From the IMG/VR virus record IMGVR_UViG_3300021083_000075, positions 1 through 46,204 of that record: a stretch of DNA of 46,204 nucleotides; one strand, 5' to 3'. This document shows, one piece after another, positions 1 through 46,204 of the stretch. The notes under the pieces are model-generated. The model did no database searches and was not told where the DNA came from. It worked only from the letters and a program-made list of their open reading frames with translations. This DNA comes from a virus. Made by a program: the position numbers and the translations under genes. Within the stretch, counting starts at the first letter, position 1. Each line of letters begins with the position of its first letter.

Positions 1-44
1 AAATTAGACGGCTGAGGATGAGATTGGAAACGGTTGGTAAGTGA
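1..44 (+). CDS. 3' end of a small coiled-coil gene cut by the window edge
   Basis: Only the last 14 codons and the TGA are present, ending in RLRMRLETVGK. The same C-terminus occurs in the gene that ends at 46109, with one silent base difference. If the window is circular, these codons continue in frame from the ATG at 46177 and give a 23-residue basic, helical protein. No function can be assigned. Confidence 0.55.
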   Translation, partial: IRRLRMRLETVGK

Positions 45-60
45 ACGTTTAATGGTCATT
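1..60 (+). repeat. 60-base repeat, copy 1 (other copy 46066-46125)
   Basis: Bases 1-60 match 46066-46125 at 59 of 60 positions; the single difference (base 32 against 46097) is silent. The repeat covers a shared C-terminus, its stop codon and 16 untranslated bases, after which the copies diverge. The window begins exactly at the repeat boundary, which suggests it was opened at this repeat. Confidence 0.9.
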
Positions 61-74
61 ACAATCTTAGGGGG
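59..74 (+). repeat. recurring pre-gene element TTACAATCTTAGGGGG
   Basis: The element ends in a G-rich ribosome-binding stretch 7 bases before the ATG at 82. The same 16 bases recur before the ATGs at 1473 and 34312. Confidence 0.7.
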
Positions 75-81
75 ATGAGAG

Positions 82-270
82 ATGGACGCACCTAGAGAGT
101 TTACGGAAGAAGATTACGAACAAATTCACGAGCTGAATGACCAATTAAAAGAGGCCATGAAGCTGATTAGCGAAGCCGAATGTGGTATGCACGAATATGA
201 AGAAGAGCTCTATCGGCATAACTGGTTTAAAAGGGTCGAAGTGTTAGAAAAGCGAGTCAAAGGAGGATAG
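82..270 (+). CDS. small acidic helical protein, unknown function
   Basis: A 62-residue, charge-rich protein, strongly acidic over its first 45 residues and ending in a basic KRVKGG. The heptad-like spacing suggests one long helix or coiled coil. It has a good ribosome-binding run (AGGGGG) and is followed two bases later by a GTG-started gene, so the two are probably cotranslated. I do not recognise a family; position and size suit an early phage accessory gene. Confidence 0.7.
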   Translation: MDAPREFTEEDYEQIHELNDQLKEAMKLISEAECGMHEYEEELYRHNWFKRVEVLEKRVKGG

Positions 271-271
271 C

Positions 272-409
272 GTGGCGAAGAAGAAAGTGAAGTTATGGAA
301 AGCCCATACTGAAGATTGTCGGGACGCTGGCAGAGGTAAGTTTTTAAGGGGAGTGGAATGCAAATGTTGGTGCCATAAGAGTAGACGTAGCATTAAAAAG
401 AACGTGTAA
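272..409 (+). CDS. small Cys-rich basic protein
   Basis: A 45-residue protein starting at GTG, with AAAGGAGG 4-11 bases upstream inside the end of the previous gene. It carries C16 and a CKCWCH cluster at 30-35 in a Lys/Arg-rich setting, so it may bind zinc or nucleic acid. The strong ribosome-binding site and tight spacing support it as a real gene. Function unknown. Confidence 0.65.
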   Translation: MAKKKVKLWKAHTEDCRDAGRGKFLRGVECKCWCHKSRRSIKKNV

Positions 410-414
410 CATCA

Positions 415-431
415 CTTGTTAACTTAGGGGG
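415..431 (+). repeat. recurring pre-gene element, CTTGTTAACTTAGGGGG form
   Basis: It lies between the stop at 409 and the ATG at 436 and includes the ribosome-binding site. Near-identical copies lie before 1030 and 2566. Confidence 0.7.
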
Positions 432-435
432 CTGT

Positions 436-990
436 ATGGAAAAGACGGAAGAAACAGTAATTTTAGAAGATTCGCCTGAATCGGCTACTTATAGAACGGA
501 CATTAAGGGTTGGGTCAGCCGTGATGGCCTATTTTTAGGGGATAGACCAGACTCTGAAAGACTTGCTCGATGGAATGGCGCAACCCACAAAAAGTGCGAG
601 TGCGGTGAGTTAATTCGTAAAAACACATGGTGCCAGAAGTGCCAAAATAAAAAAGAAAAAGAAGCCTACGAAAAGATGCCAAAAAAGAAGTGGGACGGAG
701 AAGGCATGATTTGTTGTGACGGGGATAGGTATTTTCATTCAATCGAAGAAGCCGAAGAATACGCCGAGGACAATAACAATACGTTAGCCGACTTGCAATT
801 GATTATTTGTAAACCTCAATACGCCCATGAAATTGAATACGACTACTGGGACGATTTATTGCCAGAGGACATAGGCTTGGATGAGATTCATCCAGAGTTA
901 GCCAAAGCACTCGAAGTTGTTAATGCCATTATCCGCAAAAAAGATACGCCGTTATCGTATGTTGCTGGCGAGTTTTCTTTAGAGCTGTGA
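436..990 (+). CDS. zinc-ribbon phage protein, unknown function
   Basis: A 184-residue protein with a CECG (54-57) and CQKC (66-69) pair forming a likely zinc ribbon. A basic linker follows, then a region starting WDGEGMICCDGDRYF in which the pattern WDG, YF, acidic helix and LIICKP is visible. From memory this arrangement recurs in unnamed proteins of many phages and prophages, but I cannot verify that here. It is the largest gene of this early cluster. The C-terminal half is acidic. A role in binding host factors or nucleic acid is only a guess. Confidence 0.75.
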   Translation: MEKTEETVILEDSPESATYRTDIKGWVSRDGLFLGDRPDSERLARWNGATHKKCECGELIRKNTWCQKCQNKKEKEAYEKMPKKKWDGEGMICCDGDRYFHSIEEAEEYAEDNNNTLADLQLIICKPQYAHEIEYDYWDDLLPEDIGLDEIHPELAKALEVVNAIIRKKDTPLSYVAGEFSLEL

Positions 991-1003
991 GCTTGCAAAC
1001 AGA

Positions 1004-1020
1004 CTTGTTGACTTAGGGAG
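1004..1020 (+). repeat. recurring pre-gene element CTTGTTGACTTAGGGAG
   Basis: It lies just before the ATG at 1030 and supplies GGGAG. A diverged copy, CTTGTTGATCTATGGGGG, is at 1216-1233 before the ATG at 1240. Confidence 0.65.
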
Positions 1021-1029
1021 AGGTGAAGG

Positions 1030-1209
1030 ATGGGAAACAAGGGCAAAGGTGGCGTGGGTATGTTTTTCAATAAGAAGCATAAAACTTGGTCGGTCACTCA
1101 CAATGGAGTGTCTCAGGTTATTGGGTTATCGAGTGAAAAAGAAGCTAGGGAAGTGATGGCGCAGATAGCTTCAAACGTTAATAGAGCAAAGCAAACGGCT
1201 TCTAAGTAG
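1030..1209 (+). CDS. small basic protein, possible AP2-like DNA-binding fold
   Basis: A 59-residue basic protein. It has a Gly/Lys-rich start, then FFNKKHKTWSVTHNGVSQVI and an EKEAREVM helix. A short beta hairpin with W and V residues followed by an EAR-type helix resembles the AP2/integrase-arm type of small DNA-binding domain. That is a pattern impression, not an assignment. Start and stop are clear and a ribosome-binding site (GAGAGGTGAAGG) is present. Confidence 0.6.
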   Translation: MGNKGKGGVGMFFNKKHKTWSVTHNGVSQVIGLSSEKEAREVMAQIASNVNRAKQTASK

Positions 1210-1239
1210 TTAAGACTTGTTGATCTATGGGGGTAAGGG

Positions 1240-1428
1240 ATGCAGGAATACGAACGAGCTAAGTTTCAGATGTGGCTTGAAGAAAAGATTAAAGAACATG
1301 AGGGGTCAATCGAGTTTTTTGGCGGGAAGAAGGATTGTGAGTCGGTTTGCGCTTGGGTGTATGCCCATAATCGAGCTTATAAAGACTGTTTAAAAAGACT
1401 ATTGGAAATTGAAAAAGGTTTCAAGTAA
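1240..1428 (+). CDS. small helical protein, unknown
   Basis: A 62-residue mixed-charge protein with three Cys residues (C34, C38, C50), predicted mostly helical. It is preceded by GGGGGTAAGGG. I recognise no family. It sits in the run of early genes that share the recurring leader element. Confidence 0.65.
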   Translation: MQEYERAKFQMWLEEKIKEHEGSIEFFGGKKDCESVCAWVYAHNRAYKDCLKRLLEIEKGFK

Positions 1429-1450
1429 TTAAGTAGCGCAGTAAATAGAT

Positions 1451-1467
1451 TTACAATCTTAGGGGGG
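1451..1467 (+). repeat. recurring pre-gene element TTACAATCTTAGGGGGG
   Basis: It lies immediately before the MazG-like gene (ATG 1473) and matches the elements at 59 and 34292. Confidence 0.7.
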
Positions 1468-1472
1468 ATTAG

Positions 1473-1775
1473 ATGCCGATTAGCGAAAAGGAAATGCTTT
1501 TAGTCCAGTTAGTCGAAGAGTGTGCAGAAGTGATTCAAGAAGTGTGCAAAGCCCAGAGGTTTGGCGTTGATGAAAAGATGGAAGGCATAAACCTCACTAA
1601 CTTAGCTCGAATAACGAAAGAGCTTAATGATTTGCAGGTGCTAACTGATTTGGTTGCCGAAGCCTATGACATTAACAGGTTTAATTACTTGGATATTAAA
1701 GCGCTGAGTTTAAAAAAGCAAAAGGTAATAAAGTATATGAATTACTCAAAAGATTGTGGAATGGTAGCTCAATAA
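1473..1775 (+). CDS. MazG-like nucleotide pyrophosphohydrolase-type protein
   Basis: A 100-residue all-alpha protein with LVQLVEECAEVIQEVCKA (residues 10-27) and, after a loop, LARITKELNDLQVLTDL. An EExxE helix followed by a second acidic helix (ELND) is the magnesium-binding layout of MazG/dUTPase-2-like NTP pyrophosphohydrolases. Phage members hydrolyse noncanonical or signalling nucleotides such as (p)ppGpp or dUTP; the substrate here is unknown. The acidic metal ligands look preserved. It lies in the early gene cluster, as expected for an enzyme adjusting host nucleotide pools. Confidence 0.7.
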   Translation: MPISEKEMLLVQLVEECAEVIQEVCKAQRFGVDEKMEGINLTNLARITKELNDLQVLTDLVAEAYDINRFNYLDIKALSLKKQKVIKYMNYSKDCGMVAQ

Positions 1776-1780
1776 CTCAG

Positions 1781-1798
1781 CTTACACGCTTAGGGAGG
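1781..1798 (+). repeat. recurring pre-gene element CTTACACGCTTAGGGAGG
   Basis: It precedes the ATG at 1805. The identical 18 bases occur at 2922-2939, and a shorter form at 34536-34551. Confidence 0.7.
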
Positions 1799-1804
1799 TC
1801 AAGA

Positions 1805-1933
1805 ATGGGTTTTAACATTGCAATTCATATACCGCCAGAGGCCTTATGGTTCATTGGTGGATTCGTGGCGGGAGTATTAGTTTGTTGGCTGGTGTCAATG
1901 TGGGCGTGGACTCAATTCAATCCATTTGGTTAA
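1805..1933 (+). CDS. small single-span membrane protein
   Basis: A 42-residue protein. A short amphipathic N-terminus (IHIPPEALW) leads into a hydrophobic segment, about residues 15-36, rich in Gly, Val and Trp. It has an excellent ribosome-binding site (GGGAGG) within the recurring leader element. Likely an inner-membrane miniprotein; function unknown. Confidence 0.6.
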   Translation: MGFNIAIHIPPEALWFIGGFVAGVLVCWLVSMWAWTQFNPFG

Positions 1934-1966
1934 TACCGTATAAACACTGTTATGAAAGGTTTTGAG

Positions 1967-2095
1967 ATGACAGATGAAGAGATTTTAAAAAAGGCAGAAG
2001 AGATTAAGCACAAGAGAGCTCAAGAAGAAGCGGAAAGTTGGCGCAGGTTGGACGACGGAATGGACGCTATGTATGGCGGTTATGAGGGTGACTAA
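1967..2095 (+). CDS. small charged helical protein
   Basis: A 42-residue protein, highly charged at the N-terminus (EEILKKAEEIKHKRAQEEAE), ending in a Gly/Tyr-rich acidic tail. An in-frame ATG lies 15 bases upstream at 1952, but 1967 has the better ribosome-binding spacing (AAAGG). Unknown function. Confidence 0.5.
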   Translation: MTDEEILKKAEEIKHKRAQEEAESWRRLDDGMDAMYGGYEGD

Positions 2096-2122
2096 TTTCA
2101 ACACTGTTAGGAGAGGTGAAGG

Positions 2123-2299
2123 ATGGGAAAGAAGATGAAGTTCAAGTTTGGAGATAAAGTCACAGACATTGTTTTTGGTTTTGGAACTGGCGTAGTAACA
2201 AAAGTGGATACGGTTGACAGAACCTACTTTGTGAGTTTAGAAAACGAAATCGATGCTCAGTGGTATGACGAACGAGAATTAAAATCTGGCTGGAAATAA
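2123..2299 (+). CDS. small beta-barrel-like protein
   Basis: A 58-residue protein with a pattern of alternating strands: FKFGDKVTDIVFGFGTGVV, then a strand containing YFVSL and a final ELKSGWK. This resembles compact SH3/KOW-like barrels in small phage proteins annotated only as hypothetical. The ribosome-binding site is GAGAGGTGAAGG. No specific function can be given. Confidence 0.6.
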   Translation: MGKKMKFKFGDKVTDIVFGFGTGVVTKVDTVDRTYFVSLENEIDAQWYDERELKSGWK

Positions 2300-2330
2300 G
2301 TAACCAACAGCGCTACTAGGAGGGATGGGG

Positions 2331-2513
2331 ATGAACAAAAATTCAAAGACGTATCAGGCTGGGTTGAAGGATGGTTTAAAAGAAGTTGCGAGATGGATGG
2401 ATGCGGCACATGAAGCTGGCTTGAAAAAGAAGAAATGTAAAAAAGGTCACATTTATATTGAGCATTGGTTTTGTATTGACTGTGGAGATACTAAGCCGAA
2501 AAATAAGCGGTAA
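2331..2513 (+). CDS. small zinc-ribbon protein
   Basis: A 60-residue protein. I chose the ATG at 2331 over the in-frame ATG at 2325 because AGGAGGG (2318-2324) directly abuts the latter. An N-terminal helix (SKTYQAGLKDGLKEVARWM) is followed by a basic stretch and C-x3-H / C-x2-C ligands (CKKGH, CIDC), likely one zinc site. Unknown function. Confidence 0.6.
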   Translation: MNKNSKTYQAGLKDGLKEVARWMDAAHEAGLKKKKCKKGHIYIEHWFCIDCGDTKPKNKR

Positions 2514-2543
2514 ATAGATTTACAAGCTTAGGCTTAAAATCAG

Positions 2544-2560
2544 CTTGTTAACTTAGGAGG
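2544..2560 (+). repeat. recurring pre-gene element, tandem with a second copy
   Basis: CTTGTTAACTTAGGAGG lies before the ATG at 2566. A partial copy, TTACAAGCTTAGG, lies just upstream at 2520-2532. The pair looks like two elements left behind after loss of a small gene between them. Confidence 0.65.
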
Positions 2561-2565
2561 ATTGG

Positions 2566-2718
2566 ATGGAAGACGGTGAAATGAGCGAAGAGCAGGCTAA
2601 ACAATCCGCCTTAGATGCCGGAATACCTCTTTCGGTAATTGAGGGTAAGACTAATCTGAGGGATCACTTTTCTCAGGAATACATAGATTGGATGGCGGGC
2701 AGATATGAAATCGAATAA
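2566..2718 (+). CDS. small acidic protein, unknown
   Basis: A 50-residue acidic protein with a strong ribosome-binding site (AGGAGG) in the recurring leader. Its last 14 bases overlap the next gene (ATG 2705), so translation is probably coupled. No recognisable family. Confidence 0.55.
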   Translation: MEDGEMSEEQAKQSALDAGIPLSVIEGKTNLRDHFSQEYIDWMAGRYEIE

Positions 2719-2914
2719 AACTAAAAAGCCTTTAGATTACGAGGTTATGTGGCATAAGTTGAAATGGGCTATTCGTTCAGCTCAAGAACTAACAGACGTA
2801 AACATAAGCGACCTCACCAGAGGATGTCATGGTGGACTTGGGTTAGTTTGGCAAGAGATGCACAAAATGGACAAAGGATTAGTGCCAAATAAGCATTTTA
2901 AAAGAATCAAGTAG
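2705..2914 (+). CDS. small basic protein, unknown
   Basis: A 69-residue, Lys-rich protein with MWHKLKWAIRSAQ near the N-terminus and a central RGCHGGLGLVWQEMH segment. It starts inside the preceding gene. I do not recognise it. Confidence 0.55.
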   Translation: MKSNKTKKPLDYEVMWHKLKWAIRSAQELTDVNISDLTRGCHGGLGLVWQEMHKMDKGLVPNKHFKRIK

Positions 2915-2921
2915 CACTCAG

Positions 2922-2939
2922 CTTACACGCTTAGGGAGG
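2922..2939 (+). repeat. recurring pre-gene element CTTACACGCTTAGGGAGG
   Basis: Identical over 18 bases to 1781-1798. It supplies the ribosome-binding site of the gene at 2947. Confidence 0.7.
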
Positions 2940-2946
2940 TAGGGAG

Positions 2947-3147
2947 ATGGAATTGAAAGATGTTTTTAACCCTCGACCAACTTTATTTGCTCAACGCTTC
3001 ACAAAGAAACGTCACGAGATCGCCCATCGACTTAAAGATGGAAATATTGAGGGTTGGTATTATGGACGTGGCAACAGTTTAAAAGACAGGACGCCTAAAA
3101 CATTTAGGCCAAACTTAGCTTTGAAAGATTGGCAACCGTTCAAGTGA
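2947..3147 (+). CDS. small very basic protein
   Basis: A 66-residue protein rich in Lys, Arg and aromatics (RFTKKRHEIAHRLKDGNIEG, then YYGRGNSLKDR). Charge and lack of hydrophobic spans suggest nucleic acid binding, without family evidence. It is followed by TGTAAG and the next small gene. Confidence 0.6.
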   Translation: MELKDVFNPRPTLFAQRFTKKRHEIAHRLKDGNIEGWYYGRGNSLKDRTPKTFRPNLALKDWQPFK

Positions 3148-3180
3148 GCGTGTAAGAATAGTTGTTGATTGGGGGTGTCA

Positions 3181-3618
3181 ATGTACGCAATTTATCGTTA
3201 CTCAGAACATAAAAACGTTAAACAGATTGGCATTTGCAAGGTTCGAGGCCAAGAGGTTTATCGGATGGAAAACCCAATGCCCGTGATTATGGTTCCAAGG
3301 AAGCAAAACATAAGCGTGTGGGTTTCTGATTTAAAGGATATACCGACCACAAGAAGTATGGCTTTTGAGTTTAGACCACTTCCGAGATTTAAGGTATCAA
3401 CAAAAAAGACTGTTTATACCAGCGAAAGCTTTGATTTTGTGCCGGTGAGTATAGCTAAAAAATTTAGTAACGGTAGTGCGCCAGGTGAAGATGAATACGA
3501 TAAGTTTGATCGGATAAAGATTGTTATAAAATACGAGTTAACTCAGATAGACGAGACTTACGAACGAATTTATAGGTGTGATGAGTGGGAAAAGATGGCG
3601 CTTGAATTAAGCAGGTAA
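3181..3618 (+). CDS. hypothetical protein, strand-rich
   Basis: A 145-residue protein. ATG 3181 is preferred over TTG/GTG codons a few bases upstream because GGGGGT sits directly before it. It begins MYAIYRYSEHKNVKQIGICK and continues with alternating strands and an acidic linker (APGEDEYDKF) near residue 105. No motif points to an activity. Confidence 0.6.
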   Translation: MYAIYRYSEHKNVKQIGICKVRGQEVYRMENPMPVIMVPRKQNISVWVSDLKDIPTTRSMAFEFRPLPRFKVSTKKTVYTSESFDFVPVSIAKKFSNGSAPGEDEYDKFDRIKIVIKYELTQIDETYERIYRCDEWEKMALELSR

Positions 3619-3649
3619 GCTTGTAATTGGAATTGAAAGGCTGGTGAAT

Positions 3650-3841
3650 ATGGAAGACTCAATCGAGCAATACAATAAAAACTTTAAGTTACACGAATAC
3701 CAAAAGGCCATTCTGGAAGAGTATAAATATAAAAATTATTTATTTAGCTCGTCTTTGAGCTTGGCCAGCACGTTACAACCAATGGCATTAGATCATCTTA
3801 GATATGCGATTTTTAATCCTAGTTTTTGTAAGCCTAAATAA
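3650..3841 (+). CDS. small hypothetical protein
   Basis: A 63-residue protein with a charged helical N-terminus and a Ser/Leu-rich middle (YLFSSSLSLASTLQP). The ribosome-binding site AAAGGCTGGTG precedes the ATG. Unrecognised. Confidence 0.5.
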   Translation: MEDSIEQYNKNFKLHEYQKAILEEYKYKNYLFSSSLSLASTLQPMALDHLRYAIFNPSFCKPK

Positions 3842-3865
3842 GCGTGTAATCATTATTGAGGTCTT

Positions 3866-4108
3866 ATGTTTAAATTTTTTAAAAGATTAGTTTGTTGGTT
3901 ACTGGGGCACAAGGACAGAGAGTTGCAACCGCTCTTTCACATAGGCGGTTTTACTTTAGACGCCGAATTGTGGTGTGTTCGATGTAATAGGGTTTGTTTG
4001 GATGAAAAGGCTTCCGATATGACTCATTTGTTTATTCAAAAACGTGGTAAAGAATTGGAAAACGCCTTAAATAATGGTGGCTTGCCATTTGATATGAATT
4101 TAAGGTGA
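3866..4108 (+). CDS. small zinc-ribbon protein with hydrophobic N-terminus
   Basis: An 80-residue protein starting MFKFFKRLVCWLLGHKDREL, an amphipathic stretch seen in many small phage and bacterial proteins. It is followed by CVRCNRVC (37-44), a likely metal site with help from C10 and H15. The tail is acidic and amidic. Function unknown. Confidence 0.6.
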   Translation: MFKFFKRLVCWLLGHKDRELQPLFHIGGFTLDAELWCVRCNRVCLDEKASDMTHLFIQKRGKELENALNNGGLPFDMNLR

Positions 4109-4160
4109 ATCAATAACCATTGTTGAAATCTCAGGGCGTTTGAAATAAATCGGAGGCAAA

Positions 4161-4343
4161 ATGATCGTAGTGGCAAAAGACGGGGACCGAGTTATAATGA
4201 CGGACGATTTACCAGACGACTTAGGCATACCGCCGGTTGTTTTAGCTCCGATGCATTGCGGTGAGTGTAAGTCTACGCATTTGATGGTCTTTAGGCATAA
4301 AGGGTTGCATGACGACGGTGAGATTTACCAACTACAGAAGTGA
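4161..4343 (+). CDS. small protein with CxxC motif
   Basis: A 60-residue protein, acidic N-terminal half (DDLPDDLG), then MHCGECKSTHLMVFRHKG, which could bind one zinc through two Cys and two His. GGAGG lies 5 bases before the ATG. It is close to the next gene at 4355. No family recognised. Confidence 0.6.
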   Translation: MIVVAKDGDRVIMTDDLPDDLGIPPVVLAPMHCGECKSTHLMVFRHKGLHDDGEIYQLQK

Positions 4344-4354
4344 AAGGCTGATCA

Positions 4355-4774
4355 ATGAATAAGGAAACGTTTGCGAAACTAAAAGCTGAGAAGAAAGCAA
4401 AGCCTAAGGTCGCTCGTGACCCGTTTAAGTTCTTGCGTGAGTGGTTAACCTCTAAACCGGCGACTTTGACTGCCGAGCAGAGAGTCGCTAATAAACGTAA
4501 AGAGTACGAGCGTTTTGCTGGTATACGCCTCGGAAACAAAAAGCTGTTTGGTAACGTAGTGTTGAGGATGCAACGCCGTGGGTTATCGCTAGCCCGCACT
4601 GAGTTTACTAAGCACCGCATTGAGAAAGACTCGTTCGCCGAATACCGCAACCGATTTACCCGCCGTCAATGGCGTGAGATGCACTCAGAACAAATAAGGC
4701 TCAAGAACAAAGAGAACGGCTTAAACCGATTCGGATTTCCCGTTCGAGACGGCTTTAAAGGATTAACCGCCTAA
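4355..4774 (+). CDS. basic hypothetical protein
   Basis: A 139-residue, very Lys/Arg-rich protein (FAKLKAEKKAKPKVARDPF near the start; RMQRRGLSLARTEFTKHR mid-protein). Its stop overlaps the next start as TAATG. From here codon choice shifts toward that of the structural genes. A DNA- or RNA-binding role is plausible from charge only. Confidence 0.65.
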   Translation: MNKETFAKLKAEKKAKPKVARDPFKFLREWLTSKPATLTAEQRVANKRKEYERFAGIRLGNKKLFGNVVLRMQRRGLSLARTEFTKHRIEKDSFAEYRNRFTRRQWREMHSEQIRLKNKENGLNRFGFPVRDGFKGLTA

Positions 4775-5103
4775 TGGAAATAAACACTTTACTACTCAGC
4801 CGAATCATGGAAGATCAGCAAAAGGCATGGGCGTTGCTTGAAGAGTGGTATCAAAAACATGCAGGGGCGCATGAACACAACGCTATTCTCACGGACGAAA
4901 CTTGTTTGCCTTGCAAAACCAATATATATCTGACGCCTATCCGCACCGGATTAGCGACGATTGAGGCCAACTTAGCCAAAGCGCAAGAGGTTAAGGTGGT
5001 AAAAGGAGTTCCTAGTTTAAACCTAAAAACGCTTAAAGGCATTGAACCGGATGAGCCAACAATAACCTTTGATAAACCTATCGTTTTAAGGATAACTGAA
5101 TGA
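4774..5103 (+). CDS. hypothetical protein
   Basis: A 109-residue protein with a helical first half (ALLEEWYQKHAGAHEHNA), a CLPC motif at about 46-49 and a helical second region leading to a strand-rich C-terminus. It overlaps both neighbours (TAATG at its start, ATGA at its end), showing translational coupling. No family recognised. Confidence 0.6.
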   Translation: MEINTLLLSRIMEDQQKAWALLEEWYQKHAGAHEHNAILTDETCLPCKTNIYLTPIRTGLATIEANLAKAQEVKVVKGVPSLNLKTLKGIEPDEPTITFDKPIVLRITE

Positions 5104-5351
5104 GCGCCTCACCTACTTTTGTTTTTTTAATTCCAGCGTCAGAAACGTTTTTGATTGAAGCGCCTGAAATCGCCATTGAGGATAAAGAACCGTGTTTATG
5201 GTTTTTCAGGTCTTCTAAGAGAAACCCATTCCGCCGCGTTGAGCATTGGGTAGGTGATTCTATTGCAGGGGTTAGTCAGCCTATCGCTAAGATATCAAGC
5301 GCGGGAATGGCTTATAGATGGCTTAAATACTTAGGACATGAGGGAGATTAA
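5100..5351 (+). CDS. hypothetical protein
   Basis: An 83-residue protein starting in an ATGA overlap. It contains the strand-like FVFLIPASETFLIEAPEIAI and a basic KRNPFRRVEHWVGD. Unrecognised; it belongs to a chain of coupled genes leading to the terminase. Confidence 0.55.
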   Translation: MSASPTFVFLIPASETFLIEAPEIAIEDKEPCLWFFRSSKRNPFRRVEHWVGDSIAGVSQPIAKISSAGMAYRWLKYLGHEGD

Positions 5352-5552
5352 GTGAGCCTTACACCGACTTATAAACCGGCGGATGCTTTCCTAAAATACG
5401 CTCGATTCCAACATAAATGGAGTTGTGTGCCGACTATTTTGATTATTGAAAATGAATACTTAATAGACCAAGGAAGCGAATACAAAGACTACCCGCGTAC
5501 CAAAGAAGGCTGGGAAGCACTTTGTGAAGATCTGAAAGGATTTGAACCGTGA
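5352..5552 (+). CDS. small hypothetical protein
   Basis: A 66-residue protein with a GTG start one base after the previous stop; AGGGAG lies 6 bases upstream. An acidic and aromatic C-terminal half ends in EALCEDLKGFEP. Its end overlaps the following GTG-started membrane gene by 4 bases. Confidence 0.55.
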   Translation: MSLTPTYKPADAFLKYARFQHKWSCVPTILIIENEYLIDQGSEYKDYPRTKEGWEALCEDLKGFEP

Positions 5553-5719
5553 GATACTTAGCCATCGTAGCTGGTATAGCCTTAGCCGGGGTTATCATAT
5601 TTCCGCTTTTGTTTATGAATCACGCCGACTCTCACACTTTTGAGGTTGCAATAATTGCGTATGGAAGCACTAGCTTTGGTTTTTTTATGGGATTCCGAAC
5701 CGGAAAGGATTCTTGGTGA
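5549..5719 (+). CDS. small two-span membrane protein
   Basis: A 56-residue protein, GTG start in a GTGA overlap, GAAAGGA upstream. Hydrophobic segments cover about residues 3-23 and 32-50, separated by MNHADSHTF, with a short basic tail. Likely inserted in the inner membrane; a holin or exclusion role is possible but unsupported. Confidence 0.55.
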   Translation: MRYLAIVAGIALAGVIIFPLLFMNHADSHTFEVAIIAYGSTSFGFFMGFRTGKDSW

Positions 5720-5994
5720 ACTACTTAATCCTATTAGGCGTTTTCATCACTGGATTCTTGGCTTGGGGGGGATGGGAGAAAAGAAAGTCTGACCGTCGCA
5801 CGTCCATTGTTTTCGATGCGCCAACGATGGATGACTTTCACTTTTATCAACAGATGAATACGGTTTACAACCGGGTTATGAATTTACCGTTTTATAACTC
5901 AGACTTGACGATAGGCCAGGGGCGTGAAGAAGTAGATTGGCAAAGAAATTATCGCCAAAACGAAACACTTCCAAAAAATGGACAAAAGCCGTAA
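5716..5994 (+). CDS. membrane-anchored hypothetical protein
   Basis: A 92-residue protein, GTG start in a GTGA overlap. An N-terminal membrane span (YLILLGVFITGFLAWGGW) and a positive-inside WEKRKSDRR precede a soluble, Asn/Gln-rich tail. Type of anchor and partner unknown. Confidence 0.55.
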   Translation: MNYLILLGVFITGFLAWGGWEKRKSDRRTSIVFDAPTMDDFHFYQQMNTVYNRVMNLPFYNSDLTIGQGREEVDWQRNYRQNETLPKNGQKP

Positions 5995-6009
5995 CATTGG
6001 CGACATAGG

Positions 6010-6027
6010 GATCGGTTACGTCCGATC
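6010..6027. other. perfect 6-bp inverted repeat before the small terminase gene
   Basis: GATCGG (6010-6015) and CCGATC (6022-6027) flank TTACGT in the 51-base gap before the ATG at 6046. It could be an RNA hairpin or a protein-binding dyad at the start of the packaging genes. Confidence 0.4.
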
Positions 6028-6045
6028 AGCAAAGAAAGAGCAAAG

Positions 6046-6426
6046 ATGGCTAACAAGCATCCTAAATCTAGATTCCCTAAAGGCGTAAGCGGTAATCCAA
6101 AAGGCCGACCGGCATTGCCGATTGAAGTGCGCCAATTAAAGCAACTCACGATTTCCCAGCTAAACGAAGTAGTTTCCCTAGTGATGGCGTGTTCTTACGA
6201 TGAACTGCTTAAAATGTCGCAAGACGGGAACGCCTCAGTCATTCAGCGAATGTCGGCGTCATTGGCGCTTAACACAATAGCTAAAGGCAACACGTTTGCA
6301 TGGAACGCATTGTTAGAGCAATTCCGAGGCAAGCTTAAAGAGAAGGTTGAAGTCTCGGGCGATGGGTTGAAACCTCAAGTAACTCTAGTGTTTGAGGATA
6401 ACGGGCGAGAGGTGAAGAAGAAATGA
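6046..6426 (+). CDS. small terminase subunit-like protein (DUF5681-type N-terminus)
   Basis: A 126-residue protein that starts with the hallmark FPKGVSGNPKGRP (residues 10-22), typical of DUF5681/terminase-small-like phage proteins. A helical core follows, with QLTISQLNEVVSLVMACSYD and a segment ending ALLEQFRGK. It ends with a strand-rich tail and basic KKK. It lies just upstream of the large terminase, the usual place for the DNA-recognition subunit of the packaging motor. The helix-turn-helix is not obvious by eye, so the role rests on motif and context. Confidence 0.65.
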   Translation: MANKHPKSRFPKGVSGNPKGRPALPIEVRQLKQLTISQLNEVVSLVMACSYDELLKMSQDGNASVIQRMSASLALNTIAKGNTFAWNALLEQFRGKLKEKVEVSGDGLKPQVTLVFEDNGREVKKK

Positions 6427-6530
6427 CAATGAGTTTAGAAGAAGCTAGCGAGATGTTAACCGAGTACACAATTGACTGTCATTTGACCATGCTTAACTTA
6501 GAATTCAACCCAGATCACACGGCAGAGTAG
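6423..6530 (+). CDS. very small acidic protein in the terminase operon
   Basis: A 35-residue protein starting in an ATGA overlap with the previous gene and ending where the next GTG begins. Short acidic helix, no motif. The tight overlaps at both ends support it as a translated coupling gene. Confidence 0.45.
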   Translation: MTMSLEEASEMLTEYTIDCHLTMLNLEFNPDHTAE

Positions 6531-6721
6531 TGAAGCGAAGAGGCATAGCTTACGTCCCGACGCTCAAGAGTTTTAATCGAATGTGTGTGACAATGGGGCT
6601 TAGTACGACTTACCTTTACGAGCTATATCTCGAAAGAGGCCATTTCCCTAGTGAGCGTGACTTATTTCAACCCGAAGAAACCGGAGAAAACTCAGTTGTG
6701 CGGATAATACCGATTGAGTGA
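6530..6721 (+). CDS. small hypothetical protein preceding TerL
   Basis: A 63-residue protein with a GTG start overlapping the previous stop by one base. It has a basic N-terminus and a compact region LKSFNRMCVTMGLSTTYLYE that could be a helix-turn-helix-like turn. It overlaps the terminase start by 8 bases. Function unknown. Confidence 0.5.
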   Translation: MKRRGIAYVPTLKSFNRMCVTMGLSTTYLYELYLERGHFPSERDLFQPEETGENSVVRIIPIE

Positions 6722-8150
6722 AGCGCTTAGGATAGGCCCTCAGAAGGGCGCTCAAGCTAAGTTTGTAAACACGCCTGCCGATATTGCTATTTATGGTGGC
6801 GGGGCCGGTGGTGGAAAGAGCTGGGCGATTGAATACTGTCCTCTCAGGCACATAAACAATCCGCACTTTACCGGCATTATCTTTAGGCGCACTCTCCCCG
6901 AAATCACTAACCCCGGCTCGTTATGGGATGAATCAAAGAAGCTTTACCTACCTTGTGGCGGTGAACCTAACAACTCAGCGCTTATCTGGCGCTTCCCGTC
7001 CGGCTTTTACCTCAAGTTTGCGGGGCTTGAACACGAAGACTCAAAGTTTAAATACCAAGGCACTCAAATCCCTTACATCGGCTTTGATGAGCTGACGCAC
7101 TTTACCGAGACTCAATTCTGGTATCTCCATTCTCGTAACCGTTCTCAATCGGGTGTTGCGGGATACATTCGAGCGTCAACTAACCCTGACCGTAACTCAT
7201 GGGTGCGAAAGCTTATCGATTGGTGGATTAAGGGGGACAAGTATCCCGTCGAAGAGCGTGGCCTACCTATACCCGAGCGGTCCGGCAAGCTACGCTGGTT
7301 TGTGCGCCGTGACGATAAATTCATCTGGGGCAACAGCAAGGAAGAGATTTACAAGCAGGTAGGCCGTGGTCCCGAAGTATTACCGCAAAGCATAACGTTT
7401 ATTCCCGCAACCCTCAAAGACAACAAAATCCTAACCGACGCTGACCCGAGCTATAAAGCCAAACTCTTAGGTATGGGCAACGTTGAAAAGAAACGCCTTT
7501 ATGACGGTAACTGGGACGTAGTGCCTGCCGCCGGTGACGTGTTTGATCGTGGAGACTTCGAGATTATCGACGCATTACCAAACGGATGGATTGATTGCGT
7601 TCGCTTCTGGGATAAGGCGGGAACTAAACCTAGCACCGCTAATCCTGACCCTGACTGGACTCGTGGCGTTCGCATGGTGAAATATCCTAACGGGCTGTAC
7701 GTAATAACGGATATGCGATCAACTCGTGACGAGCCGGGAGCCGTAAACGTACTTGTAAAAAATACTGCATCTCAAGACGGATACCTTTGCAGAGTAAAAG
7801 AACAGCAAGACCCTGGGCAAGCAGGAAAAGAAGAAGCTGAAAACTTTACAAAAATGCTTTCGGGCTATATAGTCAAAACTCAACCGTTCTCTAAGAACAA
7901 GCTTTTACGTTGTGCGGGTGTGCGGGCGCAAGTGAAAGCTCGTAACGTAAAGATACTTAGAGCCAAGACCGAGCCGGACGGGACCAACTGGAATGAAGTG
8001 TTACTCGACGAGCTTCACAACTACAAGGGCGAAAAAGATGAGCGAGACGATATTGTCGATTGTGTCTCGGGAGCTTTCAACGAACTAGCTGGCGTAGCGA
8101 CTATGGACTCAGCGGCAGTTAATCGGATGGGGATGATTCTAGGGGGCTAG
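6714..8150 (+). CDS. terL: terminase large subunit
   Basis: A 478-residue packaging motor ATPase-nuclease starting at TTG. The N-terminal ATPase has Walker A GGGAGGGKS (28-36), Walker B YIGFDE with the catalytic Glu (121-126) and a coupling motif STNP (155-158). The C-terminal RNase H-like nuclease begins near residue 298 with FWDKAGT, with further acidic residues in DPDWTRG and the late DDIVDCVSG. It pumps DNA into the prohead through the portal encoded next and cuts concatemers. Length and motif order are normal for the family. Confidence 0.95.
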   Translation: MSEALRIGPQKGAQAKFVNTPADIAIYGGGAGGGKSWAIEYCPLRHINNPHFTGIIFRRTLPEITNPGSLWDESKKLYLPCGGEPNNSALIWRFPSGFYLKFAGLEHEDSKFKYQGTQIPYIGFDELTHFTETQFWYLHSRNRSQSGVAGYIRASTNPDRNSWVRKLIDWWIKGDKYPVEERGLPIPERSGKLRWFVRRDDKFIWGNSKEEIYKQVGRGPEVLPQSITFIPATLKDNKILTDADPSYKAKLLGMGNVEKKRLYDGNWDVVPAAGDVFDRGDFEIIDALPNGWIDCVRFWDKAGTKPSTANPDPDWTRGVRMVKYPNGLYVITDMRSTRDEPGAVNVLVKNTASQDGYLCRVKEQQDPGQAGKEEAENFTKMLSGYIVKTQPFSKNKLLRCAGVRAQVKARNVKILRAKTEPDGTNWNEVLLDELHNYKGEKDERDDIVDCVSGAFNELAGVATMDSAAVNRMGMILGG

Positions 8151-8151
8151 A

Positions 8152-9699
8152 TTGGCTGACACTCACAAGACGATTCTTGGTGCGGATGGTAAAGACGCTT
8201 CACTTGTATTCGAGAGCGGTACGGTCCGCAATCCGGGCACGATCAACGAAGAGATAATCACTAACCGAGCGCCTGGCGGTCAAGGCGGGTTAAACACTTT
8301 CGGACTAGATGCTGCGCTCAGCCCTTTCCCGTTCGCTGGCAACCAAGGCAGAACAACCCTCTCGAGCATAGACACTTTCGCTAAAAACCTTCGTTATTAT
8401 TTCGTTTCAAAGTTCTATCAGATCTTATCTCAGGCTTATGCCGAATACGGCCTTGTCCGCACAATCGTAGACGTGCCTGTCGAAGACGGTTTCCGTGGTG
8501 GCGTGGACATAAAGACCGATCAGCTAGACGAAAACGATTTAAAGAAACTCAAGCGCTACATCAAGAGACGCCGTGACTTATCCGTTGCCATGAGAGCGAT
8601 TAAGTGGGCTAGGCTTTTTGGCGGTGGCGCTGTCATCCTGTTTGTGAAAGACCAAGACCCCGAAGAACCGTTAGACATGGATTCAATCACTAAAGACTCG
8701 GACGTTGAATTCCGAGCGGTGAACATGTGGGAGCTTATCCCGAGTAACATGAACTACTCTCAAGTTGACCCAACTATTGCGGGTGGCATTCACAACCCCG
8801 AGTTTGACTTTTATATGTACTACGGAGAGAAGATTCACAAAAGCCGTTTGCACCGCATCATGGGGCTAGACGTTCCGAGCATTATCAAGTGGCAACTATT
8901 GGGATGGGGTGCTTCAATCCTTGAACCGTTCATTCGCCCGTTTAACCAATACCTCAAAGCGGCTGATTTAACTTTTGAAGTGTTAGACGAATTTAAACTA
9001 GATGTGTTCTTTATCCAAGGCTTCCAAGAAGCTATGGCGTCGGACGAAGCAATGCGCCTCATGCAAAAGCGTATTCAGTTCGCCAACGGTCGCAAGAACT
9101 ACGTCAACGCTACAATCCTCAGTGAAAAAGATAAATTTGAGCAACGTCAGCTCTCATTTGCTGGTCTCGCTGAAGTGAGCCAAATGAACCTAGTCCAAAT
9201 CGCCGCCGTGGCCCGCATGCCATTGACTAAGATTTTCGGTATCAGCGCCGCTGGGTTCTCCACGGGTCAGGAAGATTTAGAAAACTACAATATGCTCGTT
9301 GAGTCTACCGTCAGAGAACCGGCTGAGGACGTCGTAGCGTGGATGATTGATATTCGCTGTCAAGAAATGTTTGGCGGATATCCAGATGATACCGAGATTG
9401 AATTCAAAACGCTCAGAGTGTTGGGCGGGGCCGAAGAGCAAACGGTGAAGAACGGTAAAGCAACAATCCTAGACAACGCACGTAACCGTGGCGACATCAG
9501 CATGAAGGAATACCGTGAAGCGGTTAACGCCAGTAAGTTGGTAGACGTTAACTTGGATACGACGGACGCTGTTCTGGCTGTGCTTGAAGAAGAAGCGCAA
9601 CCGGTTGATGGGGAAGACGTTGAAGGCGGAGAAGGCGGGGGGAAGTCAGGGAGTTCTAAACCAGCTCCTAAACCAAAACAAAAGGGGAAAGCGATATGA
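8152..9699 (+). CDS. portal protein (DUF1073 family)
   Basis: A 515-residue protein, TTG start with GGGGGC upstream. After a Gly-rich N-terminus it shows the DUF1073 core: YGLVRTIVDVPVEDGFRGG, then WARLFGGGAVILF. A long helical stem and wing region follow, and a Gly/Pro/Lys-rich tail. This family forms the dodecameric portal at the head vertex in many phages. It directly follows TerL and ends in an ATGA overlap with the next gene. No catalytic motif is expected. Confidence 0.9.
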   Translation: MADTHKTILGADGKDASLVFESGTVRNPGTINEEIITNRAPGGQGGLNTFGLDAALSPFPFAGNQGRTTLSSIDTFAKNLRYYFVSKFYQILSQAYAEYGLVRTIVDVPVEDGFRGGVDIKTDQLDENDLKKLKRYIKRRRDLSVAMRAIKWARLFGGGAVILFVKDQDPEEPLDMDSITKDSDVEFRAVNMWELIPSNMNYSQVDPTIAGGIHNPEFDFYMYYGEKIHKSRLHRIMGLDVPSIIKWQLLGWGASILEPFIRPFNQYLKAADLTFEVLDEFKLDVFFIQGFQEAMASDEAMRLMQKRIQFANGRKNYVNATILSEKDKFEQRQLSFAGLAEVSQMNLVQIAAVARMPLTKIFGISAAGFSTGQEDLENYNMLVESTVREPAEDVVAWMIDIRCQEMFGGYPDDTEIEFKTLRVLGGAEEQTVKNGKATILDNARNRGDISMKEYREAVNASKLVDVNLDTTDAVLAVLEEEAQPVDGEDVEGGEGGGKSGSSKPAPKPKQKGKAI

Positions 9700-10319
9700 G
9701 TTTGATTAAACAGGATTACGGCTGGTTCACTCTGGAAGAGGTTAAACAAGCTGTGGCAATGGATAGGTTGAGTAAACTTGACGGAAATCTCACTAAGACC
9801 TCAGAGTCTTTGGGAATCACTCGCCCTACCCTTAACTCGATTATCGAAGCTTACGAGAAACGCTCCGCCGAAGATAAAGAACGAATCAAAGTAAACGTTG
9901 CGCTCGTTCAAAAAGTAGAGAGCCAACACATGCAAGCTTTTGAACCTGACCCAGCTACCGGATTCTCAAGACCTAAAGCGCCCGAGCCGTTGCCTGATAT
10001 GAAGTTGTTTATGCCTAAAGACGAAAAGCTGAATACCGCCATCGAGAAGGCTATCGCTGAATCCGAAAACTCAGTTGACCGCAAGAACTTGTTTAAACCA
10101 AGTGTGCAAGCGTCGCCCGTGATTAAGCCGGTTGACCCAATGGTGGACAAGGCGAAGGCTGAGCAAGAGCGTTTCGCTAAGATGGATAAGACGCCATACT
10201 CCGAGAAGTACAAAATGGCTGACCGTGAAAAGCGGGAACGTGCCGAATTAGGTTTAAGCCCTATCGAGCAAGCCCGTGAGATTCAAAAGCAAAAGGCAAA
10301 GAAGACAAAAGTAGGCTAA
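9696..10319 (+). CDS. HTH-containing protein between portal and MuF-like gene
   Basis: A 207-residue protein. Residues about 25-55 read as a Fis-type helix-turn-helix (DGNLTKTSESLGITRPTLNS). The rest is charged, Lys/Glu/Pro-rich and probably extended, ending in KQKAKKTKVG. DNA binding is inferred from the HTH. In this position it may help packaging or head assembly, or be a regulator that moved into the head operon. I recognise no exact family. Confidence 0.6.
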   Translation: MSLIKQDYGWFTLEEVKQAVAMDRLSKLDGNLTKTSESLGITRPTLNSIIEAYEKRSAEDKERIKVNVALVQKVESQHMQAFEPDPATGFSRPKAPEPLPDMKLFMPKDEKLNTAIEKAIAESENSVDRKNLFKPSVQASPVIKPVDPMVDKAKAEQERFAKMDKTPYSEKYKMADREKRERAELGLSPIEQAREIQKQKAKKTKVG

Positions 10320-11327
10320 GTGATAGTCCGCAAGTTACAACCAATTCGAGCGCCTGAAAAAGAGTTTGAGGAAATAGAGAAACGCCTCAAGCGCCTATTC
10401 CTCGAATTGGTTTATCGTCCGATACTCAAAGATTTAAACCTACCCGAAAAAGCTATCTTCAATTCTGTGCCAGTTTATCCGGCGCTCAATCTCGCTCTAA
10501 GCTCTGGACGCCTCACATTCAATCAAGGCGTGTTCTCGGGAAAGTTTAACGGTGCTGTTTCTAAAGAGCTAAGAGACTTAGGAGCTAAGTGGGACTTCGG
10601 GGATAAAGTTTTCCGTCTCAACAAAGACAAGCTGCCAGTTGAACTCACCCGAGCGATAGACCTAAGTGAAACCCGTTTTGTAAAAAAACTAGACAGCATT
10701 GACCATAGAATCGAAAAGGTTCTTTACGAAAGCCCGTGGGATAAATTTAATTTCTCAGATTTATTTGACAAAAGTATTTTTAAGGTAGATAAAGAGTTTA
10801 GGAAGAACGTAGAGAAGATTTCGATTCAACCTAAGGTATCGGATGAACAAGCAAAGAAGATTTCCGAGATGTGGCAAAGCACTTTCAAGATTAAGTGCAA
10901 AGACTTCGGGACTGAACAAATGCTTGATCTCCGAGAAAAGGTTAAAAAAGCGTATCTAGCTGGTGACCGTTACGGAACATTAGTTAAAACCTTCCAAACG
11001 TCCTACGGTATCAGCGAACGCAAAGCGGAATTCTGGGCAAGAAACGAAACACGAAGCCTAGTGAGCGCTTATCAGGGTGCAAGGTATGTTGAGGCTGGAG
11101 TTCCGGGGTATCACTGGAAAGCGGTGACTGGCAGTTCGGCTCACCCGACTCGACATAGACACCGTGAGCTTTCTGACATGAGCGCTAAAGGTCAAGTCTT
11201 TTACTGGAATGACCCACCTAGGGTGACTGAGTTGGGCGCAAAGGGGCCGGTGAGATACGAAAACCCCGGAGGCGATTACAATTGTAGGTGTACCGGAATT
11301 CCAGTGGTAGAACGGAAAAGCAAATGA
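10320..11327 (+). CDS. minor head protein, Mu gpF / SPP1 gp7-like
   Basis: A 335-residue protein, GTG start. The C-terminal 100 residues carry the MuF pattern: ARNETRSLVSAYQGARY, GYHWKAVTG, RHRHRELSDM, then FYWNDPP and a terminal NCRC (Cys motif near residue 325). MuF-type proteins sit inside the capsid at the portal and help head morphogenesis or are ejected with the DNA. The N-terminal half is charged and helical without a known toxin domain. It ends in an ATGA overlap with the protease-scaffold gene. Confidence 0.85.
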   Translation: MIVRKLQPIRAPEKEFEEIEKRLKRLFLELVYRPILKDLNLPEKAIFNSVPVYPALNLALSSGRLTFNQGVFSGKFNGAVSKELRDLGAKWDFGDKVFRLNKDKLPVELTRAIDLSETRFVKKLDSIDHRIEKVLYESPWDKFNFSDLFDKSIFKVDKEFRKNVEKISIQPKVSDEQAKKISEMWQSTFKIKCKDFGTEQMLDLREKVKKAYLAGDRYGTLVKTFQTSYGISERKAEFWARNETRSLVSAYQGARYVEAGVPGYHWKAVTGSSAHPTRHRHRELSDMSAKGQVFYWNDPPRVTELGAKGPVRYENPGGDYNCRCTGIPVVERKSK

Positions 11328-12442
11328 AAGTCGGCTCAAGGTTCTTTGTGAGGCACATTTGCGAAGGGGTTGCTTACTACCCTGAGATGAAAAAGATGCT
11401 TCTGGTTCGTGAAGAAACTCTGAGGAAAATGGACCCCACGATGTCAGGCGTCCCGCTCGTTTTTAATACCGAGCATTTGACATTGAAAGAGGGCGATCAG
11501 ATTGCAAAGGCTGAGAGGGTTGGTGGATTGATCGAGGGGATGGTAATTCGTTCCTTCTTCAATGAAAATGATGGGCGTCATTGGTGTGAGTTTATGTGCT
11601 GGGACGACAACGCCCTAGCGGCGATTAAAGCGGGAATCGGAGTCTCGAACGCTTACGTCATTAACTCGAAAGCGCCGGGCGGCGAGTATCATGCGGTAGA
11701 ATACGATTTTGAAGTAATGGATGCGGAGTACGATCACCTGCTTTTGACCGATTCTCCAAGATATGAAGAAGCTAGGCCGATATTAACGCCGGAGCAGTTC
11801 AAGGCGTACAACGAAAGCTGTAAAGAGAAGTTAGCTTTAGTCACAAATTCAAAGGAGCCGTCAATGTCACTTTTTGAACGTAAACCCGCTGAGATCAAAT
11901 TGGAAGGCGTGGAATGGGTAGGCCCCAAAAGCAAAAAATCTTTTCTGATTACCAACGTGCTTAACGCCGTTGACGAAGAGATGAAAAAAGAAGAAGACGG
12001 CGAAGCCATGGCGAACATGAACCACAAAGTTAAAGTGGGCAACGCCACTATGAAACTTTGCGACTTGATGAGTGAGCACGGCAAGCTCATGGAAGAGAAC
12101 ATGAAGCTCAAGAACGAAAACGCTGAATGGGAAAAAGCGGCTGATGGTAATACCGCCGAAAACGAAAAGACTGACGAAGAAAAAGCGAAGAATGCCAAAG
12201 AAGAGGAAGAGAAGGAAAAGGCGAAGAACGCTAAAGACGAAGAAGAGAAAAAAGAAAAGGCTGAAAACATGAAGCGCATCCAGAACAAGGTTGAGCGCTT
12301 GAAGGCTGGCCCTGCTCGTGCCGGAGCTGTTTTGATGACCAACTCTCGCAATGGTAACGGTGAGTTTGAACAACCGGTTATCCGCTTTAAGGAAGACGCT
12401 GTTGAAGATGGTTTGAAGCATTACGGAACGCTGGAAAACTAA
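11324..12442 (+). CDS. DUF2213 prohead protease-like / scaffold protein
   Basis: A 372-residue protein; ATG 11324 lies in an ATGA overlap. Residues 1-180 are DUF2213-like (GVPLVFNTEHL, GVSNAYVINSKAPGG, YDHLLLTDSPRYEEA), a family proposed to contain prohead maturation proteases. From about residue 215 the protein becomes a Lys/Glu/Asn coiled coil with near repeats (EEEKEKAKNAKDEEEKK), as in scaffolding domains. A short conserved-looking tail ends in a region of mixed charge. A fused protease-scaffold is consistent with its place before the capsid genes. Confidence 0.8.
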   Translation: MKVGSRFFVRHICEGVAYYPEMKKMLLVREETLRKMDPTMSGVPLVFNTEHLTLKEGDQIAKAERVGGLIEGMVIRSFFNENDGRHWCEFMCWDDNALAAIKAGIGVSNAYVINSKAPGGEYHAVEYDFEVMDAEYDHLLLTDSPRYEEARPILTPEQFKAYNESCKEKLALVTNSKEPSMSLFERKPAEIKLEGVEWVGPKSKKSFLITNVLNAVDEEMKKEEDGEAMANMNHKVKVGNATMKLCDLMSEHGKLMEENMKLKNENAEWEKAADGNTAENEKTDEEKAKNAKEEEEKEKAKNAKDEEEKKEKAENMKRIQNKVERLKAGPARAGAVLMTNSRNGNGEFEQPVIRFKEDAVEDGLKHYGTLEN

Positions 12443-12446
12443 ACGG

Positions 12447-12530
12447 ATGAAAGATCACCTAAAAGTAATCATCCGTCTTTTAGAAGGTGTGGTAGCTGAG
12501 CTTAAAAAGGTTGAAAAAGAAGTAAAGTAA
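12447..12530 (+). CDS. very small helical protein
   Basis: A 27-residue amphipathic basic helix (HLKVIIRLLEGVVAELKKVE) starting 4 bases after the protease-scaffold stop. Short, but its composition is gene-like and the following 100 bases are non-coding. It may be a small capsid-associated peptide or a chance frame. Confidence 0.35.
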   Translation: MKDHLKVIIRLLEGVVAELKKVEKEVK

Positions 12531-12559
12531 TTTAACTCGTAGTAGCGCTTTAGGTATCT

Positions 12560-12592
12560 CTTGGACCCCTCGAAAGAGTAGCTCCAAGTTTT
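12560..12592 (+). terminator. hairpin with GAAA tetraloop and short T run
   Basis: CTTGGA (12560-12565) pairs with TCCAAG (12583-12588). Inside, CTC-GAAA-GAG (12569-12578) forms a tetraloop stem, and TTTT follows at 12589. It looks like a weak intrinsic terminator or mRNA-stabilising hairpin between the scaffold and decoration genes. Confidence 0.55.
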
Positions 12593-12600
12593 CCCGCCCA

Positions 12601-12630
12601 AAGCCCCCTCGAAAATCTCAGGGGGTTTTT
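12601..12630 (+). terminator. terminator-like hairpin that contains the next gene's ribosome-binding site
   Basis: CCCCCT (12604-12609) pairs with AGGGGG (12620-12625), extended by AAG/TTT (12601-12603 with 12626-12628), and is followed by TTTTT. The AGGGGG arm is also the only ribosome-binding run before the ATG at 12632. The hairpin could therefore both end upstream transcripts and limit translation of the decoration protein. Confidence 0.65.
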
Positions 12631-12631
12631 C

Positions 12632-13432
12632 ATGGCTTTAACGACTGGCGTTCTTACTTTAGTCAAGGCGGGTTCCAACTACGCTCAATTGTCGGCTGGT
12701 CCGGCTACTGGCGGTACTGGTCCGTATACGTATCAATGGTACAAAAACTTTACTACCGGCTTTTCGGCTGGTACTGGCAATTTAATCCCAGGCGCAACTT
12801 CCCTCACTTTCACTGACACGGCGCTTTTGCCTGCCACTGATTATTACTACTTGTTGATTTCCACTGATACTGGAAACGGCAATGCGACCGTTACCTCGCT
12901 TCAATTAACTGTCCTCACCGTCGCCGGTAACCCGGTTGAGATGAATCAGTTCGTTCAAACGCCGGTCATTGGTCAAGTTGACTATCCTCAAAATCCTAAC
13001 ACTGTCAGCGTCATCATGGATTCTAGCTATGGTACGTCTTTGGCTGTGTGCGGAACGGCTGTTAAACAGATTGCGCCTACGGGCGTGACGGCTGGTAACG
13101 GCGCTTATAACCTCAACACTCTCCCCCACGTTGTCCCTTGTACTTCTGCCAGTGACACGGTTCTTGGTTTCATTCAGTTCTCGATGAAAGACCAAACCTT
13201 CACCGGTGGTTCTCCGATGGAAATTTCTAAGACTGGTAACGCTCAATGGCAGATGGCTACCGCCAACGGTACTGCTGGCGACAGCATGCAACTCGATTTG
13301 AGTGTGCCGGGTGGATTGAAAACGGCTGTCGGTTCGAGTGGAGCTACGATTTGCGGTCAAGCGATTGATGCGCCCGTGGTTGGCAACTTGTTCCGGTTGG
13401 CGATTTCTGTTCTGCCTCACACCACGGCTTAA
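12632..13432 (+). CDS. capsid decoration/cement protein with N-terminal Ig-like domain
   Basis: A 266-residue protein. Residues about 5-95 form an Ig/fibronectin-like module (GGTGPYTYQWYKNF, then ATDYYYLLISTDTG). Residues about 105-266 are a beta-rich domain with GNAQWQMATANGTAGDS and a C-terminal FRLAISVLP strand. Placement between the protease-scaffold and the major capsid is typical of decoration or cement proteins. The same Ig-like signature occurs in three other virion proteins here. Functional naming is by position and fold impression. Confidence 0.65.
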   Translation: MALTTGVLTLVKAGSNYAQLSAGPATGGTGPYTYQWYKNFTTGFSAGTGNLIPGATSLTFTDTALLPATDYYYLLISTDTGNGNATVTSLQLTVLTVAGNPVEMNQFVQTPVIGQVDYPQNPNTVSVIMDSSYGTSLAVCGTAVKQIAPTGVTAGNGAYNLNTLPHVVPCTSASDTVLGFIQFSMKDQTFTGGSPMEISKTGNAQWQMATANGTAGDSMQLDLSVPGGLKTAVGSSGATICGQAIDAPVVGNLFRLAISVLPHTTA

Positions 13433-13477
13433 GTTTTAACGATTAAAGGATTTGTCTAACCCAGTAAAAGGTAGTTA

Positions 13478-13493
13478 AGGGTCTAAAGACCCT
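13478..13493 (+). other. stem-loop before the major capsid gene
   Basis: AGGGTC (13478-13483), loop TAAA and GACCCT (13488-13493) form a perfect 6-bp hairpin. It is followed by seven A residues and then the GGAGG of the capsid gene. On the + strand there is no T run, so it is more likely a 5' stabiliser or processing hairpin for the abundant capsid mRNA than a terminator. Confidence 0.55.
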
Positions 13494-13514
13494 AAAAAAA
13501 CGGAGGTAGTTCAG

Positions 13515-14615
13515 ATGGCAAAAGAATTGGTATTAAACTCAAAGGGAGTACCCCTTCGTCATGTGATTCTGGGGAAAGACAAAAAGCCTTTAATCTTAAA
13601 CGAGTGGAAGCAAGACCGTTGCGATTATCAGGAAGATCATATTCGTAACGCTTTTGGTTACGACATTCCCATCACCACGATGACCACGATTGCCGCCAAA
13701 GTCACTTATCAAAAGTTCGCTACGATTCCAGATTGGGCGACTTACGTCCCAGTCGTGGAAGGTCAAGGCGCTTTCGGCGATTCCGTTCTCACTTTGCAAG
13801 CTGTTGAAATTAACAGCTCGTTTGAACAAGGTATCATCAACTTGGGTCAGAACAATGACCGCATGATGAGCGGTGACGTGGCTATCAGCTCCGTTCGTGT
13901 GCCGATCTACTCATGGGCGAATAAAGCCTCGTGGGACTTGTTTGAAATGCAGGAAGCGGCTAAGGCCGGTAACTGGAACATTGTCGAAGCTAAAGAAAAA
14001 GCCCGCAAGCGTATCTGGGACTTAGGTATTCAGCGCATCGCTTTCTTAGGCGCTCAAGGTTTCCAAACCGCTCAAGCTAATTGCTATGGCTTGCTGACTT
14101 TGCCGAACGTCAACACGGATACTACCGTTTTCGCCGCCTCTGGAAACGTTCCTATCTCTCAAATGTCTCCGGCTCAGTTGAATGCGTTCGTTGCGAACCT
14201 GCTCAACCTGTACCGTCAGAACAACAACCGTACCGCTGACCCGACTCACTTCTTAGTTCCTGAATTCGACTTCTTGGGAATGGCTACTCAGTACAGCGCC
14301 GTGTTCCCGACTCGCACGATTCTTGAAGTTTTAGAAACTGCGTTTAAGGCTCAGGCTCCGGGCTTTAAAGGAATCAAGAAACTGTTCTACGCTATGTCGA
14401 GCTACTCGTTTGGCGCTTTGGCGTATGACACTTATACGCTCTTGAACTATGACGACGAGACTTTGAACATGCAGATTCCTGTTCCGTTCCAAACTACTAC
14501 GCCGATGTCCATTGACGGGTTCGGTTTACAAGACGTTGGTTATGGACAGTACACCGGTGTTGCGGCTTTCCGTCCTCGTGAGGTGCTTTACCTCAATGGC
14601 GGTTTCGCTCACTAA
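13515..14615 (+). CDS. major capsid protein (DUF2184-like)
   Basis: A 366-residue protein with an excellent ribosome-binding site (CGGAGG). The sequence fits the DUF2184 major capsid family: TIPDWATYVPVVEGQGAFGD, an E-loop-like stretch, then IQRIAFLGAQGF and a C-terminal GVAAFRPREVLYLNG. It follows protease-scaffold and decoration genes and is the only gene in the head operon flanked by its own 5' hairpin and strong terminator, as expected for the most abundant product. There is no long scaffolding delta domain, matching the separate scaffold upstream. Confidence 0.88.
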   Translation: MAKELVLNSKGVPLRHVILGKDKKPLILNEWKQDRCDYQEDHIRNAFGYDIPITTMTTIAAKVTYQKFATIPDWATYVPVVEGQGAFGDSVLTLQAVEINSSFEQGIINLGQNNDRMMSGDVAISSVRVPIYSWANKASWDLFEMQEAAKAGNWNIVEAKEKARKRIWDLGIQRIAFLGAQGFQTAQANCYGLLTLPNVNTDTTVFAASGNVPISQMSPAQLNAFVANLLNLYRQNNNRTADPTHFLVPEFDFLGMATQYSAVFPTRTILEVLETAFKAQAPGFKGIKKLFYAMSSYSFGALAYDTYTLLNYDDETLNMQIPVPFQTTTPMSIDGFGLQDVGYGQYTGVAAFRPREVLYLNGGFAH

Positions 14616-14641
14616 GATTTAAAAACTCAAAGTGGTTTACT

Positions 14642-14679
14642 GGGCGGCGGTTTAAAAGGCCGTCGCCCTTATTTGTTTT
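14642..14679 (+). terminator. strong intrinsic terminator after the major capsid gene
   Basis: GGGCGGCGG (14642-14650) pairs with CCGTCGCCC (14660-14668) over 9 bp with one G-T pair and a 9-base loop, followed by TTATTTGTTTT. It should reduce transcription into the neck and tail genes, lowering their dose relative to capsid. Confidence 0.88.
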
Positions 14680-14690
14680 AAGGGGAAAAG

Positions 14691-15443
14691 ATGGCTCTGG
14701 CGATTGGCGCACTAACTCAAGTTCTTGTCACGCCTTCCAGCGCTAGCCTATTGGCTGTTGCGCCTACGGGCGGGGTTGCGCCTTACTCTTATCAATGGTA
14801 TCGCTCAAGCCTTCCTAACTTTACTCCCTCATCGGCTAATCTGTTGACGGGTCAAACCGCTTTATCGATTATCGATTCAACGTTGCAACCTAACACCATT
14901 TATTACTACGCGGTTGTTGCTACTGATTCGACGCCTGTCACTCCGTTAACCGTTACAACTGCGATTCTTGGTATTTGTTCTGCCACTCAAGGCCAGAGCC
15001 AATATCAAGACCCGTCAGTTACGGACTTCATGAATTTCTTTTTCCGTGACTTTCCGTACGATACAACCAACAGCGGAAACTTTAATCTCTACATCTTGCA
15101 ACAGGATATTCTAAAGGCGTTTCAGCAAGCTAACGCTCAGATTAACGCTAGACTTTATTTGACGCAAACCTCGTACACCACGGGAAACCTTTGGTTATCG
15201 GCTCATCGTTTATGCACTAACATCAATAACAGTTCTCAAGGTATTAACGGTCAATTCAATTGGGGCGAAAACTCCAAGAGCGTTGGGCCTATTTCTCAAT
15301 CCTTCTCTATCCCTGAAGGTATCATCAATAACCCGTACCTGTTCTCGTTTACGAAAACAACTTACGGCGCTGACTACGTTCTAGACTTATATCCTCGCCT
15401 AACCGGTGGCATGAGTTCGGCGGAAGGATACACGAAGCCATGA
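14691..15443 (+). CDS. head-tail connector protein with N-terminal Ig-like domain
   Basis: A 250-residue protein. Residues about 1-95 are an Ig-like module (GGVAPYSYQWYRSS, later TIYYYAVVATDS) closely resembling the one at 12632. The remaining 150 residues start QYQDPSVTDFMNFFFRDFPY and contain the helical LQQDILKAFQQANAQINARL, as in gp6-type head completion proteins. Position after the capsid fits the first neck ring. It overlaps the next gene by ATGA. Confidence 0.65.
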   Translation: MALAIGALTQVLVTPSSASLLAVAPTGGVAPYSYQWYRSSLPNFTPSSANLLTGQTALSIIDSTLQPNTIYYYAVVATDSTPVTPLTVTTAILGICSATQGQSQYQDPSVTDFMNFFFRDFPYDTTNSGNFNLYILQQDILKAFQQANAQINARLYLTQTSYTTGNLWLSAHRLCTNINNSSQGINGQFNWGENSKSVGPISQSFSIPEGIINNPYLFSFTKTTYGADYVLDLYPRLTGGMSSAEGYTKP

Positions 15444-15913
15444 AGTTCGAGAACGATGACATTCAACTAGACGGATTGGCTCGGTTGACCCATGCGATCA
15501 ACATGAAGAATCCTCCGCATATCGAAGTAGGGATTATCTCCGCTAGCGCTCGTGACGACGGACAAAGTAACGCTGAGATCGGAGCGGCGCACGAATACGG
15601 CGTACCCGCTCACAACTTAGCCTCTCGCTCGTTTTTGCGTATGCCATTGATTAACCACTTACAGGATGAGATGGAAAGCTCTGGATTGATTGCCGAGAAG
15701 CAACTTAAACAAGTAATTGAAACCGGCACTATTCGACCGTGGTTAGATCAGATCGCTATCACGGCTAAGCGTACGGTTTTGAAAGCCTTTGAAACCGAGG
15801 GTTGGGGAACTTGGAAACCGTGGGTTGACCCTGATTACACCAATAACGCCATGATGATTTTGCACGATACCGGACAACTCGAGGGCGCTCAAGACGCTCA
15901 GGTGGTTGACTAA
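15440..15913 (+). CDS. neck/tail completion protein, HK97 gp10-like
   Basis: A 157-residue protein. PHIEVGIISA near the N-terminus followed by SNAEIGAAHEYG and SRSFLRMPL (residues 60-68) is the signature of gp10-type minor tail/neck proteins. In contractile-tail phages these act in joining tail to head. It starts in an ATGA overlap and is followed directly by the next neck gene sharing TAATG. Confidence 0.75.
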   Translation: MKFENDDIQLDGLARLTHAINMKNPPHIEVGIISASARDDGQSNAEIGAAHEYGVPAHNLASRSFLRMPLINHLQDEMESSGLIAEKQLKQVIETGTIRPWLDQIAITAKRTVLKAFETEGWGTWKPWVDPDYTNNAMMILHDTGQLEGAQDAQVVD

Positions 15914-16383
15914 TGATTACACCTAAAACTATCCAAAATGCTGGAAACATTACTCTCGCCGATAAAGCGGGATTCGTCCCTCAAATGGGCGGCGCTATGC
16001 AAGGCTGGTTTCAACCGATGGAATTCATCCTAATCGAGAAAACTATCTCGGGTGGTTTCTTGGTCGAAAGCGGGGACGCTAAACAATCGTGGACGTCGCC
16101 GGACGGGACTGTTGTTCAAGGTGCTCTAGTTAACTTCATGGGCATACTTCTGCCTGAGGCTAGAACGCTCGCCATGGAAAACGTCGGTCAACGTACTTGG
16201 TCAGGATACGACCTTTACTCTGCTCCGCAATTAGATCTGAAAGCGGATGATTGCGTTTTCTACAAAGACATTCAATACCGTGTTTTAGCCAAGTGGGACT
16301 ACAAGCTCTATCAATTCATGCAGTATTTTTTGATGCAGGATTACACTTTATCTGGGCCGTTAGTGCCGGGGTTACCTCAATGA
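15913..16383 (+). CDS. head-tail joining protein, unknown family
   Basis: A 156-residue protein with a beta-rich second half (GYDLYSAPQLDLKADDCVFY, then IQYRVLAKWDYKLYQFM). The pattern, in which a required potential or value is specified in a small barrel, resembles head-closure proteins, and it lies in the neck cluster between gp10-like and tail-terminator-like genes. The role is inferred from order. Confidence 0.6.
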   Translation: MITPKTIQNAGNITLADKAGFVPQMGGAMQGWFQPMEFILIEKTISGGFLVESGDAKQSWTSPDGTVVQGALVNFMGILLPEARTLAMENVGQRTWSGYDLYSAPQLDLKADDCVFYKDIQYRVLAKWDYKLYQFMQYFLMQDYTLSGPLVPGLPQ

Positions 16384-17165
16384 CCCTAGCGATAATTGGA
16401 ACCAAGAGCGCTTTACTACCTAATAACACCGCTTCATTCATTGGAACGGGCGGTACCGGCCCTTACACCTATTCCGTTGCGCCTTTCGTCTTAAATATGT
16501 CAGGTGCGGGCGGGACTATCAATTCATCGACCGGCCTTTATACGGCTCCGGCTACCGTTCAGACTTCGCCTCGCAACTTCTATGACCAAGTGATCGTCAC
16601 TGACTCAGCTACTCCAACGCCTAACACAGCGACGGCTAATGTGTTGGTTGGCTATCCTTGGATGCTAGTAGCTGACATTTTAATCACGGCCCTATCGTTA
16701 ACTCTGGACCGAGTTTACTTTTGGAACGTTAAAGACAATATGCCGAAAGATAACAGCATGTTTTTAGTTATCGCTATGCCCAGACAGAAACCTATCGCCT
16801 CAAACAACTACCCTAGCGGGACGGCTATTGATGAAGGCGGTCCGGGTTGGAGTCAGGCGACTTCGTGGACTCAAGTTAACTCGACTCTCGATATTCACGT
16901 TTACTCTCGTGGGCTCGATGCTCTCTACCGTCTGCCTGAAATCTTCGCCGCACTTCAAGGGCAATACTGCCGGAATCAACAAAGGGCTTGCGGGTTCTAT
17001 CTCTCGAAAGTCCCTCACAACGCTGTAGACGTCAGTGGTATTGATGGGGCCGCTATCCCGTATCACTACGTTATTTCGCTCGAATGTATTTGGACGTTTA
17101 GCTACACACAGGCACCGCCTTACTGGGCGACTTTTGCTGAGCCTGAAATTTTAGTAAGTAATTAA
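16380..17165 (+). CDS. neck terminator-like protein with N-terminal Ig-like domain
   Basis: A 261-residue protein; ATG 16380 is in an ATGA overlap. Residues about 1-100 are an Ig-like module (GGTGPYTYSVAPF, then VIVTDSATPTP). The rest (DILITALSLTLDRVYFWNVK onward, with PSGTAIDEGGPGW and LDIHVYSRGLDAL) resembles LIC_12616-type phage neck terminator proteins that cap the tail tube. It is the last neck gene before the sheath. Confidence 0.65.
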   Translation: MTLAIIGTKSALLPNNTASFIGTGGTGPYTYSVAPFVLNMSGAGGTINSSTGLYTAPATVQTSPRNFYDQVIVTDSATPTPNTATANVLVGYPWMLVADILITALSLTLDRVYFWNVKDNMPKDNSMFLVIAMPRQKPIASNNYPSGTAIDEGGPGWSQATSWTQVNSTLDIHVYSRGLDALYRLPEIFAALQGQYCRNQQRACGFYLSKVPHNAVDVSGIDGAAIPYHYVISLECIWTFSYTQAPPYWATFAEPEILVSN

Positions 17166-17176
17166 AGGGGTAGAAC

Positions 17177-18637
17177 ATGGCAACAAGTTATTTTCCGTTA
17201 AGTTCAGTTATCACGGTTTCTCTGAGTGGTGGCTCTCCGGGGTTCGCTGGTTTCAATACCGGCAACTTGGCAATCTTCTCTGATGAATTGGCGGGTAATG
17301 CGTTCCCTGCTGGCGGGATTCAATACTACCTGACGCCTACTCAAGTCGGTATTGATTTTGGTACGTCCTCAAGGACTTATGCTTTAGCCAATGCTATATT
17401 TTCACAGAATCCAAACATTCTGGCGGCTAGCGGACAGTTAATCATTGTCGCTATGAAGGTATCTACTCAGACATTGCTTTTGTCTGGGGTGCCTGCCAGT
17501 GGTTCGACTGAATTAACGTGGGGTGGTAATTCGACTACCGAATTGACTTGGAGTTCAACCGCTTCTCAGATTCAGACAGCCGTTCAATTGTTACCAGGGT
17601 TATCTCAAGCTACCGTTACGGGAACATTTACTGCCAATGATGTGGCGATCACTTTAAATGGAGTTTATGGAGCGGCCCCCTCGCTATTCACTTTAAGCTC
17701 GAACACGTTGGAAACTTCGGGTTCTTCAGCGATCACTTTAACGAGCGCTACCAATGCCGGTGGCGAATCGATTACGAGCTGTTTAAATCGTACAGTGAAT
17801 TCAACAGCTTACGCCGCTGTTATCCCGAACGAGCTTTACGAAACTATTGGGGCTACGGATTACAACGCCGCCGCTTCTGCCTTCCAAGCCCTGAAAATCT
17901 TCTGGGGTGTGGTTGGTACTCTGGACTCAGAAAATACGAATCCTTCTGGCGTTTTCTACGCAAACATGGAAGCCGGAAATAACCAGACTCGTTCGTTGAC
18001 TTATCTCTCTCCGAGCGGTTCTGGTTTCCCTGCCTTGCAGTACTTGGGTGGATATTTCAGCCGTTTGATGTCCGTCAATTACAACGGGAATAACACTAAG
18101 TTGACCATGAACTTGAAGCAATTAAACGGCGTTCCTGTCGATTCTACAATCGCTCCGGGTTCGACGTTCAACGACGCTCAAGCCGCTGGCTCGGACGTTT
18201 ATGTCTCAACCGCTGGAGTGGCTGGCGTTCGTTCGTTCGGCGCTAACTTATTCGCTGACCAAGTTACGGGCCGTCTCTGGTTACAGGGTGCGATTCAAAC
18301 CGCTTACTTTAACCTGTTAGCTCAAACCTCAACCGAGATTAACCAAAGTCAGGACGGATTGAACACAATCACCGCCGCTCTTAAAGCCGTGATGCAACAG
18401 GGTGTCACTTGCGGTTATATCGCTTCGGGTGGTACTTGGAATAGCCCTGACACTTTCGGGAACTTGAGTAATTTCTACTCAAACATCTCGAACTACGGTT
18501 TCTATATTTACTTCCCGCCTGCGTCTCAGCAATCGGCTAGTAATTTGATTAACCGTGTCGCTCCTCTTTGTCAGATCGCCTACATCGAGAACACGCCTAT
18601 TCATACAGCTAGTGTGCAGTTAATCGTTCAAGCTTAA
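17177..18637 (+). CDS. tail sheath protein (DUF3383-like)
   Basis: A 486-residue protein with ribosome-binding AGGGG. The N-terminus (FPLSSVITVSLSGGSPGFAG) and C-terminus (YIENTPIHTASVQLIVQA) match DUF3383 sheath proteins. Between residues about 112 and 205 sits an added beta-rich domain (repeated ELTW strands, then VQLLPGLSQATVTGTF) absent from short sheaths. The sheath contracts to drive the tube through the host envelope, so the phage is a myovirus. The tube gene follows directly. Confidence 0.8.
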   Translation: MATSYFPLSSVITVSLSGGSPGFAGFNTGNLAIFSDELAGNAFPAGGIQYYLTPTQVGIDFGTSSRTYALANAIFSQNPNILAASGQLIIVAMKVSTQTLLLSGVPASGSTELTWGGNSTTELTWSSTASQIQTAVQLLPGLSQATVTGTFTANDVAITLNGVYGAAPSLFTLSSNTLETSGSSAITLTSATNAGGESITSCLNRTVNSTAYAAVIPNELYETIGATDYNAAASAFQALKIFWGVVGTLDSENTNPSGVFYANMEAGNNQTRSLTYLSPSGSGFPALQYLGGYFSRLMSVNYNGNNTKLTMNLKQLNGVPVDSTIAPGSTFNDAQAAGSDVYVSTAGVAGVRSFGANLFADQVTGRLWLQGAIQTAYFNLLAQTSTEINQSQDGLNTITAALKAVMQQGVTCGYIASGGTWNSPDTFGNLSNFYSNISNYGFYIYFPPASQQSASNLINRVAPLCQIAYIENTPIHTASVQLIVQA

Positions 18638-18655
18638 TTAAAAGGAGAATAAGTT

Positions 18656-19150
18656 ATGCCAAGCACAGCGCCGGGGATTTTCAATATCACAGCCGCCGAT
18701 ACCCTCACTATCACGGGTATGTTTAACGGTTCGTTGACGACTCAAGTTTTCAACACCTTAGCGGATAAAAGCACAGTTCACGTCGAATTCCCTAATGACA
18801 TGGTTACGGTGACTATCGGCAAGAACGGTAACGCTATTTTCGCCGCTAACAAAAAAGGCTCGATGGCTGACATGGACTTGCGCCCGTTACTCGGAAACGT
18901 TGATGACGTATTCCTTACCGGACAAATCGCCCAATGGTTAAACGCTCCTACAGCGTTTGTACTTTTGACGGGTACTTTCGTCAAGAACTTAGGCGACGGT
19001 CAAGGCAATCAAAAGAAAGTATCGTACATCTTAAATGGTGGCGTCGTGACTAAGAACCCGGTTTTGACTGAGAACGTTGAAGGCGATACCGATCAGGCCG
19101 TCGCAATGTATAAAGTCCGCTGGGCTAGCGCTGTTCGTGTAATCGACTAA
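18656..19150 (+). CDS. tail tube protein (DUF3277-like)
   Basis: A 164-residue protein, ribosome-binding AAAAGGAG. It is strand-rich with NDMVTVTIGKNGNAIF and GSMADMDLRPLLG (about residues 68-80), the pattern of the DUF3277 family of contractile tail tubes. A late loop contains VTKNPVLTENVEGD. Its place between sheath and chaperones is standard. Confidence 0.8.
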   Translation: MPSTAPGIFNITAADTLTITGMFNGSLTTQVFNTLADKSTVHVEFPNDMVTVTIGKNGNAIFAANKKGSMADMDLRPLLGNVDDVFLTGQIAQWLNAPTAFVLLTGTFVKNLGDGQGNQKKVSYILNGGVVTKNPVLTENVEGDTDQAVAMYKVRWASAVRVID

Positions 19151-19165
19151 TTTTAAGGGGGAATT

Positions 19166-19609
19166 ATGGAACTGAGTGGAAGAAGTATAACTTTGCCTTC
19201 GGGCGCTACGTTGTACGCTAAACCGGCTCGATACGAGGAAACGGAAGAGTTTTTAGGCTCTTTCCTAAGGTCGGTAGTTGGATTGCCCTCGGACTTCACG
19301 AAAGAGGACGGGACGATTAACGAAGCGTCAATCAAGGTAGTTTCAGAGATTGTCGTCTCTAAAGTATTCACTGACAAAGAACTCAAGTCAGCTATGTGGA
19401 AATGCTTAAGTCATTTCCTCTATGTCAAAAAAGAAGGCTCTGCCCCTGAAAAGGTGTTGCCTTTGATATTTGATAACGGGACGGCTGACCGTGGTGATTT
19501 AGCGGATATATTTTACGAGTGCGCTTACGAGAACTTTTTACCTTTTCTAAAGGGCCTATACGGCGTGTCAAGTCGCCTCCAAGATCAGATAAAAACTTCC
19601 CTGAAGTAG
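19166..19609 (+). CDS. tail assembly chaperone, unshifted product
   Basis: A 147-residue helical protein, AAGGGGG upstream. It lies between tube and tape measure genes, where tail chaperones are always found, and its 3' end overlaps a second frame lacking a credible start. It coats the tape measure during tail assembly by analogy with the lambda gpG/gpGT system. A canonical slippery heptamer at codons 129-130 allows a shifted, longer form. Confidence 0.8.
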   Translation: MELSGRSITLPSGATLYAKPARYEETEEFLGSFLRSVVGLPSDFTKEDGTINEASIKVVSEIVVSKVFTDKELKSAMWKCLSHFLYVKKEGSAPEKVLPLIFDNGTADRGDLADIFYECAYENFLPFLKGLYGVSSRLQDQIKTSLK

Positions 19610-19788
19610 TCGTATCAGGCCCTAACGAACCGCTATTAGTTTATTTTCAACTTTGTGAGCATGGTTATGCCTCTTCCATAGCACAAGCTCGTGAGATGAC
19701 GGCATACGAAGTATTTCAGTGTTTGTACCAGATAAAGTTTAAGGCCGAATACGAGGCCAAGTATTGGGAGTTAAACAGTGGGAATTGA
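19166..19788 (+). CDS. tail assembly chaperone, predicted -1 frameshift fusion
   Basis: The ribosome is predicted to read 130 codons, slip back one base at A-AAG-GGC (19549-19555) and continue in the -1 frame to the stop at 19788, giving 207 residues. The extension reads PEVVVSGPNEPLLVYFQL, then a helical EYEAKYWEL end. It is well formed and overlaps the tape measure start. This is the gpGT-type product that recruits tube subunits. The shifted frame has no good independent start codon with a ribosome-binding site. Confidence 0.8.
19549..19577 (+). promoter_or_regulatory. programmed -1 frameshift site with downstream stem
   Basis: The heptamer AAAGGGC (19549-19555) is in the correct register X-XXY-YYZ for the chaperone frame. 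Six bases later, GGCG (19562-19565) can pair with CGCC (19574-19577) around an 8-base loop, a stimulatory stem at usual spacing. Confidence 0.8.
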
Positions 19789-20839
19789 AGCGGGAAGATT
19801 CTTCGTCAACCTAGGTTTAACCGGCGCTGAAAAGACTGTTAGCGGTCTTGCTCAGGTTAACGATCATTTCTCGGGGCTTAAAGACCTTTCTACTGAGGCA
19901 AAACTAGCCATTCTCGCCGCTCTTGCGGGGCTTGAACAGATGGTTTCTTATTCCGGTAAATTTGGGAACGAGATAACTAAAACAACCGCTTACCTAAATT
20001 TAAACACTCAGGCGCTTCAAATGTGGGATAACGCCGCCCAAAGAGCTGGCGCAACTGCCGGGCAAACAACTAAACAATTTGAGAGTATTCGCAATCACAT
20101 GCTCGATATTATGACCGGCAACGGGCCTAAGAATTTCATGCCTACTTTGCTTGCTGAAATGGGAGCGCAGGGTCAGAAATTCACTCCCGAAGAAGAAAAA
20201 GGACAAGCAGGATATTGGGCTGAGCATCCCGATTTACTTTTCAAACACTTCCTACAACTTCATAAACGCAAGGGATTGAGCGATTCTATGCTCGGATACA
20301 TGTTTGAAGGGGCCGGAATCGACACGGATTTAACGGCGAGAAATCAAAAGTTTGGCGCTTTCAGTGATAAAAACATGGCGCTTGCCAGACAACAAACTAT
20401 AAGCAATTCAGACATTCAAAAGCTTGCTCAGCTTAATAGCGCTTGGAAAGATTTCGGTATTGAATCTGAGCGAATTGTTAAATTGCTATCAACCGGTCTT
20501 TTACCAATAGTGCAAAAAATGGCTGACGCTATGGCGTTTATTGCTAACTTCTTAGAGGCTAAAAATAGATTTCATGAGTTGAAGCCAGAGGTTAGGACAA
20601 AGATTTCGGAAAACGCTTATGAAAAAATGTACGGCACAAAGTTTTTAGGCGCTGATATGACGGCTCCGAAGTCTGGCGGGAATACGACTACGGTTCAAGT
20701 AACGGCACCCGTTTCGATAACGTTGGGCGGTAAAGATATAGGTGTGACGGCTAAAAACATGGAAGCGGTAATAGAGAAGGCGTTTACGGCTGTATTTACT
20801 AAGACCATCTCTAAACTTGCTCCGACTGCGGGGCCATAA
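19778..20839 (+). CDS. tail tape measure protein (short)
   Basis: A 353-residue protein, GTG start inside the chaperone end. The N-terminus (FFVNLGLTGAEKTVSGLAQV) and alternating helices (LAILAALAGLEQM, LNTQALQMWDNAAQRAGA) are typical of tape measures. A hydrophobic region near 235-260 and a final strand-helix domain (VTAPVSITLGGKD) follow. Length sets tail length at roughly 1.5 angstrom per residue, so a tail near 50 nm is expected, short for a myovirus. No lysozyme or peptidase domain is visible. Confidence 0.75.
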   Translation: MGIEAGRFFVNLGLTGAEKTVSGLAQVNDHFSGLKDLSTEAKLAILAALAGLEQMVSYSGKFGNEITKTTAYLNLNTQALQMWDNAAQRAGATAGQTTKQFESIRNHMLDIMTGNGPKNFMPTLLAEMGAQGQKFTPEEEKGQAGYWAEHPDLLFKHFLQLHKRKGLSDSMLGYMFEGAGIDTDLTARNQKFGAFSDKNMALARQQTISNSDIQKLAQLNSAWKDFGIESERIVKLLSTGLLPIVQKMADAMAFIANFLEAKNRFHELKPEVRTKISENAYEKMYGTKFLGADMTAPKSGGNTTTVQVTAPVSITLGGKDIGVTAKNMEAVIEKAFTAVFTKTISKLAPTAGP

Positions 20840-21684
20840 TGGCAATCGCCGGAATACAAAATATATCTCAGCCCGCAACGGCGCTTTCAAACCTAGCGTT
20901 AATAAGCCCGTCTACTAATTTTGGGTATCAAGCCTTTAACCCTTTAACCGGCGACGCTACGGGAGCTTCTTGGTTATTCCATTATGAGGGTGAAAACAAA
21001 GTAAAGCTTGAGGCTGACGTTACCGACTCATGGCTCGAAGATAACACCGCCGTCCAAGATCATATTATCGTAAAGCCTGAAATCGTTACCGTGAGAGGGT
21101 TTATTGGCGAAGTAGTGATCTTAGCGCCTCCGATTTTAGCCTTGGCTGAAGCGGGCTTGAATGTTTTAACTGAGATTGGAGCGTTCTCACCAAGTTACTC
21201 TGCATCGGCACAAATAGCTATTAACCAAACTCAACAGGCTTTTAACGAGGCGTTTGCGGTGGCGAATAGCGCTATCAGTGCGTGGAACTCTTTAACGGGT
21301 AACGGTGGGCCTAACCAAGTGACGGCTAACGGTGAAATACAGTCATCTAACCAGAACAACCAACAAGCAATGTTCTCCAAGATTTACGGGTATTGGAGAA
21401 ATCAGGTTAATCAAAATACGCCTAACTTGTTTCAGGTTCAAACGCCTTACGCCGTATTTGACGAGTGCGCCTTGATTGGGTGCGAGGCTACTCAAAGCGA
21501 AGACACCAATATGATGTCGGAATTCATTTTGACTTTTAAGATGGTTAGGCTCGTGAATGACAACGCCACTTCTTTGGCGTCTGCTGGGCGGGCGGCGACT
21601 CTTTCGGCTTCTCAAGTGAATAACGGGACAGTCGTTCCTTCTCCGTCAACGAACGTAATAACCATGCTTCAACAGGTGCTTTAA
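20839..21684 (+). CDS. Dit-like baseplate/tail protein
   Basis: A 281-residue protein starting with TAATG. Residues about 55-92 (KVKLEADVTDSWLEDNTAVQ, then HIIVKPEIVTVRGFIGEVV) match the Dit/gp-like beta-barrel signature in which a ligand region is followed by the 'DHI..P..V.V.G' strand. A helical insertion around residues 95-180 contains Gln/Asn-rich helices. It is the first baseplate gene after the tape measure, fitting a hub-proximal adaptor. Confidence 0.65.
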   Translation: MAIAGIQNISQPATALSNLALISPSTNFGYQAFNPLTGDATGASWLFHYEGENKVKLEADVTDSWLEDNTAVQDHIIVKPEIVTVRGFIGEVVILAPPILALAEAGLNVLTEIGAFSPSYSASAQIAINQTQQAFNEAFAVANSAISAWNSLTGNGGPNQVTANGEIQSSNQNNQQAMFSKIYGYWRNQVNQNTPNLFQVQTPYAVFDECALIGCEATQSEDTNMMSEFILTFKMVRLVNDNATSLASAGRAATLSASQVNNGTVVPSPSTNVITMLQQVL

Positions 21685-22049
21685 TGCTACAAGTAACAGG
21701 AATCACTAATCAACCTAGTCAGCAGTTAACCATCTCTATGATTGACGGCACCAAGCTAATCATGGGGCTTCAATACTGGACGGCTAATAACGGCTGGTAC
21801 TTTACTACCTTGAATTGGAATAACAGCGCATGGGTTGAAAACGGGCGTCGAGTCGTCTCTCACCCGAACATGCTCAGAAACTATCGCAACCAGATTAACT
21901 TTGGTATCGCCTGCTTTACCGCCGGAAACCTAGAGCCGTGGAATATCCAAAGTTTTAGCTCAACTACATCTAACCTTTACATACTGACGCCCGCTGAAGT
22001 CTTACAGGTTGAAACATACTTGGAGGCGCAAAAGATTGCTCAAGTATAA
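21684..22049 (+). CDS. baseplate plug protein (Pam3 gp18-like)
   Basis: A 121-residue protein with the small beta fold pattern LTISMIDGTKLIMGLQYWTA, NGWYFTTL, GRRVVSHPNML. This resembles the short 'plug' proteins of compact contractile baseplates such as that of cyanophage Pam3. Its gene sits between Dit-like and hub genes, matching that comparison. TAATG links it to the previous gene. Confidence 0.65.
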   Translation: MLQVTGITNQPSQQLTISMIDGTKLIMGLQYWTANNGWYFTTLNWNNSAWVENGRRVVSHPNMLRNYRNQINFGIACFTAGNLEPWNIQSFSSTTSNLYILTPAEVLQVETYLEAQKIAQV

Positions 22050-22980
22050 CCGTAACTATTACTTTGTTATTTCAACGAATGACGGAAGCCCAGCTATTAC
22101 CGTGGGCTATCCTCTAACTTTGGATTTTACCGTTTCAAGAAACACGATGGGCGGTATTCAAGAAGCGGACTTTACGATCTTCAACCTTGGAGAAAATACC
22201 CGCAAGCTAATCAATAAAAACTTCAATGACTTTTTAAACTCGCCAACTGTAGACGGCGACCCAATAACCAGAACTATTGATTTTTACGCTGGATACGGTC
22301 CGACTTCTAACTTGCCTTTAGTTTTCCACGGACTTATTTTTATTTGTAATTCCGTACGAGAAGAAGGTTCAACCGACTGGCAAACAAATATCACTTGCCA
22401 AGACCCCGGATTTCCAGTCACTACACAAACAGCTTTAACGGCGACGCCTAGCCAACAAGGCCTACCGTCTGTCAGAAACTTAATCGGACAACTTAATGGC
22501 GTTATCAAAGGCGGGGTTTACGGTCACGCTTTCGATTCAATCCCTAACTACAATCGGACAATAGCGTATAAGGGGGACTACCTAGGAATTTTAAATCAGA
22601 TCTGCGGGGGAAATCAGTCAGGCGGGAATTTCCATTTTGAGAACGGGGTAATCAATGTCCTTCTGGAAAACGAGGCATTTGATAACGATGGATTTCCCAC
22701 GATTAACTCTGACAGTGGGCTTTTAGGTTCTCCATACGTCGAACAAACTTGGATTTTCGCAAATATGCTTTTTGAGCCACGAGTGAAAATGGGACAAGTA
22801 GTTGATCTAGAAGCCACTGGAATTTCAGGGCTTCAAGGCATTAACGGGCAAAAGAAAGTAATGGCCTATACGCATGCGGGAACGATTTCGGGAAGTGTAG
22901 GCGGTAAGTGTCACACTCAAATACAGCTTTACGCCAATTTGAACAGCCAAGGGATTGAAATAGTAGGCGGTCAGATATGA
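22036..22980 (+). CDS. baseplate hub protein
   Basis: A 314-residue protein. TTG 22036 is preferred because GGAGG (22022-22026) lies 9 bases upstream, inside the end of the plug gene. The N-terminus (YYFVISTNDGSPAITVGYPL, then TLDFTVSRNTMGGIQEADFT and IFNLGENTRKLI) is typical of phage hub proteins of the gp27/XkdQ type. A C-terminal barrel includes VKMGQVVDLEATG. It forms the trimeric adaptor between tube and spike. Confidence 0.75.
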   Translation: MLKYNRNYYFVISTNDGSPAITVGYPLTLDFTVSRNTMGGIQEADFTIFNLGENTRKLINKNFNDFLNSPTVDGDPITRTIDFYAGYGPTSNLPLVFHGLIFICNSVREEGSTDWQTNITCQDPGFPVTTQTALTATPSQQGLPSVRNLIGQLNGVIKGGVYGHAFDSIPNYNRTIAYKGDYLGILNQICGGNQSGGNFHFENGVINVLLENEAFDNDGFPTINSDSGLLGSPYVEQTWIFANMLFEPRVKMGQVVDLEATGISGLQGINGQKKVMAYTHAGTISGSVGGKCHTQIQLYANLNSQGIEIVGGQI

Positions 22981-23708
22981 ATAAGAACACGAATTTCTTA
23001 CACCCAACGCTAGAAAACCTTCTGAAATTTCACGCTGATAGCATTTTGCTTGTGACCGCTGTCCACCATTTCGGGACTATCTCAAGCTTTAATCCTGACA
23101 CTCAAACCGCAAACGCTACTATCGATTACACGAGCGTGAACTATACCTATAACTCTCAGACCGGAAATAACGATACTACGGTTACGGCCTATCCTCCGCT
23201 AGTGGATGCGCCTGTACGGTTTGCACATAGCATGACAAACGGCGGAGTTACCTATCCCGTTGGCGTTGGCGACCGTTGCGAGATTGTTTTTAATGATAGA
23301 GACATGGATGCGTGGGCGTTTGGAATCGTGAACCAACAACCGGCAACCGCAAGACTTCACCAAATATCTGACGCCGTGATTATCGTTGGTATTAACCCGC
23401 CGGCCTCACCTGTAAAAAACTTTGACGCTAATCGGCCCATGTTAAGGGACGGTGCGGGTACTTCTTACGTTGCGGTAAATCCGTCGAATGGTAAGATACA
23501 AATCAAGAACCCTTCTCAAAACTTGGAGACTGTTTTGCAATCGATACTCTCTCACTTGGAAAGTCTTTCAAATGCTTGCGCCTCAATAACTGTTCCTGTT
23601 ACGAGTGCGCCGGGTACTAGTGGACCGCCTTTAAATGCGGCGACGTTCACTAGCCTATCGAGTGATTTATCAACTGACGCTTCTAATTTAGCGGAGGTGC
23701 TTGAGTGA
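22977..23708 (+). CDS. baseplate spike protein with Gp138 N-terminal OB domain
   Basis: A 243-residue protein starting in an ATGA overlap. The OB-like domain signature PVGVGDRCEIVFNDRDMDAW is near residues 96-115, followed by RLHQISDAVIIVGI, the classic 'H..sDa' segment of Gp138-type spikes. A short beta region (GKIQIKNPSQ) and a Ser/Thr-rich helical tail replace a long needle. It forms the central membrane-piercing spike and needs the neighbouring hub as anchor. Confidence 0.82.
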   Translation: MNKNTNFLHPTLENLLKFHADSILLVTAVHHFGTISSFNPDTQTANATIDYTSVNYTYNSQTGNNDTTVTAYPPLVDAPVRFAHSMTNGGVTYPVGVGDRCEIVFNDRDMDAWAFGIVNQQPATARLHQISDAVIIVGINPPASPVKNFDANRPMLRDGAGTSYVAVNPSNGKIQIKNPSQNLETVLQSILSHLESLSNACASITVPVTSAPGTSGPPLNAATFTSLSSDLSTDASNLAEVLE

Positions 23709-24094
23709 GTACCTTATCCGGCAATATCGTTAGAGCGCTGGATTCAACAGGCGACTGGACTATGGGCAACGGCTCTGCCGGATACTTACAAGGTGACCCA
23801 GCCGTAGCTCAACAGGTGCCGTGTAACTGCAAAGTTATTTTGGGTGAGGTTTTCTGGGCGACGAACATCGGCATTAACTGGTTCGCTTTCCTTTCGAGCG
23901 CTCAACCGCAAGCCTTGAGTTTAGCTTTACAGGCGACGACCTTAAACAGCCCGAACGTGACGGCGATTAACACGGCACAATATAAATTGGACCCAGTTAC
24001 CAGAGAGTTTTCGACGCCTACGCCGTGGGATATTTCTACGATCTTTTCGAAGTCTTTGCCGGTTAATGTCACTAGTCCGCTAACGGGAGCTTAA
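23705..24094 (+). CDS. baseplate wedge protein (GP46/gp25-type)
   Basis: A 129-residue protein, GTG start. SGNIVRALDSTGDWTMGNGS, then AVAQQVPCNCKVILGEVFW is the standard wedge-initiator pattern of 'D..GDW..G, AV.Q......GE.F'. Genes of this type precede baseplate J proteins in contractile tails, exactly as here. Confidence 0.75.
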   Translation: MSTLSGNIVRALDSTGDWTMGNGSAGYLQGDPAVAQQVPCNCKVILGEVFWATNIGINWFAFLSSAQPQALSLALQATTLNSPNVTAINTAQYKLDPVTREFSTPTPWDISTIFSKSLPVNVTSPLTGA

Positions 24095-24095
24095 C

Positions 24096-25517
24096 TTGCC
24101 TTACGCATTAAATGCACAGGGGATTACGGTAGCCACGCAACCAGAACTGGAAGCGTTTTTAACTATCGCTTATCAGTCTATCTATGGGACTCAGATTGAC
24201 TTGTCGCCCAGCTCTCAAGATGGGCAGATGCTCGAGATTTACGTCCAAGCCCAGCTCGACGTCGTAGCGATTGTTTTAAGCGATTACAACTCAAGAGACG
24301 CTAACTCCGCTACTGGTACTCAGCTCGATACTTTATTTTGGTGGTTGCCCCGTCAAGGCGGTACTTACACCATCCAAAACCTGTCGTTAGTCTTGAATGC
24401 GGCGACTACGCTTTGGGGTACTGACCAAACTATTCAACCGGCTACCACTTATCAAGATGCCACGGGTAACGAATACGCTTTGCAAGTAACTCAAAATCCG
24501 GCGGGTGCCGGAACTTACGTCTATGCCTTTGAAGCCACTGAGCCAGGGGCTATCTCTTCTACGTTAAACACGATCACTGTGCCCGTCACGGTTAATCTGG
24601 CGATCACGTCCGCACGTAACCCGACGACTTACACCTCTCTAGGCCAAAACGAAGAGACTGACTTCGCCTACCGCATCCGGGGGTTAGCCTCAACGACTAT
24701 CGCCTCTCAAGGGTTCTTTGGGTCTTTATTCGCTTCTTTGGGTATTGTGCCGGGCGATTCTACTATCAATCTATATGAGAACTATCTGCAATCAGTGAGT
24801 ACGGGTAGCGCACCGCCTAACGTGCCCGCCGGTATTCCGGGCAACTGTATCTGGGCGATAGTCGGAGGCTCAGCTCTTCCTGTTAATATCGCAACGGCAA
24901 TCTATAACCAACGCTCTTTAGGGTGCAACATGAAGGGCCTTCAAACCTACAATATCACTCAGGCCGATGGTTCAATCTTCACAGTCCAATGGGATAACAT
25001 AACAACAGAGAACCTTTACATCAAGTTTACGGCTGGCTCAGTCAACGGTATTACTCCACCCAACTTGCCTTTAATCCTAAAGAACCTTCCAACTGTTTTG
25101 ACGTTCTTACCCGGACAAATTGCCAGCATTGGCGAAGTCATTACCGCTATCCAAGGCATCGACCCTAACACGCTGGTTACTAACTGCGGGCTTTCGACTT
25201 CTTCGGGTGGTTCGTTCACTAACACTCTAGCGACAACCGCCGGAAACTATCAGTTCGTTTTGGCAAGCTCTCAGATAAACATTCTGCCAATGCAACTCTT
25301 ACCGGCTACGTCAGCCGTTGCGCCTGCGACTCACATCACGTTTATCGCTTACGGTGGTATCGCTCCGTACACTTATTCGATCTCGGTTAATAACTCTAGT
25401 GGCTCAATTAACGGCTCTACCGGTGTTTACGTTGCTGGAGCTACGCCTGCCACTGATACGATCTTGGTCACGGACAACGTAGGCAACACAATGACGGCCT
25501 CGGTGGTGGTTACATAA
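24096..25517 (+). CDS. baseplate J-like wedge protein with C-terminal Ig-like domain
   Basis: A 473-residue protein, TTG start. N-terminal LSPSSQDGQMLEIYVQAQLD and the later QNEETDFAYRIRG are J-family landmarks. A conserved middle region contains AIVGGSALPVNIATAIY. The last 70 residues add an Ig-like module (GGIAPYTYSISV, then ATDTILVTDNVGN) not part of the J fold. Wedge proteins of this family join the hub to the fibres. TAATG overlap with the next gene. Confidence 0.82.
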   Translation: MPYALNAQGITVATQPELEAFLTIAYQSIYGTQIDLSPSSQDGQMLEIYVQAQLDVVAIVLSDYNSRDANSATGTQLDTLFWWLPRQGGTYTIQNLSLVLNAATTLWGTDQTIQPATTYQDATGNEYALQVTQNPAGAGTYVYAFEATEPGAISSTLNTITVPVTVNLAITSARNPTTYTSLGQNEETDFAYRIRGLASTTIASQGFFGSLFASLGIVPGDSTINLYENYLQSVSTGSAPPNVPAGIPGNCIWAIVGGSALPVNIATAIYNQRSLGCNMKGLQTYNITQADGSIFTVQWDNITTENLYIKFTAGSVNGITPPNLPLILKNLPTVLTFLPGQIASIGEVITAIQGIDPNTLVTNCGLSTSSGGSFTNTLATTAGNYQFVLASSQINILPMQLLPATSAVAPATHITFIAYGGIAPYTYSISVNNSSGSINGSTGVYVAGATPATDTILVTDNVGNTMTASVVVT

Positions 25518-26239
25518 TGGCGTTTCCAAGCACCACTCAAGAATACCTTACCTACTATGCGAATACATTACCGGCCCAATACAGAACATTTCCAAAAGCC
25601 AGAGACACGATCAAAACTTTGGCGGCGCTCGCTATCATGCCTCAAGGTGGAAACTATCTAACCGATCAAAACGGAAACGCTTTGACGGATGCAACCGGTA
25701 CCTATCTAACTGACGTAGCTATTGAGCCGATTCTACCTTTAGCTTTAGCAAACGCTTTTGACGTTACGACGGCGGTAGGGCAACAGCTTAACTTCTTAGC
25801 TGAACTCGTTGGGTGTTCTAGGACCGGCTACACTCTCTCGGGACAATTCGTTTCTCTGTCTGACGCTAACTTTAGTTTATTGATTCAAGCTAAAGGCGCT
25901 TACAACCGTCTCAGAGGAACGACTCAAGCGATTCAAGCTTTCGTGGCGCAATACTTCACTGGCATTTTGCGAGTTACCGATAACTTAAATATGCGAATGA
26001 CGTATACACTTTTAATACCGCTAAATTCTTTACAGTGGGTCGAGCTTTTTATCAGTCAAGGCTTTTTGCCAAGGCCTCTTGGTGTTAACATGGGCTCAAT
26101 TATTCTTGGCGGTAGTTATTTCGGCATGCGGACTTATTGGGCAACGGCACCATCATGGGTAAAGCCGATGTGTACTTATACCGCTCCGGTCGCAACGTCA
26201 ACGCCGTTACTTCTTTACTCTGAAAGCGTGGAGGCTTAA
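25517..26239 (+). CDS. baseplate wedge/tail protein (DUF2612-like)
   Basis: A 240-residue protein, with a YYANTLPAQYR start, TAVGQQLNFLAELVGCSRTG around residues 86-105, and a helical FSLLIQAKGAYNRLRGTTQA. This order is characteristic of DUF2612 wedge proteins linking J to the fibre. It immediately precedes the fibre gene. Confidence 0.75.
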   Translation: MAFPSTTQEYLTYYANTLPAQYRTFPKARDTIKTLAALAIMPQGGNYLTDQNGNALTDATGTYLTDVAIEPILPLALANAFDVTTAVGQQLNFLAELVGCSRTGYTLSGQFVSLSDANFSLLIQAKGAYNRLRGTTQAIQAFVAQYFTGILRVTDNLNMRMTYTLLIPLNSLQWVELFISQGFLPRPLGVNMGSIILGGSYFGMRTYWATAPSWVKPMCTYTAPVATSTPLLLYSESVEA

Positions 26240-26241
26240 AA

Positions 26242-27609
26242 ATGGCAGCACCTGAAATCGTCCCTCCTGTTATTTGGGGTTCAACTGCTCCGGGTGGCGT
26301 TGGTGTCGTTGGTTCTTTAGCCAATGGGACGCCTACGCTTTCGACTAATCCCGCTACCGTTGCGGGACAAACAAACTTCCTTACCGGATGGGGCGCTACT
26401 GCCGTTGGTTATTATCCTGCACTTCAAGACTTGGACGGACAAGCGTTCTATCTTACATCTCAACTTGACGGGGTTATTCGTCAGGGTATTCCTCAATGGA
26501 ATTCAGGTATAGCCTATTACACAAATTCAATAGTTACCTATAACGGGCTTATTTATATTTCTTTGGTTGATAATAACGGGCCGTCAGGGACTAATCCTAC
26601 TAATTCAACTAACTGGAAACCTATCGGAACTGGCGGTTCTCGTAACGGAAATATGTTTAGAAACGCTTCTTTCCAAGTTGCTCAAAGGGGCGCTACTGGA
26701 ACCATTACCGCCGGTTCTCCGGCTTATACATTGGATGGATGGATTGTCGGTTCAGTAACTAACAACGTTACTTGGACTCAAGCCTATTCAATTTCAAATA
26801 ACCTACAAGGCTCAATGATTCAACTGTCAGCCAGTTCTGCACCGACCGATGTTTTTATTAAACAGCGCGTTGAGTCTTATTTCGTCCAACAAGGTAATTT
26901 TGGCTCTGGCGTTAATGGTGGTTGGATTACCGTTCAATGGACAATCGTTAATACTACCGGCGCTTCTTTTACCCCAACTATTACGGTTAAAATCCCTACA
27001 GCTCAAGATAATTATACGTCTACAGTCACAACCGTTACGGCTCAAGCTCTTCAAGTTTGCCCGAATAACGTAAGTACAACCGTTTCCTACACATTCGAGG
27101 CCGGAAACGTTGACTTCGCTAACGGGATGGAAGTAACGCTGGATTTCGGTGGCGCTCTCGGAACATCTGGCTATATTGGCGTTTGCCAAGCAGATTCTTG
27201 TTTTACCAACTATCTTTTGGTTTCTGGATTACAAGCGAATCCGCCTAAACCGTCTCTAAAAAACATAGCTGAAGAAGTTGATATAAACCAAAGATGGGCT
27301 GAGTTAGTCGGAGCGGTCGATACAATAATGGGTGGAATCACATCATCGACAAACGGACAATTTATTTATGCTTTTAAAACAACAAAGCATTCTTCACCTT
27401 CTATAGTTTCAAGTTTAAATCCTTCTTCATGTACGGTTCAACAATTGGGGTCATCCTCCGTTAACGTTTCTGCAATAGCTGAATCAGTTGGTGGAACTAC
27501 AACGAACACATCAGTGCTGAATGCTACTGTTTCAGGTGCCACTGGCGGGTTACCTGCTTATTTAATTTTCAACTCTTCATCTTCAATCTTGTACTCTTGT
27601 GAATTGTGA
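26242..27609 (+). CDS. tail fibre protein
   Basis: A 455-residue protein. After a short attachment region, residues about 88-130 contain a carbohydrate-binding-like repeat (YYTNSIVTYNGLIYISLVDN, then STNWKP) of the chitin-binding/fibre type. It is followed by NMFRNASFQVAQRGATGTIT, a common phage fibre motif introducing a jelly-roll-like beta domain, and a Ser/Thr-rich C-terminus. It probably decides host recognition. The final part is likely the receptor-binding tip; base usage shifts slightly toward A/T here, as often in exchanged fibre tips. Confidence 0.72.
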   Translation: MAAPEIVPPVIWGSTAPGGVGVVGSLANGTPTLSTNPATVAGQTNFLTGWGATAVGYYPALQDLDGQAFYLTSQLDGVIRQGIPQWNSGIAYYTNSIVTYNGLIYISLVDNNGPSGTNPTNSTNWKPIGTGGSRNGNMFRNASFQVAQRGATGTITAGSPAYTLDGWIVGSVTNNVTWTQAYSISNNLQGSMIQLSASSAPTDVFIKQRVESYFVQQGNFGSGVNGGWITVQWTIVNTTGASFTPTITVKIPTAQDNYTSTVTTVTAQALQVCPNNVSTTVSYTFEAGNVDFANGMEVTLDFGGALGTSGYIGVCQADSCFTNYLLVSGLQANPPKPSLKNIAEEVDINQRWAELVGAVDTIMGGITSSTNGQFIYAFKTTKHSSPSIVSSLNPSSCTVQQLGSSSVNVSAIAESVGGTTTNTSVLNATVSGATGGLPAYLIFNSSSSILYSCEL

Positions 27610-27618
27610 GGATATAAC

Positions 27619-27924
27619 ATGGCAACCGGCTCAAGGATATTCCAGTGGGGCGACTTCTCAAGCTTTAGCACTTTGACCGTCGGCACTACGCCTTTAGATG
27701 GTGACATAGCTAACGTGTTAATGGGAAGCATCTATACCAAGTGGTACTACGACGGTGGTTTAGCGGTGTGGCGCATTAACGATTCGTTTATTACGACTTC
27801 GAGCGTTTTAAACGCTAATACTCAATTGTCTGGAATGCTTAACGGTGATTTCGCTACCGCCACGGATACAGGACAAAAAGCTGTTTGGAATGGCGTTAGT
27901 TCGACTTATAACGTTTTGGCGTAG
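27619..27924 (+). CDS. small tail fibre-associated protein, copy A
   Basis: A 101-residue protein with aromatic repeats (KWYYDGGLAVWRINDSFITT) and the ending KAVWNGVSSTYNV. It is a diverged paralogue of the next gene, sharing layout and the WN-V-STY ending. Likely a small fibre accessory or chaperone by location. No known family. Confidence 0.55.
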   Translation: MATGSRIFQWGDFSSFSTLTVGTTPLDGDIANVLMGSIYTKWYYDGGLAVWRINDSFITTSSVLNANTQLSGMLNGDFATATDTGQKAVWNGVSSTYNVLA

Positions 27925-27933
27925 GGACCAGAG

Positions 27934-28245
27934 ATGGCTTACAAAATTAAAGCTTTGGACGGGAGCGGATTGACCGGATATATAGTTTCTAGTTATTCCG
28001 AAATGACTGGATTGACAGGAATCATAGCGGGCAATCTCGCTTATTTGGAAATGAACGGCTTACTAACGGTTTGGGAGTTTAACGGGTCGCTAAATGTTTG
28101 GAAGATCGAAGATAAGTTTTATGCAACATCTGCTCAAGTGTCGGGTTTAGTTGGCATGAATGGCGGAGATCAGATTTATGTTACAGATAGCGGTGAGACT
28201 GGCTTTTGGAATGCAGTTACATCAACTTGGAGTTGGGTACCATGA
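27934..28245 (+). CDS. small tail fibre-associated protein, copy B
   Basis: A 103-residue protein resembling the preceding gene: LLTVWEFNGSLNVWKIEDKF in place of its aromatic repeat and FWNAVTSTWSWVP at the end. Tandem duplication followed by divergence is inferred. It overlaps the next gene by ATGA. Confidence 0.55.
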   Translation: MAYKIKALDGSGLTGYIVSSYSEMTGLTGIIAGNLAYLEMNGLLTVWEFNGSLNVWKIEDKFYATSAQVSGLVGMNGGDQIYVTDSGETGFWNAVTSTWSWVP

Positions 28246-29873
28246 GCATTAAACAATTTTTGTTATCGTTACTGTTTTTAATTCCACAGATAGCCTTGGC
28301 TACCACGAATGTTAACTCCGTGGCTACCATGACGGCCTATTCGACTCCTTATGCTGGTCAACAATTCTTTGTAACTACCGCTACTCCGGGAGTCTCTCAA
28401 AATTGGACATATACCGGCCCTACTAACGGATTTCAGAATACAACGTCATCGACAAATGCACAGCAAACGGGGAAAACTTGGATTAAGTATGGCCCGATTC
28501 TTACACCTATCCCGACAAGTGACCAAGGAACGGTACAAGAACCCGCTTTGTTGCCTGTGCCGGTGGAAGGAAACCCACAAATATTAACTAGCCTTCCTTT
28601 AGTTTGGAAAATGTGGTTTCGTGAAGGTTGGAGCGTTGAAAATATTTATTATGCCGAAGCGCCCCCATCTGGCCCCAATGGTTCGCCTGGGCCGTGGACA
28701 AGGTGGCCAACTGCCTCGGTTACGGGTCACGCTCAACCAGACGTTTTTGAAATACCTGGTTCTAACCCAGTAACTTATGTAATGTTAGCTTCGCCTTATG
28801 GTGAACAGATTGATAAATACATCTCCACGGATGGACATTCATTTACTTTAGCTAATTCGGCGGTGGTTACGTTGGGCGGCCAATCATGGTACTCAAACGG
28901 CGTTTATAACAATTCCGTAACCGTCATTGGGTCAACGGTAAATCTTATGCTAGAAGGAATAAATGCTAGTGGTGTTTATTCGATTGGATTATTTACGGCG
29001 CCAGTAACGAATATGTCTTATTTCACGCCTTATTCTGGCAATCCTGTAATTTCAAATGGAATTTATACCAGAGGTAGCCCGTCGAATATTTTTAACGAAG
29101 ATGGAGAATTTTATATTTGGTGTCATGGGACAAACCAATCCGGCACACTTCCAACGGATATGTACCGGTATGAATCGTCAGCAATTGCCCAAGTTTGGAC
29201 AGCAAGCCCCAACGAAACTGTTTTTCCTAGAACTACTCTTGACGAAGGCGTCAATTCTTTGCAAGGCCAAGTTGCTGACCCGTTCTTAACGGAATGGATG
29301 GGTTGGAGTTATGATTTTTATAGCGCATCGCCAAACGGTTCGGTTAGCACCGGTGGCGGTGACATAAAAATGGCGATATATCCAGGGACTCTAAGCCAGT
29401 TGGTCGCCACAACCGAAAACGCCCCAGACAACAACACCTTGAGCGCGGTTTCGACTGGCGGAACTGGACCTACTTATGGAGTTCCAAACGCGGGAATAGC
29501 TCTAGACGCCAGTGGATTCCTACAACTTGGTGGGGTGCTTAACTCTTACTTTGGGATAAACGTCTATTTGGGTAACGTTCTCGCTTTCCAAGGAACAACC
29601 ATGCAGGTTTATTCAAATAACTATTTGTTTATGCAAGGAGATAGTGGCGGTAACATTTACATGACTCCGCACGGACATCTTTATTTATATTCTGGTAGTA
29701 GCACTGAGGCTGTCGACATAAGCACCACTCAAGTTAATTCTTTCTTGCAAGTGAACGCTCCTTCTTATTCGGTTGCGGCAACACCTGGAGCTAGTTTCGG
29801 AGTCACTCAACTGAATGCCTTGGCGACGCCAGTGGCAACACATACTTGGTATAACGGAATAGGAACAAACTAA
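28242..29873 (+). CDS. exported tailspike/beta-propeller-like protein
   Basis: A 543-residue protein; ATG 28242 lies in an ATGA overlap. It begins with a Sec-type signal, MSIKQFLLSLLFLIPQIALA, unusual for a virion protein. Residues about 90-390 resemble a glycosidase-like five-bladed propeller (HAQPDVFEIPG, SPSNIFNEDGEFYIWCHG, VADPFLTEWMGWSYDFYSAS). The C-terminal region (GNIYMTPHGHLYLYSG) has a fibre-like character. It may be a surface-acting enzyme or a spike that is first exported. No catalytic residues can be named with confidence. Confidence 0.55.
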   Translation: MSIKQFLLSLLFLIPQIALATTNVNSVATMTAYSTPYAGQQFFVTTATPGVSQNWTYTGPTNGFQNTTSSTNAQQTGKTWIKYGPILTPIPTSDQGTVQEPALLPVPVEGNPQILTSLPLVWKMWFREGWSVENIYYAEAPPSGPNGSPGPWTRWPTASVTGHAQPDVFEIPGSNPVTYVMLASPYGEQIDKYISTDGHSFTLANSAVVTLGGQSWYSNGVYNNSVTVIGSTVNLMLEGINASGVYSIGLFTAPVTNMSYFTPYSGNPVISNGIYTRGSPSNIFNEDGEFYIWCHGTNQSGTLPTDMYRYESSAIAQVWTASPNETVFPRTTLDEGVNSLQGQVADPFLTEWMGWSYDFYSASPNGSVSTGGGDIKMAIYPGTLSQLVATTENAPDNNTLSAVSTGGTGPTYGVPNAGIALDASGFLQLGGVLNSYFGINVYLGNVLAFQGTTMQVYSNNYLFMQGDSGGNIYMTPHGHLYLYSGSSTEAVDISTTQVNSFLQVNAPSYSVAATPGASFGVTQLNALATPVATHTWYNGIGTN

Positions 29874-30076
29874 TGAAAACTATATTCGGTAGCAGAATAA
29901 CTTTTGTAATTTGGCACGCTTTCATTGGAGCGCTTTTGTCTTTTTGGGTAGCACACATTGCAAACTTAATGGGTTGGATTACATGGCCTTCGGCTAATGT
30001 AGCTTTTTGGATTTGTTTAATTGTTGGCGGTTTAGTTGGTTGGTATCATCACCCGTTATCACATAAGGAGCAGTAA
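29873..30076 (+). CDS. two-span membrane protein, holin candidate
   Basis: A 67-residue protein starting in a TAATG overlap. Two hydrophobic spans (about 10-30 and 40-58) are joined by GWITWPSAN, with a His/Lys-rich tail (HHPLSHKEQ). Size and topology fit a class II holin, but the gene sits between two exported proteins, so it could serve them instead. Confidence in the holin role is moderate. Confidence 0.5.
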   Translation: MKTIFGSRITFVIWHAFIGALLSFWVAHIANLMGWITWPSANVAFWICLIVGGLVGWYHHPLSHKEQ

Positions 30077-30077
30077 G

Positions 30078-31187
30078 ATGAAAAAGATTATAGCGTTTTT
30101 AATTTTGATGGCCACGGCTTCTACGGCTTTGGCTCAAGTTACTTCAGTGACGGCTGTTAGCGCTCCGGCTTGCGCTTCTCCAGGACAATCAATTGCGGTT
30201 ACTTTCACCGTTACGGATAACGGAAACTTTGGGACCGTGAGTTACGACGTTTACTTTTCTTCTAATTCGACGGTACAGAACGGCGCTTGGTCATCTCACG
30301 ATCAAACAACCATTACTTGCCCCGTAGGTACTACCGGCGGTTATCAGTTCAACGATGGTGGTAATACGGTCAATACTATTGTTCAAAGCGTTATTGTTCC
30401 TGCGAGTGGATTTTCTGGATACATCAACGTTTCCGCTGTTGAAAATTTAGTTGGAACCATCCTTTGTACTAGCGTACAAGGCAATACCGTTTTCAATTAT
30501 CCTTGCACTTCCACTTTCACGCCAACATTCACGCCAACAGCCACGAATACGGCGACGAATACAGCCACGGCTACAGCTACGAACACGATAACGATCACCA
30601 ATACACCGGCTCATACATACACGTTTACGCAAACGGCTACAAATTCAGCTACAAATTCAGCAACGAATACGGCTACAAACACACCGACAAATACAGCAAC
30701 TAACACGGCGACTAAAACGGCTACCAACACCGCTACGAATACGGCTACCGTCACAAACACTAACACTTGGACAAGTACGGAAACGCCAGTTCCTACGAAG
30801 ACTATTACGCCCACGCCAACGCAACCGACTGCCACTATCACGCCAACGCCTGCAAACGCCACTTATTTCGCTAATCAAACTGGCGGTTCTGCCTCGGCTT
30901 ACGCAACACCTACATACCTGAGCTTTATTCCGTCTCCAGGAAATAGCAACTATCCAGTAATTTTGGGAGGTGTAATTTCTAACGCTGGCGGACCAACTAC
31001 TGCCGTCAATGTCGGATTAGTCGCTGGCGGGTTTTACATTTGGGGACCGCAAGATATTTACACTAGCGTACCCATTGGCGCTTTAGTTCCTAGTTCTTAC
31101 GCCGGTCAACCGGTTTCGATTCTCATTAACGGCCCCGGTACGATCTTCGGAAGTGCTAACTTTAAATTTCAAGTACCTCATCCGTAA
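30078..31187 (+). CDS. secreted protein with Thr/Asn-rich repeat linker
   Basis: A 369-residue protein. ATG 30078 follows AAGGAG. The N-terminus MKKIIAFLILMATASTALAQ is a clear signal peptide. A first Ig/CARDB-like domain (about 21-140) is followed by about 110 residues of TNTAT-type repeats (Thr, Asn, Ala and Pro) and a C-terminal beta domain (PVILGGVISNAGGPTTAV, then SILINGPGTIFGSANFKFQV). Such linkers occur in surface proteins of several uncultured bacterial phyla, so this may be host-derived. No enzymatic motif is visible. It is probably secreted or surface-exposed. Confidence 0.7.
   Translation: MKKIIAFLILMATASTALAQVTSVTAVSAPACASPGQSIAVTFTVTDNGNFGTVSYDVYFSSNSTVQNGAWSSHDQTTITCPVGTTGGYQFNDGGNTVNTIVQSVIVPASGFSGYINVSAVENLVGTILCTSVQGNTVFNYPCTSTFTPTFTPTATNTATNTATATATNTITITNTPAHTYTFTQTATNSATNSATNTATNTPTNTATNTATKTATNTATNTATVTNTNTWTSTETPVPTKTITPTPTQPTATITPTPANATYFANQTGGSASAYATPTYLSFIPSPGNSNYPVILGGVISNAGGPTTAVNVGLVAGGFYIWGPQDIYTSVPIGALVPSSYAGQPVSILINGPGTIFGSANFKFQVPHP
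30515..30850 (+). repeat. degenerate coding repeat (Thr-Asn-Thr-Ala linker)
   Basis: Tandem short units based on ACGAATACGGC or ACAAATACAGC encode TNTA/TNSA repeats inside the secreted protein. Units vary at the third base, so the array has been maintained at protein level. Such arrays can vary in copy number by slippage. Confidence 0.85.
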
Positions 31188-31200
31188 GAAAGGGTAGGTG

Positions 31201-31581
31201 ATGGACGACTTCCATTGGACTACTTTGCACACTTGGTTATCTAGCGGGGCTGGAGTTGTTGCTTGTGGTTTTTTTTATCGTAGAATTGCTGACATTGCGA
31301 GCGGAGCTTCGTCCGCTTGCGGTGAATTTATTTTTAAACACTTGCCGTTTCTTAAACCCGTACCACCAAAAGGGACTAACGCTCAAATGATAAAGATAGC
31401 AAGACTTAAGCAAGAGTTGGATGACTTAACCAGAACTGTAAATAAGGTGGTTAAGAAACTAACTAAGACAGAGAAGCGATTAGAGGCTTGTCAGGGAGAG
31501 CGGGCCGAATGTCGAGCAGATCTAAAAAACATTCTTTTCAGGGTAGAAGTATTGGAAGGGAAGCGTAAATTTGGACTTTGA
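31201..31581 (+). CDS. membrane protein with coiled coil in the lysis region
   Basis: A 126-residue protein; ATG 31201 has AAAGGG about 9 bases upstream. One hydrophobic span near the N-terminus (SGAGVVACGFFYRR) precedes a long basic-acidic coiled coil (IARLKQELDDLTRTVNKV onward) with CQGERAEC. This build resembles inner-membrane spanins or holin partners, and it lies directly before the endolysin-like genes. Overlap with the next TTG start suggests coupling. Confidence 0.6.
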   Translation: MDDFHWTTLHTWLSSGAGVVACGFFYRRIADIASGASSACGEFIFKHLPFLKPVPPKGTNAQMIKIARLKQELDDLTRTVNKVVKKLTKTEKRLEACQGERAECRADLKNILFRVEVLEGKRKFGL

Positions 31582-32128
31582 TTTCGTTCCTCTGGCGGAC
31601 TTAGACCTAAATGCTTTTGAAATGAAGGCTGTTAATGAAATCTATGCAAAGCAAAAAGTCAATCAAGCCTATTGGCAAGAAACTCCTCAAGTATTTATCG
31701 AGAATTATATTCGCTGTAGCAAGTCAGCTATTCCATGTAACGCTATACCTTCTGTTGTTATCGCTCAAGGTATCCTCGAATCGGGCTGGTTCTCGACAAA
31801 CTCGCTCTTTGGAGTCAAAGCCAGTGTGCTACAAACTCAGGAACATATTGGCGTTCAATCTCAAACGCATGAAGTCGTAGGGACGTTATCGATTCCGACG
31901 GTTGGAACGTTTTACGAAAGTCCTGGTGTGCAGAATAACTTCGCCAACTATTACGCCTATATCTTAAGGATGAAAACGAATAGCGCTCAGTTTATGCCTA
32001 GCGATTATATTGGGTTTTTAAACTATCTTCAAAGTCCGTTGGCCTATTCAACGGCGGGGGCTGATTATGTTAATTCGATCACGGAAGTTATCCGCTCAAA
32101 TAATCTAACCGTATTCGACCATGCTTAA
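31571..32128 (+). CDS. N-acetylglucosaminidase-type endolysin (FlgJ-like)
   Basis: A 185-residue protein, TTG start overlapping the previous gene. Residues about 35-175 match the FlgJ/glucosaminidase fold: IPSVVIAQGILESGWFSTNS with the catalytic Glu at residue 70, NSLFGVKAS, and a C-terminal GADYVNSITEVIR. It hydrolyses peptidoglycan glycan strands. There is no signal peptide, so export depends on a holin. A second wall hydrolase follows. Confidence 0.8.
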   Translation: MDFDFVPLADLDLNAFEMKAVNEIYAKQKVNQAYWQETPQVFIENYIRCSKSAIPCNAIPSVVIAQGILESGWFSTNSLFGVKASVLQTQEHIGVQSQTHEVVGTLSIPTVGTFYESPGVQNNFANYYAYILRMKTNSAQFMPSDYIGFLNYLQSPLAYSTAGADYVNSITEVIRSNNLTVFDHA

Positions 32129-32663
32129 GCTTTTATTTCTGCCTTTGGTTTTTGTATTCCCGTCTTTCATTGATTCAGCTATTGCGCCTCCGAGTGCTTA
32201 CGTCAATCACTATCTAGGAACTAAAGCCTTGTGGGATGCAAAGATGGGGCTGTATACACCAGATGAGCTTAATTCTTTCGTGCAAGCCACGTTTTTAGGC
32301 ACTTTGGGAGAAGCTAAACTATGCAAGGCGCTATCGGCTATTTCATTGCTTGAGTGTGGTCCAAAAAGGCCTGTAAGAGATAAAACGGGTCATCTAGGCG
32401 GTCATCGTGAAACTATCCGTCGTGGCGCTAAAGAAGCGGGGATTAAAGAGAAATTCGTTTACCGAAACCTGAAACGATTCAGCCCTTACAATAGGACTCT
32501 CTCTCTCTCTCGACACTTCTCGATTCTATACGCTCATTACAATGGCGACCTTGAAAAGACTTGTCGCATTTGGAATCAAGGCCCTAAGTGGAAAACGAAA
32601 AAGGCAACGAGCTACTACCACGGGGTTTTAGCTTTCTCAAAGATATACGATAAAGTAAACTGA
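32121..32663 (+). CDS. exported lysozyme/transglycosylase-like protein
   Basis: A 180-residue protein. The N-terminus MLKLLFLPLVFVFPSFIDSA is a likely signal or anchor. The core has ALSAISLLECGPK with a candidate catalytic Glu at 78, GHLGGHRETIRRGAKEAG, then LSLSRHFSILYAHYNGD and WNQGPKW. These are the landmarks of SLT/lysozyme-like folds. It probably works in the periplasm alongside the glucosaminidase. It overlaps the previous gene by 8 bases. Confidence 0.7.
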   Translation: MLKLLFLPLVFVFPSFIDSAIAPPSAYVNHYLGTKALWDAKMGLYTPDELNSFVQATFLGTLGEAKLCKALSAISLLECGPKRPVRDKTGHLGGHRETIRRGAKEAGIKEKFVYRNLKRFSPYNRTLSLSRHFSILYAHYNGDLEKTCRIWNQGPKWKTKKATSYYHGVLAFSKIYDKVN

Positions 32664-32673
32664 CTGCCTAATG

Positions 32674-32700
32674 CCCGTCTACCTTAGATGGGTTTAGTTT
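32674..32700 (+). terminator. terminator-like hairpin after the second wall hydrolase
   Basis: CCCGTCT (32674-32680) pairs with AGATGGG (32686-32692) around ACCTT, with one G-T pair. TTTAGTTT follows. A moderate intrinsic terminator. Confidence 0.6.
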
Positions 32701-32917
32701 GTGGAAGTAATTCATAACGTGAGTATCTGAGCGGGTGAACGTAGTCCACTTTAAAAATTTTCCTGCGTTCACAGCCTTACTCTTGTGCGGGACCACAGGG
32801 GAGCTGAAAACCGTGAGCTACGTCCTTCATGGACATTCGACGGTTATTAAGCGAATCGGATGCGGTTTCCTAGGCACCTCGCTAAGCTGGGGTAATTTTT
32901 TTGCCTGAGGAGGCACT
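32701..32917 (+). ncRNA. candidate structured leader RNA before holin-like/patatin genes
   Basis: About 220 bases with no convincing gene but many pairings. GTGAACG (32735-32741) pairs with CGTTCAC (32766-32772). CTCTTGTG (32780-32787) pairs with CACAGGGG (32794-32801). AACCGT (32809-32814) pairs with ACGGTT (32840-32845), enclosing GTCC-TTCAT-GGAC. ACCTC (32876-32880) pairs with GGGGT (32889-32893), followed by seven T. AAACCG (32808-32813) could instead pair with CGGTTT (32863-32868), and TGCCT/AGGCA (32102+800 to 32115+800, that is 32902-32915) would bury the ribosome-binding site. It may be a terminator-controlled leader or a free noncoding RNA. Not matched to a known class. Confidence 0.5.
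32876..32902 (+). terminator. terminator-like stem and T7 run just before a ribosome-binding site
   Basis: A 5-bp stem ACCTC/GGGGT is followed by AATTTTTTT. It sits 16 bases before the ATG at 32918 and forms the 3' part of the structured leader described above. The placement suggests attenuation or the 3' end of a noncoding RNA. Confidence 0.5.
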
Positions 32918-33244
32918 ATGTTTGAATGGATTGGTAAAGCGTTTTCGAGTGTTAAGTCTTCGGTTGATGGTTTTTTAGTCGCTAACCCACTGGTTAAAAA
33001 CCTGCTTGATGGGGTTGTGAAGGCTGGATTAGTCGCGGGCTTGACGGTAGTTTCTTCTGCTCTTGCGCCTGCCAGCGCCACGGCGATAACCGTCTCTGGG
33101 ATTATTGCCGCTGTCAGTGTTGGAGTGAAGACTTACGCACAGCACCAAGCGGACGTGTATGTTCAATCTCAAATCAATTCGTTAGTTCCTACGTCGCCTG
33201 TAGTGTCAACGTCGGTGCCTGTTGCGCCGTCGGTTACTAAGTGA
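32918..33244 (+). CDS. hydrophobic holin-like protein
   Basis: A 108-residue protein with strong ribosome-binding AGGAGG. After an amphipathic start (MFEWIGKAFSSVKSSVDGFL) come hydrophobic Ala/Gly/Val segments at about 38-55 and 61-74, then a Pro/Ser/Val-rich tail. It overlaps the patatin gene by GTGA, so both are made together. Holin or pinholin activity is plausible; delivery of the phospholipase to the membrane would fit. Confidence 0.5.
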   Translation: MFEWIGKAFSSVKSSVDGFLVANPLVKNLLDGVVKAGLVAGLTVVSSALAPASATAITVSGIIAAVSVGVKTYAQHQADVYVQSQINSLVPTSPVVSTSVPVAPSVTK

Positions 33245-34161
33245 AGTCCGATCTCGCTTTAGGCGGGGGCGGGTCGTTCGGCGCATTTCATCTAGGCGTA
33301 CTTTTACAGCTCACTAACAACGGGGCTATTCCGGTTTCGAGTTTGTTTAATCGAATCGTGGGGACGTCTACCGGCAACCTTTGCGGAGTAGGCTTAGCCT
33401 TTAAAGGCGTTGCTGGACTTGAGGCAGTTTGGAAAGGTATCAAAAGCACTCAAGATATTTACGTCTCAAAAGACCCTAGCGGAATTCCATTGAATGAGAT
33501 TTTTGATTTAGCTTTCGGCTCATGGGACGGGCTTTTGAACGATGCGCCGTTATTCAAACTGATTCAGTCGCTAGTAACCGGAATTCCTTCTGTTCCTGTA
33601 ACGTCATGCTTTGTTGACTACGTTGACGGTCAAACTTATTTCGTTACAGCTTTAACGGACGGGACTTTCGTTTTAGAACACGGCGACGGGACTGTTGAAA
33701 CCTACGATCAAACTTGGTTGACTCAATATCAACTTTGCGTTTTGGCGTCGGCGTCTACCCCAGGTGGCGTGAATTCAGTTACGATCAAACTCAAGAGCAA
33801 AACCTTAACAGGCGCTTTTGATGGTGGCGTAATGGATATGATTCCTAACGACTACACGTTAAACTTAGCGGGCGGTTCAGGACAAGTGATTTCGATTTCA
33901 CTTACCGACCCTATCTCCGTTTATACCGGCGAAACGAACGTCGTTGGAACGCTCAATAGGTCAATCGAGCTTTTAACCTACGGACAATTTATCCAAAGCA
34001 GAGAACGGTTGAGGTCGTCTCAATCTTCGACGTTGAATATAGTTGAGTATCAGAAGCCCGCTCTTGGTGGCGACTCTACTCAATTTGTTTCTGCGATTAT
34101 TGAGCAGTACATAACGGCGGGTCAAACAGCTTTACCGGTATTTGGAACGCTTCAAGTTTAA
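33241..34161 (+). CDS. patatin-like phospholipase
   Basis: A 306-residue protein, GTG start in a GTGA overlap. It shows the complete patatin signature: oxyanion glycine loop LGGGGSFGAFHLG (7-19), nucleophile elbow GTSTG with Ser43 (41-45), VLASASTPGG (167-176) and the catalytic DGG with Asp194. Patatins are Ser-Asp acyl hydrolases acting on phospholipids. There is no signal peptide, so it would act from the cytoplasm on the inner membrane. Placement after wall hydrolases and a holin-like gene suggests membrane destruction at lysis. The last gene of the late operon. Confidence 0.88.
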   Translation: MKSDLALGGGGSFGAFHLGVLLQLTNNGAIPVSSLFNRIVGTSTGNLCGVGLAFKGVAGLEAVWKGIKSTQDIYVSKDPSGIPLNEIFDLAFGSWDGLLNDAPLFKLIQSLVTGIPSVPVTSCFVDYVDGQTYFVTALTDGTFVLEHGDGTVETYDQTWLTQYQLCVLASASTPGGVNSVTIKLKSKTLTGAFDGGVMDMIPNDYTLNLAGGSGQVISISLTDPISVYTGETNVVGTLNRSIELLTYGQFIQSRERLRSSQSSTLNIVEYQKPALGGDSTQFVSAIIEQYITAGQTALPVFGTLQV

Positions 34162-34183
34162 TAGCTAAAAACGCTTAAAATAA

Positions 34184-34217
34184 AGGGGTTTCGTGTAAAA
34201 GCGATAACCTCTTTTTT
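34184..34217 (+). terminator. intrinsic terminator at the end of the late operon
   Basis: AGGGGTT (34184-34190) pairs with AACCTCT (34206-34212), with inner TCG/CGA pairing, followed by a run of T. It ends the structural-lysis transcription unit, and a strong promoter for the next unit follows within 20 bases. Confidence 0.82.
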
Positions 34218-34230
34218 ATTACTTAATCGC

Positions 34231-34259
34231 TTGACACTATTAAACTATTCGTTTATAGT
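34231..34259 (+). promoter_or_regulatory. sigma70-like promoter TTGACA-N17-TATAGT
   Basis: A consensus -35 (34231-34236), exact 17-base spacer and TATAGT (34254-34259). It lies directly after the late terminator and fires into the recombination/replication region. Shares CGCTTGAC with the promoters near 35226 and 43322. Confidence 0.85.
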
Positions 34260-34291
34260 TGTTTTCGTTGGAAGGCAATCAGCAATACGAA

Positions 34292-34307
34292 TTACAATCT
34301 TAGGGGG
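34292..34307 (+). repeat. recurring pre-gene element TTACAATCTTAGGGGG
   Basis: Identical to 59-74 although 34 kb away. It lies in the leader between the promoter and the ATG at 34312. Confidence 0.75.
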
Positions 34308-34311
34308 ATTT

Positions 34312-34521
34312 ATGCACATGTTCTCGGAAAAGACAAACGGCAGGGCTAATAGTGAAGTGATTATGGTATTTGACGCTGATTTGAAATGGATGAGCCGAAG
34401 AAAAGAGGGCGATATTCGGTTTAGTGTCGACGCCGCCGATGGTCGTACTTACTGCATAACCTTGACTCAACATGAAATTGAAAAGTTAAGAACGTTTAGT
34501 TTTGATGGTGTTAAGGCCTAA
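34312..34521 (+). CDS. small hypothetical protein, first gene after the early promoter
   Basis: A 69-residue protein; ATG 34312 follows AGGGGGATTT, while upstream codons in frame overlap the promoter and are rejected. Strand-rich N-terminal half (VIMVFDADLKWMSRRKEGDI) and RTYCITLTQHEIEKLRTF at the end. Unrecognised; likely early expression. Confidence 0.65.
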   Translation: MHMFSEKTNGRANSEVIMVFDADLKWMSRRKEGDIRFSVDAADGRTYCITLTQHEIEKLRTFSFDGVKA

Positions 34522-34535
34522 GGCAATAAGACGGA

Positions 34536-34551
34536 TTACACGCTCAGGAGG
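34536..34551 (+). repeat. recurring pre-gene element TTACACGCTCAGGAGG
   Basis: One mismatch to the elements at 1781 and 2922. It supplies AGGAGG for the ATG at 34556. Confidence 0.65.
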
Positions 34552-34555
34552 CGAG

Positions 34556-34708
34556 ATGATTTACCTTAGGCGATTGTGCAAGTCGATGGAAACAAAGTTC
34601 GGTTTTTCTTTCTTTTACGATCGGTATTTAGACTTCCATCCATACAAAACTAATTGGGTTTTAGATATTCGGTTGTGGCGTTGGGTGTTGGTTGTCAGAA
34701 AGCGCTAA
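34556..34708 (+). CDS. small basic aromatic protein
   Basis: A 50-residue protein, AGGAGG 4 bases upstream of the clear start. Rich in Arg, Trp, Tyr and Phe (FSFFYDRYLDFHPYKTNW), ending WVLVVRKR. No family recognised. Confidence 0.55.
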   Translation: MIYLRRLCKSMETKFGFSFFYDRYLDFHPYKTNWVLDIRLWRWVLVVRKR

Positions 34709-34756
34709 GCTTTTAACTTCTGTTAAAGCCTCACCTAGGAGGGTGAAATTCTATTC

Positions 34757-34791
34757 GTGGCGGTTATCGTGTTTTGTTTGGTGATCGCCAC
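34757..34791 (+). other. long hairpin in the gap before the gene at 34810
   Basis: GTGGCGGTTATC (34757-34768) pairs with GGTGATCGCCAC (34780-34791) over 12 bp with three G-T pairs, loop GTGTTTTGTTT. No T run follows, so it is more likely an mRNA processing or stabilising hairpin than a terminator. The bases 34709-34809 hold no convincing gene. Confidence 0.6.
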
Positions 34792-34809
34792 TAATTTGGA
34801 GGGATAGGA

Positions 34810-34992
34810 ATGGTTAAGTCTGGTAGTCAAGAGCTTAAGTTGCTTGAAGGTTTGCGAGATCAGTTGAGGTCCGAATCTGTAAACGCCGATAATAGTTTGA
34901 TCGTGAAAGGCGCTTGTCGAGACGCCATCAAAGAGATTAACAACGGTATTTTACGGATTAAAAATAACAAAGTGTTAATGGCCTGTGAGTGA
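34810..34992 (+). CDS. small helical protein
   Basis: A 60-residue protein with GGAGGG upstream and a charged helical sequence (ELKLLEGLRDQLRSES; CRDAIKEINNGILRIKNN). Its end overlaps the next GTG start by 8 bases. Unknown. Confidence 0.6.
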   Translation: MVKSGSQELKLLEGLRDQLRSESVNADNSLIVKGACRDAIKEINNGILRIKNNKVLMACE

Positions 34993-35101
34993 TAAGGATT
35001 TAGATACGGCGTTGGTCGTGTTGGAGTTCATGGGGTACGAGGAGTTTTATGAAAGTTCGATTGCTGTCAAAGTGGGCGCTATCTCGTTGGTTTTGGAATA
35101 G
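34985..35101 (+). CDS. very small acidic protein
   Basis: A 38-residue protein, GTG start, overlapping the previous gene. Acidic N-terminus (MSDKDLDTALVVLEFMGYEE) and a hydrophobic C-terminus (VKVGAISLVLE). Supported by tight coupling only. Confidence 0.4.
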   Translation: MSDKDLDTALVVLEFMGYEEFYESSIAVKVGAISLVLE

Positions 35102-35128
35102 CTACCGAGGGGCTGGGAGCGTGTTTAA

Positions 35129-35221
35129 TTGAACGAAAAACTTACCCCTCAAGAGGTTGTTTTAGGCGTGTTGGTGATAATCATTTGGGTGGTCGGGTGT
35201 CGTTGCAATGGATGGTTTTAA
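35129..35221 (+). CDS. very small single-span membrane peptide
   Basis: A 30-residue frame with a TTG start, GGGAG upstream and one hydrophobic span (VVLGVLVIIIWVVGC). Could be a regulatory membrane peptide or a chance frame before the 35226 promoter. Confidence 0.3.
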   Translation: MNEKLTPQEVVLGVLVIIIWVVGCRCNGWF

Positions 35222-35225
35222 TCGC

Positions 35226-35254
35226 TTGACGATAGCTTTATAGTTTGTTAAAGT
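35226..35254 (+). promoter_or_regulatory. promoter TTGACG-N17-TAAAGT
   Basis: -35 at 35226-35231, 17-base spacer, -10 TAAAGT at 35249-35254. The predicted start near 35261 gives a leader of about 30 bases to the ATG at 35292. Same CGCTTGAC context as 34231. Confidence 0.7.
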
Positions 35255-35291
35255 TTTCGAGAAGTTAAATAAATGCGGTTGAGGTGAATTT

Positions 35292-36212
35292 ATGAGTGAT
35301 ACAGAGTTGGCGTTAAATCTTCCGTCGTTACCGGCGAGTAATAATCCGAGCATGATGAAGATTGTTTACGGTGGATTTCTGGCATTGGTTGAGGCGGAAA
35401 AGTCGGTTTTGAAGTGGGGTCAAAAGTTAAACATCGTAGACGATGCTAGCCTTCGAGAAGCTGAGGACGTGATTCGGGCTTGCCGTGGAGCTAAAAAGGC
35501 TTTAGACGATCTCGAAAAGCAAGCGATTGAAGAACCGCAAGCCTACGTCAAGCAGGTTAAAGAATTGCGTAAAAACTTTGGGCAAGTGTTCGACGGCATA
35601 CAAGAACACGGCGAGGCTTTGAAGGTCGCTTACAATCTCAAGAAGGCTCGTGAAGCTAGAGAAGAGCAAGAGCGTATTCGAGCTGAACAGGAAAAGCTAC
35701 GTCGTCAAGAAGAGGCTCGTAAACGTGAACTGGAAGAACAAGAGACTCAACGACAACTCGAGGAAGCTCGTAAGCGTAAAGAACAACGAGACGCTGACTC
35801 AAAGAAGATTGCCGAGGCGAACGAAAACGACCGCTTGAGACTTCAACTAGAAGCCGAATCAAAACAACGTGAAGCCGATGCTTTAGCCGAAAAACAACGA
35901 GCGGAGATTGATGCTCAGAATCGGAAACAAGAAGCGCTCGACAAGGCTGATCGTGAATTGAGAGAACAACAGCTTAATAACGAATTGGCTAAAGCAAGCG
36001 CCAAGGAAAAGAATAAAGGCGTTCAACTGAAATGGACTTACGAGATCATTGACGAGAAGGCGGTTATCCGTCGCTATTGTGAACCGTCGAAAGGTTTAAT
36101 TCTCAAGGCCGTCAATGGCGGATTGCGGGAAACGCTTGAAGATGGAACGCCTGACCCGAGCGCCTCGGGTCTTAGAATTTATCAAGAAGCTCACTCAGTC
36201 ACTAGGACGTAA
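35292..36212 (+). CDS. coiled-coil protein of the recombination cassette
   Basis: A 306-residue protein with GAGGTG upstream. N-terminal globular region (to about 110), then about 130 residues of Glu/Lys/Arg/Gln coiled coil (REEQERIRAEQEKLRRQEEA), then a conserved-looking C-terminal domain with WTYEIIDEKAVIRRYCEP and a final GLRIYQEA. Phage proteins of this shape often sit beside ERF or RecT annealing proteins and are thought to assist recombination or replication. Specific activity unknown. Confidence 0.7.
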   Translation: MSDTELALNLPSLPASNNPSMMKIVYGGFLALVEAEKSVLKWGQKLNIVDDASLREAEDVIRACRGAKKALDDLEKQAIEEPQAYVKQVKELRKNFGQVFDGIQEHGEALKVAYNLKKAREAREEQERIRAEQEKLRRQEEARKRELEEQETQRQLEEARKRKEQRDADSKKIAEANENDRLRLQLEAESKQREADALAEKQRAEIDAQNRKQEALDKADRELREQQLNNELAKASAKEKNKGVQLKWTYEIIDEKAVIRRYCEPSKGLILKAVNGGLRETLEDGTPDPSASGLRIYQEAHSVTRT

Positions 36213-36230
36213 TAAACTAAAGGGGTTTTT

Positions 36231-37091
36231 ATGGAAAACGAAAAAGTAGTAATGCTTAACATCTATCAGGCTATCGGCGGAATCATGGGCGAGTTAGGCC
36301 CTATCAAAAAAGATAAGCAAAACAAGTCTCAGGGATTTTCGTACCGTGGCATAGACCAGCTTTACAATGCGCTCAACCCTTTATTTTCAAAGTATAAAGT
36401 GTTTTGCGTCCCTAAAGTTTTGGAGCGCACAACGTCGGATTACCAGACGAAAGGCGGGGACACTTGGAAAAACGTGGTTTTGAAGGTTGAGTACAAACTC
36501 ATTGCCGAGGACGGGACGTTCGTTGAGGGAACGGTTTACGGAGAAGGTAGCGACTCGGGCGACAAGGGAACTAATAAAGCTATGTCAGCCTGTCAGAAGT
36601 ATTTCTTTTTTCAGACGTTCGTTGTGCCTACGGATGACATTGTTGACGCTGATAAGGATACCCCGCCTGTTGCTTCGAGTGCGCCGGTAGTCCCGCCGGT
36701 AGCGGAAGACCCTAGACTCAAGGCTTTGCCGTTCGACATTCAAGGCATTTTGCGGGATAAGAAGTTTGGAGTTAAGCAGGTTTTGGACTTCTGTAATCTT
36801 CACAAGTGGGACAATGAGAAGATGCGGGCGACGCTGAAACCTAAAACCGTTGCTCAAGTAGTCGCGCCGGTTGACCATCCAGTAATCGAGCAAGCCAAAG
36901 AAGTCGAAGTTATGACCGAGGGCGACGGGGTTTATGCTGATTTTTACGAAGCTATCCGTACCGCTTCACCGACGTACTACTCGTTTATTGAAAAGGAAGT
37001 GGCTAAAAGCAAAGCTATTTCTCAAGAGCAGAAAACTAAGCTGTTAGGACTTTTAACCGCCCGCAAAAGCGGTAAAGCAGTAACTAAATAA
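36231..37091 (+). CDS. erf: ERF-family single-strand annealing recombinase
   Basis: A 286-residue protein, AAAGGGG upstream. Residues about 11-140 carry the ERF signature: IYQAIGGIMGELGPIKKD, FSYRGIDQLYNALNPLF, and DSGDKGTNKAMSACQKYFFF. ERF proteins anneal complementary single strands and drive phage homologous recombination and genome circularisation. A Pro/Val linker at 147-160 is followed by a C-terminal domain with Lys-rich helices. It follows the coiled-coil partner gene. Confidence 0.9.
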   Translation: MENEKVVMLNIYQAIGGIMGELGPIKKDKQNKSQGFSYRGIDQLYNALNPLFSKYKVFCVPKVLERTTSDYQTKGGDTWKNVVLKVEYKLIAEDGTFVEGTVYGEGSDSGDKGTNKAMSACQKYFFFQTFVVPTDDIVDADKDTPPVASSAPVVPPVAEDPRLKALPFDIQGILRDKKFGVKQVLDFCNLHKWDNEKMRATLKPKTVAQVVAPVDHPVIEQAKEVEVMTEGDGVYADFYEAIRTASPTYYSFIEKEVAKSKAISQEQKTKLLGLLTARKSGKAVTK

Positions 37092-37105
37092 ACAAAGGAT
37101 TTACA

Positions 37106-37336
37106 ATGCCTAAAACTAAAAAAGCAGAAAAATTGATCGTCTCCACTATCGCAAGACCTGAATCGCTTAAAAACGATGTGGATTTAATGCTCTTAGAGGA
37201 GAATAAGATTCTGAGAGCTAGCAACACTAGCCAGTTATCCATGACGGCCTTGGTTTGTAGGCTTTTGGGGCTTTGGCTAAAAGATACGGGCGTTCGTGAA
37301 ACGGTAAGACCTGTTCGAAAATCGTCTAAAAAATAG
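37106..37336 (+). CDS. small basic protein
   Basis: A 76-residue protein, Lys-rich at both ends, with a helical middle (DVDLMLLEENKILRAS; LSMTALVCRLLGLWLKDTG). The helical pair could be a ribbon- or helix-type DNA-binding fold, not confirmed. It directly follows the recombinase with AAAGG upstream. Confidence 0.6.
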   Translation: MPKTKKAEKLIVSTIARPESLKNDVDLMLLEENKILRASNTSQLSMTALVCRLLGLWLKDTGVRETVRPVRKSSKK

Positions 37337-37365
37337 GCCGTCAAATTAAAAAACGAGGTAGTAGC

Positions 37366-37593
37366 GTGATAAAGCCAATTAAAAACGAATTGACTCAAGA
37401 GAATTTCGACAAGATGAAATCGGCTATCACTATGCTCGGGCGGTCTTTAAAGGTTTACGTTAAGTTTTGTGACGGGTGCCGTAGACGTCCTGCTGAAATG
37501 GGACCGTGTAGGGTTTGCCAAGGTGCAAGAAGGTTTTTAAATTTGTCCAAAAACAAGCTGAGCAAAATCGAAAGTTTGAAAGGTGCTTTTTAA
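37366..37593 (+). CDS. small zinc-binding protein
   Basis: A 75-residue protein, GTG start, with CDGCRRRPAEMGPCRVCQGA (40-59), a DnaJ/ribbon-like four-Cys site embedded in basic sequence. It may bind nucleic acid. It ends two bases before the first structured repeat described at 37596. Confidence 0.65.
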   Translation: MIKPIKNELTQENFDKMKSAITMLGRSLKVYVKFCDGCRRRPAEMGPCRVCQGARRFLNLSKNKLSKIESLKGAF

Positions 37594-37595
37594 AG

Positions 37596-37674
37596 ACTCA
37601 GTGCGTCGCATAACTTTTGAATTCGCAACACTGAGTGGCGATGTAGAAAAGTACGTAGGGGAGAGTGCGACGCA
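37596..37674 (+). other. crossing inverted repeats before the lipoprotein gene
   Basis: ACTCAGTG (37596-37603) pairs perfectly with CACTGAGT (37629-37636). TGCGTCGCA (37602-37610) pairs with TGCGACGCA (37666-37674). The two helices cross, giving pseudoknot-like or mutually exclusive folds. Read as DNA, GTGCG-W-CGCAT occurs twice (37601-37611 and 37665-37675) as operator-like near-palindromes. The 113 bases from 37594 to 37706 contain no gene. Confidence 0.5.
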
Positions 37675-37706
37675 TTAAGTTTTTAAATAAAGTTAAGAGG
37701 TGATTT

Positions 37707-37859
37707 ATGAAAAAGTTAGTTTTGCTTTTGGCTTTATCTGCTTTGGCAGTTGGTTGCGGGAATCAGGCTCAACCGGTCGGACCGGCGATAGGTTCGGCGG
37801 CATACGTTGCGGGCGGTGGTGGTCCTACTTTGAACGTCGGCATAACGGTAGGTAACTGA
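37707..37859 (+). CDS. small lipoprotein
   Basis: A 50-residue protein starting MKKLVLLLALSALAVGCG, a textbook signal peptide with lipobox AVGC (lipidated Cys17). Mature part is short and Gly/Pro/Val-rich without charged motifs. The ribosome-binding site AGAGGTG precedes the ATG. Phage lipoproteins are often superinfection-exclusion factors or outer spanins; here it lies outside the lysis region, favouring exclusion or surface change. Confidence 0.7.
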   Translation: MKKLVLLLALSALAVGCGNQAQPVGPAIGSAAYVAGGGGPTLNVGITVGN

Positions 37860-37861
37860 AA

Positions 37862-38101
37862 ATGACAGAAGACCAATTTAATAGAGGCGCTCAAAAAGGC
37901 CACATAGCTTTTCTAGAAATGCAGTTAGCGGGCGAATGTAAAAACGGGGTCGGCGGTCGAATCGAGCGCAACCCTAAGATGAAAAAGAACGGTGAGAACA
38001 GATTCGGAGCGTCAACGATTGCGCCTAGTCGGTATAAGCACTCTTTGAAGACTTCGCCTACTCCGCCGATTTCGGGTAGGGCTTACGTTCCACATAGATA
38101 A
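37862..38101 (+). CDS. basic hypothetical protein
   Basis: A 79-residue protein, Lys/Arg-rich with many turns (PKMKKNGENRFGASTIAPSR; TSPTPPISGRAYVPHR). It starts 2 bases after the lipoprotein stop. Unrecognised and probably flexible. Confidence 0.5.
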   Translation: MTEDQFNRGAQKGHIAFLEMQLAGECKNGVGGRIERNPKMKKNGENRFGASTIAPSRYKHSLKTSPTPPISGRAYVPHR

Positions 38102-38104
38102 TTG

Positions 38105-38133
38105 TTGACGGTTTAAAGTTGAGAGAGTATAAA
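38105..38133 (+). promoter_or_regulatory. promoter TTGACG-N17-TATAAA before the helicase loader
   Basis: -35 at 38105-38110, spacer 17, TATAAA at 38128-38133; predicted transcription start near 38140. One arm of a long inverted repeat lies inside the spacer. Leader to the ATG at 38241 is about 100 bases. Confidence 0.78.
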
Positions 38134-38198
38134 TTCCAAACGGGCCAAGTGGGGGCTCATTGCTACCGGCTCCCTGTTAGGTAGACCACTCTCTCAAC
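38118..38198 (+). ncRNA. 11-bp inverted repeat enclosing an H-type pseudoknot
   Basis: GTTGAGAGAGT (38118-38128) is perfectly complementary to ACTCTCTCAAC (38188-38198). Inside, GGGGGC (38151-38156) pairs with GCTCCC (38169-38174) and CTACC (38163-38167) with GGTAG (38180-38184). These cross with loops of 6, 1 and 5 bases, textbook H-type geometry. The pseudoknot lies within the predicted leader (+12 to +45). The outer 5' arm lies in the promoter, so the outer repeat may act as a DNA dyad or only in read-through RNA. No known riboswitch class recognised. Confidence 0.55.
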
Positions 38199-38240
38199 CC
38201 TCACGTAACCCTATAAATTTAATTCCTTAGTGGAGGAAAT

Positions 38241-38855
38241 ATGCAGACACCAAGTTTTCGAGAACTCATTGATAAAACCGCCAAAGAAGTCGCCGAAGGT
38301 AGCCACGTTTATAAACCAGAAAATATCCAAGACGCTATAGAACTTAATGACGTTCCTTTGCTTTATCGGAATGCAAAGCTTGAAGATTTTCCTGACAAAC
38401 TCAATTCAGAACAAAGCGTTTATTTTTGGAGCTCCGAACCCGGAACCGGCAAAACACATTTAGCGTGGGCGTTCTACATTCAAGAGCGGTTAAGATCGTC
38501 AAAGCAAAGGCCTATTTTTAGCACTTTCGGGGCATTACAGCTTCGCTTGCGGGCGTCGATGGATAAAAGCCAAGAGAGTGAAGAGGAAATCATCAAAGAA
38601 TTTTCTACTCGCAAACTCGTGATACTGGATGACTTGGGCGGATTGCGTGTTGGAAACGCTAGCGATTATTCAACATCGATGATTTTTGAAATACTTAATA
38701 ACCGGTATTCATGGAAGCGCCAAACTATTATCACTAGCAACAAATCTCCTCAAGAAATTGCCGATAATTTTGATGCTCGGATAGCTTCTCGAATAGTTGG
38801 AATGTGCGAATTGATTGAACTAAAAGGCGAGGATAGGCGCTTAGCGAATGGATAA
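38241..38855 (+). CDS. DnaC/IstB-like helicase loader ATPase
   Basis: A 204-residue AAA+ ATPase with GGAGG upstream. Walker A EPGTGKT (66-72), Walker B LVILDDL (126-132), sensor TSN (165-167) and a likely arginine finger in DARIASRI (178-185). This is the DnaC-type loader that places a replicative helicase on phage DNA. No helicase gene of DnaB type is present, so it presumably loads the host helicase. It overlaps the next gene by 8 bases. Confidence 0.85.
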   Translation: MQTPSFRELIDKTAKEVAEGSHVYKPENIQDAIELNDVPLLYRNAKLEDFPDKLNSEQSVYFWSSEPGTGKTHLAWAFYIQERLRSSKQRPIFSTFGALQLRLRASMDKSQESEEEIIKEFSTRKLVILDDLGGLRVGNASDYSTSMIFEILNNRYSWKRQTIITSNKSPQEIADNFDARIASRIVGMCELIELKGEDRRLANG

Positions 38856-39357
38856 CAAAATGGGGCGCTATCCAAAAGACCACCCTAGATCGGGTGGGTA
38901 CATAGTCATGTGGGCTTCTCAAACACTTAACTCTGAAAAGCTAAGACACCCTTTGATATTGGGGTGTTTGGTTAAGGTTGTTTGTGTGGCTCAATTGGTT
39001 GATTTCACTACTGGGCGTTTTGAGAAGGGCGGTATGCCTTTTTCAATGCAAACTATCGCTCACAGGGCCGGAATAACCGTAGAGCAATTTAATAACTTGA
39101 TCGGACTTGGCTTAGTCAAAACCGAGGTAGTTAATTCTGAGCCTGTTTATTCAATAAAATCGTGGAATGAACACCAAAACCCTAAAGATTCTGGAAGTGC
39201 GGAAAGATTCGCACTTAAAGAGCGGAAAGAACCGACTTTTTCTGATAAAAAAAGTGCGACTATCCAAGCATCATTCACCAAGCATCATTCATCAGATCAT
39301 CATGCAACAAGCAGTAAGTCGAAATATAATTCTAAAAGTCGAAAGGTAAGTGTATGA
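38848..39357 (+). CDS. putative replication-initiation/DNA-binding protein
   Basis: A 169-residue protein coupled to the loader. The first 110 residues resemble winged-helix replisome organisers: LRHPLILGCLVKVVCVAQL, PFSMQTIAHRAGITVEQFNN as a probable helix-turn-helix, then GLVKTEV. A flexible Ser/Lys/His-rich tail follows. Together with the loader it is the best candidate for origin recognition. ATGA overlap with the next gene. Confidence 0.6.
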   Translation: MDNKMGRYPKDHPRSGGYIVMWASQTLNSEKLRHPLILGCLVKVVCVAQLVDFTTGRFEKGGMPFSMQTIAHRAGITVEQFNNLIGLGLVKTEVVNSEPVYSIKSWNEHQNPKDSGSAERFALKERKEPTFSDKKSATIQASFTKHHSSDHHATSSKSKYNSKSRKVSV

Positions 39358-39707
39358 AAGATTTAAAATTCAGAGCGTGGCTTTTAAAAACTAACCGCAT
39401 GGTAAATGTAACCGGCCTTTGTTGGCAATCAAAGGGATTAGCGGTTGAGTGTTTGAGAGTCGGTTGGGAAGATATTGATTCTAAAATAGCTCAAGAGTTT
39501 TGGTGGAATGAAACCGAATGTATTCTTTTGCAAGGTACTGGGTTAATAGATTTTAACGGCAACGAAATCTTTGAGGGTGACATAGTGGAAAGATGGAATG
39601 ATTTTAATTACCGAGTTGTAATGAAAAGCCTTCGTGAAGTTTGGACGTTAGATAAATCGGCGAGAATCATTGGGAACATCTACGAGCAACCGGAGCTTGT
39701 GAAATGA
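39354..39707 (+). CDS. YopX family protein
   Basis: A 117-residue protein. KFRAWLLKTNRMVNV at the start and TGLIDFNGNEIFEGDIVE (62-79) are the hallmark of YopX proteins, small barrel-forming phage proteins of unknown function. IGNIYEQPEL at the C-terminus also matches. Coupled to neighbours by ATGA on both sides. Confidence 0.88.
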   Translation: MKDLKFRAWLLKTNRMVNVTGLCWQSKGLAVECLRVGWEDIDSKIAQEFWWNETECILLQGTGLIDFNGNEIFEGDIVERWNDFNYRVVMKSLREVWTLDKSARIIGNIYEQPELVK

Positions 39708-40039
39708 GTATGCAACGCAAGACCAAGTTTATAAATAAAGTCCTTCACTTCTACTGCACTGCTGGCGATCACTTTTGTGAAGAATCGGAGTTTTATAGAA
39801 ATAGAAAAACCAAGTTTAGAATCAGCTCAAACTGCAAGGCTTGTACTCAAGGATTATGCGCTACAAAGTATAAAGCTTCTCAATCTAAACGGTCTGAACG
39901 GTTCCATTTGAAACGGCAGACGGCTATGAAACGAGTCAAGGCGTTTGATTTGTGGCGTCAAAAGTTTTCGTTTTACGTCGGGTATTTACCATCTGGCGTT
40001 GGTTTTGAAAATCTCGTTGCGGAATTGATCGACCTATGA
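39704..40039 (+). CDS. small basic zinc-binding protein
   Basis: A 111-residue protein with FYCTAGDHFCEESEFY and SSNCKACTQGLC near the N-terminal half: a CxxC pair with extra Cys/His. The basic second half includes RFHLKRQTAMKRVKAFDLW. Resembles small phage zinc-finger proteins with nuclease-like neighbours, but no catalytic motif is seen. Confidence 0.6.
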   Translation: MSMQRKTKFINKVLHFYCTAGDHFCEESEFYRNRKTKFRISSNCKACTQGLCATKYKASQSKRSERFHLKRQTAMKRVKAFDLWRQKFSFYVGYLPSGVGFENLVAELIDL

Positions 40040-40218
40040 ACGATCAAGGTATAGACGTTTGCTGGCTATGCCTAAAAACCGACGCCTTGAAAACTGGATT
40101 CATCAACCACGATAAACGCTGGCATGAACTGTACGAGTCTTACAAAGGCGCTAAAGGTGACTATCAGTTGAGCGAGTTACCGCCTTTAGAATTTATTAGT
40201 TTGAGAAAGGTTATGTAA
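40036..40218 (+). CDS. small CxxC protein
   Basis: A 60-residue protein beginning MNDQGIDVCWLCLKTDALK, with CWLC (9-12) and NHDKRWHE as possible metal ligands. Coupled by ATGA upstream and TAATG downstream. Unrecognised. Confidence 0.55.
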   Translation: MNDQGIDVCWLCLKTDALKTGFINHDKRWHELYESYKGAKGDYQLSELPPLEFISLRKVM

Positions 40219-40289
40219 TGATTTGGTTTGAGTTAGTGGCTTTGGTGGTTTGGTCAATTTGGTGTTTGAGAATGTTTCTTAAAAAATAA
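40218..40289 (+). CDS. very small membrane peptide
   Basis: A 23-residue peptide starting in a TAATG overlap: a single hydrophobic stretch (WFELVALVVWSIWCL) and a basic end. Typical of phage membrane micropeptides; may be real because of the overlap. Confidence 0.4.
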   Translation: MIWFELVALVVWSIWCLRMFLKK

Positions 40290-40305
40290 GTTGTTAAGGA
40301 TTTTT

Positions 40306-41721
40306 ATGAGTTATGAAAAGTATCTCGAATCGAAAATGGATGCGCCGATTATGTCAGGGATGGAACCTATCGGCATTGGAATAAATCCTACGCTCTTTGA
40401 ATATCAACGAGATCTGACAACGTGGGCTTTGAGGCGTGGACGGGCGGCTATATTTGCGGATACGGGATTGGGTAAGACATTCATGCAGATTGAGTGGGCT
40501 AACCAAGTATCGTCAAAAGGGCGTGTGCTGATTCTTGCGCCTTTGGCTGTTGCCGAGCAGACGGTTTTAGAAGCCAAAAAGTTAAACGTAACGATAAAGT
40601 ATCGTCGGAAAGACGAAGGCGACCTAATCACAATCACGAATTATGAAATGCTACATGAGTTTGATGTGTCAAAATTCGTGGGCGTCGTTCTGGACGAAAG
40701 CTCGATTTTAAAATCCTACAGCGGAAAAATGAGGACGGCGCTAATCGAGACATTTCAGAAAACGCCTTTCCGTTTGGCTTGCACTGCGACGCCTAGCCCG
40801 AATGACTATACAGAGTTGGGCAATCACTCGGAGTTTTTGGGAATCAAAAGCAGATCTGAAATGCTGGCAGAATATTTCGTTCACGATATGGACAATACGC
40901 AAGACTGGAGACTTAAAGGCCATGCAATCGAACCATTCTGGAAGTGGGTTTCGTCGTGGGGCGCAATGCTCAAAAAACCTAGTGACCTTGGATATTCCGA
41001 TGACGGTTTTAAACTTCCTGCTTTGGAAATCGAGGAAAGAGTCATTCCATCTAATCACAAAGACTACTGGGCGGAAGGGTTCTTATTTGCGCCTGATGCT
41101 AAAACCTTGTCAGACCAAAGAGCAACAAGAAGAGCTACGATGTCAAAAAGATTGGAAATGGCTAAAGAGCTGGCGGTAGGTAAAGAACAGGTTTTAATTT
41201 GGTGCGAATTGAATGATGAAGGTGATGCGCTAGAAAAGCTGATTGATGATTCACTCCAAGTTAAGGGCGGTGACGATCTTGAAGAAAAGAGCGAAAGGCT
41301 ACTTGGTTTCGCTTCTAAAGATTTCAGAGTTTTAATAACTAAAGCTAAAATCGCAGGGTTTGGAATGAACTGGCAGAACTGCAATAAAATGATTTTCATG
41401 GGTGCTAGTCATTCTTATGAGCAAACCTATCAGGCTATCCGGCGGTGTTGGCGATTTGGACAAAAGAAGCCGGTTAAGGTTTATATAATTTGCTCAGAGA
41501 ATGAGACTTCAATCTTAACTAACTTGAAGCGTAAAGAGTCGGATGCAGAAAAGATGGGCGCTGAAATGACCGCTAGGGTTTGTGGGATTCTGTCGGCTGA
41601 AATCAAAGGCACTAAAAAAGAGTGGAATGAATACAATCCAAAAAAGAAGATGATAGTCCCTTCTTGGATTGGAGAGGAACTTGAGGAAGTCGCAAGCGGA
41701 ATATCAGAGGCGGTGGTATAA
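40306..41721 (+). CDS. SNF2/DEAD-like helicase
   Basis: A 471-residue superfamily 2 ATPase; ATG 40306 with AAGGA upstream. Motif I DTGLGKT (52-58), motif II LDESS (129-133, a DExx variant), motif III ACTATPSPND (158-167), and motif VI RRCWRFGQKKPVKVY near residue 385. It translocates on DNA. It is followed by a DNA methyltransferase, a pairing common in phages and reminiscent of restriction-system helicases. No nuclease domain is attached. Confidence 0.85.
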   Translation: MSYEKYLESKMDAPIMSGMEPIGIGINPTLFEYQRDLTTWALRRGRAAIFADTGLGKTFMQIEWANQVSSKGRVLILAPLAVAEQTVLEAKKLNVTIKYRRKDEGDLITITNYEMLHEFDVSKFVGVVLDESSILKSYSGKMRTALIETFQKTPFRLACTATPSPNDYTELGNHSEFLGIKSRSEMLAEYFVHDMDNTQDWRLKGHAIEPFWKWVSSWGAMLKKPSDLGYSDDGFKLPALEIEERVIPSNHKDYWAEGFLFAPDAKTLSDQRATRRATMSKRLEMAKELAVGKEQVLIWCELNDEGDALEKLIDDSLQVKGGDDLEEKSERLLGFASKDFRVLITKAKIAGFGMNWQNCNKMIFMGASHSYEQTYQAIRRCWRFGQKKPVKVYIICSENETSILTNLKRKESDAEKMGAEMTARVCGILSAEIKGTKKEWNEYNPKKKMIVPSWIGEELEEVASGISEAVV

Positions 41722-41728
41722 GGAAAAG

Positions 41729-41878
41729 ATGGCTAATGAACCGCAATGGTACGCTAAAAGATTAAAGAAGTCGGCGCATTGGATGAAAAATAAACCGGCG
41801 ATACGTCGGAAATACACTAAAAGGAATTCTTATAAAAGTATTAGATCAAGTGATTCAAGAGAAGTATGCAGTTTATAA
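41729..41878 (+). CDS. small basic protein between helicase and methyltransferase
   Basis: A 49-residue protein; ATG 41729 follows AAGGAAAAG. Very basic (YAKRLKKSAHWMKNKPAIRR). It overlaps the methyltransferase start by 29 bases. Possibly a real accessory gene, otherwise only a translated leader. Confidence 0.4.
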   Translation: MANEPQWYAKRLKKSAHWMKNKPAIRRKYTKRNSYKSIRSSDSREVCSL

Positions 41879-42704
41879 TTCGGATTGCGTAGACGTGGTT
41901 AAAGGACTGCCGGACGAGTCGATTCATTACACGATATTTTCGCCTCCGTTTGCCAGTCTTTATACTTACAGCGCCTCGGCTCGTGACATGGGGAACTGTG
42001 CGGGCGCAGACGACTTTGGAGAACATTTTAAGTTTTTAATCCCGGAACTATTTCGAGTTACTAAGCCAGGGCGCTTGCTTTCGTTTCATTGCATGCTCTT
42101 GCCGACGTCAAAACAGAACGACGGGTTTATAGGTATTCGTGATTTTAGAGGTGAATTGATTCGTGCCTTCGTAGACTGTGGATTTATTCATCATAGCGAA
42201 GTAGTTATTTGGAAAGACCCCGTAACCGCAATGCAACGGACTAAAGCGCTCGGGTTACTTCACAAGACTATCCGTAAAGATTCATCCATGAGTCGTCAAG
42301 GGATACCAGACTACTTGATCACGATGCGGAAACCAGGAATCAACACCGAGCCTATCGCTCATACGCCAGAAAACTTTCCAGTCTCACTTTGGCAACAATA
42401 CGCAAGCCCTGTTTGGATGGATATAAACCCGTCGGATACTTTGCAGTATCGTAGCGCTCGTGAGAATGAGGACGAAAAGCACATTTGCCCTTTACAACTT
42501 GAAGTGATTCGTAGAGCAATGAAACTTTGGACTAATAAAGGCGATACGGTTTTGAGTCCGTTCGCTGGTATAGGCTCAGAGGGTTACGTCGCTATACAAG
42601 ACGGGCGCAAGTTTATCGGCGCAGAACTCAAGGCGTCTTACTATGGTCAGATGGTTAAAAATCTAGAGTCGGTCGCTAATCTAAAACAAGAGGTAATGAT
42701 ATGA
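41850..42704 (+). CDS. DNA methyltransferase (N4/N6 beta-type)
   Basis: A 284-residue protein, GTG start. The catalytic motif is SPPF (31-34), in place of the usual SPPY/DPPY. The AdoMet-binding motif LSPFAGIGSEGYVAI comes late in the protein, giving the beta-class order catalytic motif before cofactor motif. It likely methylates cytosine N4 or adenine N6. The partner nuclease of a restriction system is absent, so protection of phage DNA or regulation is more likely. ATGA overlap with the next gene. Confidence 0.85.
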   Translation: MIQEKYAVYNSDCVDVVKGLPDESIHYTIFSPPFASLYTYSASARDMGNCAGADDFGEHFKFLIPELFRVTKPGRLLSFHCMLLPTSKQNDGFIGIRDFRGELIRAFVDCGFIHHSEVVIWKDPVTAMQRTKALGLLHKTIRKDSSMSRQGIPDYLITMRKPGINTEPIAHTPENFPVSLWQQYASPVWMDINPSDTLQYRSARENEDEKHICPLQLEVIRRAMKLWTNKGDTVLSPFAGIGSEGYVAIQDGRKFIGAELKASYYGQMVKNLESVANLKQEVMI

Positions 42705-42838
42705 ACCCGTTTGTAATCCTGTTGGTGATTTTAGACTTTGGTGCAGTGGCGTGGGAACTTTATCACGGCAATCCGATCAAAGCATGGTATTGGACAAGCG
42801 CCGCTTCGATAACGGGCTCGACGGTGTTTTTAAAATGA
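42701..42838 (+). CDS. small membrane protein
   Basis: A 45-residue protein with ATGA overlaps at both ends. A hydrophobic N-terminal span (PFVILLVILDFGAVAWELY) is followed by GNPIKAWYWTSAASIT. Overlaps strongly suggest it is translated. Confidence 0.6.
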   Translation: MNPFVILLVILDFGAVAWELYHGNPIKAWYWTSAASITGSTVFLK

Positions 42839-43317
42839 CAATCATGGGAATGAAAAAAGATATAAACGCACCACGCTATTTTATGAAACGAGTAGCCTTA
42901 AAGTTGAAAGGTAAAAAAATGCGCCGTATCGGACATACCAAGCGAGGACGTGAGCAAAGGGTATTCGATAACTACGTCAGGCCAGTCATAATCCAAGAGA
43001 CTAGCGAGGCGACTGGTATAGATGTTGAAATACTAGAGGGATACCATTGCGACCACATCAACGGCAGAAACGCTACCGGCTTTGAGCCATTAGGCGCAAT
43101 GTTTTCACCGTTGAATCTTCAAATGATTATGCCGTCTACTCACGCAATGAAAACCAACGCAGTGACTGGTGAAGCTCAACGTATGGACTGGCGAGATACG
43201 GCGACACAAGAGCGCATGGTAAACCTAACGGCTCGGATAGTCTTAAAGATCGGAGAAGTCCATGACCTAAACGACATAAAAAACGCCTTTAAGGATGAGC
43301 TGTATAAAAACAAATAG
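42835..43317 (+). CDS. HNH endonuclease-like protein
   Basis: A 160-residue protein; ATG 42835 lies in an ATGA overlap. CDHINGRN (D-H), then SPLNLQMIM (N) and THAMKTNA (H..K) give the HNH metal-binding order between about residues 73 and 112. The N-terminal part is basic and the C-terminal part helical. May be a homing or packaging-related nuclease. It is next to the methyltransferase but of uncertain partnership. Confidence 0.65.
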   Translation: MTIMGMKKDINAPRYFMKRVALKLKGKKMRRIGHTKRGREQRVFDNYVRPVIIQETSEATGIDVEILEGYHCDHINGRNATGFEPLGAMFSPLNLQMIMPSTHAMKTNAVTGEAQRMDWRDTATQERMVNLTARIVLKIGEVHDLNDIKNAFKDELYKNK

Positions 43318-43321
43318 ACGC

Positions 43322-43350
43322 TTGACAATAGTTTGGTAGTTAAGTAAAGT
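43322..43350 (+). promoter_or_regulatory. promoter TTGACA-N17-TAAAGT, predicted leaderless
   Basis: -35 at 43322-43327, spacer 17, -10 at 43345-43350. The expected transcription start coincides with the A of ATG 43357. Same CGCTTGACAATAG-type context as the 35226 promoter. Confidence 0.75.
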
Positions 43351-43356
43351 TAGCGT

Positions 43357-43548
43357 ATGGGAAACGCACAAAGAATTTATAACCTAATGGACGATGTAGT
43401 GGTTTGTATCCACGACTTTCCTCTTGAATCTGGTTATGAATGTCCTATCTGCTTTCACCAAAAATTAGTAGTTGAGGAAGAAACCTATGAGCAAGAAAAA
43501 CATCGTATCTGGGGAACGAGAATTAGTGTTGTACCAGACCTCTACTGA
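43357..43548 (+). CDS. small CxxC protein, probably from a leaderless mRNA
   Basis: A 63-residue protein with ECPICFH as a metal-site candidate, together with upstream His. No ribosome-binding sequence precedes the ATG, which fits the promoter placement. Its last 62 bases overlap the next gene in another frame. Unknown function. Confidence 0.55.
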   Translation: MGNAQRIYNLMDDVVVCIHDFPLESGYECPICFHQKLVVEEETYEQEKHRIWGTRISVVPDLY

Positions 43549-43783
43549 ATCGCCGGTTAAAAAGCTATTATTTGAGTGCCCTAAAGGCCATCTAGAAACT
43601 TTGCCGGTTTACGTTCATCCGGCTTGCTCGATGTGCAACTATCGCCGTTTGATGAAACCTCATGCCACTTGTGCTGATTGCGAAGGCCGTGGGCGTAAGT
43701 ACGAAGGCCCGTCGAGAAAGTGCATGGCGTGTGATGGAAAGGGAACTGTTGCGCCGGAATTCAGCAAGGAGGAATTACTATGA
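43487..43783 (+). CDS. zinc-binding protein with DnaJ-type CxxCxGxG repeats
   Basis: A 98-residue protein; ATG 43487 has GAGGAAG upstream. CPKGH and CSMC near the middle are followed by CADCEGRG (62-69) and CMACDGKG (79-86), the central zinc motif pair of DnaJ-like proteins. Without a J domain it is likely a small DNA- or protein-binding zinc module. ATGA overlap with the following gene. Confidence 0.72.
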   Translation: MSKKNIVSGERELVLYQTSTESPVKKLLFECPKGHLETLPVYVHPACSMCNYRRLMKPHATCADCEGRGRKYEGPSRKCMACDGKGTVAPEFSKEELL

Positions 43784-43938
43784 AGATTTATGTATATACT
43801 TGGCTAATTGCATTGGTTCTTAGCCTTGAAGTCTATCAAGTGGCTTTGTGCCCTAGTCCTTTTGGTTTCGGTGTTTGCGCTTTTATTTTTTGTATTTTTA
43901 TTTTACATTGCATTTTGGTTTTAAAGAGTTTGCCTTGA
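43780..43938 (+). CDS. small hydrophobic membrane protein
   Basis: A 52-residue protein in an ATGA overlap with GGAGGAATTACT upstream. Two hydrophobic spans (IYVYTWLIALVLSL; GVCAFIFCIFILHCILVL), Cys-rich. Membrane location likely. Confidence 0.6.
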   Translation: MKIYVYTWLIALVLSLEVYQVALCPSPFGFGVCAFIFCIFILHCILVLKSLP

Positions 43939-44324
43939 ACACGCCAGTAATGGAACACGAGGGAGGATGTAAGACCCGTCTTATCTACGAAGGCCAAGAC
44001 TACGCCGTTGAGCTTTGGCTACCAGAAGAGCAGACGTGGCGCTGGGCAGGAAACTACGACGCAACCGAAGGACTTCTATTCTGCAAGCGACAACCGAGAC
44101 ACCTTCACAAGATTTTAAACTCGTGGGGGATTTCAAGCTACATCGTGGACATGCTAACGGTTCAAGGATTAAAGAAGATCGTAGTATTTGTTGAAGGCAC
44201 TCGTGAGGTTTACGAGACGACGCTTGAGAACTTAAAAACTGAATGCGTTTTCAAGTATTGGAAAGAGCAGGGCTTTGACAGGCAGATGTTTTTAGCATTG
44301 CCGTTGTGGACTAAGAAGAAGTAA
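43935..44324 (+). CDS. hypothetical protein
   Basis: A 129-residue protein; TTG 43935 sits in a TTGA overlap with the previous stop, with ATG 43950 as the alternative start. Mixed strand-helix sequence: TRLIYEGQDYAVELWLPE, KIVVFVEGTREVYETTLENL, FDRQMFLALPLW. I do not recognise it. Confidence 0.6.
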   Translation: MNTPVMEHEGGCKTRLIYEGQDYAVELWLPEEQTWRWAGNYDATEGLLFCKRQPRHLHKILNSWGISSYIVDMLTVQGLKKIVVFVEGTREVYETTLENLKTECVFKYWKEQGFDRQMFLALPLWTKKK

Positions 44325-44360
44325 GACTTTAACCGCCGTTATAGGCTTAAGGGGTGAGTG

Positions 44361-44456
44361 ATGGAAGTTGGAATGGTGTGGTTTAGTGGTTTTTTTGTTG
44401 GGATGGGTATTGGAATGTTTATTGTTTCTCAGATTTGGGAACACATAGAAAAGTAA
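44361..44456 (+). CDS. very small membrane protein
   Basis: A 31-residue protein after AAGGGGTGAGTG. One Gly/Phe/Met-rich span (VWFSGFFVGMGIGMFIVSQI) and a short charged end. A plausible phage micropeptide. Confidence 0.55.
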   Translation: MEVGMVWFSGFFVGMGIGMFIVSQIWEHIEK

Positions 44457-44495
44457 GACTTTAAATCGCATTACAGTTTGGCCTTGGAGGGCAAG

Positions 44496-44855
44496 ATGAA
44501 TTCAGACTTAACGGGAGCCACAAAGGAAGTAATTGAGGCATTAAAGCCATTAGAAGAAAAGCTGGGCCAATCCGCTCAAGCTGTTTACGCTATGTCTGTT
44601 AAAGATGCGGTTATTACTGGCAAGATTGAATTGGCCGCTTGTACGGTTTTGGGGGTGTTCGTATTACTTGGTGTTTTTATTTTAATCATGGCTACGGTCA
44701 CTAAAGATTCTGATATGGTTGGGCCAGCGGTTGCTTTAATTTTCGTTTGTGGTTTGTTTTTGTTCGTAGTTGGTGCTGATTCAGCCCACAACATTTACAA
44801 CCCTGAATATATGGGAATTAAAGACTTGTTGGACCAAATACAGAAGTCTAAGTAG
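44496..44855 (+). CDS. two-span membrane protein
   Basis: A 119-residue protein; ATG 44496 follows GGAGGGCAAG, while an upstream in-frame TTG overlaps that site. An N-terminal soluble helix (KEVIEALKPLEEKLGQSAQA) is followed by spans at about 45-67 and 75-93, then a soluble tail. Holin-like in outline but expressed with early genes. Confidence 0.6.
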   Translation: MNSDLTGATKEVIEALKPLEEKLGQSAQAVYAMSVKDAVITGKIELAACTVLGVFVLLGVFILIMATVTKDSDMVGPAVALIFVCGLFLFVVGADSAHNIYNPEYMGIKDLLDQIQKSK

Positions 44856-44887
44856 CGCTGTAAGAGCATTTATTGATTGGGGGCAAA

Positions 44888-45292
44888 ATGAAAGAAGTGA
44901 TTACGGATGAGAAGATCACGGAAAAAACTAGAGTTGGCGAAGTTTGTTCAGATTCTTGTATTCCAGAACGGCACTATCATTTAAACCACATTGGTGTGGG
45001 AACCGAGGATATAGACGAACCCTACCGCACCCTACTCTTAGAAGCGGAAGCCAATAAGGCTGAATTGGAGATGTTAAGAGAAGATATAAAGTTTAGAGAT
45101 ATTGATTGTGGCTGTAATGCTCGAATCACAGAGCTACGGGATAAGCTGAAAGTGGCAGAAGAGGCGCTAATCGCTTTAAAACGGGCTGACGATGAGACTA
45201 ATACAATCGAAGACTATGTTGAGTTTCAAAACCGAAGAATGTGTGCTTTCGAGGTATGTGATATAGCCCTCAAGAAGCTCAAGGCTGAGTAA
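44888..45292 (+). CDS. coiled-coil protein
   Basis: A 134-residue protein; ATG 44888 with GGGGGC upstream. It begins MKEVITDEKITEK, a segment whose 17 bases recur in the gene at 45630, and continues into a charged coiled coil (EADIDCG region: CGCNARITELRDKLKVAEEA). Function unknown. Confidence 0.6.
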   Translation: MKEVITDEKITEKTRVGEVCSDSCIPERHYHLNHIGVGTEDIDEPYRTLLLEAEANKAELEMLREDIKFRDIDCGCNARITELRDKLKVAEEALIALKRADDETNTIEDYVEFQNRRMCAFEVCDIALKKLKAE

Positions 45293-45383
45293 TCAAGAAC
45301 GACTATTGTGAAGCGACCCTTAGCGGTGACGAACAATCAAAGGATAACGCACTAACAACCGACTAAGACTTTAAGGGAGATTA

Positions 45384-45399
45384 CACGCTTATGAGCGTG
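45384..45399 (+). other. perfect 6-bp hairpin in a recurring-element copy
   Basis: CACGCT (45384-45389), loop TATG, AGCGTG (45394-45399). The left arm is part of a TTACACGCTTA element that here has no functioning ribosome-binding site. Bases 45293-45455 hold no convincing gene. Confidence 0.45.
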
Positions 45400-45455
45400 A
45401 ACGTGACGAAAGATAATCAATAAGGCTTATTATTAGTTAAGGAGGTCACAAGTTA

Positions 45456-45599
45456 ATGTTTAATCGACAGTTAAAAGAACTAATGGGGCAAAGCAATATA
45501 TTGACCGAGGTCGAGACTCTGATTGAACAAGCCTTTGAGCTTGGCAAAGCAGAAGGGTATGAAGATGGAATTGCGGACGGTTCAAAAGATAATCAGTAA
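45456..45599 (+). CDS. small acidic protein
   Basis: A 47-residue protein with AAGGAGG upstream. Helical (QLKELMGQSNILTEVETLIE) and acidic, ending DGSKDNQ. Unrecognised. Confidence 0.55.
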   Translation: MFNRQLKELMGQSNILTEVETLIEQAFELGKAEGYEDGIADGSKDNQ

Positions 45600-45629
45600 T
45601 TAGAATTATGTGTTACGAGAGGTTAGGTC

Positions 45630-46109
45630 ATGTTAGACGAACGAATCTGTAAGTGCGGTAAAGTCGAAAAAGCTAGACAACACCATGCAGAAATTACTCG
45701 TGGTTATCATGCTTTTGAACCAGCCAGCCAAGAGAGCGCCAAGTGTGGCTTTCAATGGGACAACGGATACGCTTGGGGAAAAGTTTGCGGTCAATTAAAA
45801 GGCGGTTATTCTCATCGAGAGGGTGGAGACCATGAGTTTCTACCCGCCCCAATGACCGAGCCAAAAGAAGTGATTACGGAAGGCCCGTATAAAGATTTGA
45901 ATGTCCCTAGCGGTTACGGATTGACTGGCCCAAATGCTGAATTTATTTCAATTCACCACGGCAGTTTTGAGCTTAGGGAAATCCAAGATGATTGTGCAAG
46001 CACCGCTAAAAACTTGAATGTGGCTTGGCACTCACGAGACGCCGAAGTAGCCGAGCTAACAGATGAAATTAGACGGCTGAGGATGAGATTGGAAACAGTT
46101 GGTAAGTGA
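45630..46109 (+). CDS. Cys/His-rich protein with C-terminal coiled coil
   Basis: A 159-residue protein, GAGAGGTTAGG upstream. The N-terminal half has CKCG (8-11), HH and a KCGFQWDN...KVCGQ arrangement suggesting one or two zinc sites. It shares KEVITE (with 44888) mid-protein and ends in a coiled coil whose last 14 codons are nearly identical to those at bases 1-44. It seems to be a mosaic of modules shared with neighbouring small genes. Confidence 0.65.
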   Translation: MLDERICKCGKVEKARQHHAEITRGYHAFEPASQESAKCGFQWDNGYAWGKVCGQLKGGYSHREGGDHEFLPAPMTEPKEVITEGPYKDLNVPSGYGLTGPNAEFISIHHGSFELREIQDDCASTAKNLNVAWHSRDAEVAELTDEIRRLRMRLETVGK

Positions 46110-46125
46110 ACGTTTAATGGTCATT
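46066..46125 (+). repeat. 60-base repeat, copy 2
   Basis: Matches 1-60 at 59 of 60 positions. Covers the coding end of the preceding gene and 16 bases beyond its stop codon. Confidence 0.9.
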
Positions 46126-46176
46126 GTTGACTTAGTTTGAAAGGATTGAGGATTGATCTAATGATAGGGAGGGGTT

Positions 46177-46204
46177 ATGGCAGATGAAGTAGAGGATTTA
46201 AAAC
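46177..46204 (+). CDS. 5' end of a small gene cut by the window edge
   Basis: ATG with AGGGAGGGG upstream; the visible codons read MADEVEDLK. Joined to base 1 the frame continues without a stop for 14 codons to the TGA at 44, giving a 23-residue protein. This favours a circular genome. Confidence 0.6.

Follow-up and report, generated by a model that had tools for sequence, protein, structure and literature searches.

Introduction

The holin genes S of phage lambda and 13 of P22 carry so-called sdi hairpins in their start regions. In phage T4, the SD sequence or the AUG of genes e, soc, 49 and I-TevI lies inside an RNA helix, and the site of gene e (lysozyme) is unmasked by late promoters by way of a short transcript (PMC3014915). 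A structured intergenic RNA, RCd22 or abiF RNA (Rfam RF03085), occurs in the lysis modules of C. difficile prophages, where it lies between lysis-module genes and transcription ends prematurely ahead of the following gene (PMC12373285).

Here, we analyzed a 254-nt, most likely noncoding intercistronic stretch (32664-32917, + strand), defined by gene coordinates and noncoding word usage, in a 46.2-kb IMG/VR virus record; the whole 46,204 nucleotides are referred to as the window. As with T4 gene e, read-through transcripts are predicted to hold the SD of a lysis-related phage gene in a local helix, but here no late promoter is identified inside the helix, the stretch is 254 nt long and it has no sequence homologue. 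It shares with RCd22 its place, as a predicted structured RNA between probable lysis-module genes, but matches no RF03085 and has no AbiF protein downstream. A hairpin also marks the start region of the 108-aa gene, as in lambda S and P22 13, although its identity as a holin gene is putative.

Results

The left side of the record carries terminase, portal and head genes, and the right side carries Erf, DnaC-like, helicase and methyltransferase genes. The region around the stretch looks like the lysis region of an uncultured phage. It contains a glucosaminidase-type endolysin gene (31571-32128; Pfam PF01832, E 7e-8), a 180-aa gene without a family match (32121-32663) and, beyond the stretch, a gene for a 108-aa hydrophobic protein without a family match (32918-33244, + strand) and a patatin-like phospholipase gene (33241-34161, + strand; PF01734, E 1.5e-10). 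The 108-aa protein has a hydrophobic middle and is putatively holin-like, judged solely by its hydrophobicity. The patatin-like protein of this late region gave weak PADLOC matches to phospholipase effectors. Weak PADLOC matches of the protein encoded at 31198-31581 to LmuB were set aside as probable coiled-coil similarity.

The stretch lies exactly between the TGA of the 180-aa gene (32661-32663) and the ATG of the 108-aa gene (32918), in agreement with an earlier sequence-only reading of this DNA. The same reading held that the genome otherwise overlaps its genes, which is overstated: about 20 gaps of at least 60 nt are listed with a rough gene set, by which 32664-32917 is the largest gap of the late region. 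The GC content of the stretch is 48.4%, above both the genome (45.1%) and the eight other gaps that we examined (32-45%), which would fit a folded RNA better than a decaying spacer.

The stretch had also been called gene-free. It is probably noncoding, but a 57-codon open frame, from GTG 32735 to TGA 32908 (32735-32908, + strand), crosses it; this frame had been missed because the earlier listing was limited to frames of at least 60 aa. The codon score of the frame falls at the 6th percentile of true gene segments, with a density ratio of 0.41, and at about the 79th percentile among spurious open frames; taken alone, it is ambiguous. No good SD precedes GTG 32735, where the ribosome site scores -2.3 kcal/mol (median of the genes, -6.0). 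Searches of Pfam, PADLOC and phage records gave no relative of the 57-aa product; we attribute a weak tblastn match in an Enterococcus phage record (E 0.3) to chance. Word usage was more decisive. In its sharing of 7-mers with the rest of the genome, the stretch is the lowest of 766 windows of 254 nt, none of 242 GC-matched windows is as low, and its value is about that of dinucleotide-shuffled sequence. The part covered by the frame falls within the lowest 1-3% of gene windows. The native sequence also folds better than synonymous permutations of the frame (6/300). Neither in word usage nor in ribosome site does the frame resemble the genome's genes. Together, the word-usage tests and the poor codon statistics and ribosome site indicate that the stretch is most likely noncoding and the frame probably untranslated.

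The sequence contains all of the hairpins listed by the sequence-only reading, as well as the T7 run and the hairpin that covers AGGAGG. A 9-bp hairpin, GCCCGTCTA/TAGATGGGT (32673-32693, + strand; -11.3 kcal/mol), sits just 3' of the 180-aa gene and is terminator-like with a poor T tail (TTAGTTTG). It is followed by a 7-bp hairpin, TTGTGGA/TTCATAA (32699-32717, + strand), taken from the fold prediction. Further on are the helices GTGAACGTAG/CTGCGTTCAC (32735-32772; 10 bp with one G-U, and the only inverted pair of at least 10 nt in the stretch), CTCTTGTG/CACAGGGG (32780-32801; 8 bp) and AACCGT/ACGGTT (32809-32845). An 8-bp closing helix, GTATCTGA/TCGGATGC (32723-32730/32856-32863), was absent from the earlier list. 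The prediction is a closed multibranch fold at 32723-32863 (+ strand), hereafter the core, with three arms at 32735-32772, 32780-32801 and 32803-32852.

For the whole stretch, the folding energy is -86.0 kcal/mol (z -2.6 against shuffles, 2/200). The core, whose boundaries were chosen after the fold had been seen, folds at -47.5 kcal/mol (z -3.25), its centroid equals the MFE structure, and none of 300 shuffles beats it when energy and ensemble diversity are taken together. We then compared both with the genome itself. The folding of the whole stretch is matched by 2.4% of the genome's 254-nt windows and that of the core by about 1% of its 141-nt windows. Among 170 closed local folds of 100-180 nt, picked genome-wide by one procedure, the core is 20th, and the folds above it are mostly located within protein genes; the core does not fold beyond the genome's own background. 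Thus, the structure is well predicted and indistinguishable from background. Caution is needed in this genome, where hairpin lists and shuffle z values of about -3 are frequent: the selection-matched comparison takes away most of the apparent folding signal.

The 3' end of the stretch contains a hairpin, TGCCT-GAGG-AGGCA (32902-32915, + strand), that covers the 108-aa gene's AGGAGG (32908-32913). A longer helix, TCCTAGGC/GCCTGAGGA, of which the TCCTAGGC strand is 32868-32875, also pairs AGGAGG. The earlier proposal that a hairpin hides this AGGAGG agrees with the prediction, in which the ribosome site is paired within an RNA helix, as in SD-sequestering leaders. The predicted unpaired probability of the SD is 0.16 compared with a genome median of 0.42, the fifth lowest of 54 starts, with four genes having less accessible sites; with 40 nt of upstream context, it ranks 20th of 54. 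None of the other SDs examined is as strong as this one (-11.7). A masked yet strong SD fits a 108-aa gene that is dampened, not silent. The modelled occlusion of this site is moderate.

Upstream of this hairpin is a terminator-like stem followed by AA and T7 (32876-32902, + strand; stem 32876-32893, T7 32896-32902). The element is there as the sequence-only reading described it, but the stem is weak (-5.2 kcal/mol, G-U pairs included) and does not amount to a strong terminator. It forms without disturbing the core and can coexist with the SD helix. The proposed alternative AAACCG/CGGTTT pairing, the only one that we forced, yields -81.9 against -86.0 kcal/mol and is thus 4.1 kcal/mol worse. 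Because the alternative is clearly disfavoured, and because the SD helix and the terminator hairpin are compatible, the results do not support a two-state switch or attenuator: the forced pair does not provide exclusive structures of similar energy. A stand-alone RNA ending at the terminator also fared poorly, as the stretch has no promoter-like site and no homologue. The promoter scan found no sigma70-like site within 32664-32917, phage-specific promoters being outside its reach. Nor is a repeated phage promoter seen in the gap, as none of its 12-mers is found again in the genome.

Rfam, which had been suggested as a check, returned no family: there was no match at the gathering score for the whole window and none up to E 10 for 32500-33000. 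No tRNA or tmRNA was found. As DNA, the stretch has no homologue in phage or plasmid records, the neighbouring 180-aa, 108-aa and patatin proteins have none in the collections searched, and no phage relative of the patatin gene was found. The terminase has relatives at about 40-54% identity, which led to 65 records. Record-wide searches by protein and DNA, which were empty or at chance level, found neither the patatin gene nor, at a meaningful score, the stretch in any of the 65. Synteny with these relatives extends through the tail genes, and similarity is no longer detected beyond about 27.6 kb of the window; in three long syntenic relatives, the late strand of the likely lysis end has no gap of more than 113 nt. 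A covariance model built from this one sequence was confident only on the window itself, gave E 0.6-0.9 for other matches and found nothing in the 50 relatives searched with it. The lack of matches says little because no positive-control relative exists.

Several candidates were rejected. IMG/VR matches to three exact 16-18-mers of the stretch (40 loci) showed no identity past the seed and were taken as chance. Group I and II introns, retrons and type III antitoxins were dropped for want of a motif or partner protein. For a type III toxin-antitoxin or abiF system, we found no AbiF- or ToxN-type protein downstream, no RF03085 and no direct repeats.

Discussion

We propose, with a probability of roughly 0.4, that the stretch is an untranslated intercistronic leader in a late (lysis) operon and that its 3' hairpin reduces translation of the downstream gene. 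Regulation would probably be local, at the 3' end of the leader. On read-through transcripts, the hairpin at 32902-32915 and the partner strand TCCTAGGC would pair AGGAGG, and translation of the 108-aa gene would be lowered, not abolished. The weak stem with T7 may trim transcription slightly, and the larger fold at 32723-32863 may serve as spacing or stabilization, with no switching role. The noncoding word usage, the higher GC, the stable and well-defined fold, the SD accessibility and the T4 precedent speak for this reading; the unexceptional rank of the fold, the rank of 20/54 with 40-nt context, and the lack of an internal promoter-like site and of a homologue or covariation speak against it. 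It is tempting to speculate that, if the leader does mask the ribosome site, this would be another phage lysis gene restrained by mRNA structure, here adjoining a patatin-type phospholipase; the effect on translation and any role in lysis or its timing are inferred.

Almost as likely, the stretch is an inert noncoding spacer, such as a junction left by module exchange at the lysis cassette; the hairpins would then be incidental and the T7 stem a relic or leaky terminator. The core's rank among local folds and the least genome-like word usage of all windows are what such a spacer would show, as is the failure to find a homologue anywhere searched. An exchanged module is also suggested by the loss of similarity to terminase relatives ahead of the lysis region, and the three syntenic relatives have no comparable gap. 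However, phages seldom keep 250 idle nucleotides, the GC is above that of the other gaps examined and, compared with its own shuffles, the fold is both stable and well defined.

Translation of the stretch appears unlikely. A small gene could comprise the 57-codon frame or a 31-codon portion of it that begins at GTG 32813, a start with an SD-like GGGGAG (-7.5 kcal/mol), and its stop at the next SD would couple its translation to that of the 108-aa gene. In favour of this reading, no stop interrupts the frame over 57 codons, and its end is 9 nt from the ATG that follows, a spacing that is usual in this genome. Its word usage, codon score, lack of an SD at GTG 32735 and of a family match, and the folding in excess of synonymous permutations all weigh against it. 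The analysis does not favour a dedicated RNA switch or a stand-alone RNA, both of which are hypothetical. We regard as improbable a phage RNA, or a switch or attenuator controlling lysis, that ends at or acts through the T7 terminator: the closed core with MFE equal to centroid, the T7 stem and masked SD that come after it, and the similarly placed RCd22 of C. difficile prophages (PMC12373285) would suit it, but the disfavoured alternative pairing, a weak terminator compatible with the core, the absence of a promoter-like site and of an Rfam match, and folding not above the genome background do not. A new lineage-specific phage RNA, in which the 141-nt closed four-way fold would time lysis for the pair of 108-aa membrane protein and patatin, is likewise improbable.

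Apart from the leader proposed above, the genome holds other segments predicted to be structured. Four in-gene folds (18446-18586, 22781-22918, 14876-15086 and 38881-39100), with z from about -4 to -6, are stronger than 32664-32917. A clearer attenuator candidate lies at 37596-37690, just upstream of a small lipoprotein-like ORF (37707-37859; z -6.2 in the 141-nt scan and -3.7 for 37580-37740). There, ACTCAGTG (~37598) can pair with CACTGAGT (~37629), and in an exclusive alternative GTGCGTCGCA (~37602) can pair with TGCGACGCAT (~37665), the latter followed by TTAAGTTTTTAAAT. In the segment 3' of the patatin gene (34162-34259), a terminator-like hairpin with T6 (~34184-34215, identified by eye) is followed downstream by a near-perfect sigma70-type promoter, TTGACA-17-TATAGT (34231-34259), which is probably the start of the next transcription unit. 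In the head region, the proteins encoded at 12632-13432 and 14691-15443 match the same stretches of relatives (L022 from 9606 on and L170 from 954 on), which suggests a common N-terminal domain.

Follow-up and report, generated by a model that had tools for sequence, protein, structure and literature searches.

A divergent patatin-like phospholipase gene and a small hydrophobic partner gene form a putative lysis or egress module in a dwarf myophage

The DNA analysed in the present study, hereafter called the window, is the whole of IMG/VR record IMGVR_UViG_3300021083_000075 (46,204 nt), a 46-kb dwarf myophage. Its portal, head, sheath and baseplate proteins are syntenic with those of Bdellovibrio phage phi1422, which belongs to the phiPLPE-like dwarf myoviruses (PMC3391216) and whose portal protein is 43% identical; the likeness covers the portal-to-baseplate block, a size of ~45 kb and a contractile tail. 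The two ends of the window have a near-identical stretch of ~70 bases in common, with no exact terminal repeat. The tail fibre is followed by two proteins whose N-termini resemble signal peptides, then a 67-aa protein, a 127-aa protein, an endolysin, a 180-aa protein, a gap and then two overlapping genes, a small partner and a patatin. The features from the 67-aa protein onwards are listed below.

29873..30076, + strand: 67-aa protein with two strong transmembrane stretches (hydropathy)
31198..31581, + strand: 127-aa protein with a weakly hydrophobic N-terminal stretch and a charged coiled-coil-like tail; small lysis-accessory candidate
31571..32128, + strand: endolysin of the glucosaminidase family PF01832 (Pfam, 33.6 bits; PHROG)
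32121..32663, + strand: 180-aa basic protein with a signal-peptide-like N-terminus
32664..32917, + strand: non-coding gap of 254 nt before the partner gene, with an RBS at its end
32918..33244, + strand: 108-aa Ala/Gly/Val-rich partner with a conserved FLVANPxxKN motif, directly 5' of the patatin and also present in two other phages
33241..34161, + strand: patatin-like phospholipase gene, 306 aa, Ser43/Asp194 dyad (ORF list, Pfam and alignments)
34182..34217, + strand: terminator-like hairpin AAAGGGGTT...AACCTCTTT plus a T run, directly 3' of the patatin (read from the sequence)
34231..34259, + strand: sigma70-like promoter TTGACA-17-TATAGT, opening the next (early/replication) block

The original prediction had placed a patatin ORF with intact catalytic landmarks at 33241–34161, and both points were confirmed. 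The reading frame starts with GTG and has exactly these coordinates, and its product carries the oxyanion loop GGGGSFGA at residues 8–15 (oxyanion Gly8–11), the nucleophile motif GTSTG with Ser43 and the FDGG motif with Asp194. Pfam PF01734 matched residues 5–204 with an E value of 1.5e-10 and 42 bits, against a gathering cut-off of 27.7 bits; the oxyanion glycines, GxSxG, DGG and a length of ~300 aa are common to the window protein and the patatin-like phospholipases of this family (RssA, CapV/CapE, PlpD and iPLA2). No signal peptide was found on the protein. It had no patatin match in PHROG, a homologue search of 50,697 GenBank phage records gave no match, and direct homologue searches in IMG/VR and GTDB contigs returned nothing. 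The window patatin is predicted from its sequence to be a divergent PF01734 subfamily outside the known phage families. Structure prediction, originally proposed as a check, gave an AF2 model with a pLDDT of 41, and a Foldseek search with this low-confidence model ranked the CBASS patatin CapE first (E 1.3e-4). The AlphaFold models, whether built from a single sequence or from three sequences, were poor and are used here as weak support only.

The pair of genes recurs in two further phages. The first (L120, IMGVR_UViG_3300029922_000102, 48,461 bp) was found by a degenerate-codon scan for the GGG[SAT]xGA[FY] loop; its patatin is 66% and its partner 49% identical to those of the window, and the pair is located after a GH108 endolysin. 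The other match of this motif scan (L119) was an out-of-frame chance match. The second phage (L123, IMGVR_UViG_3300050821_001649, 40,580 bp) was found by a scan with the two partner sequences; its partner is 47% and its patatin 28% identical to those of the window, and the pair lies directly after a GH25 endolysin. The L123 patatin independently scored 42.9 bits to PF01734. As L120 was found via the patatin motif only and L123 via the partner only, the pairing is not an artefact of the search. Thus the same two genes stand behind a different endolysin in each phage, a glucosaminidase in the window, GH108 in L120 and GH25 in L123.

Comparison of the three patatins showed that the catalytic residues are retained. 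GGGGSFGA, GTSTG and FDGG are invariant between the window protein and its L120 homologue, the more distant L123 protein also keeps GGGS, the nucleophile serine (in GVSAG) and DGG, and the alignment shows GGG, Ser and Asp conserved in all three. Between the window and L120 genes, non-synonymous divergence is 0.23 per site compared with a saturated synonymous value of 0.77, which places the patatin gene under purifying selection.

The two genes are tightly linked. The TGA stop codon of the partner overlaps the GTG start codon of the patatin (GTGA), so that the patatin begins within the stop codon of the partner, and the corresponding overlap in L120 and L123 is ATGA, also of four bases. No Shine–Dalgarno-like sequence of the patatin's own was visible. 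The overlap behind the original claim of translational coupling was found in all three phages, and the coupling itself is plausible given an overlap with no separate Shine–Dalgarno-like sequence. The partner protein had no family match in Pfam or PHROG. It had been described as holin-like; that it is hydrophobic was borne out, but its hydropathy is moderate and not decisive (KD 1.8 and 1.7, with unfavourable octanol scores), and the 67-aa protein at 29873–30076, with its two transmembrane stretches, is the better and, by its sequence, the phage's best holin candidate. After the hydropathy analysis we dropped the idea that the partner is the holin, and 'hydrophobic partner' is the preferred term. 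The partner may just as plausibly target or restrain the enzyme as form a pore.

The position of the pair points to late expression. The late unit ends with the patatin, and beyond the hairpin and the promoter lies a replication/recombination block with an Erf protein at 36231. The hairpin has eight Watson–Crick pairs out of nine plus one G–T pair, with a long loop, and was not returned by the scan; the promoter is near-consensus (11/12). The patatin of L120 is likewise followed by a strong hairpin with a T run and by a promoter, so that two genomes share this arrangement. In L123 the cassette lies away from the tail genes, with one more gene downstream in the same direction. Relatives of the window phage have their lysis region behind the tail fibre, where small membrane proteins and endolysins are encoded (GH108 in L099 assigned by Pfam; the others by eye). 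Two peptidoglycan hydrolases had been expected ahead of the pair in the window, of which one, the glucosaminidase, was identified; the product of 32121–32663 matched no family or solved structure, and a second hydrolase there is only suggested.

We then considered how the pair is distributed. No similarity to the portal, terminase or major head genes of the window was detectable by tblastn in L120 or L123, suggesting that transfer of the pair has not been tied to the head and packaging genes. L120 is a myophage, and its portal belongs to the same broad PHROG as that of the window, with weak tail-protein and tail-fibre matches; L123 has a different portal and head family. Among 66 phage records, most of them related via terminase or portal, a PF01734 profile search hit only the window, and profiles built from the pair itself found neither gene in 38 larger records, many of which are fragments. 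Neither gene was detected in phi1422 with PF01734 and the pair profiles, and a scan of genome contigs with the two-patatin alignment gave nothing. Since only three phages carry the pair and ~50 portal-related phages have no patatin, several of them with long or complete-looking records, the pair appears to be dispensable. Such a distribution is what a transferable accessory module travelling with lysis genes would show.

A separate search seeded with RssA for other phage patatins was set aside, as its matches were gut records without annotation and one Acinetobacter 'phage' contig, probably contamination. CAKLQH020000002.1 and CAKLQF020000003.1 (Acinetobacter phage MD-2021a), of 254 kb, are filed as phage records; in the one that was inspected, only bacterial chromosomal-type genes surround the patatin, a probable contamination of the phage collection.

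Taken together, we consider it probable that the partner and the patatin form a two-gene module for a late, membrane-lipid attack step of lysis or egress. As the overlap and the position suggest, translational coupling would yield the two proteins together, from the 3' end of the late operon. Since the patatin has no signal peptide, its target would be either the inner membrane, reached from the cytosolic side, or the outer membrane, after the holin has opened the inner one. By deacylating phospholipids, the Ser43–Asp194 dyad would assist the endolysin in breaking the envelope, and the partner would probably bring the enzyme to the membrane or restrain it until release. A broader idea, which we regard as possible rather than probable, is that an FLVANP partner and a divergent patatin make up a mobile module that phages of different lineages add to any endolysin, with the partner as a dedicated targeter or timer of the phospholipase. 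If so, the pair would represent a further class of lysis proteins beside holin, endolysin and spanin, in phages that keep a normal endolysin.

Late expression would also fit virion proteins. The pair might therefore serve at entry, with the partner as a membrane-active virion protein and the patatin as a virion-associated or injected lipase that loosens host membranes; the hydrophobic hairpin of the partner and a tape-measure-like match in L123, weak and below the cut-off (TMP_2, E 0.002), are consistent with this, and the authors of the phage WO work also left entry open (PMC3173496). However, the pair lies beyond the endolysin, outside the conserved structural block, is separated from the structural genes in L123 and is not tied to the head and packaging genes in its movement, which makes a role at entry unlikely. 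An auxiliary metabolic role, in which host lipids are remodelled or nutrients released during infection apart from lysis, can be envisaged in so far as fatty acids could be gained by deacylating membrane lipids, and patatin genes of aquatic viruses have been called auxiliary metabolic genes (PMC9469726). Such a role appears distinctly improbable, as neither the late position, nor the small hydrophobic partner in 3/3 known cases, nor the recurrent endolysin neighbourhood would be expected from it.

Patatins are common CBASS effectors, and the N-terminal 50 residues of the window protein weakly match CBASS phospholipase profiles at 25 bits. These matches cover the generic motif region only, with 25 bits over residues 5–58 against a cut-off of 200 for the NCBIfam equivalog and 25 bits over residues 5–55 in PADLOC, and the protein does not appear to be a CBASS-type effector. 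Least probable of all is that the patatin is a moron for lysogenic conversion, superinfection exclusion or defence, killing or protecting cells against other phages like CapV/CapE, as it sits in a late unit, neither an integrase nor a repressor turned up in the proteins scanned, and a PADLOC scan of 13 other proteins round it, covering part of the small ORFs, gave no CD-NTase and no credible match (one chance-level AbiEi, E 0.045).

A lysis or egress module thus accounts best for a pair that recurs behind different endolysins in phages whose structural genes differ, and is preferred over a defence gene. The original proposal of a lipid-attacking lysis step rather than a defence effector is thereby partly supported: the pair follows the endolysin in the late operon, recurs behind three different endolysins and gave no full-length CBASS-type match. 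The lysis role itself is predicted from sequence context. The setting is like that of the mycobacteriophage LysB esterase, a lipid-directed enzyme in the lysis cassette beside a peptidoglycan endolysin, although LysB, which cleaves mycolyl-arabinogalactan, is an alpha/beta hydrolase rather than a patatin.

The closest known proposal is that for Wolbachia phage WO, for which a lytic cassette of a patatin and a small holin-like protein was put forward in 2022 (PMC9203015), following an earlier suggestion of a lysis role for the WO patatin (PMC3173496). The novelty of the present pair is reduced accordingly. In both cases a patatin adjoins a small hydrophobic or holin-like gene in a tailed phage, and a lysis role is proposed. 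However, the WO patatin matches the CBASS-effector type along its full length (PADLOC model, 211 bits), unlike the window patatin, and only the first ~55 residues of the two align. The small neighbour of the WO patatin at 40457–40672 of L018, which may not be the holin-like ORF meant by the authors, gave no alignment with the window partner. Furthermore, WO has no canonical endolysin–holin–spanin system and no conserved endolysin, and peptidoglycan was not detected in its host (PMC9203015), whereas the window phage carries its glucosaminidase endolysin. Because the patatins align in the first 55 residues only, the small proteins do not align and the endolysin is kept, the window pair may work as proposed for WO, but it does not appear to be a member of the WO cassette family. 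Apart from holins and spanins, the means by which Gram-negative phages disrupt membranes are still incompletely described, and a part for patatins in lysis has so far been no more than a proposal, made for a phage that has no canonical endolysin and lives in Wolbachia, an obligate intracellular host. The present pair adds what appears to be an independent lineage of patatins, found in phages that do carry an endolysin and available for testing in three versions, together with a defined partner gene.

Two further observations concern the surrounding region. The 254-nt gap before the partner folds better than shuffled sequences (z −2.6, computed on 32661–32920) and is a possible regulatory RNA. 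L120 has a gap of similar size that aligns weakly with it; nothing similar was found in phages, and Rfam gave no match.

Signal-peptide-like N-termini recur in proteins of this phage group beside the short tail-fibre gene. They occur in the window at 28206–29873 and 30036–31187, and in relatives at 10438–14514 of L099, 40429–42273 and 44298–44810 of L098, 8050–8940 of L100, 9076–10785 of L107, 12748–13332 of L115, 17591–18193 of L102, 6461–7732 of L120 and 9271–10656 of L141. Several of these proteins have long TPT/TNT-rich linkers, and one has a sialate-esterase-like domain by eye. Sec-exported proteins adjoining tail fibres are unusual.

Follow-up and report, generated by a model that had tools for sequence, protein, structure and literature searches.

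A conserved structured leader RNA with a candidate Shine-Dalgarno decoy before a phage helicase-loader gene

The leader of about 100 nt that precedes a DnaC-like helicase-loader gene in a virus is very probably a genuine structured RNA, a conclusion well supported by three related sequences. It lies in a DNA stretch of 46,204 nucleotides (the window; IMG/VR record IMGVR_UViG_3300021083_000075), a virus record whose genes include those for terminase, portal and baseplate. Comparison of the three leaders supports a hairpin, P2, an enclosing helix L:R with a short distal helix P0, and an alternative helix L:M. Judged from the sequences and from folding models, these features may best be explained by a two-state translational switch (probability roughly 0.58). 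The leader probably tunes the amount of loader made; switching itself, its polarity and its trigger are presumptive.

The locus and the parts of the leader

The elements of the locus, all on the plus strand, are as follows (L002 and L008 are two related viral contigs; SD, Shine-Dalgarno).

38105–38133, +: sigma70-like promoter, TTGACG-17-TATAAA, read from the sequence
38142–38144, +: P0 5′ strand, GGG, pairing with 38209–38211; UGG/CCA in L002, GGC/GCC in L008
38148–38156, +: arm L, AGUGGGGGC, a near copy of the SD region (7 of 8 bases in all three genomes), pairing with M or R in mutually exclusive helices
38163–38167, +: P2 5′ strand, CUACC, with two compensatory double changes in the relatives
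38168–38179, +: P2 apical region, GGCUCCCUGUUA, with a short upper stem GGC/GUU and a bulged A, or the 3′ strand of an earlier proposed pseudoknot
38180–38184, +: P2 3′ strand, GGUAG, from comparison with the relatives
38186–38190, +: arm M, CCACU, complementary at 5 of 5 positions to L and to the SD; CUAUU in L002, UCGCU in L008
38198–38204, +: arm R, CCCUCAC, complementary to L and, in the window, less well to the SD
38209–38211, +: P0 3′ strand, CCC, pairing with 38142–38144
38223–38238, +: local hairpin UUCCUU-AGUG-GAGGAA containing the SD, predicted in all three leaders
38229–38236, +: SD region, AGUGGAGG, a second copy of L, from comparison with L
38241–38855, +: DnaC-like helicase loader, the gene behind the leader (phrog_50, E 4.5e-38; PF01695, IstB family, E 1.2e-12)
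38848–39357, +: gene overlapping the loader 3′ end, without Pfam or PHROG match

From the position of the promoter, the loader transcript is predicted to start at about 38139–38141. A consensus promoter scan, in which the sixth −10 position must be T, did not report this promoter. Similar hexamers, also spaced by 17 bp, are found in the relatives (TTGATA/TATAGA at 422–450 of L002; TTGACT/TAAAAA at 3816–3844 of L008). The gene at 38848–39357 shares 59% and 24% identity with the post-loader genes of L002 and L008, respectively, and the early operon continues behind the loader with a YopX-family protein (39354–39707; PF09643, E 5.8e-18). The loader leader showed no intrinsic terminator with a T-run, for which reason transcriptional attenuation was set aside.

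Two other stretches of the window are of structural interest in their own right. Positions 37590–37715, before a small lipoprotein-like ORF (start 37707), can form a long imperfect hairpin closed by TGCGTCGCAT/GTGCGACGCA (−35.0 kcal/mol, z −4.5 against shuffles), and a perfect 12-bp inverted repeat, its arms about 50 nt apart, occupies 10339–10412, just past the boundary of the ORFs 9696–10319 and 10320–11327.

Comparative evidence for the fold

The loaders of L002 and L008 are 66% and 61% identical to that of the window, and their leaders have the same length and plan and stand directly before the loader. By eye, L008 also carries ORFs resembling an IS1595-type transposase and a DNA cytosine methyltransferase behind its replication genes (5680–7666). 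Further members were sought by loader-protein, loader-alignment and second-gene scans of viral contigs, by one genome-contig scan, by three DNA patterns, by an unaligned structural descriptor and by a covariance model run over about 1.7 Mb of fetched loci. No leader beyond these three appeared in the viral-contig scans, with the descriptor or with the covariance model, or among the genome-scan and DNA-pattern matches listed. The covariance model matches once per genome and finds no leader before the distant loaders of L009–L012. Searches of phage records by blastn with the leader or the 3-kb region gave no convincing match, and the phage and plasmid matches listed for the loader by tblastn have 26–37% identity. 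Rfam gives no match at gathering scores across the whole window and none at E ≤ 10 for the three leaders. The leader, best read as a cis-acting RNA not described before, is carried by a narrow phage group of at least three members, namely the window, L002 and L008.

Within this group, pairing is kept while sequence changes. P2 is CUACC/GGUAG in the window, CAACC/GGUUG in L002 and CUAUC/GAUAG in L008, at the same place in the leader. The helix L:R reads GUGGGGG/CCCUCAC, AAUAGGAGUCA/UGACUCCUAUU and GCGAGGGCU/AGUCCUCGC in the same order, reaching 11 bp in L002 and 9 bp in L008, and L:M reads AGUGG/CCACU, AAUAG/CUAUU and AGCGA/UCGCU. When the three sequences are aligned automatically with MAFFT from arm L to arm R, L:R with P2 gives 97.6% of cells paired and six double changes, as high in only 1 of 500 shuffles; sliding by one to three columns lowers pairing to 33–48%. 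The alternative, L:M with P2, gives 96.6% and five double changes on the same alignment (2 of 500 shuffles). RNAalifold itself predicts P0, L:R and P2 on a longer automatic alignment. On a hand alignment it yields z values of −8.1 for the whole leader, −17 from R to the SD and −7 for P2 alone (0, 0 and 1 of 1000 column shuffles as good), values that are optimistic since this alignment was drawn up with the pairings known. A descriptor specifying P2, L:M and L:R at set distances, with no demand on sequence, has 24 other matches in 4.0 million positions, or about 6 per million.

These results bear on an earlier note on the same DNA, which had proposed a looping operator pair, formed by an 11-bp dyad, together with an H-type pseudoknot made of GGGGGC/GCTCCC and CTACC/GGTAG. 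The letters are as cited, at 38151–38156/38169–38174 (with one G-U) and 38163–38167/38180–38184, and the two pairings do cross, with plausible loops of 6, 1 and 5. The perfect dyad is likewise present (GTTGAGAGAGT, 38118–38128; ACTCTCTCAAC, 38188–38198), with its left arm in the promoter spacer; with a start at about 38139–38141, this arm would therefore stay untranscribed. Perfect inverted repeats of at least 11 bp with spacers of 20–90 nt number three separate cases in the window versus a mean of 1.6 in dinucleotide shuffles, so that the dyad alone is no more than chance would give in a 46-kb genome. It is absent from L002 and L008, where the left arm has no counterpart, and paired operator sites flanking the promoter, as for DNA looping, are not conserved in these two relatives; the proposal of a looping operator pair falls with it. 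The right arm overlaps the conserved arm M and a pyrimidine tract.

The two helices of the pseudoknot fare differently. The second, CTACC/GGTAG, is P2 and is kept with two double changes. The first has at most three contiguous pairs in the relatives and no compensatory change, which is the kind of loss that its proposer had named as refuting it. The best contiguous pairing of this type is 8 bp in the window (P = 0.07 against shuffled arms) and 3 bp in the relatives (P = 0.98–0.99), and on the automatic alignment 65% of its cells are paired, with no double change. The apical region of P2 instead has an upper stem in the relatives (GAU/AUC in L002, CC/GG in L008), its pseudoknot pairing not being conserved. 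As judged from the comparison, the G-rich arm keeps M and R as its partners, rather than the P2 loop; the pairings L:M, L:R and R:SD or M:SD and the L–SD repeat are additional to the elements first described. What stands of the earlier view is that the loader leader contains a structured RNA through which translation could be affected, while dyad and first stem are mostly unsupported. The original model can be given hardly any credence, being largely refuted for these three sequences.

Competing pairings and rival readings

The resemblance between L and the SD is found separately in each phage. Seven of eight bases are the same in AGUGGGGG/AGUGGAGG (window), AAUAGGAG/AAUAGGGG (L002) and AGCGAGGG/AGCGAGGA (L008), the word itself differing from genome to genome, and in every case M is complementary to both copies at 5 of 5 positions. 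Arms L, M, R and SD taken from different phages pair more poorly than those of a single phage. Because L so closely resembles the SD, R and M could also pair with the SD, and R has two competing partners. In an alignment-free test for a single arm complementary to the SD as well as to an arm upstream, none of 1000 shuffles was as good in L002 or in L008; in the window this dual complementarity is no better than in shuffles. The R:SD hairpins have 8–10 bp in L002 and L008, and R:SD is weak in the window, with an A-C mismatch and a G-U pair.

Given these pairings, a mechanism can be proposed in which the leader would act in cis as a structured RNA and L and the SD would compete for the complementary arms R and M. 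In the resting fold L:R, R could not cover the SD; the energy model favours this fold in the window and L002 and, by a small margin, in L008. A factor holding L in the compact L:M/P2 fold would free R, which could then pair with the SD and block ribosome entry. Candidate triggers are a small ligand or a replication protein that regulates its own synthesis (the loader or its neighbour), in the manner of T4 gp32 and gp43. Arm M may also pair with the SD as a pseudoknot while L:R is formed, in which case the polarity could reverse.

Predicted energies, with pseudoknots left out, are −26.9, −35.1 and −31.6 kcal/mol for the L:R state (window, L002 and L008) and −15.6, −24.5 and −26.3 kcal/mol for the state combining L:M and R:SD. 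When L:M and P2 are enforced, the probability of R:SD rises from 0.007 to 0.99 in L002 and from 0.43 to 1.0 in L008, and reaches only 0.17 in the window. There the SD is predicted to be mostly masked by its local hairpin in either state (hairpin energies of −5.3, −3.5 and −2.2 kcal/mol in the window, L002 and L008 leaders), and R:SD is weak; the energies therefore predict no switch in the window. In unconstrained folding, L:M is not the minimum-energy pairing of any complete leader or growing transcript.

Such values lend weight to a static leader, in which P0, L:R and P2 would form one stable 5′ structure serving mRNA stability, ribosome standby or a constant damping of translation, and the likeness of L to the SD would be a by-product of a G-rich, SD-like arm that does not switch. 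In the window and L002 no fold has lower energy than L:R, and it is there that L:R is best supported; the weak R:SD pairing of the window, and its SD masked in either state, also speak for this reading. It is nevertheless unlikely, as it leaves three things unexplained: the match of L to the SD in every genome, the fit of M to both, and the long R:SD hairpins of L002 and L008. If the SD, predicted to be mostly paired in all three leaders, were simply to open with temperature or during transcription, an RNA thermometer or a purely kinetic timer would need no ligand, and L:R and R:SD lie about 5–11 kcal/mol apart when no pseudoknot is counted; the compensated upstream arms L, M and P2 are however more elaborate than a thermometer hairpin requires, which makes this very improbable.

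The arms can also be read as DNA sites. All four (L, SD, M and R) repeat a single word of 5–8 bp that is particular to each phage, two of them in direct and two in inverted orientation, and a repressor or replication initiator of the phage, differing in specificity from phage to phage, might bind there (operator or origin iterons); a position ahead of replication genes would also fit an origin or operator. Against this, covariation is seen in P2 and P0, whose sequences have nothing in common with the repeat word, the promoter lies upstream of the repeats, and full-length arms do not recur in the 46-kb window or in the 8–10 kb examined of the relatives, except for one 8-mer in L014. Binding sites of this kind are a distinctly improbable explanation.

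For the two-state switch, a further step is doubtful and only tentatively suggested: the leader may represent a so far undescribed kind of riboswitch or protein-sensing RNA in phages, in which an SD decoy would gate loader translation and hence time the start of phage DNA replication.

Comparison with known leader RNAs

Translational riboswitches use anti-SD and anti-anti-SD arms, one arm pairing with the SD or with an upstream competitor. In L002 and L008 one arm of the present leader could likewise pair with the SD or with an upstream competitor, with a hairpin domain upstream, whereas in the window such an alternative is no better than in shuffles; the covariation described above marks a conserved structured domain, as in a translational riboswitch class. 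Unlike the known translational riboswitches, this leader is without an Rfam match (E ≤ 10), and the searches gave it in three sequences.

Among phages, leader RNAs that control replication genes are known in detail mainly from the T4-like group, and the nearest functional precedents are the autogenous leaders of T4 genes 32 and 43. In the gene 32 leader, a pseudoknot serves autogenous repression by gp32, and gene 43 has a single hairpin-loop operator for autoregulation of DNA polymerase (PMC3014915). As in gene 32, a phage replication gene is preceded by a structured 5′ leader upstream of the ribosome-binding site, with translation as the proposed target; the present leader differs in its non-conserved pseudoknot stem, its putative SD decoy with mutually exclusive helices and its DnaC-like loader gene. 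A conserved H-type pseudoknot upstream of the ribosome-binding site, of the gene 32 type, was not found, stem 1 being lost in the relatives, and membership of that type is therefore not claimed. Like the present leader, the gene 43 operator has a hairpin ahead of a phage replication gene's start codon, but it lacks an SD-mimic arm. The three diverged versions of the loader leader amount to ready-made compensatory mutations. If the proposed switch is correct, a compact leader with an evolving SD decoy before a helicase loader would be an independent case beside those of the T4-like phages.
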